64,000 bases of DNA from Polytrichum commune (lineage: Eukaryota > Streptophyta > Polytrichopsida > Polytrichales > Polytrichaceae), in assembly GCA_950295325.1 (NCBI GenBank), contig OX485804.1, forward strand, positions 63,396,533-63,460,532, read 5' to 3'. The notes under the pieces were generated by a model. It was not told where the DNA came from and ran no database searches. It saw nothing but the letters and a program-made list of their open reading frames with translations. A program made the position numbers and the translations under genes. Positions 1-64,000 of this stretch are shown piece by piece (position 1 is the first letter of the stretch; the number at the start of each line of letters is the position of its first letter).

Positions 1-23
1 ATCATGTCAAGTATTACGATGTG

Positions 24-185
24 CTACACTAAATATCATAATGTAAATAAAATTTCACCTAAAATAAGTTACTTATGTTGAAAATTAATGACAATTAGTA
101 TACATGGCACTTTGAGATTTCTAGACATCTAGTTTAGGCCTTTCACATGTAATGTACATGACATTAAATACCATAAAGGGTGTAG
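24..185. repeat. Short MITE, empty-site copy
   Basis: A roughly 160-bp element with imperfect inverted ends (CTACACTAAATATCAT and the reverse complement of ATACCATAAAGGGTGTAG). A second copy lies at 19206-20004, where it is interrupted by a 616-bp foldback element. The copy here is uninterrupted and so shows the pre-insertion sequence around position 107-121. Confidence 0.6.
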
Positions 186-439
186 ATTAATTTGGACAAT
201 CTAATGTTAATTCCAATGTCAATTTGACTTCTTCTTTTCACATTACAAGTTATTATATAATTGATTGTGTTTTCACCTAGGGTAATAGTGGTGGGGGCCC
301 AACTCAAAAGAGGCAGATGTTGTCATAGCCCTAACCATAAAACTCTCAAAGCGAGCTTGCTTACAAACTGCCGGTGAGCTAGGGAATTCTACACCAATGC
401 CTGGGAAGTTTTTGGGCATAGTTGGTCAAGATCCTAGTG

Positions 440-943
440 AGGGCCACTTCACACACAAGATTGAGAGCCCGTGACCAGTACACTTCAAGCACTCTCATTG
501 GTGGAAAAGGCAGAGCCGGTCCAAGTTCGCTTCACACTATGCTCGAGGGACCAACGGAGTATGTGAATGCAAGATGGATGTAAAGTCTACATGGATTCCT
601 ACATAGCATCTAATGGATCATGTTTCATGGTCACTTGGATTATTTTCAAAAACCACCTCTTGGAGGTGGTCCTAACACAAAACCATTGGGAGACCATGGC
701 ACTCCAAACGCTCACAACCGTTGATTTATTATGTTTTATCATATATGAGGACCTGCGTGAATAGAAATTCATTGAAATAGCATTTAGTTGAGGGTGCGGT
801 CACATATGGCTTCACACTACACTTAAAAGTCCGTGACCACACTACACGATTTTGGAGGTGTGTTGGGACGGCCTTTGAACACTTTCTTTTGGGCTCTCAC
901 AATTTCATGGTCACGCCTTTTGGCTTGTGTGTGAAGTGGCCCT
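440..943. mobile_element. MITE of the GGGCCACTTCACAC family, copy 1
   Basis: The element is bounded by inverted ends AGGGCCACTTCACACACAAG and TTGTGTGTGAAGTGGCCCT. The centre (626-698) begins with CATGGTC and ends with GACCATG around a CCACCTC/GAGGTGG core, a decayed version of the long palindrome seen in other copies. It has no transposase, so it is non-autonomous. Related copies lie at 4165-4765, 51916-52924 and 55642-56121, with fragments at 5034, 20876 and 41531. The flanks do not give a clean target duplication. Confidence 0.75.
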
Positions 944-2199
944 GATTCTAAATCCAACCAGTTACACGTTGACATCTTCCAGTTTTTCTTTATTTATTTG
1001 AGGTATATTCTTGTATAGATTCCTCTAAAATGGTCAGTAATTCTCCTGAAGTCTCCAACTTAACCAGTTATTTCTCAAGCTCAACCGGTTCATCTGTGAC
1101 TAATCACCAGTTCTTCCCAAGCAGTGTTCTGCACCTGGGGTCTCATGGTGATTTTTAAGTTACATGCAATGGATGGGCAGTAGAAGTTCCATTTTGGGTC
1201 ATAAAGGTAGATGGGTCTTGAATTTTTTAAATTTTTTTTTCCCCCGACTTGCCCACTTCTACTAGGAAAATAAACACACGGTTAGTACAAGATGGCTAGC
1301 AAATTCAAATCGAGGTCGTATTCACTTTTCTCATTTTTTGGGAGCTCATATGATTATCTTATTCAATAACAAAGTGAAGTTTCTTGTGCTCATTAAATGG
1401 ACCTCAAATAGATCCTCTTGAATGGTTATGTTGATTATTGGGTATAGAATGGTTATCATATTTTGAGCGCGTAGTCTAATCTTTTTCAAACACATGTTTG
1501 TTTGGTATTTGTTTGGAACCATGCATAACCACATACTACTCAAGTATAGATGTCCACTAAAGGTCAATAAGGCCCCTAAGAATCTATAAATACATTGAGT
1601 AGATAACCATTTTGTCATCTACCTACACAAGCGAGATTTCAGTCATAAGCGATAAGCTCATGGATAGAGTATGGGAAATAAATATGATATTATGCTTCCA
1701 TGGATGTAAAGTTGTGACAAGGTCTAATAATTGTTATGCTTTTTTTAGACATGTAGTTGATCTTGGTCTAGGAGGGCCAAGGGGGGTTATTACACATAAC
1801 CATTATGAGTGTCCTCTCATCTAGGCCCTTTGATCATGGAGATTGCGGGCATGGGGAGGAGAGGGTTATGCTATGTGAAAGATGTCATCTTCCCCAATCC
1901 CAAAACATCACCTCATGTGCCAAATCATTATGTATAGGGAGAAGCCCCACGGGGAGGGATTTGGATATGTTGAGGCCTTGCCCAAGGTGCAACACTAGAC
2001 TTTTGTAAGCCCATGACCTAAAAGCTTTTCCATGCTTAAAAAGCGGGTCACATTTCTAGATTGTTTCTCTTTGTTGGAAGTGCATGGAACGCACTTGTCA
2101 TATGATTTTTTTCACATGCATGATGACTTAGCTTTACATTCAATGGCATGTGTCCATTTCTGACTTTGTTGGGGTTTTGGCTCGGGGAGTTCAATAGAT
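944..2199. other. Intergenic stretch with two dispersed repeats
   Basis: Position 1018-1108 matches a roughly 90-bp dispersed repeat (also at 24170, 48395, 61500 and 63895, the last two inverted) that contains CTCAACCGGTTCATC. Position 1383-1620 is an inverted, diverged copy of the MITE family at 17458-17836. The short open frames between 1346 and 2008 have no recognisable domain. I see no gene here. Confidence 0.45.
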
Positions 2200-3726
2200 T
2201 CATAAATAAGAGCAACCAACGAGAAACAACGTGCAATGAGGGGTATATAAGCTATGAAGAAAGTTGAGAGAGAGAGCTGACTTTTCAAAACTTTCACAAA
2301 GTTTGAACTTCCTCTTTTCAGAGGCCAGATCCTTCAAGTTCTTCTTCATTGTAATGCAAGGGTGGGTGGGTGGGAATGTTTACAAGACTCTTTCTAAGTC
2401 ACTTACCTTGCCCTATTTCACCATTACATAATGCTTTGCATAAGAGAGTCCTTTGCAATCATATATTGATGGGTGTATATTGTATCACCTAAGTATACTA
2501 TGCCATATCCTAACTTGCCTTGCAATGATGAGTGCCTCATTTAAATGCTTTGTGAACAAATGGTTTTCATTTCCCATTTGTGTGGTTCCATTTATCCCAT
2601 GCTTTGGAGTCTAATCCCCAACCTTCCTACTCTAATGCAAAATGTATCTATCTAATCCACTACATGTATGAGGTACTTACAAAGAGGAAATAATCCTATT
2701 AGCCTCAACCAATGGAAATGCATAAAATGTCATAATCACAAAACATTACTGCATTGAACGTGTGAAGGGCCTGCCTCACTTGTGCCCATGCAACCAACCA
2801 ACAAAAAATGAGGATTAGTTACGTACACAAGGTAAATAACAGCATGACCCGGTTGTTATCCATGTCGCACACTTAGACTCCATTTCAAAAACATCAAAGT
2901 ATTTCAAAAAAGTTACACTCATTGTCAAACCACATATGAGTGTTCAAACCTATTCTTTTGCCATGATGGGGTAACTCCAAGTAGAATACTCTTCTTGGTG
3001 GTGACTCCTAATCCTTCACTCTTAGCACTTAACTAATACCCTAATTCACACTAAGTTGGCCGCACCTTCCGCTACCGTGAATAGTAGAAAAGAGGCTCCG
3101 TTTTAGGGTTAAGGGTTTATATTGGAGTCCTTACCTATGGTAAATTCTCTCAACCCTAATTTTGGCTTTAGGTTTGAGACGTGGGTCCCGTCTATCACTA
3201 AGCTCATATTATCTTTTTCATCCATTCCTCCGTAGTGTTTGCTTCATGGTAAGTACAAATTCTTACCATGTGCTTGGGTAGTCTTAGTATTTTTTGGCTT
3301 ATTGGTCATTTATGCTATCAATAAAGACCATTGCCACGTGCTTGATCATAAAGGTAGTTTTTGAGTTTCAGAACATTATATGGTAAGGCATTAAACAAGA
3401 GCTAGAGAGAGAGAGAGAGGCCGATTTTTGGAAACGTACATCGGCTTCCCTACATAAGTGGTAAAACGATCACAAACTACATTTACATACCCATTGAGGG
3501 AGAATATGACATGTGGGCTATTGAAGTGAGCTTTTTGGTGAGCATATTCAATTTTTCCACCCAATGGATTGTGATCCATTTGAGCAATTACTGTAGGGAG
3601 TCGCATAAATGATTAACAATTAACGAGAGCAAAGGGCAACAAGGGGTATGGAAGCTCGAAATAAAGCTAAAAAAGTTGGGGTAATGACATGTCAGGTTGC
3701 ATGAGAGGGGGGAGAGAGAGGCGGTG

Positions 3727-3764
<38 letters not shown>

Positions 3765-4115
3765 AGTCGGTCTAGAGGGAGAACTGACACAAAGATCAAC
3801 CATGTTGCATGCTCGTGACAAACGAAATTGTTGGACAAATTCATTGGCTACTCCGCAGAGATGATAAAAGTATCACAAACGTTTACTTACTCTTGCCGAT
3901 GGGGAAGAACGTGAACATCAGTTGATTTCTTTACTTGCGGATGTTAACTTTCACACCCACTTGACAATGAGTTGGAGGAGTTCCTTAAATGTTTCAAAAT
4001 CAATGAATGCAAGAAGCAACAAGGGTTACAAAAACTGAGCATAAGGCTAGGATCAAAATTGAGGTAGGGACCAATTAGGTCATGTGAGAGAGGCAAACCT
4101 GAGTCTAGTTTCTCA
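2200..4115. repeat. Degenerate direct repeats of about 390 bp
   Basis: Three segments share the same order of words (…GAGCAA…AACAAGGGGTA…AAGCT…AAAGTTG…GAGAGAGAG), near 2205-2290, 3460-3780 and 3865-4115. The last two lie about 390 bp apart. A (CAA)n microsatellite of about 12 units sits at 3727-3763 inside the second. No coding potential is supported; the frames here are broken and short. Confidence 0.45.
3727..3763. repeat. (CAA)n microsatellite
   Basis: An uninterrupted run of about 12 CAA units. Confidence 0.95.
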
Positions 4116-4164
4116 TGCATCCAAACTTAGATTTCTATAAGTAAGAAAGACATCGTTTTGTTTG

Positions 4165-4765
4165 AGGGCCACTTCACACATGAGCCAAGAGCCGTGACCT
4201 TGGAATGGTGAGGACCTTTGACTCTCATCCAAAGGCCGTACCATGGGTGTTGGGAAAGCCATTTTATGTAGTCTTGGGCCCTCAAGCATAATGTGAAGTG
4301 AGAATAAACCATGTTGCGGGACCATTGCATATTTTGTTGGCAGAAAAAGAGGGGAGGATTTGGTTTAATATAGCATGTCTCAAACTTTATCATTTTAAGA
4401 GAATTACTTGGTGGTGTTTGTTTGTCCTAGAATCTATTCTAGAATCTACCCTACAATCTGTCCTAAAATATGTCATGTTGGGGGAAATTTTTTTTTTAAA
4501 AAAAAATCATGGTCTACCGGAATTTGCGTCAGGCTCACCTCTTGGAGGTGAGTCTGATGCAAATTCCGGTAGACCATGCACCCTTATCCATAACCTACCA
4601 TGTAGGACTCCATGTAGACTTTTCATCCACAAACTTTTCTTTGGGCCTTTAGGCCTTCACCTCCTAGTGTGAAGTGAACTTGGACAGTCTCCGCCTTTTC
4701 GACCAATGAGAGCTCTTACATTGCCATGGTCAGGGGCCTTCAGCCTTGTGTGTGAAGTGGCCTTG
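4165..4765. mobile_element. MITE of the GGGCCACTTCACAC family, copy 2
   Basis: It starts AGGGCCACTTCACACATGAG and ends GTGTGTGAAGTGGCCTT. It is the same subfamily as 51916-52924 but in the opposite orientation; both carry an internal 71-nt hairpin and words such as CTTTGGGCCTTTAGGCCTTC. The open frame of 124 codons inside it follows the palindrome and is not a credible protein. Confidence 0.75.
4508..4578. repeat. 71-nt near-perfect palindrome (hairpin)
   Basis: Two 34-nt arms (4508-4541 and 4545-4578) flank a 3-nt loop. The arms start with CATGGTCTACCGGAATTTGC and its reverse complement. The only two mismatches would be G-U pairs if the plus strand were transcribed, so the RNA would pair along the whole stem. 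The same structure, less perfect, lies at 52102-52172. Confidence 0.9.
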
Positions 4766-5033
4766 AGCACGACACCCTAGGACTTAGGGATCTAATTGCA
4801 TCCTTTGTTATTTACTCTGCGTATGTTGGTGTAGATACAAGTGTGTATGCAAAAGATTAGAGTAATATGGTAACTGTGAGCCTCCAAGTTGGGTGACGCC
4901 AGCCAGCTTGTTGCTAAAATAGGGGTCCAGCACACTGGTACCTAAATAAACTCCCCATAAAGAGGTGTTCATAACAAATGAAACAGGGAGAACGACCGCT
5001 AAGTTAGTTGCCGATGAATGGCTCCAGCTTGAG

Positions 5034-5136
5034 GGCCACTTCACACACGAACCAAGAGCCGTGACCATGAAATTGTGAGAGCCCACAAGAAAGTGTCCAA
5101 AGGCTGTGTAGATAGTTTTTGAGGTTGGGTTCCAAT
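5034..5136. mobile_element. Truncated MITE, GGGCCACTTCACAC family
   Basis: It begins AGGGCCACTTCACACACGAA and continues with the family word GAGCCGTGACCATG-like sequence. It stops at the left edge of the TIR element at 5140. Confidence 0.65.
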
Positions 5137-5139
5137 TAA

Positions 5140-5937
5140 GGGCATTGCCACCCATGAGAGACTGAACTCAAAATTGGATGTAGAGTAGTTCAGTTCAGTC
5201 CGGAATTGCCCCACCCATCTGCAAAATGGATGACCTGAACTACTCTACATCCAATTTTTGATTTCAGTCCTGCAAATCTTAGTTGTTTTGCAGGGAGCCT
5301 TGCTGCCCTGAACTCAAGCACTGCAAGAATAAGACAACCGACTGACTTTACCCGGAGGAAAAATCGGGGACACTGGTTTTGCCCTTTTACAAGCTCGCAA
5401 GCTTCGAGCAGTGTGACGAGACTAGGGGAAACAGAAATTGAAGGATCCCTTGCTGCTTTTCCTTCCTCCCTTGCTTCCATCAATTGCCACATACTCACGA
5501 TTCACACACATACTTACAATACAGTATGTAAAAGGAGAGAGAAACGTCAAGCGGAACAGAAAGAGGGATATGTTAGCACTACTTTCTTTGCATTCTTGTT
5601 TAATTACTGGTCTAAGTTAATCAACTTGCTAATTACCAGGAGTGTATTTGGCTACGGTAACTATGTATGTACAGTACTAACTCGCAAGCTTGAAGCAATG
5701 CGACGAGCATTACAACAGTGCGCAGACATCGAAGCTAGCTTGAAGCCAAACCCTAAACTTAAGTCTCTGTCAACAATGTGATTTACGAACCAGTGATCGG
5801 GGAGATTTTACGAACCCTGCCCTGAAAAGCAAGTACGTGGGTGGGGCAGGTGAGCGTCCCTTAAACTGAATAGCGATGAAATTGAGGTTTGGGTTTCCTC
5901 GATTGCAGTCAGTTCAGTTCGATGGGTGGTGATGCCC
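5140..5937. mobile_element. Tourist/PIF-Harbinger-like non-autonomous element
   Basis: Ends are GGGCATTGCCACCCAT and ATGGGTGGTGATGCCC, flanked on both sides by TAA (5137-5139 and 5938-5940), which fits the 3-bp TWA duplication of PIF/Harbinger elements. Just inside lies a 24-bp inverted pair (about 5171-5194 and 5237-5260) with ATGTAGAGTAGTTCAG. A direct repeat CTCGCAAGCTT…GCA(A/G)TG(C/T)GACGAG occurs at about 5392 and 5680. There is no transposase. The 798-bp body contains open frames up to 122 codons without a known domain. Confidence 0.75.
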
Positions 5938-5946
5938 TAAGAAAAC

Positions 5947-8060
5947 CACACAGGGAAGACCAAATGAGTGTCAGGTGTTACATCTAGGGATCACCATTAA
6001 GTTAATTGATAGATCACAAGGGAATTAAGATAAATTTAGGACAACAAACCCAGGGAAAATGAATTTTAGAATGAATTTTAGGACATGTTTAATTAAGGTT
6101 GAAGGTCACCCACGGCAGTATATGCAATTGCTCAGTCACTCCCTTACAACCCACTCTCGTCAGTAACATCACTCTTATGGTGATTTGGCAATACAGAGAG
6201 TCACAACTCAACAATGGTCTTTTGAGTACGCCATAGTTTTATACACACAAGGCCATAACTCCTTGTTTTGGTCCATAGTCTCTTCCAACAGTAACCAGTG
6301 ACCATAAGCCATACCACAGGTTAGATAACACTGCCACTCTATCATTATTACATTCTTGTAATTGCAATTTGAATTAAATAAACTTAGTACTATTATGTTC
6401 AATCTCCTCTTATTACTTCAGAATTAGCAAAACAACGTTCAACTTAATAATTTCCAAATTAAGTTGTTATAATTTGCAAAAGTCTAGTTACGAGTGACAC
6501 GAACCGGAACTAAGCAATCGAGTCTAATCCCTAGGACCATGGTCTAGCAAGCGTCGACCATAGTCTAAGTGCCAACCATAGTCTCAATAACCAGTTCCAA
6601 GTAACGAGTCTCAAAGGAAGGCCATAGTCTTAGTAAGAGTCACCAATAACCAATAAGCATCTTGTTCTCAAAGATGTACCTTGTCACTACACCTTTTATA
6701 CTGACTCTTGGCCGCTACTGCAAACGATATGGGATAAGCCTTCCCCTCTTTCCCGCTACCGCGACTCCAGGTACGTACATGAATTCTCATCGATGCCGCA
6801 CCATTTGAGTTCGTGAACGGATTGCTCCAACCAAATTCCTTCCGCTTCTCCTGCGATTATTCTACTGACTTGAACCAGGTCCCATCTCATTCCGTCCAGG
6901 TTTCCAAGATCATAGCCAGTAATCTTTCCTCATTGCTCACCCCGTTCAAACTCGGAAACCACTCAGGTTGTAAGATGCAGAGACTAGTTTCTTTCGTCAG
7001 TCTTCACTATCAAAACAATTTCTCTAGATCGTAGGAGACCCAATTGCAGAACCAATATGATAATTCGAAATTCATCTTCGATTCTACCTCGAGAGATATT
7101 TTACTTTGTAAAGAAGTTTGTCAATTCACAATTCCTTTCCCTCCGAGGATTAATCACTGGTCCTTTACTTCATGGAAATTGTTTGTTCAATCCCTTTACT
7201 AATCACCCCATTAATCTGCTACAAAGGATTTCACACCTCTTTACTTCTGAAATTTGACTTACAAAGGTGTCAGACAGGAAGACCAGACAAAATTCTCTCT
7301 CTCTTCACGAGAGGATTCAAAAACTTCCCTTACTGATTTCGCAGGATTGAAACATGCATTCACCCACACTATAATTTCACGTTCCACTTATGAGTTGCAA
7401 TCATGAATTAGGATAGGACTCTTGAGACACTTCAAGTGCTCTATGTATGATCAATTATGGAATAAACTTATATCAGTCTTGACCAAATTAAAACTTCAAT
7501 GTAGTATATCCAGGTTGTTTCCAAAACCGAGTTCACAGAACAATTAAGGACTTCACATCCAATCTCTAAGACTTACTTCTTCACAAAGGTAAAAGTCATA
7601 CATAAAAGACTCACTCTCTTCACGAGGGTAAAACATGTCGTAATCCCTCTTGGACTCTTTCTTGGTCAAGGAATATTTATCCTTGACTTAGTTTACTCAC
7701 AAAGAACATCAAAGCTAGAAGTGTAATCAATGCACGTATATTAGATAAAATAGCTTCACAATATCATATTATGGAGAGTTAGGTGTACATCAAAAAGGGC
7801 TTCACACCCGGAAAATCTCACAGACTATAGTCTCACTGTTCAACAAGAGGACGAAGAGCTACCCTCTTCACGAGTGGTAGTAATAATGATGCTCTCTGTC
7901 CTCTTTTGACTATGGTCATGGCCAACTTTTCTACACACAGAAAGTAACCGTCTTCCCAACCACTGTACCTGTTCATAGTCAAATTCCTAAGTGTTATCTT
8001 CTCAATCCCAAGACTATAGTCTTCCCCATCCAACTCTTCAGCTCCAGTCTATGGTCAAGT
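5947..8060 (+). repeat. Hairpin-rich repeat, copy 1
   Basis: A 2.1-kb segment that starts AGGGAAGACCAAATGAGTGT. Near its end it reads GGGCTTCACACCC, and CTACC-CTCTTCACGAGT-GGTAG. The same start, end and internal words recur in the same order and strand at 12341-14165. It is crowded with small inverted repeats whose loop contains TTCAC, for example CTCTCTTCACGAGAG. It also repeats the word CCATAGTCT many times between 6220 and 6630. No protein is evident. I do not recognise the family. Confidence 0.6.
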
Positions 8061-8783
8061 CAATTCAAAACAATCATTTCCATTACATCCTTACTAATTG
8101 TCTTTTTTTTCACTATTGTAGAGTTCTAACCTTACTTCTGACCTTAAAACATGCTAACTTTCAAAAATAAGTCCTAGTTATCAAAAAAATGTCTAAGAGG
8201 TTGTCGCAAGATTCATAGATTTATGTGTTATTTATCTATTTTTTATTTTTAATGTTAATGTTAGCTACTGGAGATAGCTTCATTCAATTTTTTTAGGATG
8301 GGAACGAGTGGGTATCATGAGATTTGCCCTATAATTTATTGACAAGTGAAGGCCATAATACATTATCATCCATTAATTACATATTCGGCATCATTCACCT
8401 ACAAGTATGGCACATTGTGAGGTCTATGGTACAACTACAAGCTTTTTTTTGGGGGGGGGGGGGAACTCAAAATTGTGACCTATGTATATTGCAATCCATC
8501 TGTACCCGTGCAATTTTGGTTCCATCATATGAAATTTGCATTGAGGATCTTCCCTATGTAGCAATATTCATACACCCCGTAACCTCCCATTATAAAGGAT
8601 AGTTTGTCCCTATCATCACGGAATTTTGATCCTTCTTTGCCCAAAGATACTACAATGTTATGACATGGACTTCGTATGATTTATTATGGATGATCAAAGT
8701 GCATTGACTTCAAGTAGGTGATTGAAGTACTAAGGTACTTGCCCAAATTCATAACATCTTTCACCAAAACTTTGTTACTTGGG
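8061..8783. other. Intergenic stretch, nothing recognised
   Basis: AT-rich sequence with a run of G at about 8452-8462. I see no gene, array or inverted repeat. Confidence 0.4.
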
Positions 8784-8794
8784 GCCCATTCAAC
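8784..8794 (+). repeat. Target site duplication, left
   Basis: GCCCATTCAAC directly before the left end of the MULE; the identical 11 bases follow its right end. Confidence 0.85.
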
Positions 8795-9928
8795 CCTAAC
8801 ATTACCCAACCCAAAGGAGGTAAATGCTGTGCTGAAATCGAGGCATGGCAGTGGGTCAGCCCCTCGGGGGTCGGGTCCTGGTATGCCTGCAGCAAAGCCT
8901 CTGCTGGCCTGGGCTGTAACGACACTGTGGCACGCCAAGCTGCCCGCGCCAAGCTGCCCGCGCCAGGCTGGCACGTCAAGCTGCCCGTGCCCAACTTCAC
9001 ATCACATCACCTTCCATCATGGCATCCCCATGCCATGAGGACCATGTGGCCCATGGCCGACATCCACCCACCCAGGTAACCTAATCACCCTCGGGGACTG
9101 TGTTTTGGGTTTAGGGTTTGGAAGACCTCCATCCAGCCATGGTTGTTGAATCATTGTAACCTGCACACTCCGGATTTCTGCCGCAATGGACTGTCTTGCA
9201 TGAAGTGATGTGATTGCAACAATGAAGCGCTGAAGGGATCGTAACCATGCCTCTCATTGATCGTAACGTAGGCATTTAGCAAAGACTGTAGATTTCTGCC
9301 AAAATGGACTGTCTTCTATGTACTAGTTGTGCTGCCATTTGTAGTGTTACTAAAGTTACTAAATGTAAATCCAACTTTGCATGGAAAATAAGTAGTCACA
9401 GCAAGCATGTTGGTTTAGGGTTGCTGGTTTAGCTGAAGTTTTTGTGTAAGGGTAAAGAAGAGCATTGTAGAGAAGAGCATTGTAGAGAAGATGATTGAAC
9501 ATTGGTGTTTATGGTTTATGGTTTAGGGGTTTTTTTTTATGTTGAGTGCAGCCGCACTATATCACATTGTTGTGGCTTGTTCTTTCATCAGAGATCCCAT
9601 CAGAAATGTCAACGCCGTTCTACCAATGTCATTGGCAGTTGTTGTGCCATAAGCCGTTGTCCATGAATTCTTTTGTTGAGTAGGGTTGAAGGTTGCTTAG
9701 CTCCTCTTTAGGGTTTTGAAAGTCGGATGTAAGTGTTCCAGAGCATGTCACTGACTCTTCCTAATTTTTTAGGTGTTTTTGGTTCGGATGTGTTTGTATG
9801 TCCTCTTTGCAATCAGTTGTTCATTGTAATCATCATTGATGCAGGTGTGAGCAGCTATCAGTTGTTCATTGTAATCATCATTGATGCAGGTGTGAGCAGC
9901 TCTAGGCGCAAGTTACGGAAGGCGCATT
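8795..9928 (+). repeat. MULE left terminal inverted repeat
   Basis: It matches the reverse complement of 14935-15959 almost base for base. It is longer than the right arm because of local duplications: an exact 45-bp tandem copy at 9812-9856/9857-9901, extra units of GCCAAGCTGCCCGCGCC near 8935-8985, and a doubled GTAGAGAAGAGCATT near 9465-9488. Open frames in this arm are mirrored in the other arm and look like by-products of GC-rich sequence, not genes. Confidence 0.85.
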
Positions 9929-9970
9929 TCAGTGCGCCCTCAAGCGTTTTCAAGCGAATTTGATGTGCAA

Positions 9971-10138
9971 CCTCTGCAGGTGTGTACGAGTGATCCGCTT
10001 GACCCAACTCTGAGGTTGTTGGTTCGGAGGAGGATTAAGTTAACCTCTCTTCTTCCTCTGCAAGTGTGTACGAGTGATCCGCTTGACCCAACTCTGAGGT
10101 TGTTGGTTCGGAGGAGGATTAAGTTAACCTCTCTTCTT
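9971..10138 (+). repeat. 84-bp tandem duplication inside the MULE
   Basis: Two copies (9971-10054 and 10055-10138) of a unit beginning CCTCTGCA(G/A)GTGTGTACGA, nearly identical. Confidence 0.9.
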
Positions 10139-11600
10139 CGCACATTCAGAGGTTGTCGAGGAAGTGAATGGTACAGGCAATCAGTCATCCTCAGTATATT
10201 TATTTGTGATCCACTATTCTAGTCTTTGAGTAGAGTACTCTTTTATTTCAGGCGAATCTTGAGGCGAAAAGTGAAACCTTCACTGCTCTCAGCCTCACTC
10301 CCTCATGCGTGGCGAGGATTGTAATTGGAAGCATTTTTTTTTCTTCAGTTTTTGTCCTGTTTTTGGGAGCGAAGATTCTTGCGGATTTGATATGAAGTTA
10401 TGTTCCCGTGAATGTAGTGCTCAAGCCACCTTCCCCGCTTAAATGCTGGCAACGGTCTTCCGTGGTACCGCAGTGAATGAAAAAATCGCCAAAGTGGAAG
10501 AAGGAAGGAAAGGAAGAAAGGAGTCTGATTGGATTTGTTTTGTGTGGTGGAATTAAGGCTTTCAAGGATCGACGACTACTGGGAGGGTGTTGAAGTTGTG
10601 AACACCATCGCCATACCCATTTGTTATTCGATCTACCATGCAACGATGACTCTCAAGCACAACAACTACGCAGTCCTTCCAGTGGTATGTCTGAAGGTTT
10701 TTCTTTATTTTCTTTTTTGTAATTTGAGTTCATTCTGGATGACTTTATATGTATTTGCAAATAAGATTGTTGCCCAATATGAATAAAGCATGCCCTTCCT
10801 GCAGGTAAGTACCGTGCGCTTTTGCAGTTCTTGTTAGATGTTTTTGTTGTAGCTCAGATGCGACCTTATGGTCAGCTCACAGACTGGAGGTGGCATTCCA
10901 CATCTGTGCCAAGTTCTTGCAAATTTAACAGTACCTTTGTAGCTGTGCTTCTACAGCAATATGGAGGGTATTTGCTTGTGGAATTACCGTGGCCTTGAAT
11001 GGTTGGTTTGTAAATGGATTTTTGGTTGCAGTTGTTTGAATTAATGTTGATTTCGACAAAATCGTTTAGGTGCAAATTTCAATTCCCGTAAAAAAATGAA
11101 TCAGTGCCATGTAACCAGCGAATGAAGGTAACTTGTCATTACACACACTATACTAAAACAATTACCCATAATTGGGAAAATGAAGCGTTTTTTATCGCAT
11201 TGTTTGCACCCTAACAGCGAAGAGTCCCTGAAATCACTAAGGTGCCCAACTTGGTCTATACACCCTAATGGATCGTTGGTATGGTGGTACGTGCAGTGGT
11301 TGTACGCTATGTTACTGTTTGTAACATGCACAAGTCATATATATCTAGTGACGTTTATTTTTTAAATGTGTAACATGACAACATGCACAATAGAATTCAG
11401 ATAAATGAAAGCTTTGGAAGACACAAAATTGGCATTCACTAGATAATATATCTTAGAATACCTCAAATGATACCCTTCACAAAGAGAAGTCAAGGGCACC
11501 TTTCATAAAGTTTGAAAAAACCTCTATATTTGAAATCCGCTTTCCTCAAAGACCCACGACACATTATTCCCAGCACCATAACTGAGAATAGCAGCCTGTT
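10139..11600. other. MULE interior of unknown origin
   Basis: Sequence without a recognised protein. A plus-strand frame from about 10244, after a splice-acceptor-like TTTATTTCAG, reads without stops for about 40 codons. CCTGCAGGTAAGTACC near 10800 looks like a splice donor. These hint at captured exons, but I cannot assign a gene. Confidence 0.3.
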
Positions 11601-11606
11601 CTTGCT

Positions 11607-12267
11607 CTAGTGCCTCCTCTTGGCCTCGTCATGGTCCATGATGCCGACTGCAGTGGTCAAGACAATGTATCCAAACTGCAATACATACAAAACACCAATC
11701 GCTTAGTCTCCAACATGCCAACAATGCAAAAGCTGCAATCCACTATCTCGCCCATATTGCCTTTTACAATCCTCTCCTAGCAAAGCATTTGTATAATCTA
11801 GTTCTTGATAAAATTGATTTCCTAGAACCATAAAAAAAAAAGACCAGCAAGTGGTTTTTTTGACAGGTTTATCATGGCTACAATGTGATTGTTGAATATT
11901 GAAGTTGGTAGTGAACCTGTCATACGCATCGTCCAATGTGCCTCAAAACACATGCTCTTCACATTGACATATCCTCACCCAAATGCCGGGATACACATTT
12001 TTCGTGAAGTAGACACACTAAACCCCTATACCTCAATTCTTGGCTTTGAGATATTTTACATACATGCTACAAACCGTAAATACGGCTGTCATGACAAGTG
12101 TCACACACCTGACATGAGGGAAGAAGTCGTGCAGTCCACGCTTCCAACTCACTTACGCCGATATTGTAACGAGGGCTGATCACGCCACAATTGTTCAATT
12201 TGTCGTTCAACTGTATGACAATCTTGCCGGCCATGTGGTCATCGACCAACTCGAATTCTCCAATGTA
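11607..12267 (-). pseudogene. Captured fragment of ribosomal protein uS8 (RPS15a) gene
   Basis: Two minus-strand exons encode the C-terminal two thirds of cytosolic-type 40S protein uS8/S15a. Exon A, 12267-12109 (53 codons), begins [15 protein letters not shown] and contains [10 protein letters not shown] and [11 protein letters not shown]. Exon B, 11675-11607, begins [20 protein letters not shown]. Both match the family order (known eukaryotic S15a: [51 protein letters not shown]). The 433-bp intron keeps its CAG/GTGTGT donor and TTGCAG acceptor, so genomic DNA rather than cDNA was captured. It is broken: the first half of the protein is missing, a stop follows ..AKRRH, and the usual C-terminal KNVGGKVLGFFY is not in frame. 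It lies wholly between the MULE ends. It is very unlikely to make ribosomal protein. Confidence 0.88.
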
Positions 12268-12340
12268 ACATGTTGCACACAATATTGTTCCCCTTGAGTG
12301 TTGTAGTTAGGTTTTTAGGTTTGGGTTCATACTCTCAAAA

Positions 12341-14165
12341 AACCCCAGGGAAGACCAAATAAGTGTCAGGTGTAACTTTCCCATCGCAAAGAAAGGGCTT
12401 CACTCTCTCGGGCAGGGATGATTTACACCAGGAAGATTCTTTCTCCAGGGTTCATGCAAAATTCGGCTTCGATGACTCGGCACTCACCAAGTATTTAAAC
12501 TCCCTTCACAGGAATACATCACTCTTGAACCTGCTCTCGCATGAACTACATGGTATCTGAGTTGATGAAGATCTCTCCTTTCTCATGAGATTCAAATTCG
12601 AACCAAATCACGATATTATCCCCTCTTGCTCATTTGAGTTAACTTTATCAAACAGAAAAGACGACGGCAGACTCAACTACCGGGTGGGTTATCGAATCTC
12701 CGTTCACAGTGAAATTACAGAATTCTCTCGTCTGCTTCTCGCAGCATTTATACACTAATAAGAATGGTTTTATTCCCTTCCCAGGAAAGCTCCAGCAGAT
12801 AGATCTCTTATTAATTCTTCAAACAGTTCTTTGAGGGTCATATTAATTAAATGGCTCATGATCTTAATGAGATATCTATCTCTTTGTCTGTCTCGTGATT
12901 CAAAATTCACTCCCTAAGTTCAGTTCACTATTAACGTAACATATTCTCATGTTGTCTCAAGTAGTAATAACGCTGAGAGTCACAAGCCTCTCATATTAAA
13001 CAATAAAAGCATTATGACCTTTCACAGGAAAGATCCAATATATGTAGACATCTCCTCCTTAAATCCAACAGGGTTAAGGGGGATTCACTGATGAGTGAAC
13101 TGCTCGAGATCGAAATGGAATCTCGGTTATTTTACTTAATTCATGACGAACAATTAATTTCCCAACATTAGGCCATGTTGTTATGGTCTATATATTAATT
13201 TGACACAAGAGAAAGTCTCGGTGTAACAAAGATGATGATATATACTCCTTCACAGAGATATATATTTTATTCTTACATTGCACGATCTACTTAGGCTTGG
13301 TTTGAATAAATGTGACTCCCTTCTCAGGATATTCACACTCCAATGAGAACTTTAAGATTTCTTCCTCTCACTTAATTGAAAAAACTTTCCTCAGTCAAGG
13401 AGTTAGATTTCATAAGCTAACCCCGGACTGGAGATCTAATTTCCTTTCACAGGAAATTCCTGGTGTCTACACTCAGACACAAATTCAATCATAATCCATG
13501 CAATCTCTTACACTTCAAGTTCTCACTCTCTTCCCGAGAGTATCATTTATTATTTATCTTATGGTATTCTCAAGGATTACTTGCGTAATTACCCACAGTG
13601 GAACTTCACATTCCACTTGTGAGGGTGACTGAGAGTTTCTCACTCTCCTATTCGTCACTGACTCCTTCACAAGAAGTTGAAGTCACACAACTAATCCTTA
13701 CTCCCTTCACAAGAGTAGGATAAAATGAATTTCCTCTTAACTTACTCCGAATTGGGGACATTCACTGTCTCCACATTGACTGTAACTTTTCTTAGAACCT
13801 TAAGACACTGTCCATATAACTCCATATAAGACTGTTCACAATCCACGCATAAAACACATGTGATTCAATTCAAGAGTTTCACACTCCTGAATCACAACTC
13901 CACATTAACAACAACACTCCCACTTCCATAGTGGTAACAACTCTAGGACATCCACACACCGATCCAATCACAAGACTTTCAATTTCACATTCACAACTTA
14001 AAGAAGGATTTAATAATGGCACTTTGTATTGATATAAAAAGAGACTGTACACATAAAATTAAGGGCTTCACACCCTGGGAGTTGAGGAATTCACTCTCTT
14101 CACGAGAGGAAGATCAAAATTACAATGCCCCCTTGTCTTCTCCTTCCTTCATTTTATCCTTCTAT
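12341..14165 (+). repeat. Hairpin-rich repeat, copy 2 (inside the MULE)
   Basis: A 1.8-kb relative of 5947-8060: same start (AGGGAAGACCAAATAAGTGT) and same end (GGGCTTCACACCC followed by CTCTCTTCACGAGAGGAAG). It contains many short arms around a TTCAC-type loop: GTGGAA-CTTCACA-TTCCAC near 13610, GAGAG-TTTCTCA-CTCTC near 13632, TATATACTCCTTCACAGAGATATATA near 13238, and ACTCCCTTCACAAGAGT near 13700. It adjoins the truncated 5' side of the uS8 fragment. No coding frame of note. Family unknown. Confidence 0.6.
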
Positions 14166-14592
14166 CCTCAAAAGGTGGTGACTGTCTGCAACTAGGATTC
14201 CAAGTGCTACTTCTAATTGTCACATGTGAATTCCATGCCCCCTCATATCCTTCTAAACTCTGGGTAGCAAAGGAAATTCTTCTTCCCTAGCCTGTTTCCA
14301 TTTCGGAGTGACTAAGTGTCTAATACTTCACTATTTCACTAGTCTTGAGTAAAATTTGACATTCATTTACATCTCAAAACTAAAACTTAAGCATTCAGAC
14401 CAAAAGATGGTACCACAAGTGTTGAGGAAATTTACATCGATTGTAATTCGCTTATTTCATATACAAAGCAGAAGACCAAATGAGTTGCATTGACCACTGT
14501 CTGCAAGCATTGACAGGATGTCTTGAACAACGTCCTTCATCTCATGATAGCAAAGGTGCGTCCACTTTTCTCGAAGTACAAAAAAAAATCTG

Positions 14593-15075
14593 CATTGACA
14601 AGAATGCGCCTCACGCTTGAGGGCGCACTGAAATGCGCCTTCCGTAATTTCCGCCTAGAGCTACTCACACCTGCATCAATGGTGATTACCATGAACAACT
14701 GATTCAAAAGAGGACATACAGACATATCTGAACCGAAAACACCTAAAAAATTAGGCAACACTGACAGGAATGTGCCTCACGCTTGAGGGCGCACTGAAAT
14801 GCGCCTTCCGTAACTTGCACCTAGAGCTGATCACACCTGCATTTATGATGATTACAATGAACAACTGGTTCAAAAGAGGACATACAGACACATCTGAACC
14901 GAAAACATCTAAAAAATTGGGCAGCATTGACAAGAATGCGCCTTCCGTAACTTGCGCCTAGAGCTGCTCACACCTGCATCAATGATGATTACAATGAACA
15001 ACTGATTGCAAAGAGGACATACAGACACATCCGAACCAAAAACACCTAAAAAATTAGGAAGAGTCAGTGACATGC
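14593..15075 (-). repeat. Three tandem copies of the inner MULE-arm segment
   Basis: Units start near 14593, 14758 and 14925 (period about 166 bp) and contain CTCACACCTGCAT and CATCTGAACC-type words. The third unit overlaps the right terminal inverted repeat and lacks about 28 bp. So the right arm was extended inward by tandem duplication. Confidence 0.85.
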
Positions 15076-15959
15076 TCTGGAACACCCACATCCGACTTTC
15101 AAAACCCTAAAGAAGAGCTAAGCAACCTTCAACCCTACTCAACAAAAGAATTCATGGACAACGGCTTATGGCACAACAACTGCCAATGACATTGGTAGAA
15201 CGGCGTTGACATTTCTGATGGGATCTTTGATGAAAGAACAAGCCACAACAATGTGATATAGTGCGGCCGCACTCAACATAAAAAAAACCCCTAAACCATA
15301 AACACCAATGTTCAATCATCTTCTCTACAATGCTCTTCTTTACCCTTACACAAAAACTTCAGCTAAACCAGCAACCCTAAACCAACATGCTTGCTGTGAC
15401 TACTTATTTTCCATGCAAAGTTGGATTTACATTTAGTAACTTTAGTAACACTACAAATGGCAGCACAACTAGTACATAGAAGACAGTCCATTTTGGCAGA
15501 AATCTACAGTCTTTGCTAAATGCCTACGTTACGATCAATGAGAGGCATGGTTACGATCCCTTCAATGCTTCATTGTTGCAATTGCATCACTTCATGCAAG
15601 ACCGTCCATTGCGGCAGAAATCCGGAGTGTGCAGGTTACAATGATTCAGCAACCATGGCTGGATGGAGATCTTCCAAACCCTAAACCCAAAACACAATCC
15701 CCGAGGGTGATTAGGTTACCTGGGTGGGTGGATGTCGGCCATGGGCCACATGGTCCTCATGGCATGGGGATGCCATGATGGAAGGTGATGTGATGTGAAG
15801 TTGGGCACGGGCAGCTTGGCGTGCCACAGTGTCGTTACAGCCCAGGCCAGCAGAGGCTTTGCTGCAGGCAGACCAGGACCCGACCCCCGAGGGGCTGACC
15901 CACTGCCATGCCTCGATTTCAGCACAACATTTACCTCCTTTGGGCTGGGTAATGTTAGG
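14935..15959 (-). repeat. MULE right terminal inverted repeat
   Basis: Reverse complement of 8795-9928, lacking the small internal duplications of that arm. It ends TGGGTAATGTTAGG. Confidence 0.85.
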
Positions 15960-15970
15960 GCCCATTCAAC
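15960..15970 (+). repeat. Target site duplication, right
   Basis: GCCCATTCAAC, identical to 8784-8794. Confidence 0.85.
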
Positions 15971-17180
15971 AATGCACTATAATTATGAGCGAATTCATAT
16001 GATTCGGATATATATTCCACTCGGTTTGACTATGAGTGAAGCAAGGAGATAAATTAATGGCAGTTGTTGATGATGATGGCAACTACCTACAACCATCTCA
16101 TTGATTTATAACCAGTGTACTTTATTGAATTAGTGTGTCATATGTGCCTAGTGTGGTGCATATTTTATTGGCTTAGTGAGCCCCTAGTTGTCAATTGGAT
16201 TTGCCAGCTTCATACAACAAGTAAGTAGATACTTCATATAAAGAAAATAAAGTAAAACGCTTGTTTGCCTAAATATTGTTCAGTTAGAAACAAAACTCCC
16301 CACCCCAAGAATTGTAAGTGATAATGGACAAATCAATATGATTCAATCAAAAAAACACACCAACTCAATAGATTGTTGAATGTAGTGGTTACACTATTGC
16401 GCTACTTAGAAACTATGTCGAGTGATTGGTTGACAACCCATATTGACACGAGGCAACACGAATGACATCGTATGATCATATGTTGTTGAACATCCACTTG
16501 TGTTCTATTGGTGCAAAAATGACTTTGTTTCCAACAAAAGCCCCACACAAAGAGCACATCATAGTACCTATCCAGTGTCAATGTGGAGTCAATGTTATAT
16601 TTTTTTAATTTCTTATGAAGGCTAAAGCAATTGTGTGATGTGCAAATAACACACACCTTCTTGGAAGTTGCGATAGATTGTAAGAGTGCCACCCATGTTT
16701 TTGTTTCTTTTCTCCTTCTTTAGGTTTTATGAAGGGTAATATCAAGAGACTAAGGCTCATGTAGGCGATGAGCAAGTTCAATACTTTGATGTTGAAATAC
16801 TATTTTTATGAGGTGACACACACAAGTTATAAAGGTTATGACTAATAGGAAAATTAATATAAATAATGTAGGAGCTAAGCATATTCAATGCGAATGCTCA
16901 TCAACCACATCCTATGTAAATGGTTAAGAGTCTTTGCAAGTGGAACCTCGATCTTTCAAAGAGCCACTGCAAGAATTAGGATTATTTGCTTTGATTTGTT
17001 TGACATATGCGATTTATCTCATGGATATTTGTTTGACAAATATAAGCACATGTGGCTAACTCACAAATATATTAATTTCCTCTCCTCCTACTATCATGGT
17101 AATTTTGGTGTCATAATGTATGTTTGTGTGTGTGATTGCCCTAGTTATTAGACATCACCACAACAAATCCTCAAGACTTG
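15971..17180. other. Intergenic stretch, no recognised gene
   Basis: A minus-strand frame at 16692-16402 (96 codons, starting MALLQSIATSKKVC) is open but has no domain I know and no supporting context. The rest is AT-rich and uninformative. Confidence 0.35.
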
Positions 17181-17181
17181 G

Positions 17182-17423
17182 GGGGTTCATGGTGTCTTGT
17201 AAACTCATCCATTTTAGATGAAGGGGGGCTTAGCTAGTAGAAACCAGTTTCTTACATGTTGAGGATTGATTCGTTCCAAGTGAATCACATTACACCAATT
17301 CATGAACTTTGATGTTATTTATGAAATCAAACAATCTAGAAGTAAGCATATGTAGATTGTAGAATAGTTCAATGTATTTTCGTGTTCCCAAAAGTGACGA
17401 GTTTATGTAGACACCACGAACTC
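17182..17423. mobile_element. MITE with GTGGTGTCTACGTAAACTC-type ends, copy 1
   Basis: Left end GGTTCATGGTGTCTTGTAAA and right end GAGTTTATGTAGACACCACG form an imperfect inverted repeat. The better-preserved sister is 58789-59026. Confidence 0.55.
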
Positions 17424-17457
17424 TGCAGTGCAAGAGTTTGTTGCAAAGTAATGTTAA

Positions 17458-17836
17458 GGTATGTGGGTGTTATTTGGTTCCTCTTCTTAACCACACCCCT
17501 ATATTTGACCGGTACATGGTTCAGTGAGGATCCAACAACAAACACCAGAAAAGACACATGTTTAAAAGAGATCGAGCTACGTCTTCAAACATGATTAACT
17601 GCTCTACACTCGATAAGGAACACAATCAAGAGGACCTACATAGTCAATCAACAAATCAACAAATACGCACTTTCATTAACCATAACTGAATAAGAGGAAA
17701 TTCAATATTTCAATATGATTAATGTTGATGCTCCATCATAGATTTACTAGTGCAACACAAGTTTTGTTGTGTACATGCAAGATCAGTAGAAGTTGGAGAA
17801 CATGAAAGACAAACAGAATAACACCCATATACATAC
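17458..17836. mobile_element. MITE with GGGTGTTATT ends, copy 1
   Basis: Inverted ends TATGTGGGTGTTATTTGG and AATAACACCCATATACATA enclose about 380 bp. A sister copy lies at 35301-35670 inside the TAR gene, with partial copies at 37485-37690 and 1383-1620. Internal words such as AGAGGACCTACAT are shared. No coding content. Just right of it (17840-18145) are overlapping open frames on both strands over a GC-richer patch, which I could not identify. Confidence 0.6.
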
Positions 17837-18265
17837 ACTATGGAATTTGAGAAAGGCTCGGGCAGCTGCAGCAGCATCATCGGGCAGAACGCCACAAAGA
17901 ATGTGGAAAGCAAAGCGCGTTGTAAATAGTGTTGTGTTGTGTATTGAATCTCCAAAGAGTTTGTTCTCCAATACTAGCCCGCCCTTCTTGACTGACAGAC
18001 AAAGTACTCGACTGTGGAGGCCACCTGGCAAAAGTTGTCGTTGAAAACACAAAAGGCACTCAAGGTCTTCCGGATAGAGGGAACTATCTTGTATACGAGC
18101 ATCATGTAGACCTCTCATCCGTTTCCGTGTTAAAAAAAACACTTGACCCCTTATATGTTTGTTGCCGATTCATCCCTAATGACCTTTGGTAGAGTGCTTC
18201 AAGGGTGTTCAAAATGAATTATGTTGTCAAATAGATTAAAACAAGTAATTTTTGGGATGCATACT

Positions 18266-18424
18266 CATAACATCATTCAAATCCATAATAATGTTATGTG
18301 GGACCAACAATATATCCACGGAATATTCTATAATATTTTTTCACTCAATTTGAATATCCTACAATATTCAGTGGAATATTGCAAGTCTTACATAATATTG
18401 TTATGGATCTGAATAATGTTATGG
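18266..18424. mobile_element. Small foldback MITE
   Basis: A 159-bp element with arms of about 33 bp: CATAACATCATTCAAATCCA… and its imperfect reverse complement ending …GAATAATGTTATGG. Confidence 0.65.
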
Positions 18425-19205
18425 TGTTTTAGGGCTTTTATGTTGGATGAAGGAGAGGTATACTTGTATGTGATAATTCCCTCCCTCCAAGTTTGTTACC
18501 GCCCCTTTTCCCTATTAAGACTTGTAAGGTAAATGGTGCTAAAACCAGCATTGAAAGTGCTAAGCATATACACTACTATTGAGACAATCAATTCCAAAAC
18601 AAAGTTTGTTAGCGAACGAGAGAGGTTGGTTTATAACGCAAAGTTGTGCTACACCGTTTAGGGCAACCAACATATGCCTCAAATTAGGGTAAGTGACACT
18701 ATTACACATGTAACACTAAATACAACGAGAGAGGTTGATTAACAACTTCGCCATAAGTGTCACCTCACAACACTTGGCGTTCAAGTGCGCTTACTAATAT
18801 CATGGCATGAGTATGTTCGATAGTGTTATGAGGTGCATGCCTACATCACACAATGGTCTACAAGTTGACTAAAGTGTACACAAATGACACAAGCCATTAT
18901 TATGGTCAAGAATATCTTCATAACATTACTTAAATGCTATCAACCATTCCATACTAATAATAATGGTGATGGTGCTTCACCTGGATTTATTAGGTTCAAT
19001 ATGCTATGCTAAGAGAGTAACCATGGGATAGATCCCGGATACTACATGACAAATTCCCGGCCCCACCCACCCTTTGCTATCAACTAGATAATGTTACGTT
19101 CCTCTTGCATACTGAAATGTAAATATATGACACCTGCCATTAGTACACTCAAAACTATTTTCCCCTCGCATACTTAAACGCAAGACTATCATCTAAAGTA
19201 TCCCA
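18425..19205. other. Intergenic stretch, nothing recognised
   Basis: The word ACGAGAGAGGTTG…TA(T/C)AACG occurs twice (18617 and 18725), suggesting an old local duplication. No gene is supported. Confidence 0.35.
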
Positions 19206-20004
19206 ATGTGCAACTCTAAATATCATAATTCAAATATTTTATCACTCAAAGAAGTTACTTATGTTGACGAATGGAATCATATTGATAATTAGCATGTATG
19301 ACACCTTGAGACGGGGGATGTTAAGTTTCCCCCCCTCCCCCACGAACTTTTCGGGGGAGGAATATTCAGGTAGGGGCAACTGTTCGTCGGATTTTTTGGA
19401 CCCGACTGAAAATTGTTGCCCACCTGCCCGACTTCGAAAAAATCATTGTCCTTGCATTCTCGAAGGCCACTTATCCACAAATCCCATATTGAGTGCACTT
19501 CATCTTCAAGGAATTTGGAATCATTAATTTTCGTTCCATTTCAAGATGACAAAGTCCCTTTCAATGGTAAGTCACGAAAATTATAACCTTAGTGCTAATG
19601 AGGATTTTGTAATATTTTTGACTTCCAAGTTAATTACATGCTTTATTGGCGGTTTCACTTTGAAAATGAAATCCAAGTCAATTGCTTACTTACTCAATGG
19701 AAGTGAACATATATATTGGATTTGGGACCTTGAAGATGAAGTGCACTCAATATGGGATTTGTGGATAAGTGACCTTCAAGAATGCAAGAACAATGGTTTT
19801 TTCGAAGTCGGGCGGACGGGCAACAATTTTCGGTCGGGTCCAGAAAATCCGACGGGCGGTTGCCCCTGCCCGAATATTCCTCCCCCGAAAAGTTCGGGGG
19901 GGGGGGGACGGGGGACTTAATATACCCCCTTGAGACCTCTAGGCATCTAGTTTAGACCCTTTGCAAATAGTGTACGTGACACCAAATACCATAAATAGTG
20001 TAGC
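19206..20004. repeat. MITE interrupted by a foldback element
   Basis: The two outer parts (19206-19311 and 19928-20004) align in order with the uninterrupted copy at 24-185. Everything between is the insertion described at 19312-19927. Confidence 0.7.
19312..19927. mobile_element. Foldback element with arms of about 200 bp, hAT-like duplication
   Basis: Arms 19312-19512 and 19725-19927 are inverted copies of each other: the words CCCCCGAAAAGTTCG, GAATATTC, TTGGACC and CACTCAATATGGGATTTGTG recur reversed. It is flanked by CCTTGAGA on both sides (19304-19311 and 19928-19935), an 8-bp duplication as made by hAT transposases. Comparison with 24-185 confirms the insertion point. The 124-codon frame inside it is arm sequence, not a gene. 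A diverged relative lies at 54500-54876. Confidence 0.75.
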
Positions 20005-20156
20005 CATGTGATTGTGGTGACTTGCATATGCATGTTGCTACATGGAAGTGGCTAGAATAGCCAAGGTTTAAATAAAGTTGGATCTTCAATTCATTCACAA
20101 TCGAGCCTTCTCCGAGTGGCAGACACACCCTAGTGCCTCCGAGGACAACTACACTT

Positions 20157-20550
20157 ATTATCCTAATTAGTGCGTGTGGTACTAATTTTAAAAACACACA
20201 CTATTTTCTCAAGTCCCATATTTAGTAATGACGGCTGAATTTTTAAATGAGTGATGTTAATTCATGAATACATTTCAAGACAACCAGTGTGTGCTTTTAA
20301 GGTGCTTGTGAAGAGATTCATTTAAAAAAAATGCAAACACATGCTTATTAATGAATAGTGCCAAGTTGAATAGTGTTGGTACTTTCAGTGAATAGTGTTG
20401 CTACGAATACTATTTTCAATGAATAATGCCACGATGAATAATGCTTCCTATATGTTTCGGTGGCATTAATTTCATAGCGTAAAGAAACTTAGTATCACCT
20501 TCACTAATTTTCCACACGCACTATTAGCTCTCCCTCACTAATTGGGATAA
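20157..20550. mobile_element. MITE with TATCCCAATTAGTG ends, copy 1
   Basis: Ends TTATCCTAATTAGTGCGTGT and CTCACTAATTGGGATAA. Sister copies are 58075-58450 and a truncated one at 42236-42400. The interior repeats GAATAGTG/GAATAATG several times. Confidence 0.65.
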
Positions 20551-20875
20551 TCAAAGTAAGCAGACAACCAACTTAGCTAATTTTATAGTTTATTGCAAAC
20601 ACGCATGAATTCTGACCATGGTAATAATTTTTTTAAAAAAATAGAAAGGAATTAGACCCGAAGATTGAATGATATTATGTACTCATAGATAGATATAGAT
20701 ATGGATATAAGCACTGGCCCCACCTCAATGGAGCAAGCACAAATGAAGAGCCTCTTCACCCTTGGGCCAAGTCCACTCACACAATGTAACAGTTGTCCTT
20801 GGAGTTGTCGATTGCACATGCAAACTAAGTAAGATGGAGAATGAAATTCAATCCTTTGCAAGAGACAATGACTTA

Positions 20876-20977
20876 GGGCCAATTCACATACGAGCCAAGG
20901 GCCGTGAGTATGTAATTGTGAGGGGTCTTGACTCTCATCCAAAGGTTGTCCAAAGGTGTATACGACGTCAAATGTGA
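20876..20977. mobile_element. Truncated MITE, GGGCCACTTCACAC family
   Basis: AGGGCCAATTCACATACGAG followed by CCAAGGGCCGTGA and ACTCTCATCCAAAGG, the left part of the family. Confidence 0.6.
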
Positions 20978-20999
20978 CAGCTACATGTGTAATTCTTTA

Positions 21000-21880
21000 T
21001 AGAAAAGATTTCATCATGTTCGAGAAAGAAAAGAAAGAAAAGAAAAGAAAAGAAAAGAAAAAGAAACGCATGTACATGGTACCGGCGTGAATGTGAGCCC
21101 GTTATCCAAATACTTAACACAGCGGACCGTGTTGTAGTACGAGGTTTTATGCCTCTCTGGGAGGTGGGCTCTGGTGTTACGTTTTTATCCCTTTGTTTAA
21201 GGGGGTGTGACAATAGCTTGTTTGTTTTCTAGTTTTCTTTTGTTAAGGACTAGGTAGGTGAGATATTTAATGGCATTATGGTGTATATTTTTCATGAGTG
21301 TTTTAATGTTGGATTTTGAGAGTTTAAGTTTGGTTAATTTGTCGATGGATTGTTCGTGTATGGCTCCCCGAACGCCTGTTGTGATGGTGATTAGGGGGTT
21401 CGTTTTCGAGCCCTAAGTTTGTATGTTATTAATTAGTGGGTCGTATTTGGTGTGTTTGTGTATGAGTGCTTGTTTGGGGAATCTGTCATGACAATATGTG
21501 AATTCAATGAATTGTATTGTATGGGAGGGTGATGGTAATAAAGGCGTGGGTGTGTGGTTTGGGGCGCCTAGTATGTTTAGGATATCGGGTCTTAATTTGG
21601 TGTGGCATTGGCAACTTATTTGTGTGCATGTGCGTTTTATGAGCCATTCTGGGACTGTTTGTTCTTGACTCTTGTTGTTGAGGTTTCCTGCATTGGTTAA
21701 AGTGTAGAATCGGGTATGTTTGTTGGCTTGGAGTGTTTGGGTGATGAGGTGTACCGCTTTATAATGGCGGGCAATTCTTAAACCTTTTAGATATGGGTGT
21801 TCGCACATGGATAGGAGGTGGGGCCAAGTGTCTCGTTCATTACGAATGGCATAGTGTGCAGTTGGGATTTTGGAGAATAA
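21000..21880 (-). pseudogene. 5'-truncated LINE with zinc knuckle and nuclease-like C-terminus
   Basis: Read on the minus strand, the 3' end of a non-LTR retrotransposon. NCTLCH (about 21860) and, after a frameshift, HLLSMCEH form a C2HC-type knuckle. Next come RIARHYKAVHLITQTL, LRPDIL and IEFTYCHDRF, with TKYDPLI after it. A second frameshift near 21413 leads to NPLITITTGVRGAIHEQSI, ending in a stop near 21207. The PD…E…K spacing after a zinc knuckle resembles restriction-like endonucleases of R2/Dualen-type LINEs; that assignment is inference. The 3' side ends in a (TTTTC)n tail (21026-21065 on the plus strand as GAAAA units). A second copy is at 47215-47705. Defective: truncated, two frameshifts. 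Confidence 0.7.
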
Positions 21881-22084
21881 GGACTACATGTGTAGAACGT
21901 CACAACTTTAGAAGACTCTAACTTACATATTAAGACTTGGGGGGTTATCGAAAATGGGTCTGTGTACTCTACATACACGAGACCCTTGTCACACAAATAT
22001 TTGGAAGCATGGGAATGGAAATGAAAGCATTTGGCAGAATGACTCGTGAGCTGCAGCCCTGGAATCTTGAGTTACTGCAGGTCC

Positions 22085-22110
22085 ATAGTAGTAGTAGTAG
22101 TAGTAGTAGT
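22085..22110. repeat. (TAG)n microsatellite
   Basis: Eight or more TAG units. Confidence 0.9.
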
Positions 22111-22228
22111 GTCAGAGTGGCCATGAAATCGGTTGTATTTAATGATGAAACTATCGCACCTGACACTCAATTTGATAATGTGGAGTCACCGTGATCCAAT
22201 CGACTGTACGGAAAGCAAAGGTTGCAAT

Positions 22229-22330
22229 GGACCATAAAAGTATCTATGAAGTTGGACCATGGACCATAAAAGTATCTATGGACCATGGACCATAGACCAT
22301 AAAAGTATCTATGAAGTTGGACCATGGACC
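22229..22330. repeat. Short tandem repeat around GGACCATAAAAGTATCTATG
   Basis: Three copies of GACCATAAAAGTATCTATG separated by GGACCATGGACC-type words. The latter are themselves partly palindromic. Confidence 0.85.
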
Positions 22331-23404
22331 CTAACAATATTTCTATGCCATGGGCCCTAGCCTTTTTCTACTAGAGTACCTCTTTTGGCTCTCCCACTGC
22401 AAAACCCGTTGGACCATGTAAGTGGATAATGTAGGCCTTGAAATATGTCTTTTGGGGACATCGGATTCCATGGTCACTTTGACATTGTTTTCCTTGGTGT
22501 AAACCAAAGTGGTCCCGGGACGAGTTGAACAACCAATCGCATATTTTATAGGGCCTTGGGACAACTTCATGGTCCATGGTGTAAACAACTTTTTACATGT
22601 TTTTTTTGAGAAAGACTGCACTAAAAGGTAAGTTGGTACTAGATGGTTACTTGTTATGATTAACTCGATTCTCCTTGGATACTAAACATGCAATTAGTAT
22701 AAGATAATTACTAGTTTGAAATTGAGGTTGTAGCCATTTTCTTCATGACTTTCAGAATTCACAACATTACTCAAGTGATAAGTTATGTTTTGTTGCCTTG
22801 ATCTCAGATGCAATTTGAAGTAATGGAATTCCGGCATCCGAAGTCCTTATTCTCGAATCTACTGTCGGACCCATGAACACAACTCATCAACTAAGTAACG
22901 TTATGTTCATATGAACGTATTGTTCATCAACAAATTGAAGATTCCAAATTGATTGTATTGTTCTTTCTAAATGTTGGCTATTGAGTTTAGAATAGCTAAT
23001 TTATGTTAAGTTTGTAGGTCAATCTCTTTTAAAAGCATGTATTTTTGGCGTCCATTCTTAGATTCACACTCAACCACACATCAACCATATATAGGAGTCC
23101 AATGAAGATAAAACAACCACATTAGACCCTCCTATCTCATATCTAGTTTAATGTGGCATAAGAATTGAGAATGCTACATATATACTGTGAACTACAATAC
23201 TAATCAAACACTTTAAAATTGAAGTCTTGTCTTCTTACAAGTGTGTTGTGATAATACTCATGGCCTACATTGATCTACATCTGTGGTTAACCATGTCGTC
23301 CAAGATAATACACATTTGAAGTGTAAAGGTGGCATTAGAAAGTAATATGACCGACAATGATTAGCCTAGTGTTATGGGTTGATGATGAATATGGCAGCCC
23401 ACAC
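22331..23404. other. Intergenic stretch, nothing recognised
   Basis: AT-rich DNA; the short frames on the minus strand at 22343-22621 have no known domain. Confidence 0.35.
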
Positions 23405-23407
23405 TAA

Positions 23408-23921
23408 TGCCCCCTTCCCACCTAACTTTAGCTAAGACTAAAAGTTGGTTCTAACAACCCGGCCTTCACACCATCGACATTATCCAGTGCCGAGCCTAGT
23501 TGGCAAATGACGTGGCATGGCTTAAAAGTGGAGGTTTTAAGCCTCAAGCACCGACCCACCCTCCCATCGGTACCTGAACATGAGGCAGGAATATAGGACC
23601 TTTGAAAGTGTCACCTCCCGCCCTTGTGATTGGTTGCTTTTTAGTCTTAGTTATGAGGGCACGAGGAGCTCCATTAACAAAAACCGATGGTAAGATAGGT
23701 GAGTAGTAAGGCATTTGGGGATGGGACAAAAACTACCCAACATTCATTGCTTGGTGAATAAAAACAATGAACATGTGTGAAAGCTACTACTTGAAAATCT
23801 CCGGACCAAGTTCTTACAAGTGCATTGGGATAGCCGGATGCCTCCGCTATAACTGAGGGAGCTTTACCTGGTTTTTAGGAAATGCTTTGGTTAATTGGTA
23901 AAGTTAGGTGGGAAGGGGGCA
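23408..23921. mobile_element. Tourist/PIF-like MITE with perfect 23-bp ends
   Basis: A 514-bp element. The ends TGCCCCCTTCCCACCTAACT… and its exact reverse complement agree over 23 bases. They are flanked by TAA on both sides (23405-23407 and 23922-23924). No coding content. The perfect ends suggest relatively recent movement. Confidence 0.8.
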
Positions 23922-23924
23922 TAA

Positions 23925-24479
23925 GCCAAATGTAAAGTGCCTTTGTAGTTATCCTGCATGGGTCAATTTGTTATTCCTGCATGGGTCCAATGTTGCAAAA
24001 GCATATTTCCGAGCTTCCCATAAGACTTCACGAAAATGTATGAATGGGGAAATTTTGAGCAAAATTGGTCGAGATCATAGTGTCCCCGAGTTCAACAGGT
24101 TATAACATGTTAATTTTGGTCGATTTTTCATTACTAATTTACTAGGCATGTTTCATAGATTCCTCTAAATTGATTGGTGATTTGCCTAAAGTCTTGAACT
24201 TGCGATGATTGTTTCTCAAACTCAACCGGCTCATATGTAACTAGTGGACGGCTCTCCACATTCGTAGGAAGGAATTCCTTCTCATTTACGTTTTGACCCT
24301 TAAAAATTGAGGCGCATGTTTATGTCTAGGCAACCACCACTTCTCAACAACACCAACGACAATATAAACATACATGTTTATGTTATAATCTTATGAAACT
24401 GGTGATGTGGATGGTTGTGCATGTGTGTGAACAATCTTAACTCTACAAGGCTTTTATTCATATATTTAAATGTATCACA
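23925..24479. other. Intergenic stretch with a dispersed repeat
   Basis: 24170-24260 is a copy of the repeat carrying TTTCTCAAACTCAACCGG, also at 1018, 48395, 61500 and 63895. No gene is seen. Confidence 0.4.
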
Positions 24480-25285
24480 GGGTCTATTCACAATTGGGGT
24501 ACTACTTTTGGGACAAAGGAACTAAGGACTATGTCGCATTGGATCTCGACGTTTATTATGATTTATTATGATTTAATTCATAAATTTTAAATAGAGAAGT
24601 AGATAGGTCATAGGATTTATCAATAAATATATTATTTGTTATTAAATAATAACCAATATTAGATAAATCCTTTATGAAATGAGTAGACATGTCATAGGAC
24701 TTGTAGAGAGGTCATGAGACTTGTTTGGGCCACGTTGCTAGCAATTTCATTATTGAAGTGTACATTGGAGGTAAATTATTTATTGTTTTCCATCCTAGTA
24801 CCTTGGTGTAAGTGTCATGTGTTGATACATATATTTCCTTGTGTCCAATTCTATTTCTAAATGTTCCTTTTTCATGTAGCCATGTTATTATATAATGTGG
24901 CCCATGTTTGGTTTCATACATAAAGCTATACAATGGGTATGCAATACATCCTTAGTTCTATTGGTACATAATTGAACGATAAGTGTGAGGAAGAAAATTG
25001 GGATTGTTTCAAGTAATTTTTGTTGTTCTTTTCATTCCTTAATCCTAAGGTCAACATTTCTGACAGCAACCATAGATGTCCGTTAAGGAGTCAAAATGAT
25101 ATCTTAGATAACCCTATTCCTTGTAAATTAACTTTGTCGGTGGGCTCATTATGGAATATTAAATGTAGGTATGATCCAAAATATGCTTCACAATACAAAT
25201 CTAAGCACACCAACTATGCAAAGTCATCTACTTTAGTTCTTTAACTGTTAGACACTCATTCTTGGTACCCCAATCGTGAATGCCC
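24480..25285. mobile_element. TIR element with GGGCATTCA…TTGGGGTAC ends, copy 1
   Basis: Left end GGTCTATTCACAATTGGGGT and right end ACCCCAATCGTGAATGCCC. An inverted sister lies at 44332-45095. Internal landmarks shared by both are CGTTTATTATGATTTA, an AT-rich tract with TTATTAAATAATAA, and CATAGATGTCCGTTAAGGA or its relative. About 806 bp, no transposase seen. Confidence 0.65.
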
Positions 25286-26960
25286 ACCATAAAAGGTATC
25301 AATTTTCTTTGATGAGCTTCTGAATCGGATTGAGCTGTTGTAAAGAATTTTGGGGTGATTTTGCTTCGGCCTTAATGGGTTTTAAATGTGGTTCACCCAA
25401 ACTTGGTCCCAATCTACCTACACTAACATGACATCTTCCAAGTGTTTTAGCCCATTAGTTGTTAGAGAATCTTTTATTCCACCCCTGGTAGAACTGGGAA
25501 TTCTTACCATACCTGATTTCCTCCATCTTCTACTGTTTTTGTCACCTTACTGGTTCTACTCCAATGACACTAAAATTAACCTATACCGCCCATTCCCCTC
25601 TTTGTTCTAGTGGCTGCTCATCTCCCTTCCTACCGGACTATCGAGCTACCGGTTGGATATAGTACCCATCACCTTCACTAGTACTACCGCTGCTGGTTGT
25701 ACCTCCCTAGCATACGTATTAGTTCATGTATGACTTGGTCTAGTTACCCAAGGCTCTATTCTTCAGGTTGCTATCGGCTCCTTTTTTCTATTGGTACTGA
25801 ACCTTCCTAGTCTCGTCTATTTTAAACCTTCTACATTCATTACTTGAGATCCCTTATTTATATAGCTATCTTAATCTAACCATCTCAGTGATATTGTGAG
25901 GGTGGCACAAGGTAATGCTCCTAACACTACCATCCCAACACCTAAAAGTTAGATTACCATATTTGACAACACCTTATTGATTTTCCTATGCCCTAACTTG
26001 GTAGTATAAATCTCTTATTGGTTCTCCCCTTCACTTGGACTACTTCCAAGTCTTGCTCCAAGTTAGTCCAGACCCTTGATAATCCATGGACTACTAGTCT
26101 GGCATTTGAAATGAGAGCTCCCTCAACTAGTCCTCAAGCATAGAGTTAACCATGTTTCCTTCCATGCCTTTGGGGTGAGTTAATTAGTGCTCTTAACTAA
26201 TGGTCATTACTTAGGAGGTGAGAACATTGTGTAACACCATAGTCCCAACTAGTGGGTACCTGCCCTTTACCTTTTAGAATGATTAGATCTCCCATGGTGG
26301 AGTTCTCTAGTTTTACAAATAATAAAGTCTAGTTGGAATTAGGAATGACAAAGGTAACTAATAAACAGATACACGTTACACTTGTAGTGTATGTGGCCTA
26401 ATAATATATATGCCTCCATTGTGATCTTGAGCTCGGGGATACCACCCCCTTAACACCAGTTGAAGGTCTTTTTAAGAAGAGAATAATTTTTTGGGGGAGT
26501 GTGCAAGGTTTACTTCATAACGATGTTATGAAAATTGGAATTAAATTCACCATATTATTTATGGTTCCCCGTTGAGCTCATAGCCAAGCTCCCAACTAGT
26601 GAACGATTTTCTCAACGGAATCACTGTACTCATACAAATTATTGACCCCATTGGTGGCCCTATTATGGGAACTTCCAACACCTCAAACATCTAGGAGAAT
26701 GAGATCAGCTTGAGATTTGTTCTCTCATTCGATCATCATATGCGAGTCACACATAATATCATTCCAAATTTCAAAGGTTGTAAGAGTCCCAAACGAAGAT
26801 TCTCTCTCTCTTTGATTGAAAACATCTATTAATCCTCCCAACTGTGTTCACTATTGATTCTACGATGGTTGAAATTCCCATAACACATCACTAGTCCAAT
26901 CTTATCATGACATGTGTCAATTTAGTGTCCGTTCTTACCTACAAAGCTTGTTGTATACCA
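25286..26960. other. Intergenic stretch, possibly an old decayed element
   Basis: The plus strand has long frames broken by regular stops (25386-26560), which could be a very old retroelement coding region. I cannot match any domain. Short open frames such as 25386-25610 are unsupported. Confidence 0.25.
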
Positions 26961-27369
26961 CTCACATACATGTGTCCCATCAAGAAGAGTGACCACATAA
27001 GCCCACATACCTTAGAACTCGATGAATAGATGTATGATAAAGTGCCATCAATTGGCATCTGGAGTACTCAAATGTATACCTAAAGTATGGATTTTCTTTC
27101 ATTTGATGATCGAAACGGTGGGTGACAGAGCCTTTAATGGCTTTGAGGACTACACTGCATGCTATTTTGTGAAGAAGCAACTTATGTTGCACTATGGCCC
27201 TTTTTGAAGCAATCCACAGGGCCAAACATTACCTGCTTAAATGGTACTCCAAGGTGCAAATATGCAAGCACCTATTGGTTTCTATGATAAAAACATGTTT
27301 GTGAAATACAATTGATTTTAAACTGCGGGAAGTCAAAAGTCTTATGGGACTAAAAGTACATGATTCAAG

Positions 27370-27830
27370 ATGGTGTTAAATATACTAACTCCCTACAGTA
27401 GCGGAGTGGTGTAGCCTCCGTGAGGTAGCAATTAACATCAACTTGATTGGTAGTTCAATTGGAAGAAAGTCTTGAGACTCCCTAGGATTACATTCTCAAA
27501 TAGTGAAGGAAATTTATCTTTGATGGCGTTGTAGAGGGGACACTCCAACACAAAGTGTACGTGCCTCATTTTCAACTACATCGGTAGTGTAAAAATGACA
27601 TAATCTCTTATCTCTAGGGATTGGGATGGCCGATCACTTACCGATTCCAATGGCAAGTTTATGATTCGAGGTGTAGTAAGCAACAATGACTTTGCGTATG
27701 GAATGGTGTCATTGGTTGCTTCGAATACGATTCACATTCATAGTCGAGAAAGAGTCCTTGAGCTGAAGGTAATCTAGTTTCTTTCCATAGGTAATCTGCA
27801 AGTTCAAGATACCAGAGTACGTAAACTTAA
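27370..27830 (-). pseudogene. LINE reverse-transcriptase 3' remnant (ENEAHF type)
   Basis: On the minus strand, and switching frame several times, one reads LAIGIG, IPIPRDKRLCHF, TDVVENEA, PLYNAI-like sequence, FPSLFENVILGSLKTFFQL and YLTEATPLRYCREL. The CxxC-type/ENE.HF.LECPLYN arrangement is what I know from the C-terminal zinc-finger region of plant LINE reverse transcriptases. Frameshifts and the lack of upstream domains mark it as a dead fragment. The same motif occurs at 42055-42235 on the other strand. Confidence 0.6.
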
Positions 27831-27839
27831 GATCGATTA

Positions 27840-29020
27840 ATTTCATACAACTATGTCAAGAAACACGCATGGGTGTCCACATCTTTAGAACAAACCTATG
27901 TTCAGATAACTTTGTAATGTATCTTACAACCTGGATTTATGAGTTCCTTTGTTGCAATGAAAATTCAAGTGGAGTGACAAAAAGGTTTGTATCTCGCTTC
28001 CATATCTATCAAAATTGTTTGGTAGATATGGATGGAGTCGCAGTTCGTCAGAGGAAAAATTAAGTGGACTGCCTCTGACATGGAGTTGCATGTAAGCTTA
28101 CGCACTATACTTTACCAAATAAATGCTGCTGCTCACCTTGAAGGCTGTGTAAGTAACGTGGTTCTAAACATTGGTATCTGGAGTGCTAGACTGGTAAATT
28201 AAATATCCGCTTTTCCCCCTGCAATGATAAGCAATTGTTTTGAGAGCCTTCATAGACATGGCTACCTTACACTTGAGCTATGTTATACTCAAGAACATTA
28301 AGGTGTATGGCCCTATCATGGACACTTCCAACTCCACCGACAATTTTGGGCGGTTCGATTGAATCGGGCATTGTCTCATTCAGTTAGCAATTGCAAAGTT
28401 CCGCATACTACTATTTTAAGTTTCAGAATTTGTGTTGTGATGCAAAACTTATAGTAGGAGGTCAGAGTGAAGACTCTTCTCTCTCTTGTTAAGTGATCAC
28501 ACACGACTTGCTGATCGTGTTACAATCACTATTAGTTTAAGAGTAGTTATCAACACTTGTGATGTTGATATGTACATTGAGTTAGGAGAGGAGTACCAAA
28601 TACTATATGAATGCATTTGATTCAAGAGGGCGTTGATACCAATCAACACATTCATGACGGAATTCAAAAAAAGACAAATTGATGGGTCCCTTTGCCTTTG
28701 TTGGCCTCGTACTAGGCTATTTTGGGAAGTGCTTCTTCCATCTTTTTCTTTCTTCTTTTTCTTTTGGGATGAAATTGCATGGGAGCGTTTGACTACTCTA
28801 TGTTTGTTTAGTTTCCATTGCTCGGATTTCTACCACACTCTACCAAGCTTCAAATTTCTACAATAATAATTGTCTGAATATTGTGGAGCTAGAGCGGTCG
28901 CAATCAAAGCCGCAACTAAAAAAAGAGTCGCCGTGGTGGTAGCCACCATGGGAATGGGCATAGAAACGGAGGGAGTTGCGAATAGTGCACAAGCGTAACA
29001 CCGCCAATAATGTAATAGTA
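27840..29020. other. Intergenic stretch, nothing firmly recognised
   Basis: The open frames at 27869-28063 and 28633-28866 have no known domain. A pyrimidine-rich tract lies near 28745. Confidence 0.3.
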
Positions 29021-29023
29021 GTA

Positions 29024-30178
29024 ATGTACTCCCTCTTTAGTATGACACGTTTGGGAAACACTAAAAAGTTGTATTATCGAGAAGTCGTCTTTTCATTAAT
29101 ATGACAAATGGCATAAAGTTGTCGTATTATTGAGGGAATACGAAAACATAAGTAATATGAGCTTAAAAATATATACAAAGAGTTTAAGCAATACAAATGG
29201 TATGAAATAATAACTTATAACTCCAAACAAATACAAATATTCTCAAGAACTCTTGAAATAGGAGTCCAAAGATCTCGGGTGTTGCCTACCCAAGTTAGCA
29301 ATTATCATCTTATCTAAATTCCCCACTAACTTTTGAAAACTAATAATTTCATTAACACAAAATTACAAAGAGTTCTTCAATAAGAAACTAGACAACAATG
29401 ATGCATGACATTTAGCATTACTAATCTTTAATGTAGGTGGAGCAACATCATCCACATCTACAGAATCTAGATCAACATTAAGATCAAAGTCTTGTGTAGA
29501 ATTGGTTCCCAAAGCAACATCCACCAACTCATCAATACTCAATTCTAGCTCAGTAATCTCTTCCCCTTCCATCTGAATGTAAGTCTCGATTGACATCTCA
29601 TCATCACCCAATTGCAACTTTGAAATCAGAGCACCAAGTTCATCTGATTCTTTTTGCATTCTATTCTTCTCCCTTTCATCAACAAGGGCAAAATCAACTA
29701 TCCATGTTGCAGGTAATATAGACGCCATCCTCCAACAATTTCTGACTATTTGTGCATCTAACTCACTCCATACTTCATAACTCCAAATGATAGCTTGTTT
29801 GTTGTTGAGCACCACCTTCCTTAAATCCTTCAATGTAGCATCATCATAATGTGATAAAACCCATTGCAAAAGTAACTAACCATGTCCATTCTACACTTGT
29901 AACCTTAATTCTCATCAAGTTCCCAATGATAAGTGAAGATCCCAAGTAGTTCCCATGTGAAAATGGATGTATTTTAGATGTACATAACATAGATGAAAGG
30001 GTTTTTAGCATTAACTACTTCTTTAATATGGCAAAATGGAGATTCTAAATGTCGCATTATCGAGTGTCATAGTCATATTAAAAAGGGGGTTTTGAACTAA
30101 AAAGTTTAGTCTCGCAAAAATGTGTCGTAATATCGAGGGTGTCATATAAACAAGTCTCGTATTAATGAGGTTAGACTG
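29024..30178 (-). mobile_element. pogo-like (Tc1/mariner) element, internally deleted
   Basis: The right end, read on the minus strand, is CAGTCTAACCTCATTAATAC, close to the CAGT.AAACCTC-type ends known for plant pogo elements. The left end TACTCCCTCTTTAGTATGAC is a poorer inverted match. Both sub-terminal zones carry repeats of a TCGTATTATCGAG word (29071, 29121, 30051, 30124, 30155), plausible transposase binding sites. The 1.15-kb body holds only the C-terminal part of a transposase (29363-29869). A TA duplication is not evident. The left end could alternatively be called a mariner/Stowaway end. Confidence 0.6.
29363..29869 (-). pseudogene. C-terminal part of a pogo/Tigger-like DDE transposase
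   Basis: A continuous 168-codon frame. Its first half contains VWSELDAQIVRNCWRMASIL, resembling the region after the DDE domain of CENP-B/pogo-type transposases (a Trp, then I..NC(W/F)R…G/S I). The second half is acidic (MEGEEITELELSIDELVD). There is no catalytic DDE triad and no DNA-binding part, and a TAG stop lies just upstream at 29876. So the protein is truncated unless an upstream exon is spliced in (an AG acceptor is possible there). Non-functional as a transposase on its own. Confidence 0.6.
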
Positions 30179-30332
30179 CAGCTCCTTGCATCATCCTCAT
30201 CACCATTTTCGTTCACAACCTACCCCAAAAGTGCAAGGACAAGCTCTACAATCTTCAAAATCATGCACCTCTATTTAGACTCCCCTCTCTTCTCAAACCT
30301 AGCCCAGCTAATTCCCAAACGCGAGCTTAACT

Positions 30333-30745
30333 AGCTTCCAATTTCCTTCTTGCACATCACCTTAGAGAAGACTTGCTAGTAGGAAATGTTATGCTATAGA
30401 GCTACTACTAAGTGTAACATATGCGGATTGAGCTCGCTTCCATTTTCCTTCCCACACATCACCTCAAAGAGGACTTGCTAGTAGGAAAGGTAATGCTCAA
30501 AGAGTTGCTACTAAGTGCAACCTACACAAATTAAGCTTGCTTCCAATTTCCTTCATGCACATCACCCTGTAGAGGACATGCTAGTAGGAAATGTAATGCT
30601 CAATGAGGTGCTACTAAATGTAACCTACATGGATTAAACTCACTTCCAGTTTCCTTCCCCCACATCACCTTGGAGAGGACTTGCTAGTAGGAAATGTAAT
30701 GCTCAATTAGTTGCTATGAAGTGCAACCTACATGGAGTCAATCAA
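30333..30745. repeat. 103-bp tandem array, four units
   Basis: Units begin GCTTCCA(A/T)TTTCCTTC at 30333, 30436, 30539 and (CACTTCCAG variant) 30642. Each contains CACATCACC, GACTTGCTAGTAGGAAA and CTACTAAGTG. Confidence 0.9.
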
Positions 30746-31930
30746 TACCTCCTAGAAGCCAATCGATACTTGCCTTGTAGAATGGGACCACTAGAAGCCA
30801 CTGATGTCGACCAAAAAATGTGAAAACGAGCAAGGATGGTAGTGGGAAGATTGAAGGAGTCCACATCTCCTGAAGAGACAAGGAACGAACTGGATGGATT
30901 CAAGAGATGATCTAGATGTGGTAAGTCCAGATCAAAAGAAACCTTGAAATTGCTCAAAATATATCAGAATCAACTCTGCCAGCACCTACAAACGTCATCT
31001 CAAGCATCTCACCACTTACCAACTTAGGTCACCTATGTAGACAAACTTCTGCAAATTCTCATTCTCTAATATGAGAATGAAAATGCGATCAAGTTTGGAG
31101 TGACAATGGGTCATGGATATTATACCTCAAAATTTCACATCAATTTTGTCTTGTCTTGAAGCAACCAAGCGTCCTCCAAAGTTTGGACAATGTAATCCAT
31201 TGAGACTACCCATCAGTTTTATGTACAGACTCAACTTTCGTAGTATCAATTTTACATATAGAATTTCAAATTTATTTAGGAGTCAATCTTGCTTGAGTAC
31301 AAACAAACCAACAATTTAGTAACTTTACATAACCTATCCTAGTTCTAACTCCTGTGGATTACAGGGGCTGGTAACATAAATGAATGCTGACAGTTCTTGA
31401 AGTGATGTAATCATGTAAACCTTAACAAATGAAATCTGGAATAAGGTTAACTTTCCTGCTGCAATTCAAGCTACATATCATCGATAGATGATATCCTTTG
31501 ACTTGTCTTTAAATCATAGCTGAACAAGAAGTTCAACATTGGTATTTTCAGTAAGCTTACAAGCCAGCTTTTTCTTATAGAAAAATATGGCATCATCAAA
31601 TACACTCAGTGATATTTTAATAAAGGAAACCTCACCATTAGCTCATAATAGCCCACTAATCCATCGATAGATGGACATGGTTGGGGCCAATCTGCAAATA
31701 TTCTGTACACTATGAGACACTGGTTTTAATGACTGGATACTGTGCTGAGTTTCCTGCTGCTTCCTCCGGATTCATAAACTGGTCAAATTGATCAGCTAGA
31801 GATGAGAATAACGTTAATGGATGAAGTCGCATAAATGCATCAAGGTATACAATTGTGGGAAAGAAGCGACTCATGGTTTCTGAATCTCTTGTTCCGCAGA
31901 ACTGCATCTTGACATGATTAATCCACAAGC
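30746..31930. other. Downstream flank and likely 3' UTR of the TAR gene
   Basis: It follows the TAR stop codon on the minus strand. A 72-codon minus-strand frame at 31928-31710 lies in another frame, has no known domain, and is probably untranslated sequence. An AATAAA signal on the minus strand is seen only near 31272. No other gene is supported. Confidence 0.4.
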
Positions 31931-34900
31931 TTAAGGTTGGGCAACAAGGTCAGAGAGGTGTGCAGCAAGATTGTCAAAGTTGGACAGCCGTTTGAGCATA
32001 GTCAATCTCACATATCGTTCGCTCGAACCAAATTCACTGCCACGACGTCCAATGATACCAGCCTTCAGCATCACGTCTGTGCAATTTGCATCCTCCTCAC
32101 GCTCACAATGCAGCCATGCGTAGCCTGTTATGCAAAAAGTAGTACGTTATTAGGCATCTGAGCGTTAAAAATTCTTAGCTTTCTTAGCTTAGTTGATTGT
32201 AGAGTTTTTTTGGCAGTGTTTTTATTTATTTATTCATTTAAAAAGAAGAAAACAAATGTAAACAACTTTCTGTACTAGGTATTACTTGAAAATTCCCTTA
32301 CACTAGGGGGAATAACCAGGAAGCTGTTTTCCCCCACCTTTACATGAGCAGAATTTAATGCTTACAGATCATTATGTCCTCTAGTATTTCATGTCGTTCA
32401 TGGATCCCAAAGCCGTCGTGGTCAAGCCAAGCAATTTCGACGACCTGTCTATTCTTGATTGGATACGAGGATGCACATTATCACCCGTATTTGAAACTTT
32501 GTCATAGCATGATCACTATGGGTAAAAGGAGAGTGGACGATGAACTGCAATACTAATCCACTGATTCTTGCCGGTTATGAAACACGATCATGGATGTAAA
32601 CTATAAAATATAGATGAACTGCCATATGTATGAATAGACAAGAGCAAGAATTTTTTTGGGAGTGCCCTCTACTTGAATGTGCGATCAATGTGTCTAATAT
32701 TGGAAATGTGTCGCCTTGCCATCGGTCGTGGTGGGCACCTGCTACCCTTTACAACAACAGTCAACTTAACAAGTTGGACGGCTCCTACATAGCATGCAGG
32801 TAGGGCTCCTCACATCCATCATCTAGTTGTTTGCAATTTGAAAGTTACATGCAAACTTGGAGAGGAGAGGGAGACTGAGGAAAAGGTATCCTATTTTGAG
32901 GTGATCGATCATAAAGTAATCAAGAGTCGTCACAATTTTACGCACCTGGAGAAAGCCCCGATTGCTCCTTGAAGAAGTTACAGTACTCGGGCTTCAGTTC
33001 CTGTAGAGTGAAGCGTGAGGAGCCTTTAATGATGGATTGCAGCCTTGCCCATCGGGACTGTAACACCTCACGGCCATAGTGGAAGATTGCTTGCTTGTCT
33101 GAGGACTTTTGTGGCTTTGAGTAACTTTTGATGACAGATTGGAGGATCTGTGTTGCTCGGAACTGCGAATCGTGTGATACCCCCAGTGTGTTCCACATAA
33201 TATAGTTCCTCATTTTCTCAAACAGGTCTGGATCTTTCACAATTGCCCATCTGATCAACAAGGTTACAAGGAACATCAAATTTTGTATCTTACACAAGTC
33301 CTCACCTTGCACCACTAATTCTCACATCCTGAAAATCTGTGTGAGGTTGGGTTACTTTAAAATAACCTCTTGGCTTGCCAAAGTGAGTTTGATCCTCAAT
33401 GACCCAATATAGAAAGTCCTTCGCTCAAATCTTCACACCGACTCCAAACATGCATTGAATTTTTTTGAACATGGAAAGTGTTATATGCAAAACAATCAAT
33501 TTTCTGACCGACCAAAAATTCGGTTGGATTAAAGGATAACTATAATGAACTTGGAACTTTCGAGTAGACATTAGAGTTAACTGTCAAGTCACCAAAAATG
33601 GGGACTCATTCCCCACTTTTGAAGGAATCTCCCAACTTTGCCACTTCCCTCGCCCATGTCATTGACCTTGGAAAAAAAACAACTAAAGTCGAAAAGATTC
33701 AAAAGCTTCAAAGCTGTGGTTTTTTTTGAAGTTCATGTCTTAAGTTTAGTTCTAGTTGGGGAGCAGACAAGTGGTGAGTCTAGGGATCAAAGAGCGCCTA
33801 GATAAGATTAGCGACAAGAAAAAGTGAGAAGATTCTTAGTTATTTAAAAGATGGACATGTCAACACCTTAAACTCAAAGAAGCCTTTGAAATTTTCTGGT
33901 TACACTCAAAATGGAGATATCCATCTAAGTTTCCCCAATCTTCCCAGTTTCTTTATGGTTAACTCTAATTTCGAATCTCATATTCGTGAACTTCTGATCC
34001 AGACCGTTTTTGTTCCGTGAAATCCAACACCCTCTCATGTGTGCTAGCGCCTTCAATTGCATTATAACACTTGCATTGATGAAAGCTGTACCAGGACACA
34101 TGACTCATTATTATATTTACACGAACATCTGAAGCTTATAGTTAGAGAGCAAAAATAGCCTAGAGAATCGTTGCACATGCGAACATTTTCTATCAGAATG
34201 CACAAAACGGTTTAGAGAATTACCCAATACGGCTACCTGCATGTCCAGTCACTTTGGACATGGTGAAAAGCATGATATCATGGTCATATTTCTTGGTAAT
34301 GGGAGTGAGGTGAGGCCAGTAGTACGCGTGGTCATATACGACGTGGCCATGAACATCCCCCAATTCCTGGATTTGAAAAGTAGGATTGTTTGGAGATGCT
34401 ACAAGCTCAATTGGAACACCTGGTCTTTTAGAAGCTGTGAGGGCATCTTCAGGCTCTCCGGCCCATGTGTAGAGTGATGAATTGAACGCATCTGTTTGGA
34501 TTTTATAAGCCTGCACAGGTTCATTGTTTCACTGGATTAAACACTTGAGCCAGAACAGACCACTCACTTCAAACATATCCTCGTCTAGTTTGAAAAGACA
34601 GGAACTAATGTGATTCTAGGCACCTGTGTGAATAAAAACCCGTCCGTCACCAAGGAGTATTCATGCAGTGCCTGGGTGGTTTCCTTAGTGGTGTATTGCC
34701 TACATGTAAGTAGGAGGGTTTTGCTCACCTGTGGGTTAAGCTTTTTCTTTTATGAATTATATATGCCTCCTTGGAATATGAAGTTAGAGGGAGACTTTCT
34801 TTTGAGAGAACAAAAATTGCTATTGTTTGTGATCAAAGAGGACAAGTTTTTCACAAATTGGTAATTGATTGCAACAAAATGAAGGCAAGTGGCTACTGTA

Positions 34901-37900
34901 CGTATTAGAGGGTTTTCTAGATGGGTGTCAAAGCAACATGTGACAAAAGTAAGAGAAATGGCATGCCAAATATTTTGCAATTGAGGATAACACAATGCTT
35001 CAATTCATACTACCCTATGTGCATGTCAGTTCAAACATGATTAATTTTAGTAACCAACAATGCCTAGATCTCTAAGGTTATGGAGTTACTAACTCCTATT
35101 TGGCACCTGCAAATTTAATTTTTTTTTCATAGGTTTCCAAAACTGACCGCGATATAGGGTCTATTAGAAGTAACTTACATTCATAAGTTGACATATCTAT
35201 ATACAAGATGTGTTGGAAAAATCCTTACCAAATAATAGGGAGTGCAAGTCACCGCCACTAGGGAGATTGTTTCAAGATTATTTAGGAACAAACCCACTAA
35301 GGTATTTGGGTGTTATTCGGTTCCTTCTCTTAATTGGACCCCTGTATTTGCTTGTTGTCTGTGTGGTGAGGATTATAAAAACACCATGAAGACACCTGTT
35401 TAATTAAGATTAGACTATATCTTCAAATGCTAATAACTACTTCACAATCAATAGTCAACACAAATGAAGAGGATCCATGTATTTAGTTAAGAAATCAACA
35501 AACATGCACTTTTGATAACCATAACTAATCAATGAAAGTCCGATTTCCAATCCCATTTTTGTTGATGCTTCATTGTAGATTTGCAAATGTGACACAAGTT
35601 TCATTATGTAAACCTAATCGGCAGAAGTTGAGGAATATGATTAATGAACCGAATAACAACCCCACATTCCATATGAGTACAGCGTTGGATTAGAGGGTTT
35701 AATGAATTCTATGTGAGACCTTTGAAAATGAAAGATTCTCTCACATGGGTTTCTGAAACTGATTGCAACATACATCTTATGAAAAAGCAGGAATAGATGA
35801 TAAATTAAAAGTGTTGTATAAACAAGGCATCCTGGAAGAATCCTTACTGAATAATAGGGAGCCCGAGCCACCACAGGGGAGACTGTTTCGGGGTTCTGTA
35901 GGGCAAGGCTATGCACGACAGCATTGATTAACTGCATGGACCCAGTTCCTGCAAGAATGTAACGCCCTTCCGTGACGGCATTTCCCACGAGTGTGTGCAA
36001 GCCTCGGATCGAATCCATAAATGCATCATTGTAAAATGATGTTGCTCCAGGTTTTGGTGAATAGCCCACTCGATACCATCCTGGTATGACTGCTGTGCCC
36101 AAATCAGGATTTGCTCTCCAAAAGGCTTCGAACAGTACGGGGTCGCCACTGCAAAACAACCACCATAAATTCTGCCAATTCAGTTGTATGTCGCAAAAAC
36201 CCCACGCATTCGTCCTCATGGTTAGAAAAACATTCTGTGCCCAAATTCACCTGCAACATGAGGATGAGATCATGACACCTCGGTTACCCTATTGACCTCA
36301 CTTTCGGAAACACTCCAAAATAGTTTCTCTGTTTCGCACATATTACTCAAGGGGCGTTTACACACAACAACCATTCCCATGGTCGATGGTTGTAGGTCAT
36401 CTTCTTTCACTCTAATTTTGAAGGAGAAGGGATACAGTGGATTGATGACAATCACAATTACTCTTACTTGACCAGCTACGGCGTAAAGTGTAGTTGGGAG
36501 TAGTTGCGATGGTTATAGTTTACTTAAATTTTATTTATTATATATATGTTATTTACAGTTAGTGTGTGATCATGGAAGAGGATTTGTAGTAGGCAATTAC
36601 ACTTGGATAAACTTTCCACTAGAATTCATATATTGATTGTCTCCATTCCATGAATTGCTACTCCTCCTACTACTCCTACTGTCTACGTACTACTCCTGGA
36701 TGAACAAAAGAAATTGGTAGCTGATGGAAAGTGGGCCTGAACCACAACTACAACCACTTTGTCAAGTAGTTGTGAGCAATCGCCCCTCTGGTGGGAGATG
36801 CCATGCACCACAAGGCACTCAAAAAGGGAACTCTCTGAAGGAAGCCAAGAAATTGGACTGTGACCTGATCGCGTCGGCATTCACAGGAATGGAACAGCCG
36901 GGATTGGAGACGCACTTGTGGCATTTGCACAATAAAGGGATAAACACTAAGGTCAAAATTACACTAAATATTGTATTTAGTGTCATATGGTGACTTTTCT
37001 AATGACACTCTTGATGAATAAGTTTACAAGTACTGTCATGGATGATTGAAATTTGGATGAAATCCATGCCGATTATTGAAACAAAGTTTGATATATTTTG
37101 TATCCTAACAATTCAGTAATGAAATATTGTCATGGATGATTGAACCCCTGGACTGAAAAATCACTTAGTAAGTGATAGTAATTGCAACATTGTAACTCTA
37201 TATTGTCCAACATTTTTTTTACAAGGAATGAAAAATAATGTTAGGTTTGCATTTAGTGTCGGCAACACTACACAGGTCGTTTACAATTAGTATTGAGCAA
37301 GACAAATAGAATAGATGACACTAAATACAATTTTTAGTGTACCGTTCAACTACAACTACACCTTGTGAGTAAACGAAATAAACCATAGTTATTTTGGAAA
37401 GTGAACTACAATGAGAAACACTCAAGTAGTTTTGTGTAAGGTAGACATGCCCAATTCGTACATAACGATAATCTGGACACCTATATTTGACTGGCATGTG
37501 GTTAGGTGTGGATCTAGGAACAAGAACCACAAAGACATGTCTTTGAAAGAGATTAGACTACGTGATTGCAATATGCTAACCATTCTAGGCTCAATTGTCA
37601 AAAGAATCGAGGGGACCTACATGAATTGACCACTTTAACGAGCACGAGCGTTTTTACTTTGATAACAAACAAGATAATCATATGAGCTCTGAATCTTATG
37701 AGGCAAATTTGGATCAGCTAATCATCTGGCACTGATTGTGTGTTTCATTTCCTACAAGATTTGGGTGCAGAGAGATTCACACCTAAAGCATCCATCTACG
37801 GCAAGTCTACCTTAAACGCGGCCTCTGGGAGGGTGCATGAAAAAACTAGACCACTTAACAAATGGGAACTTGGTCAAGGAGGGCGAGAAATTGGACCTGT

Positions 37901-38276
37901 CCGCGTCAGCAATGCAGGCAGGCACGGCGACCGAGCAATCGGGGCCGGAGAAGCACTCGTTACATTCACACAATGGCGTGCCGTCCGTATTGACAGGCAG
38001 AGTGTCTGCGAAAACGTTGCCGTTCCCGGAACACCAATGCGACGCAGCCAGTCGGGCCGCCTGAACGGCCTCCGCGGGCCACTGTGGGTTTGGTGGGTTT
38101 GGTGGTGGTTTCGGACCTGTGTGGTGGTGATGAAGATACCACATGTTGATGTGAAACTGTATAAGAAATGCAGCCGTAAGCAAGAGCCACCCTACTCTCC
38201 ATTTCCGCTTCTCCGGGCTTTGAGAGGCACCAGGCAATGGCAACAGGCTCTCGCCCATATCCTCGGTCACGGTCAT
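31931..38276 (-). CDS. TAR: Tryptophan aminotransferase-related protein (TAR, alliinase family)
   Basis: Five exons: 38276-37897, 36148-35848, 34510-34224, 33250-32946, 32124-31931. All introns are GT-AG and all phases match, giving 488 residues. By homology it is a PLP-dependent aminotransferase converting L-tryptophan to indole-3-pyruvate, the first step of the IPA/YUCCA auxin route; C-S lyase (alliinase) activity is the family's alternative. Domain order: hydrophobic anchor or signal (about 26-48), His/Pro linker, six-Cys EGF-like alliinase N domain (82-121, CECNECFSGPDC), then the alliinase C domain. Visible PLP residues: AGTGS (193-197), SPNNP (266-270), Asp287 in YDHAYYWP, Schiff-base Lys313 in SKVTGHAGSRIGW, Arg464 in YVRL. 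Length is close to known TAR2/alliinases. The first Met of the open frame is used as start, just before the anchor. The first donor, AG/GTCCAA, is weak but gives the expected CIADADSGDP. No break is seen. TAR versus alliinase rests on the absence of storage-lyase context. Confidence 0.92.
32125..32945 (-). other. TAR intron 4
   Basis: Donor CCAG/GTGCGT and acceptor TAACAG; together the exons read SP-G-YAWLHCE. The interior holds nothing recognised. Confidence 0.85.
33251..34223 (-). other. TAR intron 3
   Basis: Donor TTGG/GTAATT, acceptor GATCAG, joining RI-G-WAIVKD. No repeat or gene is seen inside. Confidence 0.85.
34511..35847 (-). other. TAR intron 2, with a MITE
   Basis: Donor TTCA/GTAAGG and acceptor TGTGCAG, joining PYYS and AYKIQ in phase 0. 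It contains the MITE at 35301-35670. Confidence 0.85.
35301..35670. mobile_element. MITE with GGGTGTTATT ends, copy 2, in TAR intron 2
   Basis: Ends GGTATTTGGGTGTTATTCGG and CCGAATAACAACCCCACATT. Same family as 17458-17836. Confidence 0.6.
36785..36937 (-). pseudogene. Decayed duplicate of the TAR EGF-like exon end plus intron start
   Basis: The minus strand here aligns with 37976-37822, the end of exon 1 and first part of intron 1. It reads CKCHKCVSNPGCSIPVNADAI against CECNECFSGPDCSVAV..CIADAD. It then has CAGGTCACAGTCCAATTTCT against CAGGTCCAATTTCT, and both go on to CTCC.(A)CCAGAGG-type intron sequence. So about 155 bp were copied about 1 kb downstream, including the splice junction. Four of the six cysteines remain and the frame has small deletions. 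It is cut off on its upstream side next to the MITE at 36960. Probably not used as an exon. Confidence 0.7.
36960..37341. mobile_element. MITE with CACTAAATA…TATTTAGTG ends, copy in TAR intron 1
   Basis: Left end ACACTAAATATTGTATTTAG and right end CTAAATACAATTTTTAGTGT. Each end is itself nearly palindromic. Sisters are 48144-48366 and 51061-51388. Confidence 0.65.
37485..37690. mobile_element. Partial MITE, GGGTGTTATT family
   Basis: It shares CCTATATTTGAC(C/T)GG, GAGATTAGACTACGT and GAGGGGACCTACAT with the body of 17458-17836; both ends are missing. Confidence 0.5.
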
Positions 38277-39059
38277 TATTGCTGGAAATTATTGACCCTG
38301 CCGTCTACTCTTAGCAGGTAGTCAACTTTCATGCAGGAATTCGTAAACCGGACTCATAATTCTCACCTGCATGTTGCAACCACGAGCAAAAATCAACACA
38401 TTGGAATTATGAAACATAGATCTTTCATAACCATTATGACGCGTATACCTTTCTTCATCATGACCATGGCTGCCAGGACTCTTGATTTTCAAGCAACATG
38501 CCGGTAGTCCTACAGAAAACTTCACCGCGGAGTCTTATGACCTATGGCCTCGTCCTATCTCTGTTCCAGGTGAGACCTTTCCTTGACTCTTAAGTTATTT
38601 TAAAATTCTGGCTGTGGCACCACATCTCAGCGATCCATAGGTTGAGTCTTTTCAGGCTTAGATGATACAAATGCGTGCCTGTGAGTCACAAGGCAGCCTT
38701 TGCAGACGCCATATATATATGCCAAAGAGTTTATTTTGCTTATTCTGCTTCAAGAATCCTTTTTGAAGACTGCACTCTGATTTTGTGGCATTAGCCCCCG
38801 AAATCAGCAATAGTTCAAGAACATTTGTACATTCTAGGCGAGAGGAATAAACAGGTATGAAGGGGAGGGATCTATCTATCAAGTTATCCAACATCTTTTT
38901 TTTCATATAATAGATGTGAGAAAGAAAGCACACAAACTCCCGGATAATCACTGCAACTCCTACCTAATTCTTGGTCAAAAGTGTCTACAAAGTATCCAAA
39001 AATCTACAACATCGATGTATTCCTGCAGACAGAAATTTTCTAAAGGTAACTGACGAAAT
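38277..39059 (-). promoter_or_regulatory. Region upstream of the TAR start codon
   Basis: A TATATATATA tract at 38711-38720 lies about 435 bp upstream of the ATG and could be a TATA box with a long leader. This is only a position argument. No other promoter element is claimed. Confidence 0.3.
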
Positions 39060-40260
39060 ACAAACATGTGCACTCGCCCATTAACAATCTCTCAAAGCGC
39101 CCTCAGCTTCCTCAACCTTGTCCCGAAGACCCAAAATTAATGGAAGAGCATCCCTCCATTGCAGGAGCTTAATTGTACACACACAAACGTGGATCACTCC
39201 AGTTTAAGGATAAGAGACGTGAAGAAATGGAGACATCTTTGAGTCATATAGATATGAGCAGAACGCACACAGACCCCCAATCCTACCTACTTCTTGATCA
39301 AAAGTGTCTACCTACACACAGTTTGCAAAAATCTACATCGACGTATTCCTGCAGTAAATGACATAGAAATTTCTACCGGTTATTAAACCTCAACTGACCA
39401 CATCAACCAGCATGTACACTCGCCAATGTATAATTTCTCAAAGTGTCCTCTCCCTCAAATCTTGTTCCGAAGACCTCACTGGAAGAGAGTGCCATCATTG
39501 CAGGAGCGAACATACACACAGCATGGATTAATATTGTGATTTTAAGACATCGGGACATAGAAAAGGAAAGGATCGTTGTTTCAAGCTATCCAGCATCTTT
39601 GTGCCATATAATTTTACATGTGACAGAAACCCAAAAATCATTCAAACTTCTACCTGCTTCTTTGATAAAAAGTGTCTACACAGTTTGCACGAACATACAT
39701 CGATGCATTTCCGGCTACTTGCATCTCTATTGACAAAATTAACCAGCATGTACACTCGCCGTTCATCATTTTTCGATGCGCCCTAGCCTTCCTGAAACCA
39801 TGTCCCCCAATGGACCCATTGCAGAACACCACAGAAACTTCATTCTACCAGTAACATCTCGATTGACAAAATCAATCAGCATGTACACTTGCTTGGTTAC
39901 GATTCCTCAAAGCGCCCTCAGCTTCCTGAAACCTTGTCCCGAAGACTTGGATTGAAGAAAATACCGTGACCATTGCAGGAGCGCACACACACGCATACAC
40001 CGTGGATCATTGCAATTTAAGACATAGTAGATGCATGAAGAAAGGGGAGCATAATCTTTGTGACCGGTAGATGTGAGCAACCGCATGACACTCCAAGAAT
40101 CACTCAAACCACTACCGATCTACCTAATTACCTATCTCCTTCTTGATCGAAGGTGTCGATACACGCAAAATATCTACATCGATGGATCACTGCCGCAAAC
40201 CTGTTACTTACATCTCCATTGACAAATCAACCAGCGACATGCACACAACATGGATCACTG
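39060..40260. repeat. Tandem repeat of about 340 bp upstream of TAR
   Basis: At least three full and one partial unit. ATTGCAGGAG recurs at 39158, 39497 and 39972. CATGT(G/A)CACTCGCC recurs at about 39065, 39411 and 39748. (T)TCCCGAAGAC recurs at 39121, 39466 and 39937. Units also share CTACCT.CTTCTTGATCAAAAGTGTCTAC-type words. No coding frame runs through the units. Confidence 0.75.
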
Positions 40261-41530
40261 CAATTTAGAAGCAAAACTTAAGTTGAGCAAACCTACGATG
40301 AGCACATGAGAAGTTGAGAGCATCAAACCCCATCAAAGAGACTCCATTGGACTAAATCATGAGTCCCAAACATATCCAGACTACCCAAAGTGCAAAAAGA
40401 TCCCACTTTGTAAAAGCCTAGCTACTCATCATGTTCTCCAGGGATGGAAATTGACCCTGGCAATCGCCCACCTTAATTCTCGTCCACGAAACACGACAAC
40501 ATGGGGACAGGAGGAAACAAACCACGCAACCGTATACCTGTGAGAGATTGTTAATGTACGTTTGGTTTAACTTGAATCAGTCGGCTCCCTTTAAGTTAGC
40601 CTTGTTCAATCGGTACACATAACCCTGTTAGTAATTTATCCTCTTCACAACGATTCCATTTCTTTCTGGTGGACCACAAACTGAATGATCGGCATTCGAG
40701 AGTACGTACATACTGTTGATGCATTTAACGGTCGGTCCCAGTTGTCTTGGAGTGTAGAATCTCTGCTGCCCCATTCTCAGTGGTCAAAAACGAATTGTGT
40801 CACTTAAGGGTGACTCGGTGCAGGGGTTCATGCAACCAGAAATGAATCCGTCGAAACTAAAACAGGTACCTCCGAAGTCTTCGAGGTACGAGGAATAGGT
40901 GCCTCAAAAAAATTAAAAAATATATATACAGGGTGTGTGTGTGAGAGAGAAAGATTCTAAGTGATGAAATGTTCGTAAAATCTTGCGTAAATTTGTGTAA
41001 GTGATCGCTTGTGGTCCAAGTCTCCAAGACTTCCAAGTCAAGGAGAGACAGACAAAAGCTTTGTAGGTGCCAACAGAAACCTCGGGAGTCTGCACTGCAT
41101 GCGGTCAGCTAATTCAGGCAGATCCAGATGCTCATGGGAAGAAGGTTTTGAGGTTATTCAGTTAGACAACCAAGGGAAGCCCCTCCAGAAGATGCGCTTC
41201 CTAGGAATCTTGGAGGAATCTGATTGTGAAGCTTCAATCAACCTGTAGCCACTTTCTACATGAGCTTTGCCGTTGAAGACATCTAGAACACGTGTACATT
41301 ACAATGCTGAAATCAAGGCAGATGCAACTCACAGGAATCAGGGCGGAGAGTCTGATTGTGAAGGTTCTTACGCAGATCTATATGCAGGATACAGGAGTGA
41401 TGTCATCGCGAGTTTCGTAGATGACGGTATCTAAGAAACCTATAGATGGCGATTCTGGAGTGAGGGGAAGCTGGGATTTATAGGAATCTGGGGGATCTGA
41501 TTTGTGTTGCTTGTGCTGTTCTCCCTCTTT
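40261..41530. other. Intergenic stretch, no firm gene
   Basis: A plus-strand frame at 41009-41248 ends with a plausible peptide (FEVIQLDNQGKPLQKMRFLG), but no domain is recognised. A neighbouring frame reads CTACGQLIQADPDAHGKKV before a stop. It may be part of an unrecognised gene. Confidence 0.25.
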
Positions 41531-41765
41531 ATGGCCACTTCACACACAAGACTGAAGGCCCGTGACCATTGCAATCTAAGAGCTCTCATTGGTCGAAAGG
41601 ACGGAGACCGTCCAAGTTCACTTCACACATAAAGGCGAAGGCCTAAAGGCCCAAAGAAGACTTCATGGATGAAAAGTCTACATGACGGACTATGCATTAG
41701 GTTTCATGGCCTCCCAGAATTTGCATTAGGCCCACCGGAATTTTCTCGCTATGTACTACATGTTG
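41531..41765. mobile_element. Truncated MITE, GGGCCACTTCACAC family
   Basis: ATGGCCACTTCACACACAAG, followed by the family body (GACCGTCCAAGTTCACTTCA, GGCCTAAAGGCCCAAAG); the right end is absent. Confidence 0.6.
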
Positions 41766-42054
41766 TACACGAGGAACCCTGGTACATCCTATAGCAAGGC
41801 GACACATGTACAATATTGAGCATAGCACTCATTATGTCACAAAGGGTCCCTTGCACAGTTTATATTCGTTGCAGTCGTGTCCAATGAAGACACAATATGT
41901 CATGAAGAATTGACATGATGAGTGCTACGGAGTAGAACTCTTTCCATCTCATGGGAGAAATTATTTAGATTATGTTCACCTAAAGGACTTTCTTAAGTAG
42001 ATAAATGTGAATCTTACTTGAAGCAACCATTGACATCACTCCAACCCCACCCCA

Positions 42055-42235
42055 ATGCAAAATCGTTGTGCTAATTGTACCTCAAATTACAGGCTTGCCA
42101 TTGGAGTTGGTTGGTGGTTGATCATCCCTTATTTAGATAATAAATTATGAAGCTTTTGCTTTATCTTATGATGTAGTTGAAAATGAGACACACTTTGTGT
42201 TGAAGTATTCTCTCTACAACTTCATTACTACAATG
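42055..42235 (+). pseudogene. LINE reverse-transcriptase remnant (ENEAHF type)
   Basis: In broken frames it reads NYRLAIGVGWW, then DVVENETHFVLKYSLYNFI. These correspond to the same part of the protein as 27370-27830 but on the opposite strand. Its right side stops at the MITE beginning near 42236. Confidence 0.55.
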
Positions 42236-42400
42236 TTTATCCCAATTAGTGTGTGTGGTACTAATTCCCAAAACATGCAATATTTTTCCAAGTCTTCAAA
42301 TTAGTGAGGGCTAAAATTTTTACTAAGTGATACTAAATTCATGTTAACTTAAACGGTATTCGTGAAAATGTCACATTCACATGTGATGTTTTTTTTCAAG
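42236..42400. mobile_element. Truncated MITE with TATCCCAATTAGTG end
   Basis: TTATCCCAATTAGTGTGTGT at the left; GTGATACTAAATTCATG in the body. The right end was not found. Confidence 0.55.
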
Positions 42401-43496
42401 GCCCACTCAATTTGTAGTCTTGTGGAATGCACTTGAAATTTGGAAGAAAAGAAAATGTAGTTGGCAAAAACTTGTGACAATAGATGTGTTAGTTTCATCT
42501 AATTCATATTTTCATCTATTGTTGGCATATGGTAATACTCCCTTGTTCATTCTTGTTAGGGTTCACATTTGGGTATTGGAGTGCTCATGGGCTCCCTTGA
42601 GTTTTGCTCTCCAAATTGTGACTAAGTTATTATGCTCTTGTCTTTGTTTGTTTGATGCAATCATTAAGTTACATGCTATGAACTCAGGTAGGTCACTCTA
42701 TAGGATTTTTGTGCACCATGTGCGGTGGAGGGGTATTTGTTTAAGGGCTATTTACGTTCAAGGCACGAATTAACAGCTCCCTATAATTACTTAGTTCTCT
42801 AAAATGACATATTCTTTAGCACCCTACCATTACTTATAATGCCCATGTCATTGTATTTTTTGTAGTCTACATTCTTTTTAATTAAAAATAATAATATAAA
42901 GGTGTATGCAATGCCAAAGTGGTGGGGAAAAACATGGCAACAAAAAGGCATGAATTAAGCATACATATCATCGCAGAAACTAAGTGCAAAAACTTATCAT
43001 ACATGTGAAAGACTTGTGCTTACCAAAACAAATCTTAACTTGTGCAAAATATGTGTATCATTTACCACATCATAGACGAACAAGTGTGATAACATGATGC
43101 ATATCATTTCAAGACAATAACATGAATGATACCATACAATTGCAAGTGATGAAGAAACTAAGGATACTTAAGTATAATGCACTTTAAAATTTGCTTTAAA
43201 ATCTACAGTTTTACAGCCCTTAGAACATAACCTTCATGCATTAAAAGAAAAAAAAAGAAAAAGAAAAGGCTTAGGGTGGAAACACAACAAGAGTGAGTGT
43301 GTGTTCACAAACACAACACCCGCTCTATAAGAATCTGACCTAAACGCAAAAAAACCTGCAACCATTGCAGTTATGCAAATGTCATGTTCCTTACAAGTCT
43401 ATGCAGGTGGATTTAGGGTATGCAAAACAAAACAAACCTATGTAATTTTGTCCCATACCTTAGTGTCTAATCATGCACCAAAAAAACATACAAACG
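42401..43496. other. Intergenic stretch, no firm gene
   Basis: A plus-strand frame of 117 codons (42420-42773) is open without a recognised domain. The remainder is AT-rich, with an A/G tract near 43245-43265. Confidence 0.3.
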
Positions 43497-43900
43497 TCAT
43501 GATCTAAGAGTAGGGGTTATCCAAACTCCCACATTGTCAACCGAACCATCATCATGATGGACAAAGTATTCTCGTAGCCAGCCTGAGTTGAGGTGCAAAC
43601 GGATTGCATAGAGGTCCGTTACGTTGAGGCGTGCAAAAGAGCTCATGCGAAGGTGATCGGACATCGGGTTATTCAAAACCCATGACTTATGCAGGAGCTC
43701 CATGTGGACGTCGTAGCTGGCAAGGATTGGAGCCCTCGAAATGCATGCCGGCGTGGAGGAAATGCAACGACGTCGGCTTGTTCGAGCCAAAATGCACCAA
43801 ATTCCAAAAACTTCAACTTGTTATAATATTGCGGCACATCAAAATCACCCTCCATAGTTCACATCTTCACTTGAGTTGCCATCCGTGAACACCAACACGG
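43497..43900 (-). CDS. Possible unrecognised coding stretch, broken or spliced
   Basis: Two overlapping minus-strand frames look protein-like: 43855-43673 (MEGDFDVPQYYNKLKFLEF…) and 43790-43497 (…ASYDVHMELLHKSW…VHHDDGSVDNVGVWITPTL). The DNA is less AT-rich than its surroundings. Upstream on the same strand are AGGGTTTTGATTT- and GGTTTAGGGTTTAG-type words that often occur in plant 5' leaders. Reading both frames as one protein needs a frameshift or an intron near 43750. I know no family with this sequence. It may equally be a gene relic. Confidence 0.25.
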
Positions 43901-44331
43901 TTGCCCCAATAGAAGCGGAACAATCAATCACAAGCCACGCACGGAAATTCTAAACCCTAAACCACCTCCAAACAACTGCAATACTTTCAGCCAAGTAAAT
44001 CAAAACCCTATATGGAACTTCACGGCCGCCCCTGATCCTAAGGCAACTACAAAGGGGACTCTACAAAGGAGATCCTAAATCAACTACAATAAGACATATT
44101 TGCTAGACTTTGTTACCATAAGCTTCAACAAGGAGGAGCTTCGACAAAAAAAATTGCCCAAAACACAACGGACTCAAGGAAGAAACAAAACCCTAGGTGT
44201 TTTTTACAAATGGCAGCGCAAGAAAACAACTAGTAACGAGCGATACAATTTTCATTCATTTTTAGTAAACGATGAGCCATTTTTCATCCATCCCTCGTCA
44301 GCCATGCGTACAAAATTGATCCTACTATAGG

Positions 44332-45095
44332 GGGCATTCATGGTTGGGGTACTACTTTTGGGTGTCTAACGGTTAAAGGACTATATTAGATAACTTTCCA
44401 TAGTTGGTGTGCTTAGATTTGTATTGTGAAGCATATTCTGGATCATACCTACATCTAATATTTCCATATTGAGTCCACCGACAAAGTTAATTTACAAGGA
44501 ATAGGGTTATCTAAGATACCATTTTGATTCCTTAACGGACATCCATGGGTGCTACCAAAATTGTTGACCTTAGGATCAAGGAATGAAAAGGACAACAAAA
44601 ATTAATTGAAATGATTCCAATTTTTTTCCTCACAATTGTCGTTCAATTTTGTACCAATAGAACTAAAAATGTATTGCATACCAATTGTATAGCTTTACAT
44701 ATGACACCAAACATGGCCAATAATACACTATAACATGGCTATATGAAAAAGGAACGTTTAGTATTAGAATTGGACATAAAAAAATATATGTATGAACACA
44801 TGACACTTACACCAAGGTACTAGGATGGAAAACATGAAATAATTCACCTCCAATGTACACTTCAATAATGAAATTGCTATTAATGTGGCCCAAACAAGTC
44901 ATATGACCTCTTTACAAGTCCTATGACCTATCTACTCATTTCATAAAGGATTTATCTATTATTGATGATTATTTAATAATAAATAATATCTTTCTTGATA
45001 AGTCCTATGACCCATCTACTTATTTATTTTAATTTTATTGATCAAACAGTAGTAAATCATAATAAACGTTGAGATCCAATGTGACATATGTGCCC
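44332..45095. mobile_element. TIR element with GGGCATTCA…TTGGGGTAC ends, copy 2 (inverted)
   Basis: It starts GGGCATTCATGGTTGGGGTA and ends …GTGACATATGTGCCC. The body is the reverse complement of 24480-25285 apart from a deletion near the right end. It ends next to the LINE fragment at 45096-45530. Confidence 0.65.
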
Positions 45096-45530
45096 TTCAT
45101 TCATTCACCACAATTGCCTTGTGCTAAATGGACTGCATGAAAGTGGTTTCTTTGCCAAAGAGGGCAAGATCCCAAACTTGTGACCAATAGAAGTAGTAGT
45201 TGCTTGGGAGGTAGCCTTGCCACTTGTGGGCCGCTTGAATCGTGTTGGGGTTCATGTTGATAATTCCCCCCCTGCCAAATTTTAAGGTATAGTTAAGAAA
45301 ACGGTAGCCTTCAACCGATCTCCACCTATCTGGATCCCAACTAAGTGTGGCCAATTTGTCATAGAAAAAGGTAAATTCCTCCTTTTGTGCCCTTGTAGTG
45401 TGGATAATTTTAACATGATGGAAGAAACCCTTCATATCTCCAAAGGGTTGCTCTCATTTATTAAGGCATCTAGAATGAGTACCAACTATAAAGCATTTAT
45501 CCAAGAGAGGCAAGAAGAGATGGTGCAATC
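45096..45530 (-). pseudogene. LINE C-terminal (zf-RVT-like) remnant
   Basis: A continuous minus-strand frame, 45435-45124, reads AQKEEFTFFYDKLATLSWDP, RFLNYTLKFGR, AAHKWQGYLPSNYYFYWSQV and LFGKETTFMQSI. It then goes past a stop into HKAIVVNE. It resembles the zinc-finger region after the reverse transcriptase in plant L1-like elements (…W…FLW…W…N). It carries stops at former Trp codons and is truncated where the TIR element begins. A different type from the fragments at 27370 and 21000. Confidence 0.5.
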
Positions 45531-47214
45531 TTATCTCTAGTCTTATTGACTTCCAAAAACGTTTGCTACGAACATATCCATCTTTGTCTCGTCTTGCCTT
45601 GATATGATGGTGTAGCAATTATCCTCTCAAGGTTGGGAAGATCTTGTCCAAATCTAATCACGTGTCCCTACAACCTTAAGGTCTAGATCTTGAGGGAACT
45701 CAACCTTCACCCCTTCCCCGTTGATATCTCATGTTCAACTTCCAAAGACTATAGATCTAGATGTACAATCCCTTCATTGTATGCACGGGGGGTGCACCCA
45801 CACTTGATTTATGCATATACATGCGAGAACCTCCTATTTAATGGGGGTTATTTACCTTTCTTTGTTGAATATTTTCCACCCTATAAGTAGTTGAATTTCT
45901 ATTGGATGGTATTTTCTAGCACCCTATCATTATATATATATTGGAGTCGCATAATTATAATCACCCTATCTTATTTATAAGTAGTAGAAATTTCATGTGA
46001 ACATCCTACACAAACATTACGCATGCAATACACTGTGCATACATTACACTGCGCATATATTACTTAGCACATTACACATATAATACATTGTGCATACATT
46101 ACACTGCGCATATGTTACTTAAGACCTTACACACACACAACCATCATACTATAAACTTTGGCATTTTGCGTATGGTTCTTGAACCCACAAGAAAGCCAAA
46201 ATAAGCCAAACAATCCTTCCATCGCCGGATGACAATACTATTCATCCAAAGGTGACCGTTTCAACAAATTTATCCACATGTCCACATACATTTTGCTTAT
46301 TTCTCATCCAATGCCACTAATGGCAAATGATTTATGTTGAACCTATAAAAAAATTTAAACTTAATATTACTTATGCTACTTTACATCTATAAAAAAATTA
46401 AAAATTAAAAGACCACAACTTAATACATTATATATAATTCCCAAATTTACATTTAGAGGACACTATTGTATATCTAAAAAAAATGTAAAACTTATGTGTC
46501 TTGAATAAATTCCACCCTACATTTTCGCTAGTGCCTACCCCTAGATTGTATGCTTGTCCCTTCATTGTATGCTTGTCCCAACTGGATTGCTAATGTTGCC
46601 GCATTGTTGTTCTTTCCAACTAATTTGATATAGTCTAACGCCTTTTGTACACTGGACTGCATAATTGAATGCAATTCTTGATTTGGATAGAGGCTCCGCC
46701 TTTCTCTTTTCTTTCTCTAGCCCATCTTGGCCCCTAGAAGAGTCATTTTAGTTTCCCATTTTTGAAGAACTTCAACTTGTACTATCAAAGTGACAAATTG
46801 CATGATATATAAAGAATATTTCGTAGATCAACAAGTTCCATAATAATATGTAAAGTGCATGGATCAAAATGTAGTATGAACTTTGCATCTAAGTGTTATA
46901 AAGTAAATTACTAGCTGATAATGTGAACTTGCCTTCAAATAGTTCGCATATTATCAATGTTTGTGTTCATTGAGCTGAGGAGCGGAGGAGCGTTACCTCA
47001 ACACCAAGGAGAATCCTCATACCCTTTAAAGAACATACTAGAATCAATGAAGATGTTTAAGATTTTAGATCCGTTTTGAATCCATTTTAGATTGGGGTTT
47101 GGTTATTCCCCTCTATAGCATCGAGGGAAACACTCAATGCTCTCCACAAACAATATTGGAATGTGTTGAGATCTTTTGGATTCTAGATCTGGGTGGGGTT
47201 TAGAAATGTTTTGG
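45531..47214. other. Intergenic stretch with a short tandem duplication
   Basis: 46011-46125 holds two copies of about 65 bp around CATTACACTGCGCATAT. No gene is recognised elsewhere. Confidence 0.4.
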
Positions 47215-47705
47215 AAAAGAAAAAATAACGCATGTATATAAATACTGACATGAATATGAGCCCGTTGGCCTTACACTGATCATGGTATTTCGTGATGTAG
47301 TATAAGGTGTTATGCCTCCTTCGGGAGGTGGGCTTTGGTGGTGTACTATTTATCCTAGTTTATTAAGATGGGGGGACAAGTGTTTGTTTGTTGTCTAATT
47401 TTCTCTTGTTAGGACTAGGTATGTGAGTATTTGATAGCGTTCTGGTGTATATCTTTCAAGAGGTTTTTCATGTTGGACTTTGGGATGTTTAGTTTTGTGA
47501 GTTTGTTTATGAAGTGTTCATGTATGGCTCCACTCACTCCATCCATGATGGTAATAAGGGGGTTGGTTTCCCATCCATTATTTTGGATGGCATTAATTAG
47601 TGGGTCATATTTGGTGTGTTTATGTGTGAGAACTTGTTCAAGGAATCTATCATGACAGTATGTGAATTCGATGAATTGGACTGTGTGGTTGGGGGATGGT
47701 GATAT
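47215..47705 (-). pseudogene. Second 5'-truncated copy of the nuclease-type LINE
   Basis: The minus strand reads QFIEFTYCHDRFLEQVLTHK, TKYDPLI, GWETNPLITIMDGVSGAIHE and NIPKSNMK, then a frameshift. It aligns with 21000-21570 down to the 3' region (CCCACCTCCCGAAGGAGGCA). Here the IQ…GW junction is in frame, showing that the break at 21413 is specific to the first copy. Its 3' side ends near TTTTTTCTTTTCC (about 47220). Confidence 0.68.
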
Positions 47706-48143
47706 GGGTAATTGATTTGAACATGTTTATGTATTATAATACATCAATAATTTGAAAATTATGTGGACCTTCTTTTGGATAAGGTGGCTCGTCCATAATC
47801 TGGTTTCCATCCTAATTATAATTTAGATAATCTACAATCAATCAAAGATAAACTAGATTATTTTGGCCCTAACTCTCTTCCCGACTTCTCTCAGTGGCTT
47901 TTCTCCCGCTTCTCTTTTGAAACTCTTGAATCCAGATAATTTGAAACATAATCGAGATCATACGTATGATTATGTGTACATAATCTAGTATGCCTTTGGG
48001 TAAATTTTGGATGAGCCCCCCTTGTAATTCTTTGTTTGAGCTACCACCCCGGGGGTGCAAGCTATTGTCTGAGATGAACACCACAGTCAGAATGATGAAA
48101 TGAACCACTCAACAGATGGACTATAACGGCAAAACATATCTCA
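47706..48143. other. Intergenic stretch, nothing recognised
   Basis: AT-rich, only short frames. Confidence 0.35.
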
Positions 48144-48366
48144 CTACACCAAATATGATATTTAGTGTGACTTACTATTTGGATTTACACGGTGCAGTAC
48201 CTTTTTACTATTGAACCAATTTTCTACCAAGTAAAGTTGTCAATGTTGGATAATGTCCAAACTACGAATTTAACATTTGTTGGTCAAATATGAGATGTAC
48301 AGTAAACATATATAGCATCGCGTAATTCCAAATAGTAAGGCACACTAAATATCCTATTTAGTGTGT
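48144..48366. mobile_element. MITE with CACTAAATA…TATTTAGTG ends
   Basis: CTACACCAAATATGATATTT at the left, CACTAAATATCCTATTTAGT at the right; 223 bp. Confidence 0.65.
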
Positions 48367-50072
48367 CGACCTATGGATCGATCACATTCCACTAGGATGA
48401 TCGATAATCTTTGTGAAGTCTTGAACCTCAAATGGTTATCTCTCAAACTTAACCAGATCATCTGTAGCTAGCAGTCCGATCTCCCCGTTCAATGTTTGTA
48501 GTGAGGCAAGGTTTATGCTATCAAGGAAGCTAAATTTCAACATTCGAGTATAGGCATGAAAAATAGGGCTTAGAATAGCATGAGTGAGCTCCGGTTTCCA
48601 AGATTCAACCCTAGTACCATGATGAGGAATATGGGTATGTGGATTATTTAGTTTCATGATAATCTTTATGGTTTAGTTTAGACTTACCTCGGTGAGGAAT
48701 GTGGATATGTGGGTCAAGTCACAAAGTTCCATAACCATTGAGTGAGTTCTAGGTATTAGTAATAATTAGTTTATTGGCTCTATTTGTAGGACAAAGACTA
48801 TGCATCGACTTTTTTGCTTTAAGAGCAAATTTCTTAACCACTTTGCGTTCACACTTGGACGTTACTTGTTCTTGCTATTTTTGGTCTAGTTTATTTAACG
48901 TGGATGTTAACTATAATTATATATATCTAGTTAATTATAGTTTCTCCCTAAAATGTATTGAAAAATCTAATTAATTATGGTTATTTTGGATATTATTAAT
49001 TGATTAATTTTAAATTTTCGGGTGATAAATGAGTAGCTTCAGTTCTTGATGTGCATTTGAGAAGAAGAGGCACAAAATCCAAGAAAGGTTTGGTTATGGG
49101 TATAGTAAATAGCCATGGACTGGCATGAGCAAAGTGGATAGCTACATTTGTAGTCTTTCATAGTAAAGAATAGAGCCTCATGGTTCTACCGTTTTCTTGT
49201 TAGTAATAATAAACTAATGAGGCTTACTCTCAACCACTTTCCACATGTACCCAATGTCCAACACTATCTAGTATTGGCTCAATCTCCACTCTCCAATATT
49301 GTCACTTGCAGGATATATATATATATAAATAGATTTTGGTTCAAGTAACAAAGAACACTTGTGTATTTTTCAAGGGAGTACGAAAATGTAGCACTTCTGG
49401 CAAAATAATAATTATAAAAATAACATGTATAGGGGTAGAATATATATCAAATGTGGAAACGAGTGAGGTGAATTTCTTGAAAATTGGATCGCCCTTTATT
49501 GTTTTCTCAAATGGTTGTTAATGAGTTGGATTCCTTATTGCAGACCCATGAATTTTGTCGTTGGCCGCCACTTTGAGTGGGTGGCTGTGAGGCCAAACCA
49601 CACACCCTTAAGCGTCCTAGTCCGGGTGAGGGAATGGATATCACATTCGTTTCACATAGCTCCCTCTTACCAACTTCGTAAGAATTCCTTACATTTCTCA
49701 TCAATTCGTACACACCAATTTATTCCATAACAAGATTACAAGTGTTAAGAAACACTCTTCTCTATCATGGCGCTATTAGCGTACTCAAGTACAATTCCAC
49801 ACAACTCAATCACAAGTCCATCTCCTATTGCCACCTTATAATGTATAGTGGTCAACCAACTTGCTAATGACTAATCATCTAACTAACGTGATGTGCTAAC
49901 TCTATTAACTAGCTATAACATAATCTATTGTCACCCTAGTATGTTCCTCCTCCCTTTATAATATTGCAATCTCAACCCCTTGGACAATTGCCTAGATCCC
50001 ACACTATTTTAGGGTATGCAACCTTGCTCCAAACCCAACCCGTTCTCCTAATCCCACTTAGCTAAGTATCCA
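48367..50072. other. Intergenic stretch with a dispersed repeat
   Basis: 48395-48480 is another copy of the CTCAAACTTAACC repeat (see 1018 and 24170). An (AT)n run is at 49313-49328. No gene is supported. Confidence 0.35.
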
Positions 50073-50281
50073 CCTTCCAGCAGCTGCGGCAGTCTCCCAG
50101 CTGATAGCCTCTACCTTCCAGCAGTTGCAACAGTCTCTTAGCTAACAAACTCCCCTTACCAGCTGCGGCAATCTCCTAGCTAATAGCCTCTCCTTCCAGC
50201 AGCTGCGGCAGTCTCCCAGCTGAGAGCCTCTACCTTCCAGTTGCTGCAACAGTCTCCTAGCTAACAAACTCCCCTTACCAT
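50073..50281. repeat. Tandem repeat of about 40 bp
   Basis: Five units starting CCTTCCAGCAGCTGCGGCAG or variants at about 50073, 50112, 50156, 50192 and 50233. Alternate units carry CTAACAAACTCCCC, giving an alternating higher-order pattern. Confidence 0.85.
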
Positions 50282-51060
50282 CTGATTAAATCCGTACCTA
50301 CTTAATTTCTAACAAGCCCCCTAACTAATTACTATAACAAAACTCACTAATTCTACTAAACCACTACCTAATTCACACATTCTTTTTTTTTAGCTCTAAG
50401 AGCTCCAAATTCCTAGAGAGGAGGGAGAGAGCGAGAAGAGGAGAGGAAGAAGAGAAAAGAAGAGAGAGAAGTGAAGAGAGGAGAGGAGGAGGAGGAGAGG
50501 GCACCCAAGACCACAAACCCCTTAACAATCTCCTACTTAGTAGGACCTTATCCTATCCATTAAACCCTCACCCTCTAAACCAACAAGGGCATGTTCTAAT
50601 TCAAACATTTAAATCCAAGGCCCTTCCTCTTGCTTCATCAAACACTACTCACTTAACCAAAACACTCCCTAATGTCACTAAGCTTCTACTTCACCACACA
50701 AAATAGGCTTAAGGCCTAAACATAAATCCACACCAAGCCTCACTCTTTTTATACTTTTGATTGTTTCAATAACACTCCAAATGCAGTTCTAAGTAGATTC
50801 TAAGCATAAAACAAATATGAGCAACCATTTTGGGCTATAGTGGCCAATGAATGAACCAAAAAATCTCTCTTCTTCCTTATTACAGTTGAAAAGTTCACCT
50901 GTAGCAAATTTGACCCAAGAATTAGCAACTTAGCATCAAAACTCCAAATGAATATAGTGAGATTAAGTGGAGATGAAATAGTCATAAATAAATCCGTAGG
51001 CGGGAAGTTTTAATTGGACCGTTTTACATGAATGTCACGAATCCCAAGCCTAGTTGTAAG
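50282..51060. other. Intergenic stretch with a GA-rich tract
   Basis: 50415-50505 is almost pure A and G on the plus strand. No gene is seen. Confidence 0.45.
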
Positions 51061-51388
51061 CTACACTAAATATGATATTTAGTGTTTGATTATATTTAAT
51101 GTTGTTACCACCCTCCCTTGCTCAACACCAATTTTCAATTCCTTGACAATCAGTGTTAAAAAATATGCTAGAAAACATCTTGGATTTCTCTTTTCATCAT
51201 TTTTATTTTATTTCATTCTCATATCCTTATCAATGCTAAATTCAAACATGTAACTTCCACATAATACCATAGTGGATATTTAATGTTTGAGTTTACATTT
51301 AATGTTACTTACTTTCATAAGGGTATTGACATTTAGTATATGTGTTCATATTTAGTGTATCAAACACTAAATATCATATTTAGTGTAG
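51061..51388. mobile_element. MITE with perfect 28-bp inverted ends
   Basis: A 328-bp element. The ends CTACACTAAATATGATATTT… and their exact reverse complement agree over 28 bases. It is the best-preserved member of the family at 36960 and 48144. The interior has extra TATTTAGTGTT and ACATTTAATG words. Confidence 0.8.
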
Positions 51389-51915
51389 TGTACAGGTTTG
51401 TGGTCAAGGTTTGTGCCTTTACCCTCTCCCTTTTCTTTTTCTTTTTTCTTTTTTTTGGCACAAATTGAAAATTCAATTGCAAAAGAACCCAAAATGACTG
51501 CTTTTCAAATGAGGGTAAAGGCACAAGCCACATATGGGCTCAAATGACTGCTTTTCAAAAAGAAGTGGGCCACATTTTCAAAGACTCAAACCAAGAGTAT
51601 TTTCATGGATAGCTACTTTTGTGTTCTCCCCATGTTTCTCGTATGAGATTTTAAACTACTAGCATATAGTGGTATGTAGACTCATGACTTGAGATTTATA
51701 GAGAGCCATGCATAAAGTCTTCTACAAGGTGAACTCTAGTACTTCTATTTGTAATTCTGAGAACCCAATATTAGAGCTTTGGATTTGGATTTGGATTTAG
51801 AAAATGTCATTAGATGTCACCACCGGGATCACACGGGTCGTTAGCACTAGTTTTCAACCACTTGAGGTAGATTTGGATTGACTAAATCCAGTGATCCTTG
51901 GCACTAGTGCAATTT
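51389..51915. other. Intergenic stretch, nothing recognised
   Basis: A CTTTTTCTTTTTTC tract near 51430. CAAATGACTGCTTTTCAAA occurs twice (about 51492 and 51541). Confidence 0.4.
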
Positions 51916-52101
51916 AGGGCCACTTCATACACAAGGCTGAAGGCCCATGACCATGGCAATGTAAGAGCTCTCATTGGTAGAAAAGGCAGAGACCGTCCAA
52001 GTTCACTTCACACTAGGAGGTGAAGGCCTAAAGGTCCAAAGAAAAGTTCGTGGATGAAAAGTCTACAAGAAGTCCTACATGACAAGTTGTGGATAAGCGT
52101 G

Positions 52102-52172
52102 CATGGTCTACCATAATTTGTGTCAAGCCCACCTTCAAGAGGTGGGCCTGACGCAAATTCTAGAAGACCATG
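52102..52172. repeat. 71-nt imperfect palindrome
   Basis: Same length, core and flanks (CATGGTCTACC…AAGACCATG) as 4508-4578, with several more mismatches between the arms. Confidence 0.8.
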
Positions 52173-52519
52173 GCTTCTTTTAATATTTTTTCCAACAAGA
52201 CAAAATTCGGGACAGATTGCAGGGCATATTCTAGAATAGATTCCATGATAGATTCTAGGACAAACAAACACCACCAAGTAATTCTCTTAAATTAATAGAG
52301 TTTGAGACATATTATATTAAACCAAATCCTCCCCTCTTATTCCGCCAACAAAATATGCAATGGTCCCGCAACATGGTCCATTCTCACTTCACACTATGCT
52401 TGAGGGCTCATGACTACATAAAATGACTTTCCCAACACCCATGGTATGGCCTTCGGATGAGAGTCAAGGGTCCTCTCCATTACAAGGTCACGGCTCTTGG
52501 CTCATGTGTGAAGCAGAGC

Positions 52520-52540
52520 CCTACATTGGGTGCCCATACC

Positions 52541-52573
<33 letters not shown>

Positions 52574-52880
52574 ACCCACCCATGCCCATACCCACCCATG
52601 CCCATGGGTTTTGGTTGGGCATGGGTGCAATATTATTGTTCATGGGTGGGCATGGGTGGGGCACAATTACACAATCATACAAGACACATTACACAATTAC
52701 ACAATACACATTACACAATTTTTGAATACATGGGCGCAATTTGAATAGCATGGGTGGGCATGGGTGGGCACATGTCATGCTATGTGTGGGCATGGGTGGG
52801 CATGGGTGCGCACATGTCATGCTATGGGTGGGCATGGGTGGGCATAGGTCACTGCTGATGGGCATGGTCTGGGTATGGGT
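52520..52880. repeat. CCCATG/GGGCAT minisatellite
   Basis: Left half: tandem CCCATG with CCCATACC variants. Right half: the complementary GGGTGGGCAT units and a repeat of about 50 bp with CACATGTCATGCTATG. The two halves are inverted with respect to each other, so the region can fold. Open frames over it (all three forward frames) are repeat by-products. Confidence 0.85.
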
Positions 52881-52924
52881 GCAATTAAAAAGGAAAATGT
52901 TGGCCTCTGGTGTGAAGTGGCCCT

Positions 52925-54499
52925 TGTATTCAAGCCAAATACACATATTGACCACAAGAGAGGTATGGCATCAAGGGCCTTCAACACCGCATTGAAGGTG
53001 TTTAATGCTTCAACACCATGTATAAAAGGTAGGCTTTATTACATTTACCTAAAACACTAATTTTACACAATTCGTTTTGAATGTTCAGCAAATCCAAGTT
53101 GAGGGCATAGATAGTCAGTTCCTTCATGATTTTTGGGACCTCATATGAATATCGTATTCACCGTCCCTTTACAACAAAGTGAGACTTCCTAAACGTTCAC
53201 TTAGATTGCCATCTCAAAAAAGAAAAGGGTGAATATTGACTAGAACGGCGAGTGACTTTTGAGCACATAAGAGCATCTTCACATGTTATCAATGCGCCGG
53301 GCCCACTATGGGACAATGTTGGGTTAATCCACGAACTAGACCCACAAGGCATGCTTGATTGTTATTGAACTTGGGGCCAAGGAAGCCCTCATGGGCTAGA
53401 ATAGCTTGTATATATTATGACCCAACTTTCAACTCCTTTATAAGAGAATCAACTATCAATACTGCACAATCTTTGACCAAGTGGAATCTTAGCTTCAACT
53501 ATTCCTATGTAAAGTCTTATGTATTGTAAGATATTAGTTTCTTTTTTTATCATGGGACCCACAATTTATGAAGCTTATATAGAGTGAACGTGTGGGACAC
53601 ATAATGGGACTACTACCCTCTAAAATAATGTTACCCAATTTAGCACCCCTTTGTGTTAGCGTTTGGTGTACAACATGTGATCATGCTCTAAGTTACTTAC
53701 TTAATCTCTTCTACACACATACAGGTTGGCTGGGGATTCGTGGCACTCAAGTAAAATCATCCGGTAACCAAAATCGGATGAGTCCATCAAGAAGCTCGGA
53801 TGGAGCTTACTTTAGTGAAACATCTCCGAGTTGGCATGTAAGACCTATTTTCTCCCTCATAGCTATTGTGAACTACTAGCTATTTTGTAAATATCAATTA
53901 GTTGGCAAGAGGCAACGATGTGGCATTGGATGCTCTAAGCCTATTTTCTAACCTCCCATATGTTGTTTCCAAGGCCATGATGTGGCTTTGAATTCCACAT
54001 GGTTATTTTGATAAATATCGCAAGATATCAACGTGTGCAATATATAATAATGATGTGTTGTCATAGACATTTTTTTGTTCATAATTCCTTTATTTTGCAT
54101 GGGTATGATGGCTCAACATTTGTAATATGTCATTATAATATATATCAACTTATGATAAATTGGTGAACTCAAAAATAAATTCAATATAAAATTTATTTGA
54201 AAATATTTAATATACATCATGTGATTTTAAAGATAATACAATATTTGATGAGGATAAAATATTACAATATCTCAGATAGGCTATAGTCAGAAACTTATGA
54301 TTTTCTGAGTATACCCCATCCATAATGTTGTCCCACAAGTCTAATTCCAAATAACATACCATTTATTTATAGCTCATATTATATTACCTGAAAAAAATAA
54401 GATTGATTTTTTATTTTATTTTATTTGTATGTTTAATATTCTATGTTCATTGTTTCATTTTGGTCATTTTATGAACACTTGCACTAATCTATCATTAGG
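52925..54499. other. Intergenic stretch, nothing firmly recognised
   Basis: A plus-strand frame at 53592-53879 (95 codons) has no known domain. The rest is AT-rich. Confidence 0.3.
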
Positions 54500-54876
54500 A
54501 TGACAAAGATAGTTTTAGGTCACAAAATTATAACCTCAATGTTAATGAGGATTCTGTAATGTTTTTGACCTCCAAGTTAATTATGTGCTTCATTGATGGT
54601 TTCACTTCCGGAATGAAATCCCAATCAATTGCTTATTTACTAATTGGAAGTGCACATACATATTGGATTTTAGACCTTGAAGTGAAGTGCACTCAATATG
54701 GGATTTGTAGTCAAGCGGCCTTCAAGAATGCAAGGGCAATGTTTTTTTTTTTGAAGTTGGGCGGGATGGCCAACAATTTTCGATTGGGTTCAAAAATTTC
54801 TTTAGAGGGTTGCCCTAGCCCTGGTTTGACACCCCCTAAAGTTCGTGAGGGGGTATTTAATGTCCACCCATATTAA
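54500..54876. mobile_element. Diverged relative of the foldback element at 19312
   Basis: It matches 19550-19927 in order: ATTATAACCT, TGACCTCCAAGTTAATTA, GAAGTGCACTCAATATGGGA-type words, CAACAATTTTCG and a G-rich end. The left arm is not found, so it is truncated. Confidence 0.6.
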
Positions 54877-55249
54877 TTTCTTTAAAATAACCAGACTAGT
54901 AAACATAGGTTGGCAACGCATGATGCACCCACTTGTTTCTATATGAGGCATTTTTATTTTATCTAACCCCCTTTGTATTATTGCCTTAAGTATTAGATTA
55001 GACTAGGATCATTTAGAACTACTAAAACTTGGTTTTTTTTTAAAACCCTTGAGACAAGGAGCCAACAACGTGAGGTAGTGTCTAAAGTGGTTCATCTCAT
55101 CCGCAAAGATGAATGAACTCTCACTAATGAAAATACATGAGTGCCACGAATCCCCGGCCATACAGGTTAGTGCCTAAACTCGGGTCCCATATACTACCTA
55201 ACCCATTGAAATATATACAAGTTCAATAAGGATTACATGTCCTTTTGGG
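54877..55249. other. Intergenic stretch, nothing recognised
   Basis: No gene or repeat family identified. Confidence 0.3.
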
Positions 55250-55543
55250 CAGTGTTTATGTTTCACAAATTTCATTTGACGTTCAATTTCAAATCCAAAC
55301 TGTCACGTGGTGTTTTTAGAAACAAAAATGAAGGTCACCTCAATGTCACATGCTTGGTAGTATGTGTCATTTCAATTTCTAAAATGTTAATTGACATGTG
55401 GTTTTTATCTTCACAAGTCACACTACATGTCAAATTCTAAATTGTCCATGTAATCAATGTGCACTTTTTTTTTGTGCAAGTTTTTTTTATGTCAAATATC
55501 AAATGTCAAAAATTTGCAAATACTTTGTCAAAAATACACACTG
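55250..55543. mobile_element. MITE with CAGTGTGTATGTTTGAC ends, copy 1
   Basis: CAGTGTTTATGTTTCACAAA at the left, TTTGTCAAAAATACACACTG at the right. Flanks CCTTTTGGG and CTTTGGGG may be an eroded target duplication. Sister: 61652-61967, inverted. Confidence 0.65.
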
Positions 55544-55641
55544 CTTTGGGGGGGGGGGGTGTTGAGCTTTTCAGTTTGAAATAGTAATTAGTCATCATAT
55601 TCACTTCCTTTTCATGTCTTTGGACCCATAATGGGCTTCTT

Positions 55642-56121
55642 AGGGCCACTTCACACTTGAGATTGAGAGCCCGTGACCATTACACTTCAAGCACTCTCAT
55701 TGATGGAAAAGGCAGAGCCAATCCAAGTTCGCTTCACACTATGCTTGAGGGACCAACAGAGTATGTGAATGCAAGATGGATGTAAAGTCCACATGGATTC
55801 CCACATGGCATCGAATGGATCATGTTTCATGGTCACTTGGATTATTTTCAAAAACCACCTTTGCAGGTAAGGTCTAACACAAAACCGGGAGACCAATACG
55901 TACACTCCGAACGCTCACAACTGTTGATTTATTCTATTTTATCATGTGTGAGGACCCGCATGAATTGACATTCATTAAAATAGCATATGGTTGAGGGGCC
56001 CTTCACATATGACTTCACACTACACTTGAGGGTCCATGACCACATTGCATGATTTTGGGAGGTGTGTTGGGGCGGCCTTTGGACACTTTCTTTTGGGCTC
56101 TCACAGTTTCCACTGCCCTCC
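55642..56121. mobile_element. MITE of the GGGCCACTTCACAC family, close relative of copy 1
   Basis: It aligns along its whole length with 440-943 (CACTCTCATTG, TGGAAAAGGCAGAGCC, CATGGTCACTTGGATTATTT). The right inverted end is replaced after GGGCTCTCACAGTTTCCACT. Confidence 0.65.
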
Positions 56122-58074
56122 ACATTCCTCCACATTCCTCCTTATTACCAAGGATGGAGTTCTAAACCAACATTGGTTCTCTTGAATCTTCCATGGGTCT
56201 TAATCCTTTGGTGACCGGCACTTGTAAGCTAAAGATTCTTTAGTGGGTGCAGTGTTGGTGTGGTATATAGGTGAATTCATGGTATCAATAACCAACATCA
56301 ATAATGGTATCAAATAACCTACTTGTGAGTATCAAATTTGTAATATTAATCAAGTATTATTATTTGGTGGGTATGTCAAGGTGATAGAATCTTTGTATAC
56401 CCAAGTTATTATTTGACTCAATACCCTTCTAAACCATTTTGATACTAAGGTGATTTTTAACTAGGTATGAATATTCTTGCATGGTATATAGATTTGAGCA
56501 ATACCAAAAACAAAAATAACATCAAATACCCATACTCTACATGTATATGAATAATGTGAATTGCTCATTACATATACTCAAATGATGTATATATAAAGAC
56601 AATACCAAATCAATACTAATATAACCTCCAAGTATTTCCCAATTAAATAAGTATGGGGATACTACATTGAGGGGGAATTATTGCATGAAAGCGTACATCT
56701 CATCTATCCAACATAAAAACTTGAATCCCTAAAAGTTTGTGACCAATTCATCTCAAATGACTTGGACTAAACCATTTCAAGGTACTATTAGCTAATTCTT
56801 GTGTCAGATCAATCAAACAAAACAACCTTAGGGTTGCATACTATTTGAAGGGTTTTATGTTGGATGAATGAGTGATACACTCATGTGCGATATTTCCCTC
56901 TTACCGCTCACTTAAAAGATCACATGTCATTGCCATTGTAATTTGCCACTACATGGCAAATTTTAGATAGTTAAACATATTACATTGATATTGTGATGTT
57001 TGGCAATGACCCATGATCCTTGTAGGGACTTGACAACTAATGGTTCAACTTAATCTAAAAAAGCTCATTAAATGGACATCGAGATATCATTTGGATGACT
57101 TTAAGATTACTTCTTGATCGTTTGAAGTACAAGTGGGTGCAAGCATGGTAAAGTGGACAACTCTTGATCTCTGCCTAGTGTTTAGTGAAAGTGATTCAAA
57201 ACTATACACTAACTTTGAATTTTATGAATTAAAAAGTCATAGACATTTTAAAAACATATTGATTTACAAAGCCAAGAAAATTATGATAACAAAATAAATT
57301 CCAAGAAAATTCTACATTTTTAGAAGACGGTACAAGTGGTGTGCAAGTACGTGATATTGAACAAGTGACTATCTAGAATTTGTTTAAAGTGCGATAAACT
57401 TACAGTCAATTGATGGTTTTCCACAAAGTTTTGTGATGATGCCCTCAAGTAGATAATAAATTCAAGGAATATGAAAGAAACTTCCAACTTCAAAATAGTT
57501 AAGGTCATGAAATCTACGTCCAAAAGCAGACTCAACCAATTGCTTTTGAGCATCACTTTTAATGACGACTAATGAAGATCTCAACTTGGTTTTCTACATT
57601 TGAGTATTCAACACAACAACAAAGGTCGTCATGACAAGAAGTCCAATTTATACAACGCTTTGCTACTACGTCTAGGCTTTTGACCAAAAAATGATGCTTT
57701 TAGTATTCCGAAGCACTTTTTTGGTCCGCTTTACCATGCGTGCACCCTTGTGTCAAAATGAACCATTTAAGAAGTTAACATAATTATCATATGTATTGTC
57801 CTAGTTGGAACATACATATGTACAATGACTTTTACGAAGATTTGAGCTCATATAATTGACCTACACTCATATGTAGTCACCATTATCATATATATCTTTA
57901 TTTTCACTTCCTTTTAACCTTTGGAATGTGCTAAATATGGCTTCAAGACAATAGACCAAGTAAAAGATCATTTTGGTGTTTTGTTGGGGTTTGGACAAAT
58001 CATCACACAACCCACGTATACATGCCCCTGGTCCTTCAAGAGTGAAGATGAGCCACTTGCATCCGAGTTACTCG
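56122..58074. other. Intergenic stretch, nothing recognised
   Basis: AT-rich sequence with words such as AATACC/TAATACC recurring at 56280-56640. No gene is supported. Confidence 0.3.
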
Positions 58075-58450
58075 TTATCCCACTAAGTGTGTCTCATACA
58101 AATTCCTGAAACACACACTATTTTGCCAAGTCTCAAAACTAATCAGAGCTGGACTTTTTATTGAGTGATACTAAACTCATGAACACATGTTCATTCACCA
58201 TATATTTCAAGAAAAATGTGCGTTCTATGGTGCTCATAGAAAAGTAAGTTTTTATAGATACAAAACACATCTTTGTCAGTGAACAATGTCATGATGAATA
58301 GTGTCAGTAGTTTCAGTGAATAGTGTCGAGATGAACAATGGTTCCTTGATCTTTTGATAACACTAATCTCATAGTGTCAAGAAATTTAGTATCACCTTCA
58401 CTAATTTCCCACACACCCTCTTAGCCCTCCCTCACTAATCGGGTTAATCA
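58075..58450. mobile_element. MITE with TATCCCAATTAGTG ends, copy 2
   Basis: TTATCCCACTAAGTGTGTCT at the left and CCCTCACTAATCGGGTTAA at the right; the body matches 20157-20550 (ACACACTATTTTGCCAAGTC, GAATAGTGTC). Confidence 0.65.
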
Positions 58451-58508
58451 GTGTAGAGAATCACTCTAAAAATCATCAAAAAGGCCAAATGGTTTGCTTA
58501 TCACCTGG

Positions 58509-58545
<37 letters not shown>
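58509..58545. repeat. (AT)n microsatellite
   Basis: About 18 AT units. Confidence 0.95.
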
Positions 58546-58549
<4 letters not shown>

Positions 58550-58788
58550 TATAACTATATATATGCTGGTGCTTTGGAAACATGCACGTAAACTGCTGTG
58601 GACCCAAAGCATGATGCTGAAATGACTGAAGACGGTCTTTTGCTCTAAAATTCTAAGGTTTGTGGGCCTTTATGTCACCAGTCACTTTTCTCAATGGGAC
58701 ACGACTCACGAGTGTTTAAGTTGTTTACGGCACGGCTTGCACTTACAAAGGGACATTGTGAAGATGACGGACACCTGACTTTGGGCTT

Positions 58789-59026
58789 GGGATTCGTGGT
58801 GTCTACGTAAACTCATCCATCATGGAAAGGGCTCCAATAAAAACAAGAAGTTTTCTTTTATGATCGAGGGGTGATGCATTCTGATTCGGCACCACTGAAT
58901 TTAATTGGGGTCTTTGACTCTTTTTTTTGAGTCAAATCGTCTGAAATAGTCGTTTATGGGATAGAATTTCATTCACCGTGTTTTCATCTTTGTAATGGAA
59001 GAGTTTACGTACACACCACAATTTCC
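58789..59026. mobile_element. MITE with GTGGTGTCTACGTAAACTC ends, copy 2
   Basis: GGATTCGTGGTGTCTACGTA at the left and TACGTACACACCACAATTTC at the right; 238 bp. Confidence 0.65.
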
Positions 59027-61651
59027 TAGCCATGAATTCGAGTCGTATGTGGCACGGCTTGTAGTTACAAACATACATCGTGAAGTCGACATGTGTCACG
59101 ACAGGATTGGATGACATGTTTGGATTATAGACATCATTATGGATTGAATAGTTCACATAGTTGAAACTTGAGAAGTAATACCTTCCCTTTGGTGACACCT
59201 AATTTCAATCCTTAAGCTGCCAACAAGTGAGTGCAACGGTGCCATCAAGTAAGTCGTTATTAAAAGCGATCAATCACATGTGGCATTAAGTATAAAATAG
59301 CACCACTTCAGCCCGGTGTAAGAAGGGTGCAAGAATGTTTTTAGGAGAGCACCAACTTTGGCCAATCATAATGGCTAATCATGGACCTAACTGCTCAACG
59401 AGGCGGTGTAAGAAGTGATCCACTAAAGGGGGACAATACCTTCATTTAGTAGACGATCCACAAAAGGGGGACAACAACCTTCATTTTTAATAAACGATCC
59501 TCACATGCAAGAAGGTTGATTTTGTGGTGATTCTCACGTAGCAATTCAACATCAATAGGCCCCTAGTTGACTATAATTTTTTTTTCCCTTAAGATGATTT
59601 AAAAAAAAAATTGTAGGTTGCATATGAAGTTATTATTTTTTGATTTTTTTGTGTAGACTTTGTATACATTCACTAATCTATGGTATTTTTCTTGGAAATT
59701 TTCCAAGCTAATTAACCTTCCTAAAATTGCAAATTTATGTTAAAGTGACACTTTAAGGCCTTAGTACCTTATGCTATCATTTATGGAGAAAGAGAATCTT
59801 TACTTTGACTCTCATAACTTTTACATGTCAACTCCTATTCGGAATCTTTCAAATGGCAATCTTCATGGATCTACATTGCTAATTAGATGAAACAATTCTT
59901 GATCCGATCCGACGGCCGTAAAGTGCTCACAATAGGGTTGCATACCTTATTTGTCACAAGCACTGATATACATAACCTCCAACAATCGTGGTTGTTAAAC
60001 AAGAGATTGGATGGGCTTATTAACTAAAATGAGCCAATTGGTCCACTCAATTTAATGTAGGGAATATGATGGGAACGTAATGATTGTTAGTTGGTACGAG
60101 ACAATACCCATTGAGGGTTCTTAAAATACACTCAACCATTCCAATACACCCACACATGTTTATAAAACCATGCAAATAATCAATTGTAATATGAAAGATC
60201 TCATCAATTGTGACAAAAGGATTGTCTCATAATGGCCCAATTGGCTCATTTTAGTTGGTAAGGCCATTTGGGTTCAAATTCAAACGCTATCAAGACCAAC
60301 AAAATACAGTAAGTATCAACAGTGAACGTGTTTGTTTTAAAGTCACACTTTAATCCAAACCAGGTGTTTAGAAACAAAGATTTGAATGTCAATATTCATA
60401 AGATCCCAATACCCAAAACCAACAATGAACTTAAAACCTACATTATGTACCAAAATCGTACATTTTGGGAATTTGAATGTATTAACTTGGCGTTCGTTCA
60501 TGGTGTTGGCGTTGGGAATGTACACCTTAGACACATTGAACGCTTTTAAGCTGTAGGGATATGTCAAACCAAGACCCATGTGCCACTATCGTACATTTGA
60601 AATCCCCAAATGTATGAGTTGGGTACAAAATGTTTGGTTTTCACTTTTCAGTGGACATATAAGGTAGAGGGTGCTAAAATCAACACCCCATCCAAAACCA
60701 ACACCTATAAACGCCTCTCAGTTGCCAACACTCTATGACCTTGAATTGCACCCGGCAGTGTAGGAGTGTCTGGGCCCACGGAGTGACGGTTTTAGGTACC
60801 ATTAGTGGTACCACCTCATAGCGGCCTCCACTACCTCCATGTAGGGTAGGTAATGGGTTGCACTCTATCTCGGGTTGGTTCAAGGTGGGATTAGGGTGGC
60901 TTGTCAATGCATGTTCTAACCATTCTATTCACAACGCCAAGGAGGTAGGCCCACAAAGCACAAAAGGGTCATTTCTTGGGATGCACGGTGATGGTTTTGC
61001 AAGCGAACCAGGTGTGATCATGGAGGTAGCCGTGTGGCTTTGTGTATCATTACTACTTGGACTTTGATGTGGTTTGGGTCTAGTACCCAACTATGTTGTG
61101 TTGGTTCTAGACAATGAAGGTGGTGGTCCTCATCATATGCAAGGTTGCCATACACGGGGCCTATGGATTGGTTTAAGAAAGCTAGTAGTTTTGACTTTGA
61201 ATATTCATCAAATATTCAATTGAGACTAAAAATATTTGTTTCTTTCTTGGTACCTATGTTTAGCCCAAAGGCTAATATGGATATGTATATGTTTAAATCA
61301 ACCACATAGCCCTGTGTATGTGCAATAGCTCAAAGTGTTGGTTTAAGCACCCTCTCCCTTATATATCTTCAACCTGGCATGCGTTTCAAAGAACGCGTGC
61401 AAAGTGCAAGTACTAACATTCATAACAGAACAAGTAAAGGAGGGTGCACATTGCACAAAGCAAACAGCAGCAGGACTTGGAAGAATCAATGAATGGGAAG
61501 AAGTGAGTGCTAGGGTACAGATGAAGCAGTTGAGTTTGAGAATCATCGGTTGAAAGTTCAAGACGTTTACCAATCATTTTGATAGAAATCTATGGAGTAT
61601 ACGCACTTCAGTCTAATAAAGGAAACACCGAAAGCTCACAACATGGAACCA
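59027..61651. other. Intergenic stretch, mostly unassigned
   Basis: A/T homopolymer tracts near 59575-59650. GGGGGACAA with CCTTCATTT occurs twice near 59430 and 59470. 61498-61600 is an inverted copy of the AACCGG dispersed repeat. The open frames at 60322-61067 and 61343-61573 show no known domain. Confidence 0.35.
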
Positions 61652-61967
61652 GTGTGTATGTTTGACAAAGTTTTTGCAAGTTTTTGACATTTGACATGCA
61701 AAAACTTGCACAAAAATAAAATGCACGTCAATTGACACGCACGATTATGAATTTGACATGTAGTGTGACTCGTGAAGGAAAAAACCACACGTCAATTGAC
61801 ATTTAGAAATTGAAATGACATGTACCCCTAGGCATGTGACATTGAAGTGACATTTCATAATAAAATGTAGATGTCAATTGACATTCATTTTGCGTTTTTG
61901 AAAATGTCACGTGACACTTTGGATTTGAAGTTGAATGTCAAATGAAATTTGTCAAACATACACACTG
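61652..61967. mobile_element. MITE with CAGTGTGTATGTTTGAC ends, copy 2, with 10-bp duplication
   Basis: A 316-bp element with ends GTGTGTATGTTTGACAAA and TTTGTCAAACATACACACTG. It is flanked by CATGGAACCA on both sides (61642-61651 and 61968-61977), a length typical of Mutator-class insertions. The body is rich in TTGACAT/ATGTCAA words. Confidence 0.75.
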
Positions 61968-61977
61968 CATGGAACCA

Positions 61978-63894
61978 GCTACACCACAGCCCAGGGAGTT
62001 CTATACAAAGATCACTACATTTCCCACCTTTTATAAAGAGGTTTTGATTTTCTTTTCTTTTCACTCGGAAGCTACCGAAAGTCAGTTTTTTTTGCCTCAG
62101 TTAAATTTCAAGATTTACCTTTACCCTTTGGTAATTTTCCTAGTTCGGTATATTTCCGATGTTATGTACAGTGGGTCGGATTTCTATTTTTATTTTATTG
62201 TATAAATGGAAATTGGTGTTATGCTTTTAAGGGGGTGAATTTGTGTTGAAAGAAATCTCAAGTATTCCTAGAAGGAGTTGAACCTTGCCAAGCCCCTACC
62301 ATCTTGGGGCCAAGGATGTAGCCTTTGAAAAATGTATGGATCCAAAGAGGGTGCATATATATTTTTAGAGGTTGGTTAGTGCAACACTACATTTAAACTA
62401 ATCTACATGCAACCTTTAAACATAATTGACATCCTCAGAATTGAGAAACATAACTGAAGTTATTGAACAAGAAACGCCACTTGCTGAAGACATATAAAGT
62501 GAAGGGTTAGCATATAGGAACCGGTACTTAGTTATATTTTTCCACAAAGGAATTGCCTCTTCAATGATAGTATCAAAGTTCTTATTTGACCTCTCCAAAG
62601 CAATTTTAAGCATAGCTTCCAAATTTTTGCCTCCAATCCACCATGCCTTGAATCACTCACAATCGACACCCAAATTTGATCCCCCATAACACCAAAAGCA
62701 CCCACAACTTACAATCAACCCACCAACATGAAAATAAAACTTAAATGTTCCTCAAACCTCCATGCATCCGCAAATAACAACACTTGACATGCAATCGATC
62801 GATTGTCCAGATAGGGCCACAATCACCATATCTACTACTACCCATAATTGCAAAACCTGAAGGAAAGATGAAGGGAAAATCAACATTTTAGTACCTAATT
62901 CACTGTACCCTTGAACGAGATTGACAAGTGGTGCAATATCAGAAGCCATCCATTGAGCTTGAAGCCAAACACGGAGCTTGAAAACACCAATTGAAAACAC
63001 AAGAGCAGAAGCAGAAGCTTAGAGTAGGAATGGGGTAGAGAGAAAAACCCCAATGAAGGAGTGAGGTACTTTGCCCAAGGGGCTCAAACTCTTCTTATAC
63101 TTGAGAGAGAGAGGGTCCTTGGCTGCTTAGAGCCTCAAAATCCTAATAAGCCTAGTGACAATGGAACCAACCATAAATTAGCCTCCATGAATCTAGTATT
63201 ACCCTAGTAACATTTCCACCCTATCCCTAATCCCTCCAGCTACTTGTCTAAAATCAAAAAAATTAGCTCAGTAGATAACCCAAACTATGATGCCTCAGCC
63301 GGCCATATTGCCCGTCTATTCTCCCTTGAACTAGTGGATTTCTAACCTTAACAATTTTACATCGGTACCTCATCCGGATCATCACGAACTCATTCGGAAA
63401 TCTCCAAAAAAATTCGACTAGCTCGTAACTAACCCTCGGTACTCCCTGTACATTGAGTTGTACTTGGAAACACTAGAGCTTGACCAATTATGCCCAAAAA
63501 TCTCCCCGGACACTGGGAAGAATTCACTCACTTGTACTTGTAACTTGCAATTAATTTCTGCATGAATGCATGTCCTAGAGCCCATTTTATAAAATTATCT
63601 GATCCTGGCACAGCACATGGCCATAATCATATAAGATGTATATATAAACGTAGTTTTAAATCTCTGTTCAGGCCGCAAAGGTCACGGTATGTGAGGCCCA
63701 GAGGTGGTCCATATTCCTCCTGACTTGCACAGGGCCCAGGCTATGCTTTTACATAGCACCGCCAGACTTCGACATTCCTCCCGCACCAAGTTCTGAGAAG
63801 TGTTTTGTTGAAGAAAACAAGACTGTCAAAATTACTCGTAAATCCGAGTTGAGGCAAACACATCTAAAGAAACCTCTGCATTAATTGCACTGGA
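61978..63894. other. Intergenic stretch, no recognised gene
   Basis: The minus-strand frames at 63000-62752 and 62622-62416 are open and start with Met, but I recognise no domain. Confidence 0.3.
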
Positions 63895-64000
63895 GCTATG
63901 ATTGGGGATGAACCGGTTGAGTTTGAGAAATAACCGGTTGAAGTTCAAGACTGCAGGAAGATTACCGATCATTTTAGAGGAATCTATGGAATTTACCTCA
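63895..64000 (-). repeat. Dispersed AACCGGTT repeat, inverted copy
   Basis: GATGAACCGGTTGAGTTTGA and ATTTTAGAGGAATCTATGG are the reverse complement of the repeat at 1018-1108 and 24170-24260. The copy runs to the window edge. Confidence 0.6.

Follow-up and report, generated by a model that had tools for sequence, protein, structure and literature searches.

A Pack-MULE in the moss Polytrichum commune whose left arm looks like a later copy of its right arm

The window, a 64,000-nucleotide stretch of the Polytrichum commune genome, contains at 8794-15960 a 7,167-bp jumping-gene remnant, here called W, with long inverted arms and flanking direct repeats. We consider it very probable that W is a Pack-MULE whose captured host sequences were copied in during repair, whose left arm was overwritten from the right and which later received a nested solo LTR. 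W is a further example of a known element class, and its history is unusually readable.

Ends, relatives and class of the element

The outer features of W are as follows.

8785-8793, no strand: left 9-bp target site duplication (TSD), CCCATTCAA; boundary taken from the 36 of 36 family ends read
8794-9947, forward strand: left arm (terminal inverted repeat, TIR), of the long type found on the RPS15A side of siblings, with a 45-bp tandem duplication (9809-9853/9854-9898); from alignment
14592-15960, reverse strand: right arm (TIR), in which a 166-bp unit is partly repeated in tandem (14580-14745, 14746-14911 and 14883-15048); from the repeats
15961-15969, no strand: right 9-bp TSD, CCCATTCAA; from sequence

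Alignment of 8794-9928 with 14935-15960 yields 1008 matches and 18 mismatches (98.25%), and its 109 gap columns all represent extra left-arm sequence that consists at least partly of tandem copies. An earlier note on this DNA had described arms that are nearly identical once small tandem duplications are allowed for, and the alignment agrees. The note had placed the element at 8795-15959; the element stands, and its limits move out by one base on each side. Both arms extend past the aligned part, the left one to about 9947 and the right one further, with the repeated 166-bp unit.

An 11-base string, GCCCATTCAAC, is identical at 8784-8794 and 15960-15970 and had been taken for a perfect 11-bp target duplication. 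Because a C directly precedes CCTAACATT at 36 of 36 family ends read, and the next base outward varies among them (12 G, 10 A, 10 C and 4 T), the duplication is 9 bp, the usual MULE length; the two extra bases of the 11-bp match come from a chance match to one element base at either side. Perfect 9-bp duplications, all different, flank 12 of 15 paired elements; the remaining three have 10 identical bases (C3_56.3), seven of nine (C1_65.7) or no clear duplication (C4_6.8). The identical string is thus real, and its reading as an 11-bp duplication is not retained.

The terminus pattern of W occurs at 278 places in the assembly, which comprises 407.8 Mb in 64 contigs with seven large ones, compared with one for a reversed control pattern, so that the further copies of the ends for which a search had been proposed do exist. 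When 33 terminus pairs were built from 100 listed of these 278 places, 19 enclosed a match to the MULE domain PF10551 (about 0.2 would be expected if matches fell randomly) and 14 were without a listed transposase match; three of the 33 spans, two of them among the 19, are longer than 50 kb and may not represent one element each. PF10551 is encoded by each of the four retrieved relatives that have the second arm type; in two of them a stop interrupts the match. Siblings hold parts of the sequences captured by W and are flanked by different TSDs. Inside W itself we found no PF10551 match among the 150 of 271 candidates scored, no stop-to-stop open reading frame of at least 180 amino acids and no tblastn match to the transposase of the relatives, as expected from the claim that the interior lacks a transposase. 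W was presumably moved by the transposase of relatives having the same end.

MULEs have long terminal inverted repeats and TSDs of 8-11 bp, usually 9 bp; W has arms of about 1.1 kb with 98.25% identity and a TSD matching at nine of nine bases, and its same-ended relatives carry a MULE transposase. The transposase gene is absent from its interior, which holds a host gene fragment traceable to a donor elsewhere, as in Pack-MULEs. Family termini, the 9-bp TSDs of siblings, same-terminus transposase-bearing relatives and the captured intron-bearing gene piece with its donor together support the reading of W as a Pack-MULE, a Mutator-like element that is non-autonomous and of an ordinary kind, and bear out the class assigned to it earlier.

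Captured pieces and the nested repeat

The interior is a mosaic of a C2 piece, a C1 piece, a short remnant of the ancestral MULE and a piece of the ribosomal protein gene RPS15A/uS8 that includes intron sequence.

9948-9980, forward strand: junction of the apparently copied arm with sequence shared with siblings (shared from about 9954), including short filler-like TTTCAAGCG; from sibling comparison
9981-10650, forward strand: captured piece, donor C2:34958999-34959583 (10065-10650 at 96.6%)
10648-10972, forward strand: captured piece, donor C1:19461041-19461622 (88% and 95%); from donor alignment
10970-11402, forward strand: ancestral MULE remnant; from match to autonomous relatives
11404-12301, reverse strand: captured RPS15A/uS8 piece, donor C4:26.43 Mb (90-91.5%); from donor alignment and PDB sequence match
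12297-12301, no strand: left 5-bp TSD of the inserted repeat, AGTGT; from sequence
12302-14417, forward strand: 2,116-bp repeat (TGTAG...CCACA) within the RPS15A piece that looks like a solo LTR; from uninterrupted sites
14418-14422, no strand: right 5-bp TSD of the inserted repeat, AGTGT; from sequence
14418-14594, reverse strand: remaining part of the captured RPS15A piece (89.5% identity with the donor); from donor and sibling alignment

Owing to a tandem duplication of 84 bp (9971-10054/10055-10138), the stretch 9981-10055 matches the start of the C2 donor a second time; that donor (C2:34.96) yielded no gene name. The C1 piece probably comes from the 3' portion of a gene for an EngB-type GTPase, a reading based on open reading frames 1.5 kb and more upstream in the donor that would belong to the same gene; the captured last-exon-like piece gave only insignificant matches against the PDB (IF-2, E 0.31). 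It carries a 236-bp internal deletion at 10868-10870 with ATG microhomology, and the junction at 10970-10972 shows ATT microhomology. Within the remnant, 11154-11283 and 11331-11402 match autonomous relatives, downstream of the transposase gene and at its 5' start, respectively.

Pack-MULEs often keep the introns of the genes that they capture. W has RPS15A exon pieces, their limits judged by eye, at 11607-11675 and about 12109-12270. Intron sequence is retained as well and can be aligned to the donor over 11615-12303 and 14418-14594, which indicates capture at the DNA level. All three exons of the donor are open where read. The ribosomal gene piece that had been reported inside the element is confirmed as RPS15A/uS8 by a sequence search against PDB S22/S15a chains (best E 3.4e-15), with the exon unrecognised by Pfam. 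The same RPS15A-to-arm junction is present in the sibling C3_31.05. The second repeat family noted earlier corresponds to the 2,116-bp repeat flanked by AGTGT, which reads as a solo LTR; its exact uninterrupted site is present in C3_31.05, in C6_26.6 and at the RPS15A donor locus.

We propose the order transposase loss, captures, internal deletions, arm copying and nested repeat insertion. Host DNA would have been copied in while breaks inside the element were repaired, and internal deletions would have followed, with junctions of 1-3 bp microhomology; this microhomology was examined at the deletion junctions of W and is not established at the capture junctions. The left arm would then have been overwritten by an inverted copy of the right arm, through gap repair or arm-to-arm conversion, and a retrotransposon would have entered the captured piece of RPS15A and shrunk to a solo LTR.

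Origin of the two similar arms

The left arm of W looks as if it had been copied later from W's right arm. In four siblings the left arm is of another, shorter type, accompanied by the same inner sequence. At all 30 diagnostic substitution columns the W left arm has the right-side type, relative to a right-side reference set that included W's own right arm and to four left-arm references, one of which (C3_56.3) is interrupted in this stretch; 23 of the 30 columns fall where sibling arms carry other sequence and so reflect arm type rather than independent point changes. Because 12 of 81 diagnostic indel columns resemble sibling left arms and one resembles neither side, the outer part of the W left arm may be mosaic. 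Among 974 columns compared with five sibling arms, the two W arms have eight private variants in common, as against six for the two arms of C1_42.8 and at most two for any other pair. Tree support for the pairing of the W arms is 0.995, and 0.980 for the inner part.

Two long arms could also have been inherited from an ancestor, or obtained by recombination with a two-long-armed element, with the siblings having lost theirs. Such a history would accommodate C1_42.8, which also has two long, similar arms and which, at left-arm positions 301-613, is slightly nearer to W (97.8%) than is W's own right arm (97.4%), as well as the outer 380 bp of sibling arms, which are mostly 96-98% alike. We nevertheless regard it as unlikely, given that four siblings have one shorter type of left arm and the same inner sequence in common, that the copied half of C1_42.8 apparently retains a truncated remnant of the shorter left arm with the start of the C2 piece, and that the eight private variants are common to W's two arms.

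The earlier note had called W recent, with an 11-bp target duplication and arm identity as the clock. The 98.25% identity and the identical 11-base string speak for this reading, but we find it quite improbable: the C marks the outer edge at every family end read, leaving a one-base match per side beyond the 9 bp, four siblings have the other left-arm type, the W arms share private variants, and the nearest sibling arms diverge from the W right arm by about 3-4% over the outer 380 bases. Since the left arm was apparently copied from the right, arm identity would date the arm copying and not the insertion, and on that ground the label 'recent' is not supported. A search of this assembly with the 300+300-base flanks joined together brought up nothing beyond the two flanks themselves, and so no empty site.

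The family ends at issue between superfamilies are the CCCTAACATT ends. Membership of another superfamily (Foldback or hAT) or a palindromic segmental duplication is hardly credible, although long arms that contain some tandem repeats are Foldback-like and the nematode element Tm1 is described as both Mutator and Foldback (PMC3169594), because the 9-bp TSDs differ from the 8 nt given for hAT in PMC8903248, same-terminus relatives encode the PF10551 MULE domain, and TSDs and dispersed siblings fit a segmental duplication poorly. Foldback arms are built of short tandem repeats; those of W contain 45- and 166-bp tandem units and are mostly non-repetitive. An hAT element would have an 8-bp TSD and an hAT transposase; the TSD of W is 9 bp, and its relatives carry MULE.

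Known elements and the wider lineage

Angiosperm Pack-MULEs resemble W in being non-autonomous, with long arms and captured gene fragments (PMC3310237, PMC8903248, PMC9168764), sometimes from several genes (PMC9168764); they have TSDs of 9-11 bp and arms of typically 100-500 bp (PMC3310237), whereas the arms of W exceed 1 kb, its siblings retain two-gene MULE relics and W has a nested apparent solo LTR. Duplicated end sequence is found in MULEs whose TIRs are multiple or in tandem (PMC3310237), as in the relative C2_44.9, in which two right ends lie 113 bp apart; in W, by contrast, the repeats consist of inner parts of the arm rather than whole ends, and the arm itself was apparently copied across. 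Animal Pack-TIR elements form by gap filling or template switching (PMC8277862) and share with W fillers from other chromosomes and, at its deletion junctions, short breakpoint microhomology; unlike them, W is a plant MULE in which the order of events can be read from siblings.

In the four transposase-bearing relatives read, a second gene is convergent with the transposase gene, recalling in arrangement the opposite-strand ORF of the cereal Abermu MULEs (PMC9168764) and mudrA/mudrB of MuDR (PMC6446971). The accessory protein has no Pfam family, its best match being an insignificant one to HSA (E 0.012). Its dN/dS is 0.17-0.29 between transposase-less and autonomous copies, 0.42-1.02 among transposase-less copies and 0.49-0.76 among autonomous copies, with values involving the second C1_42.8 copy probably inflated by a non-homologous start; because autonomous copies themselves reach 0.49-0.76, short-distance values cannot separate the two groups. 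Tentatively, and with some doubt, we suggest that this MULE lineage may renew its arms by copying one half onto the other and may include transposase-less carriers of a long-selected accessory gene, driven by the transposase of others. W would have copied 1.1 kb in this way, and C1_42.8 about 5 kb including the accessory gene, giving a near-palindrome.

The successive stages in the birth of a Pack-MULE can seldom be made out. For W, the events can be put in order from its siblings, from the donors and from the uninterrupted site into which the nested repeat went. Similarity of the ends is easily taken for youth, which for W it need not indicate, and if arm renewal does extend across the lineage, TIR identity would be no clock for such elements.

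Limits and family of the element

The element under study, W, is 7,167 bp long (window positions 8794-15960; all coordinates without a contig name refer to the window) and has the ends CCCTAACATT...AATGTTAGGG. The inverted arms described in the earlier note are present, with 1008 matches and 18 mismatches (15 of them transitions) between 8794-9928 and 14935-15960, and each of the 109 gap columns corresponds to extra left-arm sequence. A search of the same genome with W's outer 166 bases returned 37 matches, which resolve into W, 14 fetched elements that likewise have both ends (15 paired elements in all) and five single ends. A C directly precedes CCTAACATT in 36 of the 36 ends found (20 loci), and the next base out is variable (G12, A10, C10, T4; 36 ends); this C is therefore part of the element. 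With the boundary placed there, the 9-bp target site duplication (TSD) is perfect in 12 of the 15 paired elements, and no two of these 12 have the same TSD sequence. The other three are C3_56.3 (related elements are named by contig, C1 to C6, and position in Mb), with a 10-bp identical string in its place; C1_65.7, with a TSD matching at 7/9 positions; and C4_6.8, with no clear TSD at its flanks. The base before W's left TSD is G, the element's last base, and the base after the right TSD is C, its first; because of these chance matches, 9 bp extends to 11 identical bases. The flanking direct repeat reported as a perfect 11-bp duplication is thus real, but judged by the family's ends, W's target duplication is 9 bp long. 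No empty allele of W was found in this genome.

The genome also holds other copies of W's ends, a point at issue in the earlier note: a 24-base terminus pattern with up to two mismatches occurs at 278 places versus one for a reversed control. Among the first 100 of these places are 33 neighbouring plus/minus pairs, at most 70 kb apart, 19 of which enclose a match to the MULE transposase domain PF10551 (~0.2 expected at random; at least 142 matches, from 150 of 271 candidates scored), with three of the 33 spans, two of them among the 19, exceeding 50 kb and perhaps not being single elements. By its termini, W is a MULE. Four autonomous relatives were read whole (C2_24.7, C1_2.1, C2_44.9 and C3_26.4), and transposase queries were covered 99-100% in each. 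W's arms resemble all four at the outer end (51-61 bases, 80-86%) and match them more weakly at ~9000-9240 (66-80%). This shared end suggests that W was moved by the relatives' transposase. The right end of C2_44.9 (L019/L020, C2:44901263-44912105) is doubled at a distance of 113 bp, and its 9-bp TSD, ATCACCAAC, suits the outer copy; the element is a tandem-TIR MULE.

The window contains further repeats: a compact, MITE-like inverted repeat at 19332-19907 (180-nt arms, 91% complementary, 216-nt spacer); an inverted pair of 627 nt at 24530-25156 and 44462-45088 (88%), separated by 19 kb and extended by a further pair of 142 nt at 25155-25296 and 44321-44462; and, at 30399-30732, three head-to-tail copies spaced at 103 bp, of which the last two resemble the first at 81-84%.

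Captured DNA and the nested repeat

The interior lacks a recognisable transposase, and the ribosomal gene piece and second repeat family ascribed to it were both found.

C2 piece: 10065-10650, donor C2:34.96 Mb, 96.6%
C1 piece: 10648-10972, donor C1:19.46 Mb, 88% and 95%
RPS15A piece: 11404-12301 and 14418-14594, donor C4:26.43 Mb, 89.5-91.5%
Nested repeat: 12302-14417, TGTAG...CCACA, TSD AGTGT

The RPS15A donor shows three exons, whose frame is open in the parts read and which include the complete carboxy end. W retains two exon pieces, the first of which matches S22/S15a chains in the PDB (E 3.4e-15) and the second of which reads FGYIVLTT...RRH-stop; it lacks the start exon and the last residues. 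Two other RPS15A-like loci in the genome reach only 70% over W's piece, and additional short matches (80%) lie near C4:29.86 Mb. Upstream at the C1 donor are EngB-type GTPase ORFs (PF01926, E 1.7e-9; EngB chains, E 1.7e-7), which suggest that the C1 piece is the 3' part of such a gene. No gene could be named at the C2 donor; the beginning of this donor sequence is matched a second time, by positions 9981-10055.

Parts of these captures also occur in C3_31.05, C3_31.69, C3_56.3, C6_26.6 and C1_42.8, and the RPS15A-to-arm junction of W is identical to that of C3_31.05; the captures are therefore older than the spread of these elements. W's deletion junctions show microhomology of ATG (10868-10870) and ATT (10970-10972), and the siblings' 11512/12162 deletion shows one base.

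Uninterrupted CCTTGAGTGTTGAGG is present in C3_31.05, C6_26.6 and the RPS15A donor locus. A genome search with the nested repeat gave at least 59 matches (40 of 977 candidates scored); among the matches listed, two start at its first base (query 13) and 17 stop exactly at its last (query 2128). The repeat reads as a solo LTR inserted later than the capture. Two family copies with equal scores (C5:43166790-43169154 and C5:43196060-43198424) lie 29 kb apart in the same direction and are either the paired LTRs of one element or parts of a duplicated block.

Descent and the accessory gene

Among elements with W-type arms, 12 were read completely or almost completely: 11 from the set of 15 paired elements, and C6_26.6, whose outer right end is missing. 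None has a transposase match. Two pieces of W, 11154-11283 and 11331-11402, match the autonomous relatives (74-81%), the one in sequence downstream of the transposase gene and the other at the gene's 5' start; three of the four relatives match both, and C3_26.4 only the first. From these pieces we infer that W's ancestor bore a transposase whose body was lost between them.

In all four relatives, an accessory second gene, ACC, is convergent with the transposase gene. It consists of three exon-like stretches, broken in some copies, and no Pfam family was found for it. The copy at L016:1992-3524 gave 95 matches in this genome (G000), itself counted. Seven of the 12 W-type-arm elements carry ACC whole or in part (C3_56.3, C1_65.7, C3_31.69, C1_42.8, C5_15.2, C1_31.9 and C6_26.6); it is absent from W, C3_31.05, C1_3.6, C4_6.8 and C6_27.3. 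Comparison of transposase-less with autonomous copies gives a dN/dS of 0.17-0.29, evidence for purifying selection over the long term. Within the transposase-less group the values are 0.42-1.02 and within the four autonomous copies 0.49-0.76; these do not separate the two groups, and ACC may or may not function in the transposase-less lineage.

Probable copying of one arm onto the other

Beside the C2 piece, C3_31.05, C3_31.69, C3_56.3 and C6_26.6 carry a shorter arm type that ends in common inner sequence; W has there the long type, which siblings carry on the RPS15A side. At 111 diagnostic columns (at least 3/4 agreement per side, with W's own right arm counted in the right-side set), the left arm of W is right-type at 30/30 substitution columns and at 68 of 81 indel columns (12 left-type, one neither). 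At seven of the 30, the arms are homologous and the call depends on three references, C3_56.3 being interrupted there; at the remaining 23, sibling arms hold other sequence. Set against five long arms of siblings, W's two arms share eight private variants in 974 ungapped columns (positions 102-965); the two C1_42.8 arms share six, and every other pair at most two. Grouping W's arms has a tree support of 0.995, and of 0.980 with the inner part alone. Evidence to the contrary comes from positions 301-613, where the left arm of W is 97.8% identical to a C1_42.8 arm versus 97.4% to W's right arm. On the best reading, W's left arm would be a copy of its right arm, made within W's own lineage.

C1_42.8 (C1:42837412-42852626) is a 15.2-kb, near-palindromic MULE with arms of ~5 kb. 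Inside the element, what seems to be a truncated remnant of the shorter arm type precedes the C2-piece start. The arms contain a stretch of 3,886 bp that matches itself in inverted orientation (98.7%), and ACC is present in each half. Arm copying would have gone further in C1_42.8 than in W.
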